Source of the DNA: an uncultured Cetobacterium sp.
GTDB taxonomy: Bacteria > Fusobacteriota > Fusobacteriia > Fusobacteriales > Fusobacteriaceae
Length of the DNA stretch: 41,570 nt
Assembly: GCF_945952365.1 (NCBI RefSeq)
Contig: NZ_CAMFHX010000021.1
Coordinates: forward strand, 1-41,570
Direction of reading: 5' to 3'
A program made the translations under genes and the position numbers. The notes beneath the pieces were generated by a model that saw only the letters and a list, made by a program, of their open reading frames with translations, did no database searches and was not told where the DNA came from. This document shows, piece by piece, positions 1-41,570 of the stretch. Position 1 is the first letter of the stretch. Each line of letters opens with the position of its first letter.

Positions 1-194
1 AAGTCAAAACTTATTTTTGAATTTTATAAATTTATTTCAACTGTTAAATGCCTCCATTTTTAAAAAAAAATTAAATTTTTTAAATATTTTTTTCTAGAAA
101 AAAAGTTAAACAAACGAAAAAGAGATATTTATTTTGATTTCTTGAAAATATTATAAGCTAAAATAGACGAAAAACAAAGCTAATTTTTACAAAG

Positions 195-224
195 TTGACA
201 AAAAATGTAATTAAGTGGTATCTT
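195..224 (+). promoter_or_regulatory. Promoter of the first beta-glucoside PTS operon
   Basis: TTGACA at 195-200 and TATCTT at 219-224 are separated by 18 bp, a good match to a housekeeping sigma promoter. The predicted start near 231 gives a leader of about 57 nt before the IIB gene. The rest of 1-287 is very AT-rich and shows nothing else I can support. Confidence 0.6.
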
Positions 225-287
225 AATAGCAAGAACAGAACAAAATATGCGAATAGAAATATAAAAAATATTTGGAGGTAAAGAGTT

Positions 288-602
288 ATGATTAAAATTT
301 TACTAGCATGTAACGCAGGAATGTCAACAAGTTTATTGGTTAACAAAATGAAAAAGATAGCAGCTGAGCATAAATTAGAAGCTGAAATAAAAGCAGTTCC
401 AGAGATGCAAGCACCAGATCATTTCAATGATATAAATATACTTTTACTAGGTCCACAAATTAAATTTTTAGAGGAAAAGATGATAGGATTAGCAAATGGA
501 AGATTTCCAGTTCTTACAATAAATACTCAAAAATATGGAATGATGGACGGTCTTGGAGTATTAAAAGATGCCATATTAGCAATAAAAGAGTTTAAAAAAT
601 AG
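288..602 (+). CDS. PTS lactose/cellobiose-family IIB component
   Basis: This is a 104-residue cytoplasmic phosphocarrier of the lactose/cellobiose PTS family. It passes phosphate from IIA to the sugar crossing the IIC channel. The N-terminus carries the P-loop-like motif LLACNAGMSTSLL; Cys8 is the expected phosphorylated residue. Length fits the family (about 100-105). An AGGAG-type ribosome site lies just upstream. It is the first gene of an operon with IIC (15-nt gap) and a GH4 phospho-glucosidase. No IIA gene is adjacent, so IIA must come from elsewhere. Cellobiose, chitobiose or another beta-glucoside are all possible; sequence alone does not decide. Confidence 0.92.
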   Translation: MIKILLACNAGMSTSLLVNKMKKIAAEHKLEAEIKAVPEMQAPDHFNDINILLLGPQIKFLEEKMIGLANGRFPVLTINTQKYGMMDGLGVLKDAILAIKEFKK

Positions 603-617
603 AAAGGGAGTGTACAT

Positions 618-1949
618 ATGAAGATATTTGAAAAATTTAATAACTTTTTAAATAAATACTTTGTTCCAGTAGCTAATAAAGTTGCAGCTCAAAGACATGT
701 AGTAGCAATAAAAGATGGGGTTGTAGCAACAATGCCATTAACTATAGTAGGTTCACTATTTTTAATTTTAAACTTCTTACCAATTCCAGGTTATAGTCAG
801 CTTATAGAAGCGAGTGGAATGGGAAGATATTTCTCATACATATCTACAGCTTGTTTTGGAATAATTGGATTAGTTGCAGCTCTTTCAGTTGCGTATAGAA
901 TGACAATTGGATTTGGAATGCCTGAGATGGCACTATCAAATGGAATAATAGCAGTTGCGAGTTTTATTGTGACGATGATTCCAACAGCTGTGGATGGAAA
1001 GATAGATATGGGATATTTAGGCGCTAAAAGTCTTTTTGCAGGGGTTATTATAGCTTTAATCAGTGTTGAGATGGTAACAAAAATTATAAAAAGAGGTTTT
1101 GTAATAACTCTGCCTGAAAGTGTACCACCAGCAATTTCAAAAACATTTATGTCGCTTATTCCAGGAGTTATTGTAATAAGTTTCTGGGGAATAATAACAG
1201 CAGTTGTAGTAAATACAAACTTTGGAAACTTCCATGACATGATAACTATTTTAGTTGGAACACCTTTAAGATTTGCTAGTACATCTTTACCTGGACAGAT
1301 TGTTGTTGTACTAATAACAACTATACTATGGTGTGCTGGAATTCACGGTGCAACAATAGTTGGGGGAATAATGGATCCAATTTGGTTGGAAAACACTATG
1401 CATAATGCTTCTTTAGCAGCAGCAGGAATTGATAACATATACTCAAACGGATATATTATATCAAGTGGAGTTTTTGCAGATATGACTATGAAACTTGGAG
1501 GAAGTGGAGCTACGATTGGATTTGTACTTCTAATGCTGTTTAGAGCTCGTTCGAAGCAGTTAAAAGAGGTTGGAAAGTTATCAATAACGCCATCGTTATT
1601 TAATATAAATGAACCAGTAATATTTGGAACACCTATAGTGATGAATCCACTACTTATGATTCCATTTATTTTAAATCCTTTACTTATAACTTTAGTAAGT
1701 TGGTTCTTAATGAAGTGGGATATAGTTAAGATTCCATTCACAGTTATTCCGTGGACAACGCCACCAGTAATTGCAGGATTTTTAGCAGCAGGATTCTCTG
1801 TTTCAACAGCTTTGTTAGGAGTATTTAGTATTTTGTTATCAGTAGTAGTATTTTATCCGTTCTTTAAAATCTATGATGCTCAATTAGCTGCATCTGAAAA
1901 TGAAGTTGAAAAAGAGGAAAGCTTAGAATCATTATTAAGTGAGTTATAA
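618..1949 (+). CDS. PTS lactose/cellobiose-family IIC component
   Basis: This 443-residue integral membrane permease (EIIC, CelB/ChbC type) carries and phosphorylates a beta-glucoside together with the upstream IIB. Long hydrophobic segments run through the whole protein, and the conserved loop INEPVIFGTPIVMNP near residue 335 is the family signature around the substrate site. The start at 618 follows a GGGAG site. It is the second gene of the IIB-IIC-GH4 operon. A paralogue with the same signature lies on the minus strand at 18561-19922. The exact sugar cannot be told from sequence alone. Confidence 0.92.
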   Translation: MKIFEKFNNFLNKYFVPVANKVAAQRHVVAIKDGVVATMPLTIVGSLFLILNFLPIPGYSQLIEASGMGRYFSYISTACFGIIGLVAALSVAYRMTIGFGMPEMALSNGIIAVASFIVTMIPTAVDGKIDMGYLGAKSLFAGVIIALISVEMVTKIIKRGFVITLPESVPPAISKTFMSLIPGVIVISFWGIITAVVVNTNFGNFHDMITILVGTPLRFASTSLPGQIVVVLITTILWCAGIHGATIVGGIMDPIWLENTMHNASLAAAGIDNIYSNGYIISSGVFADMTMKLGGSGATIGFVLLMLFRARSKQLKEVGKLSITPSLFNINEPVIFGTPIVMNPLLMIPFILNPLLITLVSWFLMKWDIVKIPFTVIPWTTPPVIAGFLAAGFSVSTALLGVFSILLSVVVFYPFFKIYDAQLAASENEVEKEESLESLLSEL

Positions 1950-2001
1950 TTAAAAAGTTAAATATAAAATATAGAATTTAAAACATAGGAGGAACAAAAT
2001 T

Positions 2002-3351
2002 ATGAAAAAGCCAGTAAAAATAGTTACAATTGGTGGGGGATCATCATACACTCCAGAGATAGTTGAAGGTTTTATAAAAAGATACAATGAACTACCAATA
2101 AAAGAGCTTTGGTTAGTTGATATAGAGGATGGAAAAGAAAAATTAGAGATTGTTGGAAATTTAGCAAAAAGAATGGTTCAACAAGCTGGATTAGCTGATA
2201 AGATGTCAGTACATTTGACTCTTGATAGAAGAGAAGCTTTAAAAGATGCAGACTTTGTTACAACACAATTCAGAGTAGGATTATTACAAGCTAGAATAAG
2301 AGATGAAAGAATTCCTTTAAGATATGGAATGATAGGACAAGAAACAAATGGAGCTGGAGGGTTTGCTAAAGCTTTAAGAACAATTCCTGTAATTTTAGAT
2401 ATTTGTCAAGATATGACAGAGCTTTGTCCAGATGCGTGGTTAGTAAACTTTACAAATCCAAGTGGAATGGTAACAGAATCAGTTTTAAAATACTATCCTA
2501 ATATAAAGGTAGCAGGACTTTGTAATGTACCTATTGGAGTTAGAAAATCTGTAACTGATGCATTAGGAGTTCCAGATGAAGAGATAGAGTTAGTATGTGG
2601 AGGATTAAATCACTTCTTCTGGGGAAGACAAGTTTTACATAATGGAGTAGATAGAACAGAGGAAGCGTTAGGAAAGATACTTACAGATATTGAAAACCTA
2701 CCAGCGAACTTAAGACATGGAAAACCTTGGATTAGAGAGCAAATTATGGATTTAGGAATGATTCCTTGTGCATATCATAAATATTACTATTTAACAGATG
2801 AGATGTTAGCGGATCAATTAGAAGAGATAAGAAGTGGAAAAGGAACAAGAGGAGAGCAAGTTAAAAAAGTAGAAAACGAGCTATTTGAATTATATAAAGA
2901 CCCTGAGCTAAATGTTAAACCAAAACAGTTAGAGCAAAGAGGAGGGCAATACTACTCTGATGCAGCTTGTGAGTTGATAAATTCAATATACAATGATAAA
3001 GGAACAGTTATAGTTGTTTCAACTAAAAATGAGAATGGTCTAATTGATTGTTTACCAGAAGGATGTGCAGTAGAGGTATCTGCAAAAGTGTATAAGGATG
3101 GAGTTAAGCCGTTCCCACAAAAGCCTATGCCATTAGAAGCTAGAGGGATTTTACAACTTATGAAAAACTTTGAGCAATTGACAATAGAAGCTGCTGTTAC
3201 AGGAAACTATGGAAAAGCACTTCAAGCTCTAACAATAAATCCGTTGGTTACAAGTGGAGCAGTTGCAAAAACTATTTTAGATGAGATAATTAGAGAGAAC
3301 TGGGACTACTTACCTAAGTTCCACAATGCAATAGATAGATATAAATATTAA
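2002..3351 (+). CDS. 6-phospho-beta-glucosidase, glycoside hydrolase family 4
   Basis: This 449-residue cytoplasmic enzyme hydrolyses 6-phospho-beta-glucosides delivered by the PTS, using the NAD+ and Mn2+ redox mechanism of family GH4. The dinucleotide motif GGGSSYTPE is at residues 11-19, NPSG is at 152-155, and the expected metal ligands are Cys174 (LCNVPIG) and His204 (GLNHFF). Length equals CelF/LicH proteins (about 440-450). An AGGAGG site precedes the start, 52 nt after IIC. It is followed by a strong terminator. A close paralogue is encoded at 17155-18501. Confidence 0.92.
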   Translation: MKKPVKIVTIGGGSSYTPEIVEGFIKRYNELPIKELWLVDIEDGKEKLEIVGNLAKRMVQQAGLADKMSVHLTLDRREALKDADFVTTQFRVGLLQARIRDERIPLRYGMIGQETNGAGGFAKALRTIPVILDICQDMTELCPDAWLVNFTNPSGMVTESVLKYYPNIKVAGLCNVPIGVRKSVTDALGVPDEEIELVCGGLNHFFWGRQVLHNGVDRTEEALGKILTDIENLPANLRHGKPWIREQIMDLGMIPCAYHKYYYLTDEMLADQLEEIRSGKGTRGEQVKKVENELFELYKDPELNVKPKQLEQRGGQYYSDAACELINSIYNDKGTVIVVSTKNENGLIDCLPEGCAVEVSAKVYKDGVKPFPQKPMPLEARGILQLMKNFEQLTIEAAVTGNYGKALQALTINPLVTSGAVAKTILDEIIRENWDYLPKFHNAIDRYKY

Positions 3352-3354
3352 TTT

Positions 3355-3380
3355 AAAGAGTGGGGAACCACTCTTTTTTT
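3355..3380 (+). terminator. Intrinsic terminator after the first GH4 gene
   Basis: Perfect 9-bp arms AAAGAGTGG (3355-3363) and CCACTCTTT (3368-3376) with a GGAA loop, followed by a T-run. Confidence 0.88.
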
Positions 3381-3443
3381 GTTTAAAAAAAACTAAAACC
3401 GAACAAAGTTTGAAAAAATATCATTTGAAAATTTAAAAAATAA

Positions 3444-3494
3444 TTGACAAATCCCTATGTTGATTGTATACTAAATTTAAAATCGTATACAATC
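3444..3494 (+). promoter_or_regulatory. kdu operon promoter with a FadR-type double operator
   Basis: TTGACA (3444-3449), a 17-bp spacer and TATACT (3467-3472) form a near-consensus promoter. A perfect 10-bp inverted repeat, GATTGTATAC (3462-3471) and GTATACAATC (3485-3494) with 13 bp between, overlaps the -10 and the start site. Each arm contains a TnGTnnACnA element (3464-3473 and 3483-3492), the operator pattern known for FadR-subfamily GntR regulators, with centres 19 bp apart. The GntR gene starts at 3537, so autoregulation is the simple reading. Confidence 0.72.
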
Positions 3495-3536
3495 ATAAAG
3501 ATTGTTTTATTAATAAAGATTACTGAGGAGTAAAAA

Positions 3537-4208
3537 ATGTCGACAAAAAATAATACAGAGAATATATATGAAGAGTTAAAAGAAAAAATAATGAATTTAG
3601 AGTATAAACCTGGTCAAATTATAACAGAGCAGGAGATAAGTACAAAATATGGAGTTTCAAGAACTCCAAGTAGAGATATTTTGAGTAAGTTAAATTCAGC
3701 TGGTTTAATTGAAAGTGTTCCATTCAAATCAAGCTATGTTAGTTTATTAGATATGGATATAATAAAACAAAGTATCTATATGAGAATAGTGATAGAGTTA
3801 CAAGTTATAAAAGATGTAATAGAGATTTTAGATGATAGATTTATAGCTCAGATGGAGTACAATTTAAAACTTCAAGAGTTACTATTAAAAAGAGAGTTTG
3901 AACCAAAAGAGTTCTATGAATTGGATTGTGAATTCCATAAAGCTTGGTTTGCAGCAACAAATAAACTATTTGTTTGGGAGCAAATAGAAAAAGCTCAGAT
4001 TCATTATAAAAGATTCAAAATGCTAGATATTATTGGGGTTAGAAATTTTGATGCTATTTATGAGGATCATAAAATGTTAGTAGAAATAATAAAGGAAAAA
4101 AATGTTAAGAAAATTGAAAAGGTTATAAAAGCTCACCTTAACAGTGGAATAAATAGATTACAAGAGTTAATAAATGGGGAATTTTCACATTATTTCAATA
4201 CAAAATAA
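3537..4208 (+). CDS. GntR-family regulator, FadR (FCD) subfamily
   Basis: This 223-residue DNA-binding regulator has an N-terminal winged helix (about residues 8-70, motif KYGVSRTPSRDIL) and a C-terminal all-helical FCD ligand domain. The FCD metal-site histidines are visible in ELDCEFHKAWF, YEDHKML and KAHLNSG. The usual RTPVREAL recognition motif here reads RTPSRDIL. It is the first gene of the operon with kduI and kduD, and a double inverted-repeat operator overlaps its promoter. It probably senses a uronate pathway intermediate and represses its own operon. The ligand is inferred from context only. Confidence 0.88.
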   Translation: MSTKNNTENIYEELKEKIMNLEYKPGQIITEQEISTKYGVSRTPSRDILSKLNSAGLIESVPFKSSYVSLLDMDIIKQSIYMRIVIELQVIKDVIEILDDRFIAQMEYNLKLQELLLKREFEPKEFYELDCEFHKAWFAATNKLFVWEQIEKAQIHYKRFKMLDIIGVRNFDAIYEDHKMLVEIIKEKNVKKIEKVIKAHLNSGINRLQELINGEFSHYFNTK

Positions 4209-4240
4209 GATAAAATCAAGAGATAAAAGGGAGTGTAAAA

Positions 4241-5077
4241 ATGAAATTAGATGTAAGATATGCAAATCATCCAGAGGATTCAAAGCACTATACTACAGAG
4301 GAGTTAAGAAAGCACTATTTAATGGAAACAGTTTTCATTGCTGATGAAGTTAATCTTGTGTACTCTCATGTAGATAGAGTAATCGCGGGTGGAATTATGC
4401 CAATAGAAACTGAAGTAAAATTAGAGGGGTGTAAAGAGTTAGGTTCTGAATTCTTCTTAGAGAGAAGAGAGTTAGGAATAATCAACGTTGGAGGAGCTGG
4501 AAAACTGGTTATCGACGGTGTTGAATACAATATGGAAGCAAAAGATGGATTATATGTAGGTATGGGAAGCAAAGAGTTAACGTTTACTTCTAATTCTAAA
4601 GAGAACCCAGCAAAGTTCTATATCAACTCATCACCAGCACATGTGACATATCCAATCGTAAAGATAGATAGAACAACAGCTAATAAAGTTCAATTAGGAG
4701 ATTTAGAAAACTCAAATAAGAGAACTATATTCCAATATGTTCATCCAGCTGTATGTAAGTCGTGTCAACTTGTAATGGGAATGACTGAGCTTGATCCAAA
4801 CAACATGTGGAACACAATGCCTTGTCACACTCATGAAAGAAGAATGGAAGTTTACTTCTATTTCGATATGGATGAGAACTCAAGAGTATTCCATTTAATG
4901 GGACAACCAAACGAAACTCGTCACATTGTAATGGCTAATGAGCAAGCTGTAATATCACCATCTTGGTCAATCCATTCAGGTGTAGGAACTAAAAATTACA
5001 CATTTATCTGGGGAATGGCTGGAGAAAACCAAACGTTCACAGATATGGATCACGTTCCAATGAACGAAATCAAGTAA
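4241..5077 (+). CDS. kduI: 5-dehydro-4-deoxy-D-glucuronate isomerase
   Basis: This 278-residue enzyme isomerises 5-keto-4-deoxyuronate, released from unsaturated pectin or glycosaminoglycan fragments, to 2,5-diketo-3-deoxygluconate. It has the length of E. coli KduI. The zinc ligands of that family fall at the same positions: His196, His198 and Glu203 in [12 protein letters not shown], and His245 in SWSIHSG. A GGGAG ribosome site precedes the ATG. It lies 32 nt after the GntR gene and 65 nt before kduD. Confidence 0.95.
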
Positions 5078-5142
5078 GATAATAATTAAATAAAAAAATA
5101 AAAAGATTATACGACATCGTTAGGTTAATTTAGGAGGGAAAA

Positions 5143-5904
5143 ATGTTAAATATGTTTAATTTAGAAGGAAAAGTTGCTATGGTAACTGGTGGAAATGTAG
5201 GAATTGGAAATGCACTTGCAATGGGGTTAGCAGCAGCTGGAGCAGATCTATTTATCTTTACATATAACGGAGATAATATGGAAAATATGATAAAAGAGGT
5301 TGAAGCACTTGGAAGAAAGGTAGCTTATGCAACTGGGGATTTATCAAAAGAAAACGTAGCTATGGAAGCTGTATCTAAATGTATCGAAGCTTTTGGAAAA
5401 ATTGATATTTTAGTAAATAACGCTGGAACAATAAAAAGATCACCACTATTAGAGGGGCCTAACTCAGATTGGCAACAAGTTATCGACTTAAATTTATCAT
5501 CAATCTACTATTTAAGTAAAATGGCAGCTATTGAGATGAAAAAGCAAGGTGGAGGAAAGATAATAAATATCGCATCTATGCTGTCGTTCCAAGGTGGAAA
5601 GTTTGTACCATCTTATACTGCAAGTAAGCATGGGGTTGCAGGGTTAACTAAAGCTTTTGCAAATGAGTTAGCAGTAGAAAATATCCAAGTAAATGCGATT
5701 GCACCTGGATATATCGAAACAGCAAATACAGCACCAATCAGAGCTGACCAAAAGAGAAATGAAGAGATTTTAGGAAGAATACCAGCTGGAAGATGGGGAC
5801 AAACTTCTGACTTAGTTGGAGGAGCAGTATTTTTATCATCAAAAGCAGCAGATTATATAAACGGACACATCTTAGCTATAGACGGTGGATGGTTAGTAAG
5901 ATAG
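5143..5904 (+). CDS. kduD: 2-dehydro-3-deoxy-D-gluconate 5-dehydrogenase, SDR family
   Basis: This 253-residue short-chain dehydrogenase reduces 2,5-diketo-3-deoxygluconate to 2-keto-3-deoxygluconate with NAD(P)H. Visible motifs are the cofactor loop TGGNVGIGNA near residue 15, NNAG near 90, and the catalytic Ser-Tyr-Lys set (ASMLS, then SYTASKHG). Length equals E. coli KduD. It has a GGAGG site and is the last gene of the GntR-kduI-kduD operon, closed by a terminator at 5912. Other SDR sugar dehydrogenases look alike; the kduI partner makes this call strong. Confidence 0.92.
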   Translation: MLNMFNLEGKVAMVTGGNVGIGNALAMGLAAAGADLFIFTYNGDNMENMIKEVEALGRKVAYATGDLSKENVAMEAVSKCIEAFGKIDILVNNAGTIKRSPLLEGPNSDWQQVIDLNLSSIYYLSKMAAIEMKKQGGGKIINIASMLSFQGGKFVPSYTASKHGVAGLTKAFANELAVENIQVNAIAPGYIETANTAPIRADQKRNEEILGRIPAGRWGQTSDLVGGAVFLSSKAADYINGHILAIDGGWLVR

Positions 5905-5911
5905 TATAATT

Positions 5912-5935
5912 AAAAAGGACCTTACGGTCCTTTTT
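5912..5935. terminator. Bidirectional terminator between kduD and the uxa regulator
   Basis: Arms AAAAAGGACC and GGTCCTTTTT around a TTAC loop, with A and T tracts on both sides. It serves the convergent kduD and minus-strand GntR genes. Confidence 0.85.
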
Positions 5936-5954
5936 TGTTTAATTTTGTTTTCAA

Positions 5955-6596
5955 TTAATCAATTAAGCTGTAGAAGAAACCTTCTTTAGCTTTTAAATTG
6001 TGATTTTTCAACTCTTCAATAGCATCATCTAAATTGTCATTTAAAATAAAATCGATGATATTCATATGCTCTTTTATTGCCTCGAATCTTCTAACAGGAG
6101 GTTGAGGACTTAGATTTCTAATTCTCATATTATGCTCGTAAACATTTTCCATCATTTTGATAATATAGTCATTGGCACAGTTTTTAAGGATAAAAATGTG
6201 TAGCTCATTATCTAAGTTATCAAGGTTTTGTTTCTCCTCAGATGTTAAAATCTCCTTGTTTGTAAACTCTAAAAATTTGTTTTTTAAACCTAAAAGATAA
6301 TTTTTATCAATTTTGTAAAAAGCCATTTTAAGAATAAGAGGTTCTAAGTTACTTCTAACTTGAAAAATATCATTAATCTCTTTTATTGAAATATTTTTAA
6401 CAAACATCCCTTTTCTAGGAACGATACTAATCCATCCCTCTTGTTCGAGTTTGTTGATAGCTTCTCTAACAGGAGTACGACTAACTTGTAGTGACTTAGA
6501 TAAAAAATCTTCATCAATTCGTTCATTCGTTTTTAGTTTACCAGAAATAATCAATTCTTTAATCTCTTCGTAAGCCTTCTCTTTTAAACTTTTCAT
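5955..6596 (-). CDS. GntR-family regulator, FadR (FCD) subfamily, next to uxa genes
   Basis: This 213-residue regulator has an N-terminal winged helix with the classic motif SRTPVREAINKLEQEGWI near residue 38 and a C-terminal FCD domain with histidines in LDNELHIFILK, IKEHMNII and KNHNLKAKEG. It is transcribed divergently from uxaB-uxaA-uxaC, and the 196-bp gap holds a palindrome just after the uxaB promoter. A repressor of hexuronate genes, analogous to ExuR/UxuR, is the likely role. The effector is inferred from position and not shown by sequence. Confidence 0.88.
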   Translation of the reverse strand: MKSLKEKAYEEIKELIISGKLKTNERIDEDFLSKSLQVSRTPVREAINKLEQEGWISIVPRKGMFVKNISIKEINDIFQVRSNLEPLILKMAFYKIDKNYLLGLKNKFLEFTNKEILTSEEKQNLDNLDNELHIFILKNCANDYIIKMMENVYEHNMRIRNLSPQPPVRRFEAIKEHMNIIDFILNDNLDDAIEELKNHNLKAKEGFFYSLID

Positions 6597-6670
6597 AAAT
6601 ATAACTCCCTATTTTTTTATAAATATATTATATAATATTTTTTATAAAAAACCAATAACAAACAAAAATT

Positions 6671-6685
6671 GTTCTTTTTAAGAAC
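6671..6685. promoter_or_regulatory. Inverted repeat in the divergent uxa regulatory gap
   Basis: GTTCTT (6671-6676), TTT and AAGAAC (6680-6685) form a 6-bp inverted repeat lying between the two divergent promoters. The minus-strand regulator gene has a plausible promoter beside it: AACCAA at 6649-6654 (TTGGTT on the minus strand) and ATTATA at 6627-6632 (TATAAT), 16 bp apart. An operator role is possible but unproven. Confidence 0.35.
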
Positions 6686-6723
6686 GAAAAAATTAAATAG
6701 AGATTATTTTTTATTAAAAAAAC

Positions 6724-6776
6724 TTGATTTTTCCTACAAAATATAATATACTCGTAATATAATAGTGATATATCAC
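6724..6776 (+). promoter_or_regulatory. uxaBAC promoter with palindromic operator
   Basis: TTGATT (6724-6729), a 17-bp spacer and TATACT (6747-6752) form a good promoter. The perfect 12-bp palindrome GTGATATATCAC at 6765-6776 lies a few bases after the predicted start and 16 bases before the uxaB ATG. That is the place for a repressor block; the divergent GntR protein is the obvious candidate. Confidence 0.65.
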
Positions 6777-6792
6777 AAAAAAGGAGAGAGTT

Positions 6793-8229
6793 ATGTTAAC
6801 AAGAAAAGAGCTAAATTTACCTAAATATTCGGAAAAGGTAATTCAATTTGGAGAGGGAAATTTTTTAAGATGTTTCTTTGACTGGCAATTAGATATAATC
6901 AATAAAAATACAGATTTAAATGCAGGTGTTGCAGTAGTAAGGCCAATCGATTTTGATGCAGTTCCTTTATTAGATACTCAAGATGGACTTTATACAGCAA
7001 TAATCAGAGGAATAAACGAAAGTGGACAAGTTGTAAAAGATTACACAGTTATCTCATCAATCAATAGAGAGATTCCTATCTACAAAAACTTTAAAGAGTA
7101 TTTAGAGTTAGCTCATAACGAGGATATGAGATTTATCGTTTCAAATACTACAGAAGCTGGAATCACTTTCAGTTCAGAAGATAAATATGACGATGAACCA
7201 CAAGCTACATTCCCAGCAAAACTAACAAGACTACTTCATGAAAGATTCACTGTTTTCAATGGAGATATGACAAAAGGATTTATCTTACTACCGTGTGAGT
7301 TAATTGACTATAACGGCGAAGAGTTAAAAAGAGTTGTTTTAAAATATGCTGAACTTTGGAACTTAGGAGAGGAGTTTACAAACTGGTTAATCAATGGAAA
7401 TATCTGGTGTTCTACACTAGTTGATAGAATAGTAACTGGATATCCAAGAGGAGAAAAAGAGGAGTTAGAAAAAGAGTTAGGATACTCTGACAACTTTATA
7501 ACGACTGGAGAATACTTCTATCTATTTGTAATTCAAGGACCAAAAGATATATTAACTAAAGAGTTAAAATTAGAGGGATTAAATTTAAATATCCTAATAG
7601 TTGATGATTTAAAACCATATAAAATGAGAAAAGTTGGAATTTTAAATGGTGCTCATACTGCGATGGTTCCAGTGGCTTATTTATATGGAATAGATACAGT
7701 AAGAGAAGCTATGGAAAATGAGGATTTAAGAAAGTTTATCGAATCAGCTATCGATGAGGAGATTATTCCAGCTTTAGATATGGATAAAAAGGAGTTAGAG
7801 GAGTTTAAAGATGCTGTTATAAACAGATTCAAAAACCCATATGTAAAACATATGTTAATGGATATCTCATTAAACTCAATGGCAAAATATAAATCTAGAA
7901 TTTTACCGCAAGTTTTAGAGTTAAATAACAGAACAGGGAAGTTATCTAAAAAATTGTTATTCTCATTAGCTGCACTGATCAGATTCTATAAAGGAGTTAG
8001 AGAGAATGGAGATGCTATTCAATTAAGAGATGATAAACATCACCTAGATATGTATAAAGAGTTATGGATGACTAATAACTACAATGAGATTGTAAAAGCA
8101 GTATTAGGATTAGAGAGTCACTGGGATACTGATTTAAATGCAGTAGAGGGTATGACTGATTTAGTAGCTAAATACTTAGAAAATATAGACAAGGTTGGAG
8201 TTGCAAAAGCTTTAAAAGAGGTTAAATAA
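6793..8229 (+). CDS. uxaB: Tagaturonate reductase (altronate oxidoreductase)
   Basis: This 478-residue protein of the mannitol dehydrogenase superfamily reduces D-tagaturonate to D-altronate with NADH in galacturonate breakdown. The N-terminal part holds the family-type cofactor segment VIQFGEGNFLRCFFDWQLD (residues 16-34), and the C-terminal half starts with KMRKVGILNGAHTAMVP. Length matches UxaB (about 480) rather than the longer mannonate reductases by general form. An AGGAGAG site precedes the ATG. Its stop overlaps the next start by one base (TAATG at 8227-8231), so the two genes are translationally coupled. Confidence 0.92.
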   Translation: MLTRKELNLPKYSEKVIQFGEGNFLRCFFDWQLDIINKNTDLNAGVAVVRPIDFDAVPLLDTQDGLYTAIIRGINESGQVVKDYTVISSINREIPIYKNFKEYLELAHNEDMRFIVSNTTEAGITFSSEDKYDDEPQATFPAKLTRLLHERFTVFNGDMTKGFILLPCELIDYNGEELKRVVLKYAELWNLGEEFTNWLINGNIWCSTLVDRIVTGYPRGEKEELEKELGYSDNFITTGEYFYLFVIQGPKDILTKELKLEGLNLNILIVDDLKPYKMRKVGILNGAHTAMVPVAYLYGIDTVREAMENEDLRKFIESAIDEEIIPALDMDKKELEEFKDAVINRFKNPYVKHMLMDISLNSMAKYKSRILPQVLELNNRTGKLSKKLLFSLAALIRFYKGVRENGDAIQLRDDKHHLDMYKELWMTNNYNEIVKAVLGLESHWDTDLNAVEGMTDLVAKYLENIDKVGVAKALKEVK

Positions 8230-9719
8230 TGAAAGAGTTTATAAAAATAAATGAAAGAGATAATGTTTTAATAGTTTTAAGAGATTATTTAAAAGATGAG
8301 AAAATACTTTTAGAAGATAAAGAGATTACAATATTAGAGGATGTATTGAAAGGGCATAAAATTGCCCTTCAAGATATTGCTCAAAATGAAGATGTAATAA
8401 AGTATGGAATGCCAATTGGTCATGCCCTTTCAGATATAAAAATGGGAGAGTGGATACACACTCACAACACTAAAACAAATTTGAAAGATTTGAATAACTA
8501 CAGCTATTCTCCTGAGTTTTGTGAAAAAATTTTAAAGACATCTGAGAGAAAAATCAATGTATATAAAAGAAAAAATGGTGATGTGGGAATCAGAAATGAG
8601 CTCTGGATAATTCCAACAGTAGGTTGTGTGAATGGAATAGCTCAGCGTATAAAAGAGGATCTTATGAGAGAGATTGGAGATTTAAAAATCGACAATATAA
8701 ATGTTTTAACACATAACTATGGATGCTCTCAATTAGGAGAGGATCATTTAAATACAAGAACGATACTTCAAAATACAGTTAAACATCCAAACGCAGGTGG
8801 AGTATTAGTTTTAGGTTTAGGATGTGAAAACAATCAGGTTGCTGAGTTTCAAAAAACTTTAGGAGAGTATGACACTGATAGAGTTAAATTCTTAGTTTCT
8901 CAAGATGTAGAGGATGAGGTAGAAGAGGGGAAAAATATCCTTCTAAAACTTTATGAAAATATGTTAAATGATAAAAGAGAAGAGGCTAATTTAGGAGAGA
9001 TAAACTTTGGATTAGAGTGTGGAGGTTCAGATGGGTTATCTGGAATAACTGCAAATCCTATGTTAGGAGAGTTTTCAGATTATATTGTATCTCAAGGTGG
9101 AACTACAGTTTTAACGGAAGTTCCAGAGATGTTTGGAGCAGAAACGCTACTTATGAAAAGATGTAAGAATGAGGATGTCTTTAAAAGATGTGTTTCTTTG
9201 ATAAATGATTTCAAAGAGTATTTTATAAAAAATGACCAAGAGATATATGAGAATCCATCTCCTGGAAATAAAAAGGGCGGGATTACAACTTTAGAGGATA
9301 AATCACTAGGTTGTACTCAAAAATCTGGAAAGTCAGAGGTTGTAGATGTAATTAGATATGGAGAGACTTTAAAAGTTAAGGGGTTAAATTTACTAAGTGC
9401 TCCAGGAAATGATTTAGTTGCAACAACAGCCCTAGCAGCAGCAAACTGTCATATGGTTTTATTCACAACGGGAAGAGGAAATCCATATGGTGGATATGTT
9501 CCAACAGTTAAAATATCTACAAATAGTGAGTTATATAATAAAAAGAAAAGATGGATAGACTTTGATGCAGGAAGATTGGTATCAGAGGATATAACTATGG
9601 ATGAGCTACTAAATGAATTTATAGACTACATAGTTGAAGTAATAAATGGGAAAAAAGTAAACAATGAATTAAATAGGTTCCAAGAGATTGCGATATTTAA
9701 ATCCGGGGTTACTTTATAA
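8229..9719 (+). CDS. uxaA: Altronate dehydratase
   Basis: This 496-residue enzyme dehydrates D-altronate to 2-keto-3-deoxygluconate. It has an N-terminal SAF domain (about 1-90, including GMPIGHALSDIKMGEW) and a C-terminal catalytic domain of the UxaA/GarD family, with THNYGCSQLGEDH, GLECGGSDGLSGITANP and CHMVLFTTGRGNPYGG. The conserved cysteines fit the metal site of this family. Length matches E. coli UxaA (495). It sits between uxaB (1-base overlap) and uxaC (30-nt gap). Confidence 0.94.
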   Translation: MKEFIKINERDNVLIVLRDYLKDEKILLEDKEITILEDVLKGHKIALQDIAQNEDVIKYGMPIGHALSDIKMGEWIHTHNTKTNLKDLNNYSYSPEFCEKILKTSERKINVYKRKNGDVGIRNELWIIPTVGCVNGIAQRIKEDLMREIGDLKIDNINVLTHNYGCSQLGEDHLNTRTILQNTVKHPNAGGVLVLGLGCENNQVAEFQKTLGEYDTDRVKFLVSQDVEDEVEEGKNILLKLYENMLNDKREEANLGEINFGLECGGSDGLSGITANPMLGEFSDYIVSQGGTTVLTEVPEMFGAETLLMKRCKNEDVFKRCVSLINDFKEYFIKNDQEIYENPSPGNKKGGITTLEDKSLGCTQKSGKSEVVDVIRYGETLKVKGLNLLSAPGNDLVATTALAAANCHMVLFTTGRGNPYGGYVPTVKISTNSELYNKKKRWIDFDAGRLVSEDITMDELLNEFIDYIVEVINGKKVNNELNRFQEIAIFKSGVTL

Positions 9720-9749
9720 AGATTAATTTAAAATGGGAGATGGAAAAAT

Positions 9750-11150
9750 ATGAAACAATTTATGTGTGAAGATTTTTTATTAACTAATGATATAGCTAAA
9801 ACGTTATATCATGACTATGCAAAAGATATGCCAATTTATGATTATCACTGTCATTTAAATCCAAAAGAGATTTTCGAGGATAAAAAATATAGATCAATAA
9901 CTGAGATTTGGTTAGGTGGAGATCACTACAAATGGAGAGCTATGAGAAGTAATGGTGTTGATGAGGAATACATTACTGGAGCTAAAGAGGATAAGGAAAA
10001 GTTCTTAAAATGGGCTGAAACGATAGATGAGTGTTATGGAAATCCACTTTTCCATTGGACACACTTAGAGCTTAAAAGATTCTTTGGAATAGATACGATT
10101 CTTTCGAAAGAAACAGCTGAAGAGATTTGGGAAAAGACAAATGAGATGTTAGCAAAAGATGAGTTTACAGCAAGATCTTTAATAAAAAGAGCAAATGTAA
10201 AAGCTATTTGTACAACAGATGATCCAATCGATTCTTTAGAGTATCATATAGCTATAAAAAAAGATGTTAGTTTTGATGTAGTTGTAAATCCAACGTTTAG
10301 ACCTGACAAAGGTGTTAGAATTGATAAAGAGGATTTCATACCTTGGCTTCAAACATTAGAAGTATTACATGGAAAGAGAATAGATACAGTGGCGGAGTTC
10401 AAATCGGCTTTAGCTGAGAGAGTAGAGTTTTTCCATGAGGTTGGATGTAGAGTTTCTGACCACGCATTAGATCCAATTGTATTTTTATTAGGAACTGATG
10501 AGGAAGTAGAGAATGTATTTAAAAAGAGATTATCTGGTGAAGAGTTAACAGAAAATGAAGTTAAGATGTTTAAAACAGCTATAATGTTATTCTTAGGAAA
10601 AGAGTATAACAAAAGAGGTTGGATAATGCAGCTTCATATGGGAACTATCAGAAATAACTCAACTAGAATGTATAAAAAATTAGGTCCTGATACAGGGTTT
10701 GATTGTATAGCTGATGACGTATTTGTACAGGCGTTATCTCACTTCTTAGATACTTTAGATGATACAGATGAGTTACCAAAAACTATTTTATATAACTTAA
10801 ATCCTAGAGAAAATGAGACTTTAGGAACTCTAATTGGTTGTTTCCAAGGAGGGGGAATCCCAGGTAAGATTCAATTAGGATCTGGATGGTGGTTCTTAGA
10901 CCAAAAGGATGGAATGATAAAGCAGATGACGGCTTTAGCTAACTTAGGTTTACTTTCAAGATTTGTTGGGATGTTAACAGATTCAAGAAGTTTCCTATCT
11001 TATACAAGACATGAATATTTCAGAAGAATCCTTTGTAACCTACTAGCTGAGTGGGTTGAAAATGGAGAGGTTCCAAACGATATTGAAAAGTTAGGGAAAA
11101 TGGTTCAAAATATATGTTACAACAATATAAATAATTATATTACAAAATAA
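9750..11150 (+). CDS. uxaC: Uronate (glucuronate/galacturonate) isomerase
   Basis: This 466-residue enzyme interconverts D-galacturonate and D-tagaturonate, or D-glucuronate and D-fructuronate. Family motifs include DYHCHLNPKEI near residue 31, QLHMGTIRNNSTRM near 290 and TDSRSFLSYTRHEYFRR near 410. Length is typical (about 466-470). A GGGAGATGG site precedes the ATG. It is the last gene of the uxaBAC operon and is followed by a terminator. Because uxaA and uxaB (not uxuA/uxuB) are present, galacturonate is the better supported substrate here. Confidence 0.95.
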   Translation: MKQFMCEDFLLTNDIAKTLYHDYAKDMPIYDYHCHLNPKEIFEDKKYRSITEIWLGGDHYKWRAMRSNGVDEEYITGAKEDKEKFLKWAETIDECYGNPLFHWTHLELKRFFGIDTILSKETAEEIWEKTNEMLAKDEFTARSLIKRANVKAICTTDDPIDSLEYHIAIKKDVSFDVVVNPTFRPDKGVRIDKEDFIPWLQTLEVLHGKRIDTVAEFKSALAERVEFFHEVGCRVSDHALDPIVFLLGTDEEVENVFKKRLSGEELTENEVKMFKTAIMLFLGKEYNKRGWIMQLHMGTIRNNSTRMYKKLGPDTGFDCIADDVFVQALSHFLDTLDDTDELPKTILYNLNPRENETLGTLIGCFQGGGIPGKIQLGSGWWFLDQKDGMIKQMTALANLGLLSRFVGMLTDSRSFLSYTRHEYFRRILCNLLAEWVENGEVPNDIEKLGKMVQNICYNNINNYITK

Positions 11151-11159
11151 GAGAGCTGA

Positions 11160-11185
11160 AAGAGAGGTTTAACCTCTCTTTTTTT
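11160..11185 (+). terminator. Terminator after uxaC
   Basis: Arms AAGAGAGG (11160-11167) and CCTCTCTT (11173-11180) with a TTTAA loop, then a T-run. A TATAAT at 11187-11192 directly after it may be the -10 of the next gene, although no good -35 is seen. Confidence 0.82.
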
Positions 11186-11221
11186 GTATAATAAAGATAG
11201 AATAGGAGAGAGGAGAAGAAA

Positions 11222-12439
11222 ATGAAAAGTTTAAAATTGATAAGACTGATATATAAAATTCATAGAAATAAACCACCTAAATTAGAAGAGATAGAGGAAA
11301 TGGGATTATTAGCTGTAAAAATATCTCAATACTATGCTTTGAGAGCTGATTTTATAGATGAGAAAACTTGTGTGTATCTATCTAAACTATACGAGTATAG
11401 TTATAGTGCTCAAAAGCGAGAGATAGACTTAGCAATTAATAAAGATGAGTGGATTTTAGATGCTTTAGAATCTTATGAAAACTTACCATTTTCGTCGGCT
11501 TCTATAGGTCAAGTTCACATTGGATATTTAAGAGGTAATGATAAAGAAGGTAAAAAAGTAGCTATAAAAATTCGAAAGGAGAATTTTAAAGAGAGCTTTT
11601 TAAAAGATATAGAAAATGCTAAAAGAATAGCGAATATTTTACTATTTTTCTATCCAAAATTGAAAAAAGTTTTTAATCCTTTAGAAGTTTTAGAAAACAT
11701 AGAGGAGGGAACTCTAAAAGAACTTCATTTTTTAAATGAGGTGGAAGGTGCTAATTACCTTAGAAGATTAAAAAGTGAAAATAGCGAAAAATTCGATTTG
11801 AAAGACCTATATTTTTCAAGTTTTGTGGAATCTTTATGTTGTGAAAGGGTTATTGTCTCTAAGTTTATAGAGGGAGAAAGTTTTAATTCACTTCTGAAAG
11901 AGGGAAGATTGAAATATTCTGAGTTATTGAAGCTTTTTAAATATCATACATTTTTTATGTTTAAACTAGGTGTTTTTCATGGAGATTTACATCCTGGAAA
12001 TATTATTTTAAATGAAAATGGTGAGATAACTTTAATTGATTGCTCAACTATAGGCAAAGTAAAGTCTAAACTGAGAAAAGGATTATTTGGATTTTTCTAC
12101 TATCTTTCAAGATATGATTATGATAAATCAGCTTTTTATTTAAATGAGATGTCGGAGAAGAGGTTGAATCAGAAAGATTTTGAAAAGTTCTTAGAAAAAT
12201 TTAAAGCTCTTTACAGTGATTTTAAAGATAGCAGTGTTTCAGATGTGAGCTTAACAAAACGTATGATGGAGACGATAAAGTTATCTATAAATTCTGGGAT
12301 GGAGTTTGAAGAGGGGATGTTTCATGTTATTAAAAGTCTTATGTATTTAGATGGTATGGTTTTGAAATGTAATCCAGAAGTTAATTTAATGGATGATATA
12401 AGAGAGTTTACAGAGTTATTAAAAAATGAGTTGAATTAA
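11222..12439 (+). CDS. AarF/UbiB (ABC1) family atypical kinase-like protein
   Basis: This 405-residue protein belongs to the ABC1/UbiB kinase-like family, whose members act in quinone or isoprenoid lipid metabolism as ATPases or kinases. Visible elements are the Ala-rich loop as SSASIGQVH near residue 96, the lysine in VAIKIRK, the catalytic loop HGDLHPGN with Asp255, and the metal aspartate in LIDCS (Asp273). Oddities: the family KxGQ motif reads KISQ (33-36), DFG reads DCS, and there are no clear C-terminal membrane helices. It is a single gene with its own terminator. The substrate is unknown. Confidence 0.85.
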   Translation: MKSLKLIRLIYKIHRNKPPKLEEIEEMGLLAVKISQYYALRADFIDEKTCVYLSKLYEYSYSAQKREIDLAINKDEWILDALESYENLPFSSASIGQVHIGYLRGNDKEGKKVAIKIRKENFKESFLKDIENAKRIANILLFFYPKLKKVFNPLEVLENIEEGTLKELHFLNEVEGANYLRRLKSENSEKFDLKDLYFSSFVESLCCERVIVSKFIEGESFNSLLKEGRLKYSELLKLFKYHTFFMFKLGVFHGDLHPGNIILNENGEITLIDCSTIGKVKSKLRKGLFGFFYYLSRYDYDKSAFYLNEMSEKRLNQKDFEKFLEKFKALYSDFKDSSVSDVSLTKRMMETIKLSINSGMEFEEGMFHVIKSLMYLDGMVLKCNPEVNLMDDIREFTELLKNELN

Positions 12440-12440
12440 A

Positions 12441-12477
12441 AAGGTGGCTATTCGATGATTTGAATAGCCACTTTGTT
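12441..12477. terminator. Bidirectional terminator between the ABC1 gene and the flavoprotein gene
   Basis: Perfect 10-bp arms GTGGCTATTC (12444-12453) and GAATAGCCAC (12462-12471) around an 8-base loop, flanked by A-rich and T-rich stretches. It lies between convergent genes. Confidence 0.82.
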
Positions 12478-12489
12478 TATTAAAAATTA

Positions 12490-13041
12490 TTAGTTAAGTG
12501 ATTCTCCAAGCTCTTTTAAAAGAGATAGAGTTTCATTTTGAGCTGATAAGTCGTTCGGGTTATGAGCTGAGATAGCCTCATCAATAAAGAACTCCCATCC
12601 AAGGTATTCGCAGATACATCTGAACTGAGAAGAGATAATTTTATATTGTTCAGCACCGATTTCGTCAGCACCAACAGAGATAAGTCCAACTCTTTTTTTC
12701 TTATCAGTCAATTCAGTGTCGTGGGCTTTTGAATACATCTTGTCGATTAAGGCTTTAAGTTGAGCTGAGATTCCCCACCAGTATACAGGTGAACCAAAAA
12801 TAAGAGTATCTGCATCAACAATCTTTTGAACTAACTCGTTAGTATTATCGTTCATAAAACACTTTCCACCGTTTCTTTTGCAAGAATCACAAGCTATGCA
12901 GCCAGCTACGTTGAACTTCGTAACATCAATAAATTCAACTTCACTCTTTGTTTTATCAATTTGTTCCTCTAAAGTTTTTAGAGCAAAACGAGTATTTCCT
13001 TTTAATCTTGGACTTCCATTTAAAAATAGTATTTTTTCCAT
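12490..13041 (-). CDS. NADPH-dependent FMN reductase / iron-sulfur flavoprotein-like
   Basis: This 183-residue flavodoxin-fold protein has the FMN phosphate loop NGSPRLKGNT (8-17), the cysteine cluster C48-x2-C51-x2-C54-x6-C61 and the flavin-contact segment FGSPVYWWGISAQLKALIDK. Such proteins move electrons from NAD(P)H or ferredoxin and are often tied to oxidative or xenobiotic stress. The cysteine pattern could be a 4Fe-4S site or a redox-active set; sequence cannot say which. It is a single gene with an AGGAGG site and a promoter with a MerR-like 19-bp spacer. Confidence 0.82.
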   Translation of the reverse strand: MEKILFLNGSPRLKGNTRFALKTLEEQIDKTKSEVEFIDVTKFNVAGCIACDSCKRNGGKCFMNDNTNELVQKIVDADTLIFGSPVYWWGISAQLKALIDKMYSKAHDTELTDKKKRVGLISVGADEIGAEQYKIISSQFRCICEYLGWEFFIDEAISAHNPNDLSAQNETLSLLKELGESLN

Positions 13042-13067
13042 TTCAACCTCCTAAAATAAGATACCAT

Positions 13068-13098
13068 AGTATACAACTTAGAGTTGGCTATAAGGCAA
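13068..13098 (-). promoter_or_regulatory. MerR-type promoter of the flavoprotein gene
   Basis: Read on the minus strand, TTGCCT (13098-13093) and TATACT (13073-13068) are 19 bp apart, longer than normal. The spacer holds an inverted repeat, CAACT (13074-13078), TAG, AGTTG (13082-13086). A 19-bp spacer with a dyad inside is the hallmark of promoters activated by MerR-family regulators. No MerR gene is in the window. Confidence 0.45.
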
Positions 13099-13141
13099 GA
13101 GATTTTTTTGAGCTTTAATATTAATCATCTACTTTTCTGTA

Positions 13142-13170
13142 TTGACATTTGAAATGATTTAGACTATTGT
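13142..13170 (+). promoter_or_regulatory. Promoter of the small MutH-like nuclease gene
   Basis: TTGACA (13142-13147), 17 bp and TATTGT (13165-13170). The predicted start lies about 30 nt before the ATG at 13208. Confidence 0.6.
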
Positions 13171-13207
13171 CTATTCTAGGTGTTTGGATGTAAAAAAGGA
13201 GGAGATA

Positions 13208-13855
13208 ATGAAGTTAAAAGAGGGTTATAAAAAATTAAAAAAACTTGAAAATAAAACATTTGGAATGTTAAATTTAGACTGTGAATTATTGAATAAGGGA
13301 AGAGCAGGCCAATTGCTAGAAACAAAAATTGGATTAAAATCTGGAAATCATCATTTAGATTTTGAAGATGGAGAATTAAAATCACATAAATGTGAGTTAA
13401 AAAATACAAAAATTGTACCTAAAGAAACAATAGCATTAACAATTATATCATCTAATAATGTTGATGATTATTTAGAGAGTTCATTCTCAAAATCTTTATT
13501 AGGATCAAAAATTTCAAATCTTTTGCTTGTTCCTGTGATTAAAGTTAAAGAAAAAAAAGGGTTAGTTCCCTTTGAGTGGTTTGTAAAAAATGTAACTTTA
13601 TTTAAAAGTAAAAAATTTCAAAAAGAATTAGAAGAAGATTATGATTTTATTATTTCGAAAATAAAAACAAGTAAAAAAATAAAAACAACAAGTGGACCAA
13701 ATAATTACTTGCAAATAAGAAGTAAAGATTCAAAGGGCAAAAAAACAAAAAAATATCATGAGGTTTATTCAAAACATTTAGATATAAAACTTTCGGATAA
13801 AAATTATGCTTTTTATTTAAAAAAATCATTTATAAAAAAATTAATAAATAGATGA
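13208..13855 (+). CDS. MutH/Sau3AI-family DNA endonuclease, single domain
   Basis: I start this gene at 13208 because AAAGGAGGAG lies just upstream; an in-frame ATG at 13184 lacks such a site. The 215-residue product carries the MutH-type catalytic pattern: GRAGQLLE with Glu38, HLDF with Asp51, and GELKS with Glu56 and Lys58. These match Glu/Asp/Glu-x-Lys of MutH, which nicks at GATC. Length is close to MutH (about 229). The gene faces a C5 methyltransferase and has its own promoter. It is more likely part of the restriction locus than a mismatch-repair MutH, but that is inference. Confidence 0.75.
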   Translation: MKLKEGYKKLKKLENKTFGMLNLDCELLNKGRAGQLLETKIGLKSGNHHLDFEDGELKSHKCELKNTKIVPKETIALTIISSNNVDDYLESSFSKSLLGSKISNLLLVPVIKVKEKKGLVPFEWFVKNVTLFKSKKFQKELEEDYDFIISKIKTSKKIKTTSGPNNYLQIRSKDSKGKKTKKYHEVYSKHLDIKLSDKNYAFYLKKSFIKKLINR

Positions 13856-13867
13856 GTATATTAATTT

Positions 13868-13907
13868 AAAATCAATCGCTATTTGATTTCAAATAGCGAT
13901 TGATTTT
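13868..13907. terminator. Bidirectional terminator between the MutH-like gene and the methyltransferase
   Basis: A perfect 18-bp hairpin, arms 13868-13885 and 13890-13907 around ATTT, with A and T tracts at both ends. It separates convergent genes. Confidence 0.88.
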
Positions 13908-13915
13908 ATTAAATG

Positions 13916-15139
13916 TTACTCACAATCAATTATGTGTCCAATCTCATCAGCTAGCTCTTTAACAACATTTACTACAAGGGCATTTCCCATACAGAAATAT
14001 CTATTAGAATCTGTTAATCCTGTGTTTGTCCATTTGTCAGGGAAACCATTGATTCTTTCACACTCAAGAGGTGTAAGCTTTCTAAGTCTACCTGTTTCAG
14101 GGTCTTGAATAATATGAGTACTTCTATTTTTACTAGCTTCACTCGTCAGCATAGTTCTTGCTGGTCTATCTAGTGGATCTGGGAACGCTATTCCACCCTC
14201 ACGGAACATATACTCATGTCCATCTTTAGACTTTCTAGGAATAGCCTTAGGACCTTTCATATATTCCCACTTAGGCATATCGTTTCCATCGATATAATAT
14301 TTAGTAGCAACGCCACCTTCTAATACATCTCCTAAAACAACTGCCTCTTGAACAGGAGTCCCAGGCTCAGTTTTAGCAGTATATATTTTTCCATTTATCA
14401 TCATACCAGTATTTTCAAACTCATATTTGAAGTTATCAGAAACATCTTGAATATCATTTGATATAGTTATCTCTGTTTCATTAATTTTATTTAAATCTTT
14501 ATCTCTTTTTACGTGGAATCTTTTAGCAAAAATTCCATCGAAATATGCTATTCTAGAGATATCTTTTTTTGCTATAGCTTGATGATATTTAGTAGTGTTT
14601 TTAAATGCAAATATAAAGATTCTTTTTCTTCTTTGAACAAATCCATATTCAGCTGCATTTATAACTCTCCACTCAACGCTATAACCTAAATTATTTAAAC
14701 ACGCTAGGATAACTCCAAAATCTCTTCCTCTTTGTTTTGAAGGAGATTTTAAAAGTCTATCCACATTTTCAAGTAGTATAAAAGCTGGTTCTTTATCTTT
14801 TAAAATTCTTTCTATTTCCCACCAAAGAACTCCTTTTTTTCCTGCGATTCCTTGTGCTCCAGTACTTGCTACTGAGTAATCTTGGCAAGGGAATCCACCA
14901 ACTAAAACAGTACAATCAGGAATTTCTGATGTCGGAACTGTAGATATATCACAGTTACTAAATTTAGTAACTCCTCCTTTATTTTCGAAATGCTCTTTAT
15001 AGCAGTTAAAAGCAAACTGGTTTTTCTTTCCTGGTTCCCATTGACTTGCAAAAACTGTTTCCCAATCAGGATTTGCTTCTTCAAAACCGATTCTAAACCC
15101 TCCAACTCCTGCAAAAAGTTCTACTATTTTCTTTTCCAT
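13916..15139 (-). CDS. DNA (cytosine-5) methyltransferase of a type II restriction system
   Basis: This 407-residue enzyme transfers a methyl group from S-adenosylmethionine to C5 of cytosine in DNA. It has motif I ELFAGVGGFRIGF (7-19), motif IV GGFPCQDYS with nucleophile Cys85, motif VI ENVDRLL, motif VIII QRRKRIF, and motif X GNALVVNVVKELADEIG at the end. The segment between VIII and X is the target-recognition region. It is divergent from a Sau3AI-like nuclease gene and should protect that nuclease's site. GATC with C5 methylation, as in Sau3AI systems, is the likely target by analogy. Confidence 0.93.
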   Translation of the reverse strand: MEKKIVELFAGVGGFRIGFEEANPDWETVFASQWEPGKKNQFAFNCYKEHFENKGGVTKFSNCDISTVPTSEIPDCTVLVGGFPCQDYSVASTGAQGIAGKKGVLWWEIERILKDKEPAFILLENVDRLLKSPSKQRGRDFGVILACLNNLGYSVEWRVINAAEYGFVQRRKRIFIFAFKNTTKYHQAIAKKDISRIAYFDGIFAKRFHVKRDKDLNKINETEITISNDIQDVSDNFKYEFENTGMMINGKIYTAKTEPGTPVQEAVVLGDVLEGGVATKYYIDGNDMPKWEYMKGPKAIPRKSKDGHEYMFREGGIAFPDPLDRPARTMLTSEASKNRSTHIIQDPETGRLRKLTPLECERINGFPDKWTNTGLTDSNRYFCMGNALVVNVVKELADEIGHIIDCE

Positions 15140-15256
15140 TTTAAATCCTCTCTAAATTAAAATTTTATATTATCTAATAATATTGTATAATATTTTTGTG
15201 AAAAGATCAAGCTTTTTAAGTGGAAAATACTTAAATATAAAACATAGGGGGATAGC

Positions 15257-16690
15257 ATGTTATTTGATAAAAAATGTTCGAATTCAATTGAAAAATACGG
15301 AAAGAGATTAGAAGGAAAATGCCTAAAAGATTTTCAAATTAATAAAATATCTAAAGGTTCTGACAAGGGTGGATTTAATAAAATAGTAGAAGAAAGCTAT
15401 TTTAAAATAGATAATAACAATCTTCAGATAGCTGATTTTTCAGAAGCTGGCATAGAATTAAAAGTTACACCTTTGAAAGAGATAACAAAGAAAAAAAGTT
15501 CTAAATCTTTAAGAGAGAAAAAAGGTCTTTCGATGAAAGAAAGAACAGTATTAACAATGATTGATTATTATAAATTAGCGGAAGAGTCTTGGGAAAACAA
15601 TAGTTTAAGAGAGAAAGCTTTTAAAATTTTATTTTGTTTTTATATTTGGAAAAAAGATAAAGCTAATTTAGAATATATCTTTGATTTGGTTAGTTTATGG
15701 GAACCTAATGAAAAAGATTTAGAAATTATAGAACAAGATTGGAACACTATTGTTAATAAAATTAAAGCTGGAAAAGCTCATGAGATTTCAGAAGGAGATA
15801 CATTGTATTTAGGTGCTTGTACAAAAGGAGCAAATGCAAATTCAAAAAGAATTCAACCGTTTTCAGAAGAGTTAGCAAAGCAAAGAGCATTTTCTTTTAA
15901 ACGGTCATACATGGATATGGTTTACGAGGAATTATTACAAAAAAAATCAAAACTTTTAACATCAATAAAAGCGAAGAATCAAACATTAGAGAGTACTTTG
16001 GAAAATATATTCCAACCGTTTATAGGAAAAACAGCTTATGAAATAGAAGAGCAGTTTGGCATGGAGGTAGATTATACAAAAGATAATTTGTCAAAGAATT
16101 ATTATTTTCTACTTTCGAATAAAATTTTGGGCGTTGAAAGTAAAAAAATAGAAGAATTTAAAAAAGCAGGGGTAACATTAAAAACTATAAGAACAGATAA
16201 AAATGGTCTACCATTAGAAAATATATCTTTTCCAACATTCAAATTTTTAGATTTAGTTGGTGAAGCAGAATGGGAAGAATCTCAACTGTTTAATTATCTT
16301 GTTGAGAATAAGTTTTTCTTTGTAGTTTATGAGATAACAACCGAAACTAAAAAACAGTTTAAAGATTTAGATAGCTTTGAGCAAAGAAAATATTTGAAGT
16401 TAAAAAAAGTTAAACTTTGGGGAGTTCCGTCAATGGGGTTAGATAAAATGGAAGAGTTATGGAATGAAACTAAAAAAGTTATTTCTGAAGGCGTTATAAT
16501 AGAAAAAAGAGGAGCAAGAAATTTTAATAATTTGCCAAGTAGCTCTTTTAATGGTGTTGGTCATGTTAGACCACATGCTAAAGATAGTAGTGATACCTAT
16601 CCTCTACCAGACGGAAGAAAAATGTCAAAACAATCTTTTTGGCTTAATGCAGAATATATAAAGAAAGAAGTTGTTGATTCAAAGGAGTAA
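15257..16690 (+). CDS. Sau3AI-like type II restriction endonuclease
   Basis: This 477-residue protein has the length of Sau3AI (about 490), which has an active N-terminal MutH-like domain and an inactive C-terminal copy. The N-terminal catalytic pattern is visible as IADFSEAGIELKVTP, giving Asp60, Glu67 and Lys69. The C-terminal part (about 220-477) has the second-domain segment NLPSSSFNGVGHVRPHAKD, with no second E-x-K set that I can see. A GGGGG ribosome site precedes the ATG. It is divergent from the C5 methyltransferase. GATC is the expected site by homology. Confidence 0.83.
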   Translation: MLFDKKCSNSIEKYGKRLEGKCLKDFQINKISKGSDKGGFNKIVEESYFKIDNNNLQIADFSEAGIELKVTPLKEITKKKSSKSLREKKGLSMKERTVLTMIDYYKLAEESWENNSLREKAFKILFCFYIWKKDKANLEYIFDLVSLWEPNEKDLEIIEQDWNTIVNKIKAGKAHEISEGDTLYLGACTKGANANSKRIQPFSEELAKQRAFSFKRSYMDMVYEELLQKKSKLLTSIKAKNQTLESTLENIFQPFIGKTAYEIEEQFGMEVDYTKDNLSKNYYFLLSNKILGVESKKIEEFKKAGVTLKTIRTDKNGLPLENISFPTFKFLDLVGEAEWEESQLFNYLVENKFFFVVYEITTETKKQFKDLDSFEQRKYLKLKKVKLWGVPSMGLDKMEELWNETKKVISEGVIIEKRGARNFNNLPSSSFNGVGHVRPHAKDSSDTYPLPDGRKMSKQSFWLNAEYIKKEVVDSKE

Positions 16691-16695
16691 AGATT

Positions 16696-17073
16696 ATGAT
16701 TGATATTTTACTTAAGATAATTGAAAAAAAATTATGTAGTCTAAAAATTATATCAATATATTTATTGGAAGCTAAAGGTAAGTTGTTTATTGCAGTTTTA
16801 CTAGATGGTAAAATTAAAAAATCTATAATAAAGTTTCTTGAAAATGATTTGAAAAGTAAGACTTCTAAGGAGATAAAGGTTTTCAATTTTATAGATTTAT
16901 TAACAGTAATACAAAATGAATTTTTAGAAAGAGGAGTATTAATTTTAGATAAAAATATATTCGAGCGTCAAAAAATAGAATTAAGAGTAATGAAAGAATA
17001 TTTTGAGTTAAAAGAATTTAGAAAAGAGATTTATATAAAACAAAAACAACCATTGAATGAAATATTGAATTAG
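16696..17073 (+). CDS. Small protein resembling a degenerate nucleotidyltransferase (MNT) fold
   Basis: This 125-residue protein starts 5 nt after the Sau3AI-like gene and is probably co-translated with it. Residues 64-112 (FNFIDLLT, FLERGVLIL, then EYFELKEFRKEI) follow the usual C-terminal pattern of MNT-type nucleotidyltransferases, and LFIAVLLDG (30-38) resembles their central strand. The expected GSxARG and DxD catalytic motifs are missing; IYLLEAKGK stands where they would be. It is therefore likely inactive as a transferase. It could be an accessory or immunity protein. Recognition is by eye and tentative. Confidence 0.45.
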   Translation: MIDILLKIIEKKLCSLKIISIYLLEAKGKLFIAVLLDGKIKKSIIKFLENDLKSKTSKEIKVFNFIDLLTVIQNEFLERGVLILDKNIFERQKIELRVMKEYFELKEFRKEIYIKQKQPLNEILN

Positions 17074-17122
17074 AGTGATTAACAACAGATGCTTCTACGT
17101 TAAAAAAGTTAATAAAAAGTGA

Positions 17123-17151
17123 AAAGGGCTATTGAAATAATAGCCCTTTTT
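17123..17151. terminator. Bidirectional terminator between the restriction island and the second PTS operon
   Basis: A perfect 12-bp hairpin, AAAAGGGCTATT (17123-17134) and AATAGCCCTTTT (17140-17151), with loop GAAAT. It ends the restriction genes and, on the other strand, the GH4 operon. Confidence 0.88.
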
Positions 17152-17154
17152 AAA

Positions 17155-18501
17155 TTAATACTTATATCTAGATATAGCGTGGTGGAACTGAGGAAGGAAA
17201 TCCCAGTTTTCTCTAATGATTTCGTCAAACATTGTTTTTACTTGATTACCACTATTAACAAGAGGATTTAAAGTTAAAGCGTGTAAAGCTTTTCCATAAT
17301 TTCCAGTAACAGCAGCTTCTATAGTCATCTCTTCAAATGATTTCATAAGCTGTAAGATTCCTCTAGCTTCAACAGGCATAGGATCTTGAGGGAATGGCTT
17401 GATACCATCTCTATAAACTCTAGCAGTAACTTCAACAGCACAGTTATCAGGTAAGCAATCAATAACACCATTATTTTTAGTTGAAACAACAATTACAGTA
17501 CCTTTATCATTATAAATAGAGTTAATTAACTCACAAGCAGCATCAGAATAATACTGTCCACCTCTTTGCTCTAACTGTTTAGGTTTAATATTTAAGTTAG
17601 GGTCTTTATATAATTCGAATAACTCATTTTCAACAACTTTAACTTGCTCTCCTCTAGTTCCTTTTCCAGATTTAATATCTGCAACCTGTGCTCTTAACAT
17701 CTCATCAGTCATATAGTAATATCTATGGTATCCACAAGGAATCATACCTAAATCCATAATTTGATCTTTTAACCAAGGCTCTTTTGTTCTTAGGTTTGCA
17801 GGAGTGTTTTCGATATCAGCTAAAACTCCAGCTACAGCTTCTTTAGTTTTATCTACACCATTGTGTAAAACTTTTCTTCCCCAGAAGAAGTGATTTAATC
17901 CTCCACAGATTAGTTCAACCTCTTCATCTTTAGCTTTTAATGCGTCAACTACAGATTTTCTAACTCCGATAGGAACATTACAAAGACCAGCTATTTTGAT
18001 ATTTGGATAATATTTTATAACAGCTTCAGTAACCATTCCACTAGGATTAGTGAAGTTAACAAGCCAAGCGTTAGGACAAAGTTCAGTTATGTCTTTACAA
18101 ATATCTAAAATTACAGGAATTGTTCTTAAAGCTTTAGTAAATCCACCAGCTCCATTTGTTTCTTGCCCAATCATTCCATATCTTAAAGGAATTCTTTCAT
18201 CTCTGATTCTAGCTTCTAAAAGTCCAACTCTGAATTGAGTTGTAACGAAATCAGCATCTTTTAAAGCTTCTCTTCTATCTAAAGTAAGGTGGATATCAAA
18301 TTTACCTTTTAATCCAGCTTGTTCAACCATTCTTTTAGCTAAATTTCCAACAATCTCTAATTTTTCTTTACCCTCTTCAATATCTACTAGCCAAAGCTCA
18401 CTAACAGGTAACTCTTTATATCTTTTAATAAAACCTTCAATAATTTCAGGAGTATATGATGATCCCCCACCAATTGTAACTATTTTTAATCTCTTATCCA
18501 T
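17155..18501 (-). CDS. 6-phospho-beta-glucosidase, glycoside hydrolase family 4 (second copy)
   Basis: This 448-residue GH4 enzyme is a close paralogue of the one at 2002-3351; long stretches are identical. It keeps the NAD motif GGGSSYTPE (11-19), NPSG, LCNVPIG (Cys174) and GLNHFFW (His204). It should hydrolyse 6-phosphorylated beta-glucosides imported by the IIB/IIC pair encoded just upstream on the same strand. AGGAGG-type ribosome site. It is the last gene of its operon. Confidence 0.92.
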   Translation of the reverse strand: MDKRLKIVTIGGGSSYTPEIIEGFIKRYKELPVSELWLVDIEEGKEKLEIVGNLAKRMVEQAGLKGKFDIHLTLDRREALKDADFVTTQFRVGLLEARIRDERIPLRYGMIGQETNGAGGFTKALRTIPVILDICKDITELCPNAWLVNFTNPSGMVTEAVIKYYPNIKIAGLCNVPIGVRKSVVDALKAKDEEVELICGGLNHFFWGRKVLHNGVDKTKEAVAGVLADIENTPANLRTKEPWLKDQIMDLGMIPCGYHRYYYMTDEMLRAQVADIKSGKGTRGEQVKVVENELFELYKDPNLNIKPKQLEQRGGQYYSDAACELINSIYNDKGTVIVVSTKNNGVIDCLPDNCAVEVTARVYRDGIKPFPQDPMPVEARGILQLMKSFEEMTIEAAVTGNYGKALHALTLNPLVNSGNQVKTMFDEIIRENWDFLPQFHHAISRYKY

Positions 18502-18560
18502 AATATTTCCTCCAAGTTTTATTTTTTTATTTTATAGATTTCAATTAATATCTTCAATTT

Positions 18561-19922
18561 TTAAATTGTTTCAAACTCTCCAATCTCTTCTTCATCCTTT
18601 TTTGCTTCTTGTTCAAAAGACCATTCCTCTTTTACTTTTTGAGCATCATATATTTTAAAGAATGGATAGTAAATAACACAAGATATAAGGACAACAACAG
18701 TTCCAATAACAGCTCCAGAAATATGTCCACCAGTAACTAAGAAACCATAGATAGGAGCGGGTAAAGTCCAAGGAACGTTAATTCCATTTGTAAGAGCAAT
18801 AAATCCAAATTTCATTCCGAAATACGTTATAGTTGTAGTAACTAAAGGTGCAACGATAAAAGGAATAATTAAGATAGGATTCATAACAATTGGCGTACCA
18901 AAAATAATTGGTTCATTGATGTTAAATATACCTGGGCCGAAAGACATCTTTCCTATCTCTTTAAGTTGCTTACTTTTTGCAAAGAATGCCATAAAGAAAG
19001 TTAAACCTAATGTCATTCCAGAGCCACCTAATTTAGATGCTAAGAATACAAAAGTACTTCCAGAGATATTAGGAATAGCTTCTCCAGCTTGGAAAGCGAT
19101 TCTATTTTGATCCATCATTCCCAACCAAATTGGAGTCATAACAGAACCGACAATATTAGGACCGTGTAATCCCATTGACCAAAGTAGCTGTGCTGCAAGT
19201 ACAGCTAAGAATGTTCCAATGAAAGACCCACCTAGAATAGTTAGCGGCTTTCCAATTATAGCTATAATAAAGTTATGAATATGATCAAACGGTGTAACTT
19301 CAAAAATAATTCTTAAAGTTAAACCAGATAATATAACTAGCATAGCTGGAATAATAGCAGAGAAAGATTTACTAACAGCAGGAGGAACAGAATCAGGCAT
19401 TTTGATAACTAAATTCTTTTCTACTGCAAATTTAACAATTTCAGTAGTAGAAAGACCAGTTAAAATAGCCACGAAAATTCCTTTACTTCCAATTAAATCT
19501 AAATCAATTCCTTTAACATTTAAAACAATATCGCTATATTTATGAGCAATATTAAATGGAGTTAAAAGTAGGAATGCAGTTAAAGATATAGCGGCACAAG
19601 ATAAAGGGTCAACCTTTCTTCTTTCAGCTAGTCTATAAGCAACTCCAATAGCAATAAATAAAGCCATAATATCAAAAGTAACTTGTACTGGATATAAAAT
19701 TCTAGCTTTCCAAAGTGGTCCAAATACACTGCTCATAAATTCTGGGTAACCTGGGATAGGTAAAAAACCAAAAATTAAAAATATAGATCCAACAATAAGT
19801 AGTGGCATTGATAAAGTAAGTCCATCTCTAACAGATTGAATATGTGTTTGTGATGAAATTTTCATAGCTATAGGTAAAAAATGTTTTTCTAAAATATTAT
19901 TTAAACGATCCATTGCTGCCAT
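18561..19922 (-). CDS. PTS lactose/cellobiose-family IIC component (second copy)
   Basis: This 453-residue membrane permease pairs with the IIB at 19937-20242. It has multiple hydrophobic segments and the signature FNINEPIIFGTPIVMNP near residue 341. It is clearly of the same family as the IIC at 618-1949, but it diverges in the periplasm-facing and C-terminal parts, with an acidic tail (EQEAKKDEEEIGEFE). This suggests a related but different sugar. It is the second gene of the minus-strand operon. Confidence 0.92.
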   Translation of the reverse strand: MAAMDRLNNILEKHFLPIAMKISSQTHIQSVRDGLTLSMPLLIVGSIFLIFGFLPIPGYPEFMSSVFGPLWKARILYPVQVTFDIMALFIAIGVAYRLAERRKVDPLSCAAISLTAFLLLTPFNIAHKYSDIVLNVKGIDLDLIGSKGIFVAILTGLSTTEIVKFAVEKNLVIKMPDSVPPAVSKSFSAIIPAMLVILSGLTLRIIFEVTPFDHIHNFIIAIIGKPLTILGGSFIGTFLAVLAAQLLWSMGLHGPNIVGSVMTPIWLGMMDQNRIAFQAGEAIPNISGSTFVFLASKLGGSGMTLGLTFFMAFFAKSKQLKEIGKMSFGPGIFNINEPIIFGTPIVMNPILIIPFIVAPLVTTTITYFGMKFGFIALTNGINVPWTLPAPIYGFLVTGGHISGAVIGTVVVLISCVIYYPFFKIYDAQKVKEEWSFEQEAKKDEEEIGEFETI

Positions 19923-19936
19923 AGATATACCTCCAA

Positions 19937-20242
19937 TTATTTTAAGTGATTTAATGCATCTTCAAGAACTTTTTTTCCATTCATAGTTCCGTAGTCCATC
20001 ATGTTTATAACTTCTACTCGTTTGTTGTGTTCTTTAGCGATTAAATTAAGTTCATCTTGCTTAAATCTAACTTGAGGCCCTAAAAGAAAGATATCATATA
20101 TAGGTAATTTATCTGTAAATTTTTCTACAGGGCAGGCTTCGATTTCTACTTTGATTCCTTTCTCTTTAGCAGAGTTTTTCATTTTTGTAACAAGTAAGCT
20201 CGTTGACATTCCAGCAGCACATAATAGTAATATTTTTTTCAT
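19937..20242 (-). CDS. PTS lactose/cellobiose-family IIB component (second copy)
   Basis: This 101-residue phosphocarrier has the P-loop LLCAAGMSTSLL with Cys8 as the phosphorylation site. It is the first gene of the IIB-IIC-GH4 operon on the minus strand and again lacks a neighbouring IIA. Compared with the IIB at 288-602, it shares the active-site loop and the LLGPQ segment but differs elsewhere. AGGAGG ribosome site. Confidence 0.92.
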   Translation of the reverse strand: MKKILLLCAAGMSTSLLVTKMKNSAKEKGIKVEIEACPVEKFTDKLPIYDIFLLGPQVRFKQDELNLIAKEHNKRVEVINMMDYGTMNGKKVLEDALNHLK

Positions 20243-20278
20243 AAAGTTAAACCTCCTAAAAAATTTATTTGACGTCTT

Positions 20279-20316
20279 ATTGTCACAATGATACGATATC
20301 TAAAAAATAATGTCAA
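20279..20316 (-). promoter_or_regulatory. Promoter and operator of the second PTS operon
   Basis: On the minus strand, TTGACA (20316-20311), 17 bp and TATCAT (20293-20288). The inverted repeat ATTGT-C-ACAAT at 20279-20289 lies on the predicted start site and is a possible operator. The first PTS operon does not have this repeat, so the two may be controlled differently. Confidence 0.6.
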
Positions 20317-20370
20317 ATTTCGAACTAAAGTCTCTGTTTTTCGCTTTAATTGTATAAAAATATAGAAAAA

Positions 20371-20439
20371 AGTGATAAAATTTAGTGATAAATACAAAAA
20401 AGTACACTATTGAAAAAGAGAGATAACGATTTTCGTTAT
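20371..20439. repeat. Short repeats upstream of the Rep-like gene
   Basis: AGTGATAAA occurs twice in direct order (20371-20379 and 20384-20392, period 13 bp). A further inverted repeat, ATAACGA (20423-20429), TTT, TCGTTAT (20433-20439), lies 30 bp before the ATG. They may be binding sites for the Rep-like protein; two copies are too few to call an iteron array. Confidence 0.4.
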
Positions 20440-20468
20440 TTTTAAAAAGGGGAGAGTGTGAAATTTTT

Positions 20469-21548
20469 ATGAAAAATAAATATTTTTTGGAATTTTCGTC
20501 ACAACTATTAAAAGAGGAAAAGATAATTTTAAAACTTTTAATAGAGAAGTACTTAAAAAAAGAGAAGCTAGAGTTTTTTTTAGATGAGATTGAGATACCT
20601 AAATTGAGAAATTGTAAGAAAAATTTTATAGAAAGGCTTGGTAAAAAAGGGGTATTTTTTATAGAGCAAGATAAAGAAAAGATTTATTGTCCATTTTTTA
20701 ATTGTATAATTTTTCAAAAGGATTCATTTAAGGTTAGCTTAAATTCAGAGTTTGTAGACTATTTAATAAATAAAGAAAAAGTTTTTAAATACTCATTAAG
20801 AGAAGCACTGTTTTTAAAAAATATATTTTCAATTGAATTTTTTTATAAAGTGTTAAAAACAAATATTTTAAAAAATACATTAGAGATTGACGTGGAAAAA
20901 TTTAAGGAACTGATATCAATTGAAAGTTACTCGAGATTGTATGATTTAAAAAGATTTGTATTAACTCCATTAATTGAGGATATAAATAAAAATACAGATT
21001 TTAATATAGGATTTACAGTAAAAAAGATAGAGGAGAATTGGAGTATAGTATTTAATATTCAAAACTCTAAAGTTGAAACATTGAAAATATATACAAAGTT
21101 ATTTTTAAAATTATATAAGAATCATATAGTAGATAAAAAAAAGGTAGCTTATCTATTGTTTGATGCTATGAGTTTACATAATTATGACTATGTAAAAGCT
21201 AAGGTATTATTCACTATAAAAAATAAAAAGAAGTATGGACTAAATTTTGATAGTTTATTAGAAGGGGTTTTATGTGATAAAATTGGAGAGTTTTATGTTT
21301 TGTTAAAAAGCAGTGAAATCGAAGCTCAAAATATAGATGTTTTTAGAAAAATTGTACATAGAGAGATTCATCCTCTTAATTTTCCAGAGATAAGTACATT
21401 GGATTATAATACAAATTTAGCAAAACAGTTATTTTCAATTAAACCCGAAAAACCATTAGAAATTATAAGTGAGAATTTGAAGTTAGAGCTTCTATTTAAT
21501 CCTGCTGGAAACTCGAAAATAGATATTTATTTAAAGTATAGAAAATAG
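20469..21548 (+). CDS. Rep_3-like (RepB-type) replication initiator homologue
   Basis: This 359-residue lysine-rich protein resembles plasmid initiators of the Rep_3/RepB type, built from two winged helices. The clearest part is residues 110-185: LREALFLKNIF, then the second winged-helix pattern DVEKFKELISIESYSRLYDLK split over 141-161, followed by FVLTPLIEDINKNTDFNIGFTVKK. The C-terminal third (about 200-359) is unlike known plasmid Reps that I can recall. It is followed at 13 nt by a winged-helix gene. No partition genes or iteron array are seen, so it may be a domesticated or relic initiator. Assignment is by pattern only. Confidence 0.55.
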   Translation: MKNKYFLEFSSQLLKEEKIILKLLIEKYLKKEKLEFFLDEIEIPKLRNCKKNFIERLGKKGVFFIEQDKEKIYCPFFNCIIFQKDSFKVSLNSEFVDYLINKEKVFKYSLREALFLKNIFSIEFFYKVLKTNILKNTLEIDVEKFKELISIESYSRLYDLKRFVLTPLIEDINKNTDFNIGFTVKKIEENWSIVFNIQNSKVETLKIYTKLFLKLYKNHIVDKKKVAYLLFDAMSLHNYDYVKAKVLFTIKNKKKYGLNFDSLLEGVLCDKIGEFYVLLKSSEIEAQNIDVFRKIVHREIHPLNFPEISTLDYNTNLAKQLFSIKPEKPLEIISENLKLELLFNPAGNSKIDIYLKYRK

Positions 21549-21561
21549 AAAGGATGTTCAT

Positions 21562-22095
21562 ATGAATAGTTTAGAAAAGAAGATAATACTTACAATATAT
21601 AAAATAGGACCGACGTTTATATCAAAGTTGGCCAATAGAATTTTAGAGAATCAAAATGATGTGAGAGATACTGTTAAAAAATTAGTTTTAGAAAAAGTTC
21701 TTCAAAGAGTGCAAAATGTAATGGTGAACTATAAAACGAAAGAGAATAATGTTGTAACAAAACATAGAAATCATACCTACTTTGAGCTGACAAAGCTAGG
21801 TGAGAAAGTAGCAAAAGAGATGCAATTTGATGAGGAGTTAGAAGTGAGAGAAGCTTTCAAAACTTATAATAAAGCTCTTCAAAATAGTTTAGATAACTCT
21901 ACAGTTTCAGTTGAAAAAAGAGTGTATTGTGTTATAGATTTTCCGTACTCTCAGGAATCTGCGGTAAAAATAGTTTTAGAAGATAGTTTTGAAATCTTAT
22001 CAAAAGAGTATGGCTCAACAATAACTCTTCGTGGTGAGATACTAGAGATTCAAAGAGAACAGTTAGCTAAATTAGAGAATATAGTTATAATTTAA
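21562..22095 (+). CDS. Winged-helix protein of unknown function
   Basis: This 177-residue protein starts with a likely winged helix (about 1-85: LEKKIILTIYKIGPTFISKLANRI, split pattern of helix-turn-helix, then a wing in KHRNHTYFELTKLG). The C-terminal part (about 115-177) has an alpha/beta look, EKRVYCVIDFPYSQESAVKI and later GEILEIQREQLAKLEN. It may bind DNA and partner the Rep-like protein encoded 13 nt upstream. I do not recognise a named family. Confidence 0.55.
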   Translation: MNSLEKKIILTIYKIGPTFISKLANRILENQNDVRDTVKKLVLEKVLQRVQNVMVNYKTKENNVVTKHRNHTYFELTKLGEKVAKEMQFDEELEVREAFKTYNKALQNSLDNSTVSVEKRVYCVIDFPYSQESAVKIVLEDSFEILSKEYGSTITLRGEILEIQREQLAKLENIVII

Positions 22096-22129
22096 AAGCT
22101 CTAGGGATATTAAAATCCCTAGAGCTTTT
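22094..22129. terminator. Bidirectional terminator between the winged-helix gene and argH
   Basis: A perfect 15-bp hairpin, arms 22094-22108 and 22115-22129 with loop ATTAAA, flanked by T- and A-rich stretches. It sits between convergent genes. Confidence 0.88.
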
Positions 22130-22145
22130 TCTTAAAATATACTAT

Positions 22146-23561
22146 TTAAAATATATCGTTTAATCTATAGTTAATAAGATCTATTTTAGCCCCCGCAATA
22201 AACCTATTTAAATCTTCTAGATGAGATAATAAACTCTCTTTACTAGGTCCACCTAAGGACTTTCTTTTTTCAACACACGTTTTAATAGCTATATTTTCAT
22301 ATATATCCCCGCTAAAAATATATGAAAACTCTTTGTATTTCTCTAAAGAAAGAGTTTCTAGGTTCAGATTATTTTGAATACAATAGCTCACAATTGCCCC
22401 CGTTATTTTGTAAGCTTCTCTAAAACTCATTCCTCTCACTGTCAGATAGTCAGCAACGTCAGTCGCATTTATAAAACCATCATTACATGCTAAAAGTAAA
22501 ACCTCATCTTTCACTTTTAGAGTTTTAACCATTCCAATAAACACCTGTAAACATCCTTTGACAGTATCTACAGCATCAAAGAAAGCCTCTTTATCCTCTT
22601 GCATATCTTTATTGTATGCCAAAGGAATCCCTTTCATAGTAGTTAAAAGTGCCATTAAATCCCCGTAAACTCTACCAGTTTTCCCCCTAACAAGTTCGGC
22701 TGCATCTGGGTTTTTCTTTTGTGGCATGATACTACTTCCTGTTGAGAAAGAGTCACTTAATTCAATATATCCATAGTCATTTGAGCTATAGATTATAATT
22801 TCCTCTGAGAATCTAGAAAGGTGCATCATAATAATAGAAAGTCCTGACATAATCTCAATCAGATAATCTCTGTCACTAACTCCATCTAAAGAGTTTAAAG
22901 TAGGTCCTTTAAAACCTAGAATTGCAGCTGTAAACTCTCTATCTATTGGATAAGTTGTTCCTGCAAGAGCAGCACTTCCAAGAGGAGAGAAATCCATAAG
23001 CTCAGCAGCATTTTCTAAACGCTTGAAGTCTCTTTTAAACATCTCTGAATATGCAAACATATAGTGTCCAAAAGAGATGGGTTGAGCTTTTTGAAGATGA
23101 GTAAACCCAGGCATATACGTCTCAAAGTTTTTCTCACCAAGCTCTGTTGTAACCTCAATCAACTCTAAAAGAAATGATTGAATCTTTTTAACTTCATCCT
23201 TTGCAAAGAGTCTCATATCAACTGCAACTTGGTCGTTTCTGCTACGTCCAGTATGTAGCTTTTTTCCAACATCCCCTATTCTATCAATTAGAATTTTCTC
23301 AATATTCATATGGATATCTTCGTAAGTTGTAGAAAACTCTATCTCATTATTTTCAATATTTTCTAAAATCTCGATTAAAGTTTTCTCTATAAGCTCCCCA
23401 TCCTCTTTTGAAATAATCTCCATTTTAGATAGCCCTCTGACATGAGCTATACTTCCCATAATGTCATATCTATATAGTCTTTTATCAAAGTGTATCGACG
23501 AGTGAAAATCTAGGATTAAATCACTTGCTGCTTCTTTGAATCTTCCTGAAAAGTACTGCAT
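22146..23561 (-). CDS. argH: Argininosuccinate lyase
   Basis: This 471-residue enzyme of the fumarase/aspartase superfamily splits argininosuccinate to arginine and fumarate. Motifs: N-terminal SGRF, THLQKAQP near 154-161, TGRSRND at 104-110, and the superfamily signature GSSIMPQKKNP at 275-285 holding the catalytic serine. Length is typical (about 460-470). The start at 23561 gives the normal ArgH N-terminus even though it overlaps the upstream NhaC-family gene by 46 nt. No argG or other arginine genes are nearby, so it may serve salvage or catabolism. Confidence 0.95.
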   Translation of the reverse strand: MQYFSGRFKEAASDLILDFHSSIHFDKRLYRYDIMGSIAHVRGLSKMEIISKEDGELIEKTLIEILENIENNEIEFSTTYEDIHMNIEKILIDRIGDVGKKLHTGRSRNDQVAVDMRLFAKDEVKKIQSFLLELIEVTTELGEKNFETYMPGFTHLQKAQPISFGHYMFAYSEMFKRDFKRLENAAELMDFSPLGSAALAGTTYPIDREFTAAILGFKGPTLNSLDGVSDRDYLIEIMSGLSIIMMHLSRFSEEIIIYSSNDYGYIELSDSFSTGSSIMPQKKNPDAAELVRGKTGRVYGDLMALLTTMKGIPLAYNKDMQEDKEAFFDAVDTVKGCLQVFIGMVKTLKVKDEVLLLACNDGFINATDVADYLTVRGMSFREAYKITGAIVSYCIQNNLNLETLSLEKYKEFSYIFSGDIYENIAIKTCVEKRKSLGGPSKESLLSHLEDLNRFIAGAKIDLINYRLNDIF

Positions 23562-25066
23562 TTTTCATCTCCCTTAAAACATTTTTGTGTAATTAACTTT
23601 ATACCAATTAAAATCAAAATCTGTGCAATGATAGCAAATATTATTAAGTAACTGTTTTCAGTGAAACCACCTATTAAAAACACAGTTACTGCTAAAGCTG
23701 CATTTATAAGAGCATATGGAGTCTGAGTTTTAACGTGGTCTATATGGTCACAACCAGCTCCAGCAGATGAAAGAATAGTTGTATCTGAGATTGGAGAAAC
23801 ATGATCTCCAAAAAGTCCACCTGAAAGAATAGCTCCTATCGTAACGTAAAGCGGAGCGTTAAAAGTCAAAGCCATAGGAATAACAAGAGGTATCATAATA
23901 CTAAAAGTTCCCCATGAGCTCCCAGTTGAAAACGAAATCACAGCTCCAAATAAAAATGCTATAGCTGGAATGAATCCAGAGTTTATATCTAGTGATTTTA
24001 AGAAACTGATTAGAAATTGGTCAGCTCCTAAATCTTTATTGATAACCCCTAAAGACCAAGCTAAAATAAGGATTATAATAATCTCACTCATCTTTTTCAT
24101 ACCGTTCATGTAGATTGAGAATATCTCTTTAAAAGTTTTAGATTTATAAAACAGCATCAGTCCCATAAGAACTAAAGCAGCATATAGATATCCACTTGTA
24201 AGAGCGGCTCTGAAAGCTCCCCCAGAAACTCTAGAAGTTATAAATGAAACTCCCAGCATCGAGAAAAGTGTTCCAAGTAAAACAAGGATTGGCAACCAAA
24301 CAAAAGAGCCACGAGCATTTTCAACACGATACTTTGAGTTATCCAGTGTTGTTTCATTTTCAGCAACCTCGCTTTCTAAAGAGAGATTATCTTCAAAAGT
24401 TTTCATAGGTCCAAAATCTAACTTCAAAAGAGTCAGAGTTGGAATTATAGTTAAAGCTAGCAGTGGATATATGTTAAAAGGTATCGACTTTATAAAACTT
24501 TCGTAGTCTGAAAGATTCAGATTTAAAAGCTCAAACTCTTTTTGAAGCAATCCAATTATGAAAACTCCCCATCCAATAAACGGTACTAAAACAGCAACTG
24601 GTGATGAAGTTGAATCTAAAATGAAAGCTAGTTTCTCCTTAGATATTTTTAATCTTTTGAAAAATGGATTGAAGATAGGTCCTACAATTAGAGGGGTCCC
24701 CAAATCAGAGAAAAATATCATAATCCCTGTAAAATATGCAAGAAGCTGAGCTTTTCTCTTTGAGTTGATAGAGTTTTTAAAACTTTCAGCAAAAGCGTAA
24801 GCTCCTCCAGACATCATCATAAGTTCAATAAATCCACCTATAAAAATCATAAGCACAATAACCCCAGCATTGTAGCTATCTGTAAGCTGATTTATAAAGT
24901 ATTTACCAACTAGAACCTTTGTAGTCTCTAGGGGATTGTAGTTGTTTAAAATAAAAATTCCACAGAATACACTGGAAAAAAGTGACAAAACTACGTTTTT
25001 AGTTTTGATTGATAAGAAAACTGCAATTAAAATTGGAACGATAGATAAAACCCCGAATGAAACCAT
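23516..25066 (-). CDS. NhaC-family sodium-coupled transporter
   Basis: This 516-residue membrane protein of the NhaC family has many hydrophobic segments, with family-type stretches GSSWGTFSIMIPLVIPMA and GGLFGDHVSPISDTTILSSAGAGCDH near residues 380-440. Members are Na+/H+ antiporters or Na+-coupled carriers of amino acids such as lysine, methionine, or malate/lactate exchange. Its 3' end overlaps argH by 46 nt in another frame, so the two are co-expressed, and a link to arginine or its precursors is possible. The operon is preceded by a structured attenuator leader (25112-25269). AGGAGG site. Confidence 0.85.
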   Translation of the reverse strand: MVSFGVLSIVPILIAVFLSIKTKNVVLSLFSSVFCGIFILNNYNPLETTKVLVGKYFINQLTDSYNAGVIVLMIFIGGFIELMMMSGGAYAFAESFKNSINSKRKAQLLAYFTGIMIFFSDLGTPLIVGPIFNPFFKRLKISKEKLAFILDSTSSPVAVLVPFIGWGVFIIGLLQKEFELLNLNLSDYESFIKSIPFNIYPLLALTIIPTLTLLKLDFGPMKTFEDNLSLESEVAENETTLDNSKYRVENARGSFVWLPILVLLGTLFSMLGVSFITSRVSGGAFRAALTSGYLYAALVLMGLMLFYKSKTFKEIFSIYMNGMKKMSEIIIILILAWSLGVINKDLGADQFLISFLKSLDINSGFIPAIAFLFGAVISFSTGSSWGTFSIMIPLVIPMALTFNAPLYVTIGAILSGGLFGDHVSPISDTTILSSAGAGCDHIDHVKTQTPYALINAALAVTVFLIGGFTENSYLIIFAIIAQILILIGIKLITQKCFKGDEKCSTFQEDSKKQQVI

Positions 25067-25111
25067 TTTTTAAATCCTCCTGTATTTTAAAAATACTACC
25101 CCAAAAGAAAA

Positions 25112-25133
25112 GGCATACCAAAAATGGTATGCC
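25112..25133 (-). terminator. Leader terminator (attenuator) before nhaC
   Basis: Read on the minus strand, a perfect 9-bp hairpin with arms 25133-25125 and 25120-25112 and an AAAA/TTTT loop is followed by TTTTCTTTT. It lies inside the 5' untranslated region, 46 bp before the nhaC ATG, so it must be conditionally bypassed for the operon to be expressed. Confidence 0.82.
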
Positions 25134-25269
25134 GTAGAGAACTTAACTAAGTTAATAAGCGTATTGTTATGGCAGCGTCACAATACTTAATTCACAGGAT
25201 CATAACATCTACGCCGTCGGCCTTAGGCTCCGTATATGGAAGTGAACTAACCTCTATTTTGTTTTATTA
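25134..25269 (-). promoter_or_regulatory. Structured leader, candidate riboswitch of unidentified class
   Basis: The RNA from about 25269 to 25134 (minus strand) can fold extensively. A closing helix is possible between UAGAG (25256-25252) and CUCUA (25139-25135). AGUUCAC (25248-25242) can pair with GUGAAUU (25195-25189). GUUAUG (25206-25201) can pair with CAUAAC, while GUAUUG in its loop can pair with CAAUAC just downstream, which would be a pseudoknot. The GC-rich core GCCUAAGGCCGACGGCGU stands out in AT-rich DNA. The terminator that follows at 25133-25112 makes a ligand-controlled switch likely. It lacks the conserved cores of lysine, SAM-I, glycine, TPP, FMN and cobalamin switches and of T-boxes. 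Confidence 0.62.
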
Positions 25270-25275
25270 GATGTG

Positions 25276-25305
25276 AGTATACTACATAATCACTACAGTT
25301 GTCAA
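25276..25305 (-). promoter_or_regulatory. Promoter of the nhaC-argH operon
   Basis: On the minus strand, TTGACA (25305-25300), 18 bp and TATACT (25281-25276). The predicted start near 25269 gives a leader of about 200 nt. Confidence 0.7.
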
Positions 25306-25326
25306 TTTTTTTTACAAAATATTAAC

Positions 25327-26826
25327 TTACTGAAGATTGATTAGAACTCCAATTACCATGAAGATTGAACCTAAAAGGAATAAAACTCCTTGGAATTTAA
25401 TTTGTAACTTTGCCCAAACTCCCCACTCAATCTTAGCAATTCCTAAAATCGCCATTAGAATTCCAGAAGTAGGAACAAACATATTTGTAAATCCATCTCC
25501 CAATTGGAAAGCTAGAACAGCAACTTGTCTAGGAACACCAACTAAGTCAGCTAAAGGAGCCATTATTGGCATCGTAAGTGCAGCTTGTCCCGATCCAGAT
25601 ACAACGAAGAAGTTGAATGTAGATTGGAAGAAGTACATAGCTATTGCTGATAAAGAAGCGTGTAGTTGACTTAAAACTCCAGCTACAGAGTTAAGAACAG
25701 TGTTTAAAACTGTAGGTGTTCCAGCATCTACTCCACCTAAAACTAAAACGATACCTTTTGCCATTCCAACAACTAAGGCAGCTCCGATTAACTCCTCGGC
25801 TCCTTTTCTGAAAGATGTCGCGATATCATTAACAGTCATATCGTTTAAGTTGAATATAACTCCAATTATTCCAGATATAATACCCATAATTGTGAATTGA
25901 GCAGCGATTTCAGGAAGGTAGTAACCATGTAAAACAACTCCCCAAACAATCCAAGACATCCCTAAGAATATCGTTAAAAATACTAACTTATGTCCAAACT
26001 TGAACTCTAAATCCTCTGCTTCATCAGCTTTAAAGTCATCTCTAAAGAATTTATCAGTCTCGTAAGATATTGATAACTCAGGGTTAGCTTTAACTTTTTT
26101 AGCGTAGTTCATAGTGTAAACAATTCCAAATGTCGTAAAGAATATCCACATAGCTATTCTAAACATAGCTCCTGAAAGTACTGGAACTCCTGCAACTCCT
26201 TGAGCTATAGCCACACTGAATGGATTCATCCAAGAAGTAGCAAAACCAATTTGAGTTGAGATGTAACACATAAAGATTCCAGTGATAGAGTCATATCCCA
26301 TTCCAACAACGATAGGAATTAATATCATAGCAAACGGGATAGCTTCCTCTCCCATACCAAATACAGCTCCACCAAGAGAGAACAGTAAAAACACTAAAGG
26401 AATCAATAGTACCTCAGATCCTTTTGTTTTTTTAATCATATTTAAAATTCCAGCTTCAACAGCTTTAGTTTTTAAAATAATACCGAAAGCTCCACCTGTA
26501 ATCAGAATGAAAGCGATAATTCCAACAGCAGTTCCCCACTTATCTCCACTAACAAGACCTTCGAAGATATAGTTAGTTATACTCATCTCTCCACCAGCAG
26601 CAAATAAAGGAACTCCTTTGATAAGTGGCTTTCCAAGCTCATCTAAAGCATAGGCAAAACTTCCAGGAACAGGAACTGTTCTAGTTTTCATACCAGCTTC
26701 AGTAGCATATTGAATTTTCTCCATAGTAAAGCTTCCAACTGGTATAAGATACGTCAGTAAAGCAGCAAAAATAACTACGAAAAAGATAATGACATAGGTA
26801 TCAGGTATTCTGATTTTTTTCTTCAT
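25327..26826 (-). CDS. YfcC-family membrane transporter
   Basis: This 499-residue integral membrane protein belongs to the DcuC-related YfcC family (C4-dicarboxylate carrier-like). It begins IRIPDTYVIIFFVVIFAALL with a short cytoplasmic stretch, keeps the re-entrant-type segment GMGEEAIPFAMILIPIVVGM near residue 160 and ISTQIGFATSWMNPFS near 190, and ends with SGSGQAALTMPIMAPLADLVGVPR. Family members are thought to move dicarboxylates or basic amino acids; the substrate cannot be read from sequence. AGGAGG ribosome site. Single gene, between two other transporter units. Confidence 0.82.
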   Translation of the reverse strand: MKKKIRIPDTYVIIFFVVIFAALLTYLIPVGSFTMEKIQYATEAGMKTRTVPVPGSFAYALDELGKPLIKGVPLFAAGGEMSITNYIFEGLVSGDKWGTAVGIIAFILITGGAFGIILKTKAVEAGILNMIKKTKGSEVLLIPLVFLLFSLGGAVFGMGEEAIPFAMILIPIVVGMGYDSITGIFMCYISTQIGFATSWMNPFSVAIAQGVAGVPVLSGAMFRIAMWIFFTTFGIVYTMNYAKKVKANPELSISYETDKFFRDDFKADEAEDLEFKFGHKLVFLTIFLGMSWIVWGVVLHGYYLPEIAAQFTIMGIISGIIGVIFNLNDMTVNDIATSFRKGAEELIGAALVVGMAKGIVLVLGGVDAGTPTVLNTVLNSVAGVLSQLHASLSAIAMYFFQSTFNFFVVSGSGQAALTMPIMAPLADLVGVPRQVAVLAFQLGDGFTNMFVPTSGILMAILGIAKIEWGVWAKLQIKFQGVLFLLGSIFMVIGVLINLQ

Positions 26827-26876
26827 TTCGATTTTCCTCCTAAAAAATTATGTATAGTTTTATGTTTTTAAGAAAA

Positions 26877-26912
26877 AGTATACTATGAATTTACTCTTAG
26901 TGTCAACACTAA
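26877..26912 (-). promoter_or_regulatory. Promoter and operator of the YfcC-family gene
   Basis: On the minus strand, TTGACA (26906-26901), 18 bp and TATACT (26882-26877). The inverted repeat TTAGTGT-CA-ACACTAA (26897-26912) covers the -35 box, a classic place for a repressor. Confidence 0.6.
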
Positions 26913-26965
26913 AAAGACAGTCATATGTTTTATTTTTTAGTACGAAAGTATTTTATTTTAACAAA

Positions 26966-27040
26966 GTTCTTTTACAAAGAACAAAAGTACTAAATTTTAG
27001 TAAAAAAACTGTTGTATTTTATTTTTTTATGTGTTATTAT
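26966..27040 (+). promoter_or_regulatory. Promoter of the NSS transporter with two upstream palindromes
   Basis: TTGTAT (27012-27017), 17 bp and TATTAT (27035-27040), with TG at 27032-27033 as an extended -10. Upstream are two dyads: GTTCTTT-TAC-AAAGAAC (26966-26982) and TACTAAA-T-TTTAGTA (26988-27002). The second shares the ACTAA/TTAGT half-site with the dyad over the divergent YfcC promoter, so one regulator may control both genes. Confidence 0.5.
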
Positions 27041-27083
27041 TCTTAAAAATAAAAATTAATTTTCAAAAAGGACGGTGATAATT

Positions 27084-28508
27084 ATGAGTAACGAAAGAGG
27101 TAATTGGGGATCGAGTGTAGGATTTGTATTGGCAGCTGCAGGGTCAGCTATTGGACTTGGAAATTTATGGAAGTTTCCATATTTAGCAGGAAAGAATGGT
27201 GGAGGAGCGTTTGTGCTTGTCTATTTAACACTGATAGTAATCTTAGGATTCTCTTTAATGCTAGGAGAGATGGCTATAGGTAGAAGAGGAAAATCAGATG
27301 CCTTCGGTTCATATAACAACATTAAAAAGGGTTGGGGATTCGTAGGAATATTTGGAATTTTATGTTGTTTTATTATCTATTCGTACTACGTAGTTATCGC
27401 TGGGTGGATTGTAAAATATATCGGTATGTTTATTAGAGGGGGGTTAACAGAGGATCCAGTGACGACATTCGGAAACTTTATTTCGTCTGGAACTTCACCT
27501 ATAGTATATAGCTTCATTGTAGTAATCGTAACGGCATTAATTGTTTTAAAAGGTGTATCTGGTGGAATTGAAAAAGCAAGTAAAATAATGATGCCAGTAT
27601 TGTTTGTATTTATGTTAGTTATTGTTGCAAGATCAGTAACTCTTCCAAATGCGATGGAAGGAATTAAATATTTCCTTAAGCCTGATTTCTCACAGATAAC
27701 TCCTGCAGTTGTAATAGCAGCTCTAGGACAGGTATTTTTCTCACTAAGTTTAGGTATGGGTGCCATGATAACTTATGGTAGTTACTTACCTAAGGATACG
27801 AACCTTGTAAAAAGTGCGTTCTGTATCCCAGTGCTAGATACACTTATTGCTCTTTTAGCAGGACTTGCTATCCTACCAGCAGTTTTCTCATTTGGTTTAG
27901 AGCCAACAGCTGGACCGGGATTAATCTTTATAACTTTACCAAAAGTGTTTGCTTCAATGCCTTTTGGAAATGTATTTGGAATTATATTCTTCTTACTAGT
28001 TTTATTTGCTGCACTTACATCAACAATGTCTTTACTAGAGGTTGTAGTATCGTTTGTTGTGGATCAAATGAAATTGGATAGAAAGAAAGCTACGTTCTTA
28101 GTGAGTGCTGTAATAGCAGGATTTGCAATTCCAAACTCACATTCGTTTGGACCGATGGCAGAGTTAAATGTATTCTTTGGAATGAATTTCTTTGATTTCT
28201 TAGGATACTTAACAGATAATATTTTACTTCCAGTTGGAGGGTTATTACTTTGTGTATTTATCGGATTTGTTTGGGATAAAGAGGATCTTAAAAATGAGAT
28301 TACAAACAACGGAGAGGTTTCATTCCCACTGTTCTCGGCTTGGATGATTGGAGTTAAATACTTAGGAATTCAACTATTATCACTGATTTTACTTGGAGCA
28401 GTTGGAGTAGCTGGAAAAGGTATAAACTACTCGTTGATAGCAATCTTTATGTTACAAGTTTTATTCGATGTGTTAGAGAATAAAAAGAGATCAAAATCAG
28501 CAGCTTAA
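27084..28508 (+). CDS. Sodium:neurotransmitter symporter (NSS/SNF) family amino acid transporter
   Basis: I start at the ATG at 27084 because AAGGACGG lies at proper spacing; the GTG at 27075 is too close to it. The 474-residue product is a Na+-coupled amino acid importer of the LeuT fold, with the TM1 signature GSAIGLGNLWKFPYLAG near residue 20 and about 11 hydrophobic segments. Bacterial relatives include LeuT, MhsT and the tryptophan carrier TnaT; 11-helix forms of this length are common in anaerobes. The amino acid is not determined by sequence. Single gene, ends at a strong terminator. Confidence 0.9.
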   Translation: MSNERGNWGSSVGFVLAAAGSAIGLGNLWKFPYLAGKNGGGAFVLVYLTLIVILGFSLMLGEMAIGRRGKSDAFGSYNNIKKGWGFVGIFGILCCFIIYSYYVVIAGWIVKYIGMFIRGGLTEDPVTTFGNFISSGTSPIVYSFIVVIVTALIVLKGVSGGIEKASKIMMPVLFVFMLVIVARSVTLPNAMEGIKYFLKPDFSQITPAVVIAALGQVFFSLSLGMGAMITYGSYLPKDTNLVKSAFCIPVLDTLIALLAGLAILPAVFSFGLEPTAGPGLIFITLPKVFASMPFGNVFGIIFFLLVLFAALTSTMSLLEVVVSFVVDQMKLDRKKATFLVSAVIAGFAIPNSHSFGPMAELNVFFGMNFFDFLGYLTDNILLPVGGLLLCVFIGFVWDKEDLKNEITNNGEVSFPLFSAWMIGVKYLGIQLLSLILLGAVGVAGKGINYSLIAIFMLQVLFDVLENKKRSKSAA

Positions 28509-28533
28509 AAGAAAAGAGAATAGTTTTTCTATT

Positions 28534-28562
28534 AAAAGATGCAGTTTAACTGCATCTTTTTT
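28534..28562 (+). terminator. Terminator after the NSS transporter
   Basis: An 11-bp hairpin, AAAAGATGCAG (28534-28544) and CTGCATCTTTT (28550-28560), loop TTTAA, then Ts. Confidence 0.87.
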
Positions 28563-28590
28563 GTATTTTTTCTTTCAAAAATGTTATACT
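28561..28590 (+). promoter_or_regulatory. Promoter of the large outer-membrane protein gene
   Basis: TTGTAT (28561-28566), 18 bp and TATACT (28585-28590). A second TATACT is at 28594-28599. Either would give a short leader before the GGGAG site and the ATG at 28619. Confidence 0.45.
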
Positions 28591-28618
28591 AAGTATACTA
28601 AACAAAAGGGAGCAGAGT

Positions 28619-31600
28619 ATGAGAAAACTACTATTTTTATTTAAAATTTCAATAATCTTAATAGCTCTACTAGAGGCTCTTTATGGAAAGGATATAGACC
28701 CTTTAAAAGAGTTTACTTACGATATAGTTATTGAAAACTACAGTAAGAACATTAAAAGGGATGTTAAAATAAAAAATAATTTAAATGAGCTAAAAGGGGT
28801 TTTAGCCAATAATGGTGAAAATTTCTTAGATGTGGAGGGGTCTGTATTTACATCTTGGGAGATATATAAAGATGGCGAGAGAATTAATAGAGGGGAAAGA
28901 GATTCTTTAGATGAAGTTATAACTGAGCTATATCCAAACCAGGTTATAAAGTATAAGATTGTAGCAAAACCAGATAAAAAACTTCTTCATCAAATTGTAA
29001 AAAATGAGGTTGTTATCTACGAAGGTGGGCAGATATCTGAAAAGCTACTTTACAAAAATGAGGTTTTAGAATCAAAGCCTAAAATTAAAAGAGAGGTGGA
29101 CTCAGACAGTTATACTTTAGGAGGGTATTTAACTTATAAAGTGATAGTTGAACCAGATAATTCGGGGTATCTGAATAACTACATTATTGATGAGTCTATA
29201 CAAGATATCTTAGTTCCAACTTTGAGTGGAAAGGATGAACCTTTTTTAAAAGATATTCAGATTAAAACAAATCAGAAAACATCTGGAGTAGGTGTTGATA
29301 TTGCAAATGGAGAGAGTTTAATCTACGAGATTAAAGGACGTGTAAACGATAAAATTTTAGGAGATGTTATCTATAAAGAGCTGACTATAAAAAGTCCACC
29401 TCCGAGCATAAAGGCCAAGATTTTAAACTCTGGAAAATACTCTCCTGGAAGACTTTATACCTATGAAGTAGAGATTGAAAACAGTGGGCTTGGAAATGCT
29501 AAAGCAGTTCCTATCCGAGCTTTTATGAAGAGAAGTGAGGCTAGAGATTGGACCGAGGAGATGTCACCAGCATTTTTAAACGCTCAAGATATAAATGAAA
29601 GAGTGAATATAGCAGCTGGAGAAAAGATTGTAAAAAAATATTCGGTAACAACATCACAATTTCTGATTGGTGATATATATTTGAATTTTGTGATTGATAG
29701 TCATACGTACAATAATAAAATCGAATCACATTCTCCTGAACCACATATAATAGCCCGAGTAGAGAGGTATCTAGATAAAACTGGAAAGAAAAAGATAGAC
29801 TCGTATACGCCTGAGGGATATATAGAGTATCTTTTTAGAGTGGAAAATCGTGGAAAGGGTATTTTAAAAGAGTATGATTTAGACCCAAGCATAGATGAGA
29901 TTAAAACAAAGTCAGCTCATGGTGATGAGATTTTAGCTTTTAGTAGTAGTGATACTAAAAATATTTTAGAGCGAGGAGAGGGAGCACGGTTACTGCCTGA
30001 TGGATTCGTGGAGTATCGAGTACTTGGAAAAGTTAGTAAGGATGCAGTTGGAGATATAAAAAAAGGTGAGATAGTTTCAAAGATGAGTAGTAGTGATATA
30101 ACTCATTCGTTCTCAGTCTCAAAGGAAAACTATAAGCCTGGAGAAAATATTGAATACACTGTGACCTTAAAAAATAACGGGCTTGGAACATCTTATGGAA
30201 TCCCATATAAACTGGGGATAGCTGACGCTAAGGTTAAACAGTCTGGAATGCAAAATCGAGATGTAAATCCATTTAAAAATGATGAAAAAATCGAGAGTGT
30301 ACCAGTTATATACCCTGGAGAGGAGTTTAAATATACATTTAAAGGGATCACTAAAAACAATATTTTTGAAAGTATAAACGTCGATTCTATTTATGGTGAG
30401 AATAAAAAATCGAGCACTGTAACAGCTTTACCTGGAAAACTTGAATTTACAAACACCTTGAAAAGTTTAAATGGGAAAATATTAAATAAAACCACAAAAT
30501 ATAAACCTGGAGATATGGTGACATATGAGATTCAACTTAAAAATATAGGTGAGGGATTTTTAAGTAATCTCTCTGTAGAGAGTAACCTAGAGGAGGTTAA
30601 AGCACTTCTAGCTGGGTCGGATGTGAAGGAGCGAGCACTCGAGAGTGTAGAGGTGTCGGTGAAGAGTAGCGATCCAAGAACTGTTATAACTTCTGAGATG
30701 GGAGATACGGTAAATTACATTCGTAAAAGTATAGACTTTGCACCAAAGAGTAGTATAACTTTTCAAATTTCAGGAGTTATTTCAGATAAAGCTTTGGGGA
30801 CTTTAAGTGGATTGGTTTTCAAAATAAACAGCAGTAGCAAAACCTCAGAAGGATTGAGCAGTGTGAGTGGCTCTATCAAAGGTGAAAAGACGCTGTTAGA
30901 ACCAGAAAACGGAGTGTATAAGCCAGGAGATAGATTGAGATATATGCTTACTATTAAAAACAGTGGAGAGGGATATGGAAGATATATTCCAGTAGAGGAT
31001 TTGTTGTCAGAGGTGAGTACTGAGAAAGAGGGAAAGCGTTATGGTCGGGCTTTTTCAAATTGGAAGGTGACATATCTAGGGCCTCGTGACGAATCTTCAA
31101 GATTTAAGCAGTACACATATTTGAAAAATGAGGTGTCGGGGCGAGAGGATTTAAACACAAAGGTGGATATAGGCCCCGGAGTTGCAATAGAGTTTTTGAT
31201 AGAAGCTGATATAGATAAAGACGCTATCGGTGTTATTGAGAGTAAAGCTAAAATAGCTGGTGGTACAAATGATGACCAAACGATATTTCTAAAGCCAATC
31301 TCTGAGTATTCAGAGGAGGAAAAAGTTGAGCAGGGGATTCGTGTGAAACTGACTTCAACGAAGAGTGAGATAAAGATAGGTGAGGTTGTTGGGTTTACTG
31401 TGAGCGTGGAAAATCGTGATAACAAAACTTATGAGAATCTATCTTTAAAAAATATAACGCCAAGAGGTTTTAGATATTTAGAGGATGAGTTAGAGAAGTT
31501 TTCCTTAACTCCGAATCAAAAGTATAGTAAGACCTTTTATATGAAAGCTACAGTTGGAGCAAGTGTTGGAAAAAATATATTTCAAAGTTCTGTCAGCAGT

Positions 31601-34288
31601 AGAAACAATAAGATTTCAAACATAGGAGAGACAAGTGTAGAGGTGAAGGCAGACTCTTTGTTGAATACAGCTACAATTATAGGAAAGGTTATAGATGAGA
31701 AAACAGATAAGGGTATTCCTTATGCTGTGGTTTATACACCTGGTGGGATAGTTGTTCAAGCTGATGACGAGGGTAGATTTCACTTACCAGACCAGTGGGT
31801 AGATAAAAAGTTTGGAGAGAATTTTCTTTTGAAATTGGATGAGAACAGCCTTCCATCTGGAAGCGTTGTAAAAAGTGAAAACCCTATGGTAAAAAGAATC
31901 ACACCATACTCTTTAACAAAGTTTAACTTCATAGTTCAAACTCCAGAGAAATCTTTGGAGTCTTCAGAGTCTTCAGATGAGTTAAAAGTTGATGATATAA
32001 AGCTAAACTATACGGGCACAGGGTTTATAGATGCTTATGTTGGAAAAGACAGTGAATCTCCAAGAGCCACATATTTTGGAAAAGCGAGTTATGGTGATTA
32101 CAAACTAACTTTGCACTTTGATACAAAGGATAGAAAAAGTACGACCCTTTTAGAGAGAGTCACTGATGATGAGTATGTTTATTATCCAACTTATGGAGAT
32201 GACTCTAAAATCAGAAAAGAGGTAAATACAAAAGGTAAAGTTTACTTAAAGTTTCAACATAAAGATTCGAGCTTACTTTGGGGAACCTATGAAACAGGGT
32301 TCTTAGGAACTCGGTTTATGGATTACAATAAAGAGCTGTATGGATTTAAGGGTGAGTATAAGCAGGATGATATAAACGTTAAAGTTTTTGCGAGTACACC
32401 AAATACAATGTATGGGCATGATGAATTTTTGGGAACTGGAGGTAGCTTATATTTTCTGAAAAATGGAGATATATTGAAAGGTAGCCAAAAGGTTTGGATA
32501 AAAGTTGTGGATGCTGATACCTACGTTGTAGAAAAGATTATATACCTCCAAGAGGGACGTGACTATGAGATTGATTCGTTCATTGGGCGGATTATTTTAA
32601 CAACTCCTTTGAGTGGCGGAGGTTCAGCTGATTACTACGCCTACCTTGTGGCTGATTATAGTTATATTCCAAAAGATGGAGAGATTTCAGACTCTTCAAA
32701 CTATGGAGTTAAAACTGTAAAAGATATAAATGAAAACGTTCAGGTTGGAGTGACTGCTATACATGAGAGTCGTGGAAAAGAGAACTACGATTTGAAAGGT
32801 GTAGAGATAAAACTTCATGATGAGAAAGGTAACTACCTAAAGGGTGAGTTCAGTCAGAGTGAGGGAGTTTCAAATATAAATAACCATCTATCTTTTGATG
32901 GTGGATTGACGTTTCAAAGTGTTGGTCGAGATGATGACAAGATAACTGGAAACGCTTATCGTATTACGGGAGCTGTTAAGCTTTTAGAGGAGGCTGAGTT
33001 CAAGGCTTGGTATGAAAGAAAAGAGCGTGGCTACTCTTTCGCCTCGGATTTCGAGGATAGATTTTTCCAAACGTTTGGAGGTGAACTTGCCTACACTCAT
33101 TCGGAAAGATTGAAAAGCTATCTGAAGTTTCAATATATTGATGAGATGAAGTGGGGCGAGGAGAGAGAAAGCGGAACTGTCAGCAGTGCAAAATTAGAGT
33201 ATATTTTGAATGAAAGCACAAAGATATATAGTGAGATTAAAGCGGGGATATCGAATGCCATCTCGCTTGGAGCTGAAAAAAGAGTCAACGACAGATTCAA
33301 AGTAAACACTCGTACGTCGTTTGGAGATTCTGGAAACTACTACGAGCTAGGAGGAGATTATCAGCTTTATGATAACTATAATATCTATTCTGGGTATAGC
33401 TCAGATGGAGAGATAAGTCGAGATAGATATACAATTGGTCAAAGAGCAAGAGTTGGTGAACGTACAAGCCTTTACCAAGAGAACCAGTTTATCAAAGAGC
33501 GTGGAAAAGAGGCTTCTCTTCAAGGATATGGGATAGATTATGATTTAAGGCGTGGCGTTACAATCGGTGGAGCTATTCAATATGGTGAGGTTATTTTACC
33601 AAACGATGAGAAGAGTGACCGGCGTGGAATCTCTTTATATCTTAGGTCTGAATCTGAAAAGTTGACGCTGAAAAACCGTGTTGAGTATCGTTCAGAGCGA
33701 GGCAATGAAGAGATAGAGCAGTATCTCACTACGAACTCATTCACCTACAGATACAGTAAAGAGTACACTTTAGCTGGAAAACTCAACTACTCATTCACAG
33801 ATGATAGCTATGAGAACAGATACCTACAAAGCAGTGTAGGATTGGCATATAGACCTATTTCTAACGATAGATTGAACTATCTTTCTAGATACACTATGAT
33901 TTTAGATAAGGATACAAAAGCTGTAAAGGATTTCAGTGCCCATATAGCTGAGTTTGAAACGATTTACTCACCGACTAGAAGACTTGATTTATCCCTAAAA
34001 AATGGGTATAGACGAGAGAAAAATGTATATCTAAATGACCTGTATATGCTAGGACTTAAAGCTAACTACACGGTTATGAACAGTTGGGAAGTTTATGGAC
34101 AGTATCAGTGGCTTTTAGATAGAGCAAACGAGGATGTTTTAAACGGTGCTATATTTGGAGTTTATAAAAATCTAGATAAAAATATGAAGCTTGGAGGGGG
34201 ATATAACTTCTCAGGCTTTAAAGATTCACTCGGAGAAGAGGAGTATAAAACTTCAGGTTGGTTTTTGAATATAATTGGAAGTATGTAG
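28619..34288 (+). CDS. Giant surface protein: DUF11-like repeats plus C-terminal outer-membrane barrel region
   Basis: This 1889-residue protein has an N-terminal signal peptide (LLFLFKISIILIALLEALYG). Between about residues 165 and 920 it has at least six to seven modules spaced 110-140 residues, each with a Y-x-P-G-x-x-x-x-Y-x-(V/I)-x-x-x-N-x-G-x-G pattern (near 165, 274, 395, 504, 628, 767), typical of DUF11/CARDB-like Ig modules. A carboxypeptidase-regulatory-like domain is near 1018-1070 (IIGKVIDEKTDKGIPYAVVY). From about 1130 to the end, alternating strands rich in Tyr, Arg and Asp look like an outer-membrane beta-barrel. A role as adhesin or surface anchor is inferred. Single gene; terminator at 34308. 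Confidence 0.72.
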   Translation: MRKLLFLFKISIILIALLEALYGKDIDPLKEFTYDIVIENYSKNIKRDVKIKNNLNELKGVLANNGENFLDVEGSVFTSWEIYKDGERINRGERDSLDEVITELYPNQVIKYKIVAKPDKKLLHQIVKNEVVIYEGGQISEKLLYKNEVLESKPKIKREVDSDSYTLGGYLTYKVIVEPDNSGYLNNYIIDESIQDILVPTLSGKDEPFLKDIQIKTNQKTSGVGVDIANGESLIYEIKGRVNDKILGDVIYKELTIKSPPPSIKAKILNSGKYSPGRLYTYEVEIENSGLGNAKAVPIRAFMKRSEARDWTEEMSPAFLNAQDINERVNIAAGEKIVKKYSVTTSQFLIGDIYLNFVIDSHTYNNKIESHSPEPHIIARVERYLDKTGKKKIDSYTPEGYIEYLFRVENRGKGILKEYDLDPSIDEIKTKSAHGDEILAFSSSDTKNILERGEGARLLPDGFVEYRVLGKVSKDAVGDIKKGEIVSKMSSSDITHSFSVSKENYKPGENIEYTVTLKNNGLGTSYGIPYKLGIADAKVKQSGMQNRDVNPFKNDEKIESVPVIYPGEEFKYTFKGITKNNIFESINVDSIYGENKKSSTVTALPGKLEFTNTLKSLNGKILNKTTKYKPGDMVTYEIQLKNIGEGFLSNLSVESNLEEVKALLAGSDVKERALESVEVSVKSSDPRTVITSEMGDTVNYIRKSIDFAPKSSITFQISGVISDKALGTLSGLVFKINSSSKTSEGLSSVSGSIKGEKTLLEPENGVYKPGDRLRYMLTIKNSGEGYGRYIPVEDLLSEVSTEKEGKRYGRAFSNWKVTYLGPRDESSRFKQYTYLKNEVSGREDLNTKVDIGPGVAIEFLIEADIDKDAIGVIESKAKIAGGTNDDQTIFLKPISEYSEEEKVEQGIRVKLTSTKSEIKIGEVVGFTVSVENRDNKTYENLSLKNITPRGFRYLEDELEKFSLTPNQKYSKTFYMKATVGASVGKNIFQSSVSSRNNKISNIGETSVEVKADSLLNTATIIGKVIDEKTDKGIPYAVVYTPGGIVVQADDEGRFHLPDQWVDKKFGENFLLKLDENSLPSGSVVKSENPMVKRITPYSLTKFNFIVQTPEKSLESSESSDELKVDDIKLNYTGTGFIDAYVGKDSESPRATYFGKASYGDYKLTLHFDTKDRKSTTLLERVTDDEYVYYPTYGDDSKIRKEVNTKGKVYLKFQHKDSSLLWGTYETGFLGTRFMDYNKELYGFKGEYKQDDINVKVFASTPNTMYGHDEFLGTGGSLYFLKNGDILKGSQKVWIKVVDADTYVVEKIIYLQEGRDYEIDSFIGRIILTTPLSGGGSADYYAYLVADYSYIPKDGEISDSSNYGVKTVKDINENVQVGVTAIHESRGKENYDLKGVEIKLHDEKGNYLKGEFSQSEGVSNINNHLSFDGGLTFQSVGRDDDKITGNAYRITGAVKLLEEAEFKAWYERKERGYSFASDFEDRFFQTFGGELAYTHSERLKSYLKFQYIDEMKWGEERESGTVSSAKLEYILNESTKIYSEIKAGISNAISLGAEKRVNDRFKVNTRTSFGDSGNYYELGGDYQLYDNYNIYSGYSSDGEISRDRYTIGQRARVGERTSLYQENQFIKERGKEASLQGYGIDYDLRRGVTIGGAIQYGEVILPNDEKSDRRGISLYLRSESEKLTLKNRVEYRSERGNEEIEQYLTTNSFTYRYSKEYTLAGKLNYSFTDDSYENRYLQSSVGLAYRPISNDRLNYLSRYTMILDKDTKAVKDFSAHIAEFETIYSPTRRLDLSLKNGYRREKNVYLNDLYMLGLKANYTVMNSWEVYGQYQWLLDRANEDVLNGAIFGVYKNLDKNMKLGGGYNFSGFKDSLGEEEYKTSGWFLNIIGSM

Positions 34289-34307
34289 AGAAAAAAATAA
34301 AGAAAAC

Positions 34308-34343
34308 AAAAAGAGAGACTTTGGGAGGGGCGTCTCTCTTTTT
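34308..34343 (+). terminator. Terminator after the giant surface protein
   Basis: A 12-bp hairpin, AAAAAGAGAGAC (34308-34319) and GTCTCTCTTTTT (34332-34343), around a 12-base loop. The remaining gap to 34568 holds a small dyad TACTAT-AAAA-ATAGTA (34423-34438) and the next promoter. Confidence 0.85.
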
Positions 34344-34464
34344 GCTTTAACTATTTTTTATTCTGCTCTAATATTCTAAAAAACTTCCTCATTTCCTTTT
34401 TTCCTTTTTAATAGGAAGATATTACTATAAAAATAGTATTTTGTAAAAAAGGGTTCAAAAAAAT

Positions 34465-34494
34465 TTGACTTTTTATTCAGACGTGTAGTATATA
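34465..34494 (+). promoter_or_regulatory. Promoter of the branched-chain amino acid fermentation operon
   Basis: TTGACT (34465-34470), 18 bp and TATATA (34489-34494). The predicted leader of about 68 nt ends in an AAGGAGGG ribosome site. A dyad lies 27 bp upstream of the -35 (34423-34438) and may bind a regulator. Confidence 0.55.
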
Positions 34495-34568
34495 GAAATA
34501 TTAAGATAAAGTTTGAAAAAAATATGTTTTAGTCACTTTTGGAATTATACGCTTAAGGAGGGATTTTT

Positions 34569-35660
34569 ATGAAAAAATTAAAGACGTTTCAATTTATGGA
34601 AGAGTTTGATCATGAGCAGGTAGTATATTTCTACGATAAAAACACAGGCTTAAAAGGTATCACTGCTATTCATAACACGGATTTAGGACCAGCTTTAGGG
34701 GGAACAAGACTTTGGGATTACAAAACAGAGGAGGAGGCTCTGTTAGATGTTGTTAGGTTATCAAGAGGAATGACATATAAGGCAGCTGTTGCTGGGCTGA
34801 ATTTAGGTGGAGGAAAAACAGTTTTAATTGGAGATCCAAAAAAAGTTAAAAGTGAAGCATATTTTAGAGAACTAGGAAGGTTTGTTCAAAGCTTAAATGG
34901 AAGATATATAACAGCTGAGGATGTAAACACAAGTACATCGGATATGGGGTTTGTAGCTATGGAGACTGACCATGTTGTTGGGCTTCACGGAAAGAGTGGA
35001 AACCCATCACCATTCACAGCACTAGGTGCACTATACTCTATACGTGCTGCTTTAAAAGTACAGTTTGGTGACTCTACTATTGAAGGAAAAACATTCTCTG
35101 TTCAAGGAGCTGGACAAACAGGATACTATTTAATCAAATACCTTTTAGGTGATAACGAGCATGGCGATATAGCAAAGAAAATCTACTTCACAGAGATAAA
35201 TGAAACATATATTGAGAGAATGAAAAAAGAGCATCCAGAGGTAGAGTTTGTAAAACCAGAGGATATATATGGTTTAGATGTGGATGTGTTCTCACCTTGT
35301 GCTCTTGGTGGAGTTATAAATGATGAGACTATACCGCAATTAAAGTGTTCGATAGTTGCTGGAACATCAAACAACGTATTGAAGGGTGAGGAGCATGGTG
35401 CTCAATTGAAAGAGAAGGGAATTTTATACGCACCAGATTTCGTTGCAAACGGTGGTGGACTAATCAATGTTTATCATGAGTTGAAAGGTTACAATAAAGA
35501 TGCAGCAACAGCGGATGTAAAAGCCATTTATGATAGATTGCTACAAATTTTTGAGATAGCTAAAGTTCAGGATATCCCAGTAAATATAGCAGCTATGCAG
35601 TTTGCTGAAGAGAGAATAAAGAGTATTAAAAACATGAAACCGAGCTACGTTAAAAGATGA
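34569..35660 (+). CDS. Leucine/valine (branched-chain amino acid) dehydrogenase
   Basis: This 363-residue Glu/Leu/Phe/Val dehydrogenase family enzyme deaminates branched-chain amino acids to 2-oxoacids with NAD+. The N-terminal catalytic domain holds GPALGGTRLWDY (40-51) and GLNLGGGK with catalytic Lys83; Lys71 is the likely second lysine. The NAD motif GAGQTG is at 180-185. Length matches leucine dehydrogenases (about 364) rather than glutamate dehydrogenase (about 420-450). It opens a seven-gene operon whose other products convert 2-oxoacids to short branched fatty acids, which supports a catabolic role. Confidence 0.92.
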   Translation: MKKLKTFQFMEEFDHEQVVYFYDKNTGLKGITAIHNTDLGPALGGTRLWDYKTEEEALLDVVRLSRGMTYKAAVAGLNLGGGKTVLIGDPKKVKSEAYFRELGRFVQSLNGRYITAEDVNTSTSDMGFVAMETDHVVGLHGKSGNPSPFTALGALYSIRAALKVQFGDSTIEGKTFSVQGAGQTGYYLIKYLLGDNEHGDIAKKIYFTEINETYIERMKKEHPEVEFVKPEDIYGLDVDVFSPCALGGVINDETIPQLKCSIVAGTSNNVLKGEEHGAQLKEKGILYAPDFVANGGGLINVYHELKGYNKDAATADVKAIYDRLLQIFEIAKVQDIPVNIAAMQFAEERIKSIKNMKPSYVKR

Positions 35661-35676
35661 AAAAATTGGAGGTAAT

Positions 35677-36579
35677 ATGAAATTTTTTTCAGAACTATTA
35701 GAAAAGTGTAAAGAGAGTCATGTTAAAAGAGTGCCAGTTGTAGTTTGTGCTCATGAAGATGAGTTATTAAAGGCGATTCTTAGAGCTAAAAGAGAGGATA
35801 TAATCACTGAACCAATTTTAGTTGGAGATAGAGAGGAGATTGTAAAACATCTGCTGTTAAATGGAGCAGACTTAGATGATTTCCAAATTGTTCACGGAGA
35901 TACGAAAGAAAAATGTAGTGAGATAGCGCTTCAAAGTATTTTGAGTGGAGCTGGAGATTTTTTGGTGAAGGGTTTAGTTGATACATCAATTATATTGAAA
36001 GCGATATTAAACAAAAAAGAGGAGTTGGCAAAGTCAAAGGGTGAAGATATATTTTTCTCTCATGTGACAGTAGCAGAGCTAGATTCTATAGATAGAGTGA
36101 TAGCTTTTGGAGATGCAGCTATGAATATACTACCAGATGTTGAGAGCAAGATTAAGATAATAGAAAATTGCTATTCGGTTTGGAGTGCACTGCACCTTCA
36201 GACACCAAAGATAGCACTTTTAGCAGCAAAAGAGCATGTTTCTAAAAAGATGATAGCAACTACAGATGCTCATACTATTACAAAAAAATTAGCAGAGGAT
36301 GAGAGATTTATAGTTGAGGGACCACTCTCTTTAGATAACGCTTTATCGAAAAAATCAGCAGAGATAAAAGGGATAGCTGGAAAGATTCAAGGGGATGCAG
36401 ATATACTTATAATGCCAAATATAGAAGCTGGGAATATCTTCTATAAGAGTTTATGTTATTTGACAAAGAGCAAAACAGCAGGAGTTTTGGTGGGAGCAAA
36501 AATCCCGATAGTTATAACATCAAGAGCTGACAGTGAAGAGAGTAAGTTTTTATCGATAGTGTTGGCATCAGTTATTTAG
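35677..36579 (+). CDS. ptb: Phosphate butyryltransferase (branched-chain acyl type)
   Basis: This 300-residue member of the phosphate acetyl/butyryltransferase family converts acyl-CoA and phosphate to acyl-phosphate and CoA. It shows VVVCAHEDELLKAILRAKR near the start, a KGLVDTSIILKAIL segment near residue 98, and GDADILIMPNIEAGNIFYKSL near 245. Length fits Ptb (about 300) rather than Pta (about 330 or more). It lies between the dehydrogenase (16-nt gap) and the ferredoxin-type subunit. With Buk it would yield ATP from isobutyryl-, isovaleryl- or 2-methylbutyryl-CoA. Confidence 0.9.
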   Translation: MKFFSELLEKCKESHVKRVPVVVCAHEDELLKAILRAKREDIITEPILVGDREEIVKHLLLNGADLDDFQIVHGDTKEKCSEIALQSILSGAGDFLVKGLVDTSIILKAILNKKEELAKSKGEDIFFSHVTVAELDSIDRVIAFGDAAMNILPDVESKIKIIENCYSVWSALHLQTPKIALLAAKEHVSKKMIATTDAHTITKKLAEDERFIVEGPLSLDNALSKKSAEIKGIAGKIQGDADILIMPNIEAGNIFYKSLCYLTKSKTAGVLVGAKIPIVITSRADSEESKFLSIVLASVI

Positions 36580-36590
36580 GAGGTGTGGAT

Positions 36591-36806
36591 TTGGCTAAGT
36601 TTAAGGTGAGTTTTAATAAAGAGCGGTGTAAAGGGTGTGGGCTTTGCACCCTGTTCTGCCCAATGAAGATTGTTCATCTGAATATGGATGAGATGAACTC
36701 TAAGGGTTACAATGTGTCGCATGTAACGGATGAGGAAAAATGTGTTGGATGTACAAACTGTGCTATGATGTGCCCAGATTCAGTTATAAGTATAGATAAG
36801 ATTTAA
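36591..36806 (+). CDS. 2-oxoacid:ferredoxin oxidoreductase, ferredoxin-like delta subunit
   Basis: A small subunit with two 4Fe-4S motifs, CKGCGLCTLFCP and CVGCTNCAMMCP, that carries electrons from the TPP site to ferredoxin. I start it at the TTG at 36591: AGGAGG (36578-36583) is 7 nt upstream, whereas the in-frame GTG at 36585 is only 1 nt from it. That gives 71 residues beginning MAKFKVSF. The first gene of the four-subunit set, 11 nt before the alpha subunit. Confidence 0.88.
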   Translation: MAKFKVSFNKERCKGCGLCTLFCPMKIVHLNMDEMNSKGYNVSHVTDEEKCVGCTNCAMMCPDSVISIDKI

Positions 36807-36817
36807 GGAGGAGTTTT

Positions 36818-37873
36818 ATGGCAAAAAAGCTAATGAAAGGGAATGAAGCTATGAGTGCAGCAGCTATAAATGCTGGCTGTAGATTTTTCTTCGGATACCC
36901 GATAACACCACAAAATGAGATTCCTGAGTATATGTCAAGGGAGCTTCCAAAAGTTGGTGGGTCTTTTATACAAGCTGAGTCTGAGGTTTCGGCTATAAAT
37001 ATGGTCTATGGTGCAGCGGGGTGCGGAGCTAGAGTTATGACATCCTCTTCATCTCCAGGGATGGCCTTAAAGCAGGAGGGGCTATCGTATATAGCGGGAG
37101 CTGAACTGCCTTGCGTGGTTATAAATGTGACAAGGGGAGGCCCTGGGTTAGGTGGGATTCAACCATCTCAAGCCGACTATTTCCAAGCTACTCGTGGAGG
37201 GGGAAATGGTGATTACTACATGCCAGTTTACGCTCCAGCCACAGTCCAAGAGGCTGTCGATTTGATAGGAAAAGGGTTTGATGTAGCTGATCAATATAGA
37301 ACTCCAGTTATGCTGTTAGTTGATGGAATGATAGGCCAGGTTATGGAGCCAGTGGAGTTAAATGAAAATCCCGAGAGAAAGGAGTTTAATAAAAGCTGGG
37401 CGACAACGACAACAAAGGGTGAACGTGCACCAAATATTATAAACTCACTTTACTTAAAGCCAGAGGAGTTAGAGCTACACTGTGAGAAACTATTTAGAAA
37501 GTTTGACGCTATAAAAGAAAATGAGGTTATGTCTGAAACTATAGGTTTAGAGGATGCCGAGATAGTTTTAGTTGCCTATGGAACAACGGCTCGTATAGCT
37601 AAGAATGTTATTAAAAGTTTGGAAAAGGATGGAATAAAAGCTGGGCTTATAAGACCTATAACGGTTTGGCCTTTCCCATACGAGGATGTAAAAAATCTAA
37701 ATGAAAAGGTGAAGAATATCCTTGTGGTTGAGATGAGTATGGGGCAGATGATAGAGGACGTTCGGCTTGGAAACGAGGGACGAAAGCCAGTTTATTTCTA
37801 CGGAAGAACGGGTGGAATGGTTCCAACTCCAGAGGATATAATAAAAAAAGTTAAAGAGATAATGGGGAGGTAG
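36818..37873 (+). CDS. vorB: 2-oxoacid (3-methyl-2-oxobutanoate):ferredoxin oxidoreductase, alpha subunit
   Basis: This 351-residue subunit has the pyrimidine-binding domain of 2-oxoacid:ferredoxin oxidoreductases (FGYPITPQNEIPEYMSREL near residue 24, then GGPGLGGIQPSQADYFQATRG near 107) followed by the transketolase-C-like domain (IVLVAYGTTARIAKN near 247). It works with the delta, beta and gamma subunits to turn a 2-oxoacid and CoA into acyl-CoA, CO2 and reduced ferredoxin. The neighbours point to branched-chain 2-oxoacids; the 2-oxoglutarate enzyme has very similar subunits. AAGGAGG site. Confidence 0.88.
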   Translation: MAKKLMKGNEAMSAAAINAGCRFFFGYPITPQNEIPEYMSRELPKVGGSFIQAESEVSAINMVYGAAGCGARVMTSSSSPGMALKQEGLSYIAGAELPCVVINVTRGGPGLGGIQPSQADYFQATRGGGNGDYYMPVYAPATVQEAVDLIGKGFDVADQYRTPVMLLVDGMIGQVMEPVELNENPERKEFNKSWATTTTKGERAPNIINSLYLKPEELELHCEKLFRKFDAIKENEVMSETIGLEDAEIVLVAYGTTARIAKNVIKSLEKDGIKAGLIRPITVWPFPYEDVKNLNEKVKNILVVEMSMGQMIEDVRLGNEGRKPVYFYGRTGGMVPTPEDIIKKVKEIMGR

Positions 37874-37875
37874 TT

Positions 37876-38631
37876 ATGGAAAGTATCTATAAAAGAAGTG
37901 CAGGATTGACAGATGTAGCTACCCACTATTGTCCTGGGTGTACGCATGGAATTGTTCATAAGTTGGTGGCTGAAACTTTAGAGGAGCTCGGAGTGATAGG
38001 AGACACAGTTGGAGTAGCACCAGTTGGATGTGCTGTTTTAGCTTATAAATATTTCAATGCAGATATGCACGAGGCATCTCACGGTAGAGCACCAGCGGTT
38101 GCAACTGGAATCAAAAGAGTGCTGCCTGATAAAGTTGTATTCACATATCAAGGGGATGGGGATTTAGCAAGTATCGGAGCAGCAGAGATTGTCCATGCAG
38201 CAGCTAGAGGAGAGAAGTTCGTAACTATTTTTATAAACAACACAACGTATGGAATGACAGGTGGGCAGATGGCACCGACAACTCTAATAAACCAAAAGAC
38301 AACAACATCTCAAAGTGGAAGAGACCCAGAGGTTCAAGGGTATCCAGTTCATATGTCTGAGATGTTAGCTACTTTAAGTGGAAGCTATTATATAGAAAGA
38401 TGCTCGGTTCATGACCCTGTGAATATAAGAAAAACGAAAAAAGCTATAAAGAAAGCCTTTCAACTGCAACTAGAAGGAAAAGGGTTCTCTATGATTGAGA
38501 TACTATCGACATGCCCAACGAACTGGGGACAAACACCCGCAGATTCATTGAAATGGCTAAAAGATGGAGTGATGAATGTATTCCCACTAGGAGTTTTCAA
38601 AGACAGAAGTGAGGTGGAGAAAAATGGATAA
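37876..38631 (+). CDS. 2-oxoacid:ferredoxin oxidoreductase, TPP-binding beta subunit
   Basis: This 251-residue subunit binds thiamine pyrophosphate: HYCPGCTHG at 17-25 and the TPP/Mg motif GDGD (93-96) followed by FINNTTYGMTGGQ (119-131). It contains the site of 2-oxoacid decarboxylation in this four-part enzyme. It starts 2 nt after the alpha subunit stop and overlaps the gamma subunit by 8 nt, so all are translated together. Confidence 0.9.
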   Translation: MESIYKRSAGLTDVATHYCPGCTHGIVHKLVAETLEELGVIGDTVGVAPVGCAVLAYKYFNADMHEASHGRAPAVATGIKRVLPDKVVFTYQGDGDLASIGAAEIVHAAARGEKFVTIFINNTTYGMTGGQMAPTTLINQKTTTSQSGRDPEVQGYPVHMSEMLATLSGSYYIERCSVHDPVNIRKTKKAIKKAFQLQLEGKGFSMIEILSTCPTNWGQTPADSLKWLKDGVMNVFPLGVFKDRSEVEKNG

Positions 38632-39175
38632 TTTCATAATATGTTCAGGCTTTGGAGGGCAAGGAGTTATGTCGATGGGGCAGATTCTTGCATATTCAGG
38701 TATGATAGAGAGTAAAGAGGTTTCGTGGCTACCGTCGTATGGTCCAGAGATGAGGGGAGGAACAGCTAACTGCTCGGTTATACTTTCAGATGAACCTATC
38801 GGGTCACCAGTTATAACGAATAATGCAACAGTTCTTATAGCTATGAATCTACCCTCACTTAAAAAGTTTCAGGATTCACTCGTAGAAAATGGAGTGCTTT
38901 TAGTGAACTCATCTCTTGTGAAAGAGGCGAGTGACAGAGAGGATATAAAAGTATATAAAATACCAGCAAATGACTTGGCTCATGAGCAGTGTGCAAATTT
39001 AAAAGTAGCTAATATGGTTATGTTAGGAGCGTATTTAGAGATATCGAAGAGTTTGAAAGATGAAAGTGTGTTACATGGATTTTTAAAGATTTTTGGAGAG
39101 AGAAAAGCTGACCTTTTACCTATAAATGAAAAAGCTCTTCAAGTTGGAAGAGAGTATATAAAAAATAACTACTAG
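38624..39175 (+). CDS. 2-oxoacid:ferredoxin oxidoreductase, gamma subunit
   Basis: This 183-residue subunit begins MDNFIICSGFGGQGVMSMG, the usual start of the gamma family. I use the ATG at 38624, which follows GAGGTGGAG at good spacing; the upstream GTG at 38609 would add five residues without a ribosome site. It overlaps the beta gene by 8 nt. It also contains the segment LPSYGPEMRGGTANCSV, conserved in this family. It completes the delta-alpha-beta-gamma set. Confidence 0.9.
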   Translation: MDNFIICSGFGGQGVMSMGQILAYSGMIESKEVSWLPSYGPEMRGGTANCSVILSDEPIGSPVITNNATVLIAMNLPSLKKFQDSLVENGVLLVNSSLVKEASDREDIKVYKIPANDLAHEQCANLKVANMVMLGAYLEISKSLKDESVLHGFLKIFGERKADLLPINEKALQVGREYIKNNY

Positions 39176-39186
39176 GGAGAGGAAAT

Positions 39187-40245
39187 ATGAGAGAGTTTAA
39201 TATCTTAGTTATCAATCCAGGATCGACATCAACGAAAATTGCATATTTTACAAATGGAGTTGAGAAATTAAAACGCGAGTTGCATCATGAGAGTGAGTTC
39301 TTGAAAACTTTGGATTACGAAGGTGAATTGGAGTACAGATACTCTTTGATTAAAGAGTTGCCGATTGAGTTCAGCAGTTTAGAGGCGGTTGTTGGAAGGG
39401 GTGGGCTTTTAAAGCCGTTGAAGAGTGGAACGTATTCTGTGAATGATAAGATGATAGATGATTTACGAAGTGAGTTTTATGGAAAGCACGCTTCGAATTT
39501 AGGTGGTATTTTAGCTAAGAAGATAGCGGATGAGCTAAAGATACCCTCGTATATAGTGGACCCTGTGGTTGTGGATGAGATGAGTGAGCTAGCTAAGGTT
39601 TCAGGAATGCCTGAGCTGGTTCGTCGATCGGTGTTCCACGCTTTAAATCAAAAGGGTGTGCTTAAAAAATATTGTAAAGAGTTGGGGATAGATTACAATG
39701 AGAAAACTTTTATAGCAGTTCATATGGGTGGTGGAATCTCGGTTGGGCTTCATAAAAATGGAGAGGTCGTAGATGTAAATAACGCTCTGGATGGAGATGG
39801 GCCCTTCACTCCAGAGCGTGCTGGGACTCTGCCAATTGGAGATTTCTTTAAGCTTTATTACACTGGGCAACACTCGAAGGAGTTTTTACTGCGAAGGCTA
39901 AAAGGGGATGGTGGAATCTCTGCTTACCTTGGAACTAACAATGTGAAAGAGGTTATGGATAGGGTTTTGAGTGGAGATGAAAAAGCTAAAAAAATTATAG
40001 ATGCGATGTGTTATCAGATAGCTAAGGAGATTGGTGGCCTTGCTGCTGTTGCAGAGGGTGCTGTGGATGCTATTATTTTAACTGGTGGGATGGCGTATTC
40101 GGATTATATATGTGAGGAGATAACGAAACGAGTGGCTTTTATAGCTAAGGTTGTTCGTGTACCAGGGGAGTTTGAGATGCAGTCGCTATATGATGGTGGA
40201 GCTAGAGTTTTAAATAGAGTTGAGGATGTGAAGGAGTATATTTGA
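39187..40245 (+). CDS. buk: Butyrate kinase (branched-chain fatty acid kinase type)
   Basis: This 352-residue acetokinase-family enzyme converts acyl-phosphate and ADP to free fatty acid and ATP. The ATP/phosphate segments are visible: VINPGSTSTK (8-17), AVHMGGGISVGLH near 178, and IILTGGMAYSDYI near 296. Length fits Buk (about 355) rather than acetate kinase (about 400). It is the last gene of the branched-chain operon and gains the ATP. Isobutyrate, isovalerate and 2-methylbutyrate are the likely products from the context. GGGAGAGG site. Confidence 0.92.
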   Translation: MREFNILVINPGSTSTKIAYFTNGVEKLKRELHHESEFLKTLDYEGELEYRYSLIKELPIEFSSLEAVVGRGGLLKPLKSGTYSVNDKMIDDLRSEFYGKHASNLGGILAKKIADELKIPSYIVDPVVVDEMSELAKVSGMPELVRRSVFHALNQKGVLKKYCKELGIDYNEKTFIAVHMGGGISVGLHKNGEVVDVNNALDGDGPFTPERAGTLPIGDFFKLYYTGQHSKEFLLRRLKGDGGISAYLGTNNVKEVMDRVLSGDEKAKKIIDAMCYQIAKEIGGLAAVAEGAVDAIILTGGMAYSDYICEEITKRVAFIAKVVRVPGEFEMQSLYDGGARVLNRVEDVKEYI

Positions 40246-40283
40246 ATTCTGAAAAGAGGTTATAAAAAGATTTTTACAAAAAT

Positions 40284-40312
40284 TTGATTTTTAGAAGAAA
40301 GAGTAGTATAAT
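40284..40312 (+). promoter_or_regulatory. Promoter of the candidate antitoxin RNA
   Basis: TTGATT (40284-40289), exactly 17 bp, then the consensus TATAAT (40307-40312). No open reading frame follows at once; the next element is a short RNA ending in a terminator. Predicted start is about 40319. Confidence 0.75.
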
Positions 40313-40318
40313 TAATAC

Positions 40319-40395
40319 ATAAACGATTATAATTCAATGTTAATGACTACATTGTATGGGGAAGAGCTAGGAGTGAGAAACTAGCTCTTTTCTAT
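40319..40395 (+). ncRNA. Candidate type I antitoxin small RNA
   Basis: A roughly 75-nt RNA with its own promoter and intrinsic terminator: 9-bp hairpin AAGAGCTAG (40362-40370) and CTAGCTCTT (40381-40389), loop GAGTGAGAAA, then Ts. Its 5' part is complementary to the toxin mRNA at two places. 40322-40335 pairs perfectly over 14 bp with toxin 40469-40482, and 40340-40351 pairs over 12 bp (one G-U) with toxin 40450-40461. The toxin AUG (40462-40464) sits between them. Its loop AGTGAG (40372-40377) is complementary to CTCACT (40541-40546) in the toxin terminator loop. Pairing would block ribosome loading. Confidence 0.75.
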
Positions 40396-40407
40396 TTTTT
40401 GTAGTTA

Positions 40408-40416
40408 TGATATAAT
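40408..40416 (+). promoter_or_regulatory. Extended -10 promoter of the candidate toxin mRNA
   Basis: TG-A-TATAAT: TG at 40408-40409, TATAAT at 40411-40416. No good -35 is seen, which is normal for extended -10 promoters. The start would be about 40423. Confidence 0.6.
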
Positions 40417-40461
40417 TAGTATCAGTGGTTACTTACCCTAGAAAGGGGGTGTAGTCGTTAA

Positions 40462-40521
40462 ATGCAAAGAATTATAATCGTTATTGCCCTTTTTTTACTA
40501 CTTGCTAAAAAAGGATACTAA
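40462..40521 (+). CDS. Candidate type I toxin, 19-residue hydrophobic peptide
   Basis: The ORF encodes MQRIIIVIALFLLLAKKGY: one short hydrophobic helix with an N-terminal Arg and a C-terminal Lys-Lys, resembling Ibs- and Fst-type membrane toxins in size and build, though I see no clear homology. It is too short for most gene finders. The ribosome site AAGGGGG (40443-40449) is 12 nt from the AUG, rather far, and lies directly beside the region complementary to the upstream small RNA. It has its own promoter and a strong terminator. The reading as a toxin rests on architecture, not on similarity. Confidence 0.68.
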   Translation: MQRIIIVIALFLLLAKKGY

Positions 40522-40530
40522 GTAATCACT

Positions 40531-40560
40531 AGCTAGGTGCCTCACTCACCTAGCTTTTTT
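40531..40560 (+). terminator. Terminator of the candidate toxin mRNA, with kissing loop
   Basis: A perfect 9-bp hairpin, AGCTAGGTG (40531-40539) and CACCTAGCT (40547-40555), loop CCTCACT, then a T-run. The loop is complementary to the loop of the upstream small RNA. Confidence 0.85.
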
Positions 40561-40585
40561 TAAGAAAAAAATACTGGGAGAAGAG

Positions 40586-41404
40586 ATGAAAAGAGTTACG
40601 GGGTTATTATTTTTACTACCACAATTGGTTTTAGGGCAGGATAGTTGGAGAGGGATTCCATATCCTATGAACCGTTGGGGTGTGTCGGTTATGGGTGTTA
40701 AGCAGACTGAGAAAGGAAACTTGACAGAGGCTAGTGTTTCAGGAAAAATAAAGTTAGATAAATTGAATAAAGAATTAAATTTAAATGCAGAATTTTTTAA
40801 ACCAGAAAATTTAAAAGTTGATGCAGATGTTCAAATAGTTAAAGTGGATTATTTTGTATTACCATTTATGAATCTTTATGCTATAGGTGGAGAATTAAAT
40901 GCAAAAGTCAAATTTAATCTTGGAGTTCCAACAATTTCATTGGGGCCATCTTTAGAAATAACAGGGGAAAAAAATTGGACTATAGAACACGAGGCAAAAG
41001 GAAAACTTTATGGTGGAGGGGCTTTAATAGCTGGAGAGTACAATAGAGTTTTCTCATCACTACAGTACACATACACAAGAATAGAGATGGATGGAGATGT
41101 AGCGACTAAAAGTGCCGAAGTTGCAATGGGAAGACTAGGATATGTAGTTTATCGTAGTAAAGGTTATTCTGTAACACCGTATTTAGGAGCTGGATATCAG
41201 AAAACTGATAGCTCGATGTCAGGGCCTATTCCAGATATTGCTCCAGGAGTTAAAGATATGAACTATAGATTTGAAATGGAGCTAGAAAAAGTAACACCAT
41301 CAGTTGGAGTTTTCACAGTAATAAATGATAGTTTTACAGTTTTAGTAGATTATTCGTTTGGAGATAGAGAGACTTTAGCTATAGATTTAGGGTATAGATT
41401 TTAG
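40586..41404 (+). CDS. Outer-membrane beta-barrel protein
   Basis: This 272-residue protein has a short signal peptide (MKRVTGLLFLLPQLVLG, cleavage before QDSW likely), alternating hydrophobic/polar strands with glycine and aromatic residues (YGGGALIAGEYNRVFSSLQY, then VDYSFGDRETLAIDLGYRF), and a C-terminal Phe, the usual signal for outer-membrane insertion. A small barrel of about 8-12 strands is likely; the specific role is unknown. GGGAGAAGAG ribosome site. Only 30 bp separate it from the toxin terminator and I see no promoter there, so it may depend on read-through. Confidence 0.72.
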   Translation: MKRVTGLLFLLPQLVLGQDSWRGIPYPMNRWGVSVMGVKQTEKGNLTEASVSGKIKLDKLNKELNLNAEFFKPENLKVDADVQIVKVDYFVLPFMNLYAIGGELNAKVKFNLGVPTISLGPSLEITGEKNWTIEHEAKGKLYGGGALIAGEYNRVFSSLQYTYTRIEMDGDVATKSAEVAMGRLGYVVYRSKGYSVTPYLGAGYQKTDSSMSGPIPDIAPGVKDMNYRFEMELEKVTPSVGVFTVINDSFTVLVDYSFGDRETLAIDLGYRF

Positions 41405-41424
41405 TTTATAACCACACAAAAACA

Positions 41425-41453
41425 TTGAAGTTTTTGATGGAATAAGATATAAT
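41425..41453 (+). promoter_or_regulatory. Promoter directly before the tandem repeat
   Basis: TTGAAG (41425-41430), exactly 17 bp, then TATAAT (41448-41453). Predicted start about 41460, some 9 bp before the first repeat unit. Confidence 0.6.
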
Positions 41454-41468
41454 AAAAGTAATTAAAAA

Positions 41469-41570
41469 GCGAGTGAACCTCCACCTACAAGTGCAAACTG
41501 ACAAGCGAGGAGTTAAAAAAGCGAGTGAACCTCCACCTACAAGTGCAAACTGACAAGCGAGGAGTTAAAA
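41469..41570. repeat. 52-bp tandem repeat array, cut by the window end
   Basis: Two head-to-tail identical units: 41469-41520 (52 bp) and 41521-41570 (50 bp, truncated by the window). There is no spacer. The unit begins GCGAGTGAACCTCC and ends GCGAGGAGTTAAAAAA. AAC-CTCC and GGAGTT within a unit can form a bulged hairpin. 52 is not a multiple of three and each frame meets a stop, so it is not a repeated protein. A promoter lies just upstream, so the array is probably transcribed. Further copies may follow outside the window. Confidence 0.85.

Follow-up and report, generated by a model that had tools for sequence, protein, structure and literature searches.

Which RNA stands ahead of the nhaC-argH operon of Cetobacterium, a bacterium of the fish gut, and what does it sense? 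The DNA analyzed here, referred to as the window, is a stretch of 41,570 nucleotides from an uncultured Cetobacterium sp., in which a leader precedes genes for an NhaC-type transporter and argininosuccinate lyase (ArgH). A preliminary description, made from the sequence alone, regarded this leader as a structured, terminating attenuator of no recognizable class and named sodium, arginine or a related metabolite as candidate ligands. Accepted riboswitches exist for few amino acids; one abstract (PMC5584792) names glycine, lysine and glutamine, and an earlier claim of a fungal arginine riboswitch was judged insufficiently supported by a 2022 review (PMC10043782). The reading we prefer, and to which we assign a probability of about 60%, is that L-arginine, or a very close relative of it, binds this leader, which would then be a riboswitch of a new class acting by transcription termination.

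The promoter and the perfect 9-bp terminator with its T-tract, both described earlier ahead of the nhaC ribosome site, were found in place (Table 1). The score of the promoter alone is not above chance, since sites of equal quality occur 1.1 times on average in shuffles of the window, and its position is correct for the leader; a comparable promoter was seen upstream of most paralogues. The terminator is far above chance (1 in the window vs 0.1 in shuffles) and has the same location in paralogues. The reading frames of nhaC and argH overlap, so the two genes very likely form one operon. Taken alone, the window leader folds modestly better than shuffled sequences (z -2.16), and the comparative evidence for it is far stronger than this single-sequence fold.

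Table 1. Features of the leader, its operon and related loci. Positions refer to the window unless a locus is given.
Feature	Position	Strand	Remarks
Sigma-70-type promoter TTGACA-18-TATACT	25276..25305	(-)	11/12 matches
Aptamer-like domain, whole conserved RNA	25136..25258	(-)	model R2, 131 bits
P1 5' strand GAGG	25251..25254	(-)	pairs with 25137-25140; two-sided changes at 2 pairs
P1 3' strand UCUC	25137..25140	(-)	
P2 5' strand UUAGUUCAC	25242..25250	(-)	pairs with 25187-25195; two-sided changes at 4 pairs
P2 3' strand GUGAAUUAA	25187..25195	(-)	
P3 5' strand CAUAUAC, one bulged A	25232..25238	(-)	pairs with 25201-25206; two-sided changes at 5/6 pairs
P3 3' strand GUUAUG	25201..25206	(-)	
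P3b GCC/GGC stem	25213..25228	(-)	ACC/GGU in member L037 supports the stem
P3b loop, 10 nt, near-invariant UAAGGCYGAY	25216-25225	(-)	GGC at 25220-25222
P4 hairpin GUAUUGU/ACAAUAC	25161..25186	(-)	two-sided changes at 4/7 pairs; 100% paired
P4 loop, core GCUGCCAUA invariant	25168-25179	(-)	
P5 hairpin GCUUA/UAAGU	25141..25160	(-)	25156-25160 with 25141-25145; two-sided changes at 3 pairs
Intrinsic terminator hairpin	25112..25133	(-)	perfect 9-bp stem GGCATACCA/TGGTATGCC, 4-nt loop
T-rich tract after terminator, TTTTCTTTT	25104-25111	(-)	
nhaC ribosome site AGGAGG and ATG	25066..25081	(-)	start 25066
NhaC-family transporter	23516..25066	(-)	Pfam Na_H_antiporter; below NhaC and ArcD equivalog cut-offs
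argH, argininosuccinate lyase	22146..23561	(-)	TIGR00838, 597 bits, above cut-off
Shortened yfcC copies	L018:4527-4648, L136:265-375, L137:134-255	(-)	
SBP-argG leader of Cetobacterium	L163:6526-6840, also L164, L166	(-)	

The window leader is genuine and belongs to a conserved RNA family. A search of 98 Fusobacteriota genomes with a covariance model found 45 copies in 17 of them, at 1-5 per genome; the carriers were all 12 Cetobacterium genomes and five other Fusobacteriaceae (two in genus g8, one in g2 and two of the seven g11 genomes). In a DNA search that covered 20 relatives, four leader copies were seen in the window's own genome and 1-5 in each genome of the same genus. An improved model, applied to 40 genomes at laxer settings, added no carrier genome. 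An exact core pattern, run against 84,980 species genomes, matched only records named Cetobacterium or uncultured Fusobacteriaceae, with no match beyond Fusobacteriaceae; the window genus is accordingly assigned to Cetobacterium. Viral contigs and phages gave no match to the family; among plasmids the RNA was found only on two C. somerae replicons, and a 705-kb C. somerae replicon bears one copy. Because the family is confined to Fusobacteriaceae, its comparative power is limited.

Within these limits, covariation supports a four-way junction. This structure, with an extended P2/P3/P3b arm, was proposed by RNAalifold, which also recovered P5, and its 37 pairs were evaluated in 27 distinct members against 500 shuffles and slid-structure controls. 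The junction was paired in 95.2% of cells, versus 35-49% for slid versions. Two-sided changes occurred at 19 of the 37 pairs, in 86 cells; the shuffle average was 24 and none of the 500 shuffles reached 86. The covariation score was 0.310; shuffles gave 0.159, and slid controls did not exceed 0.099. In one member (L039), P2 is altered over most of its distal half (UCUGU/ACGGA) with pairing kept. Several members, e.g., L005, L010, L017 and L039, have the four-way junction as their own single-sequence minimum, and the computed minimum fold of the window copy differs from it. A three-way junction, formed by pairing among the four UUA/UAA segments, is an alternative that fits more poorly (pairs 75-106 and 76-105 are broken in 6-8 sequences); the counts favor the four-way form. 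A kissing contact, i.e., a pseudoknot, between GGC of the P3b loop and GCC of the P4 loop is possible; both are invariant and so lie outside the reach of covariation.

The genes downstream of the RNA are related to arginine. In addition to the NhaC-type transporter with argH, targets include an AstE/AspA-like enzyme with an apparent signal peptide and two YjiH-like membrane proteins. In one genome (G008, leader L005) argH directly follows the leader, with no nhaC between. In some species the second YjiH-like gene (L130-L135) precedes an ABC transporter with a lysine/arginine/ornithine-type binding protein; in other species a YheO-like regulator and a 2-oxoacid:ferredoxin oxidoreductase come after it. 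The arginine deiminase gene arcA, sought as context, was absent. YjiH leaders (L010 at ~2850-2890; L016, L017, L037 and L107) have in common a hairpin-capable CAGAAATTT...AAATTTCTGGAGG downstream of the terminator, which overlaps the ribosome site. Upstream of yfcC, which encodes a putative antiporter of basic amino acids, four genomes have shortened copies of the RNA. These copies keep P3, P3b, P4 and the terminator, seem to be missing the 5' strands of both P1 and P2, and have a predicted transcript start immediately upstream of P3; the yfcC gene in the window has no shortened copy upstream.

A pointer to the signal comes from relatives that lack the RNA at these genes. Their orthologous nhaC-argH operon (~70% identical) has, between promoter and terminator, a short ORF that has a ribosome site, contains arginine codons and encodes MLLRRERQGISKL, MLLRHERHGISNL, MKLRQRHIIIII or MLNIRTRRIRIKF. 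The AstE-like orthologue in G023 is preceded by the leader peptide MLRERNNRLKIL, and the YjiH operons of G061 and G062 by MLKLRRRRIRRSRTK and MLMNSRIRERK, with AGG and AGA codons. Both of these operons contain an octopine-dehydrogenase-type gene, and that of G062 also contains argH. For comparison, arginine makes up 2.6% of residues in long ORFs of the same loci. For all three gene groups, then, some relatives without the RNA carry an Arg-codon-rich leader peptide and a terminator, and all three look to be under apparent arginine attenuation in some relatives. Two genomes (G043 and G023) have both devices, on different genes, and in the window's own genome an operon of an arginine-type SBP and argG has the leader peptide MTMRRILRTQTK and a terminator; the SBP-argG leader peptide of Cetobacterium has the pattern MTMRR.LRT. 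Neither device was seen at the YjiH orthologues of five g11 genomes, where the genes sit closely behind others, and no Arg leader peptide was seen upstream of yfcC in relatives. Since the same genes carry Arg-codon leader-peptide attenuators in relatives, we strongly infer that arginine is the regulatory cue; the support is indirect but strong.

The two devices have the same target genes, the same position between promoter and terminator and presumably the same cue. They differ in that the peptides are expected to act through ribosome stalling on AGG/AGA, whereas the RNA family has no conserved leader ORF; by reading, the window leader contains no short ORF with a ribosome site and a run of regulatory codons. 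Leader peptides measure charged tRNA-Arg, not free arginine. In the main rival to our reading, the leader would respond to arginine through a protein or tRNA-Arg; the leader peptides of relatives follow aminoacyl-tRNA supply. Protein binding is conceded as possible by the authors of a similar motif screen (PMC11109978). We consider this alternative unlikely, though it carries the most weight among the rivals. The T-box model RF00230 reached 10.7 bits vs a cut-off of 93 in member L040, not above chance, and the conserved UGGN bulge of T-boxes was not found in the family alignment. Searches of 13 genomes gave no ArgR homologue, while control genomes were positive. Finally, the junction is compact and its two long loops are invariant, which resembles a ligand pocket and argues for direct binding of arginine.

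If the RNA does bind a small molecule, this could be ornithine, citrulline, argininosuccinate or an arginine opine. Argininosuccinate is the compound that ArgH converts to arginine, the YjiH operons of G062 and G061 have the octopine dehydrogenase-type genes noted above, and acylated amino acids are substrates of the AstE/AspA-like family. However, the leader peptides at the same place count arginine codons and not any of these metabolites, which makes such a ligand rather improbable.

Much less can be said for a variant of a sodium, lithium, lysine or SAM riboswitch, an idea whose sole support is the NhaC-family target. Lysine riboswitches also occur ahead of NhaC-family genes and have a loop-loop contact, and like the window RNA they are terminating leaders with a multi-helix junction; they sense an amino acid, as the window RNA probably does. 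Their sequence, size and junction are different. The lysine model RF00168 did not match the window leader, whereas genuine lysine riboswitches elsewhere in the same genome score 110-119 bits. The Na+ and Li+ classes have similar targets of the cation-antiporter type, but the family of Cetobacterium has enzyme targets too and gave no match to these classes. In Rfam 15 (4227 models), no match at gathering cut-offs was found in the window or around the genome's other three copies, and relaxed E-values for the window and divergent paralogues (three members) gave only chance-level matches. The argH, AstE-like and YjiH targets are also poorly compatible with these ligands, as are the Arg leader peptides of relatives, and we regard this alternative as very improbable. 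Equally hard to credit is a non-regulatory repeat spread ahead of several genes, as paralogous copies within each genome and the shortened yfcC copies might suggest, given the compensatory changes in pairs and the placement between promoter and terminator upstream of functionally related genes.

Among described motifs, the trpB motif (RF04312; SRC-39-1, PMC11109978) is similar in being a terminator-type leader upstream of amino-acid transporters in Firmicutes and Fusobacteria; it differs in being described there as having at least two hairpins. Its model gave 17.4 bits on one paralogue vs a cut-off of 59, i.e., chance level. As the Rfam version used already contains this motif, the 2024 screen is at least partly covered. 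Text searches of the earlier screens PMC11109978 and PMC8632094, candidate descriptions included, gave no fitting motif. We conclude that this is a new RNA family of putative function, and probably a new riboswitch class.

The observations of the preliminary description hold, and its interpretation is supported. Covariation far above shuffled and slid controls bears out a multi-helix leader that is conserved in relatives, and the covariance-model searches, which included the sodium classes, agree that it belongs to no known class. Among the proposed ligands, arginine is now strongly favored on the basis of the leader peptides and sodium is not; lysine and SAM, named there as signals of NhaC-family leaders, found no support as cues.

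How would arginine act? In every full-length copy with a scored perfect stem, the terminator lies 0-10 nt downstream of P1, in keeping with a terminating leader; four further full-length copies have, by eye, an imperfect stem. With this spacing the folded aptamer and the terminator can coexist. This is compatible with an OFF switch, the type to be expected at genes for uptake and synthesis. In our reading, arginine would bind the RNA itself, and the resulting fold would let the terminator form, so that plentiful arginine would switch off transport and argH. With ligand bound, the P4 loop (GCUGCC) might kiss the P3b loop (GGC); with ligand absent, its partner might instead be the terminator's 5' arm (GGCA or AGCGU). 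Most members have UGCC/GGCA complementarity between the P4 loop and this arm, and in the second YjiH group, with ACGCU/AGCGU, the terminator arm always occurs with the matching P4 loop. This complementarity lies only within the best 9-12% of 78 control terminators, in members that are related to each other. Folding of truncated transcripts revealed no common antiterminator and no strong conserved alternative fold.

A broader proposal has, in our estimate, slightly better than even odds: that this is the first natural RNA class shown to bind free L-arginine for bacterial gene control, that its four-way-junction fold is new, and that within one bacterial family it and Arg leader-peptide attenuators have replaced each other from gene to gene. 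If true, a natural arginine aptamer would bring a further amino-acid riboswitch class, together with a means of sensing arginine pools. The family also offers a directly readable exchange of leader peptide and structured RNA at orthologous genes, which makes the ligand inferable from codons.

Other leaders of these genomes showed related features. Short SD-preceded ORFs with a Tyr run (MFRFRKINTTSYYYYYRT) and a His run (MFRKNLFTTLHHHHHR) occur in the L189 and L202 leaders, which suggests that leader-peptide attenuators of Tyr and His type exist too and that the group makes general use of such attenuators. Between peptide and terminator, the Arg attenuators of different Fusobacteriota (L147, L149, L157 and L158) apparently have the element AAAGATT-stem-ATGAGYAT in common; an Rfam scan of one example gave no match. 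Finally, a lysine riboswitch, G000:C1:108386-108560(-), has argG directly on one side and an aspartokinase-type operon on the other, so that arginine and lysine control elements adjoin.
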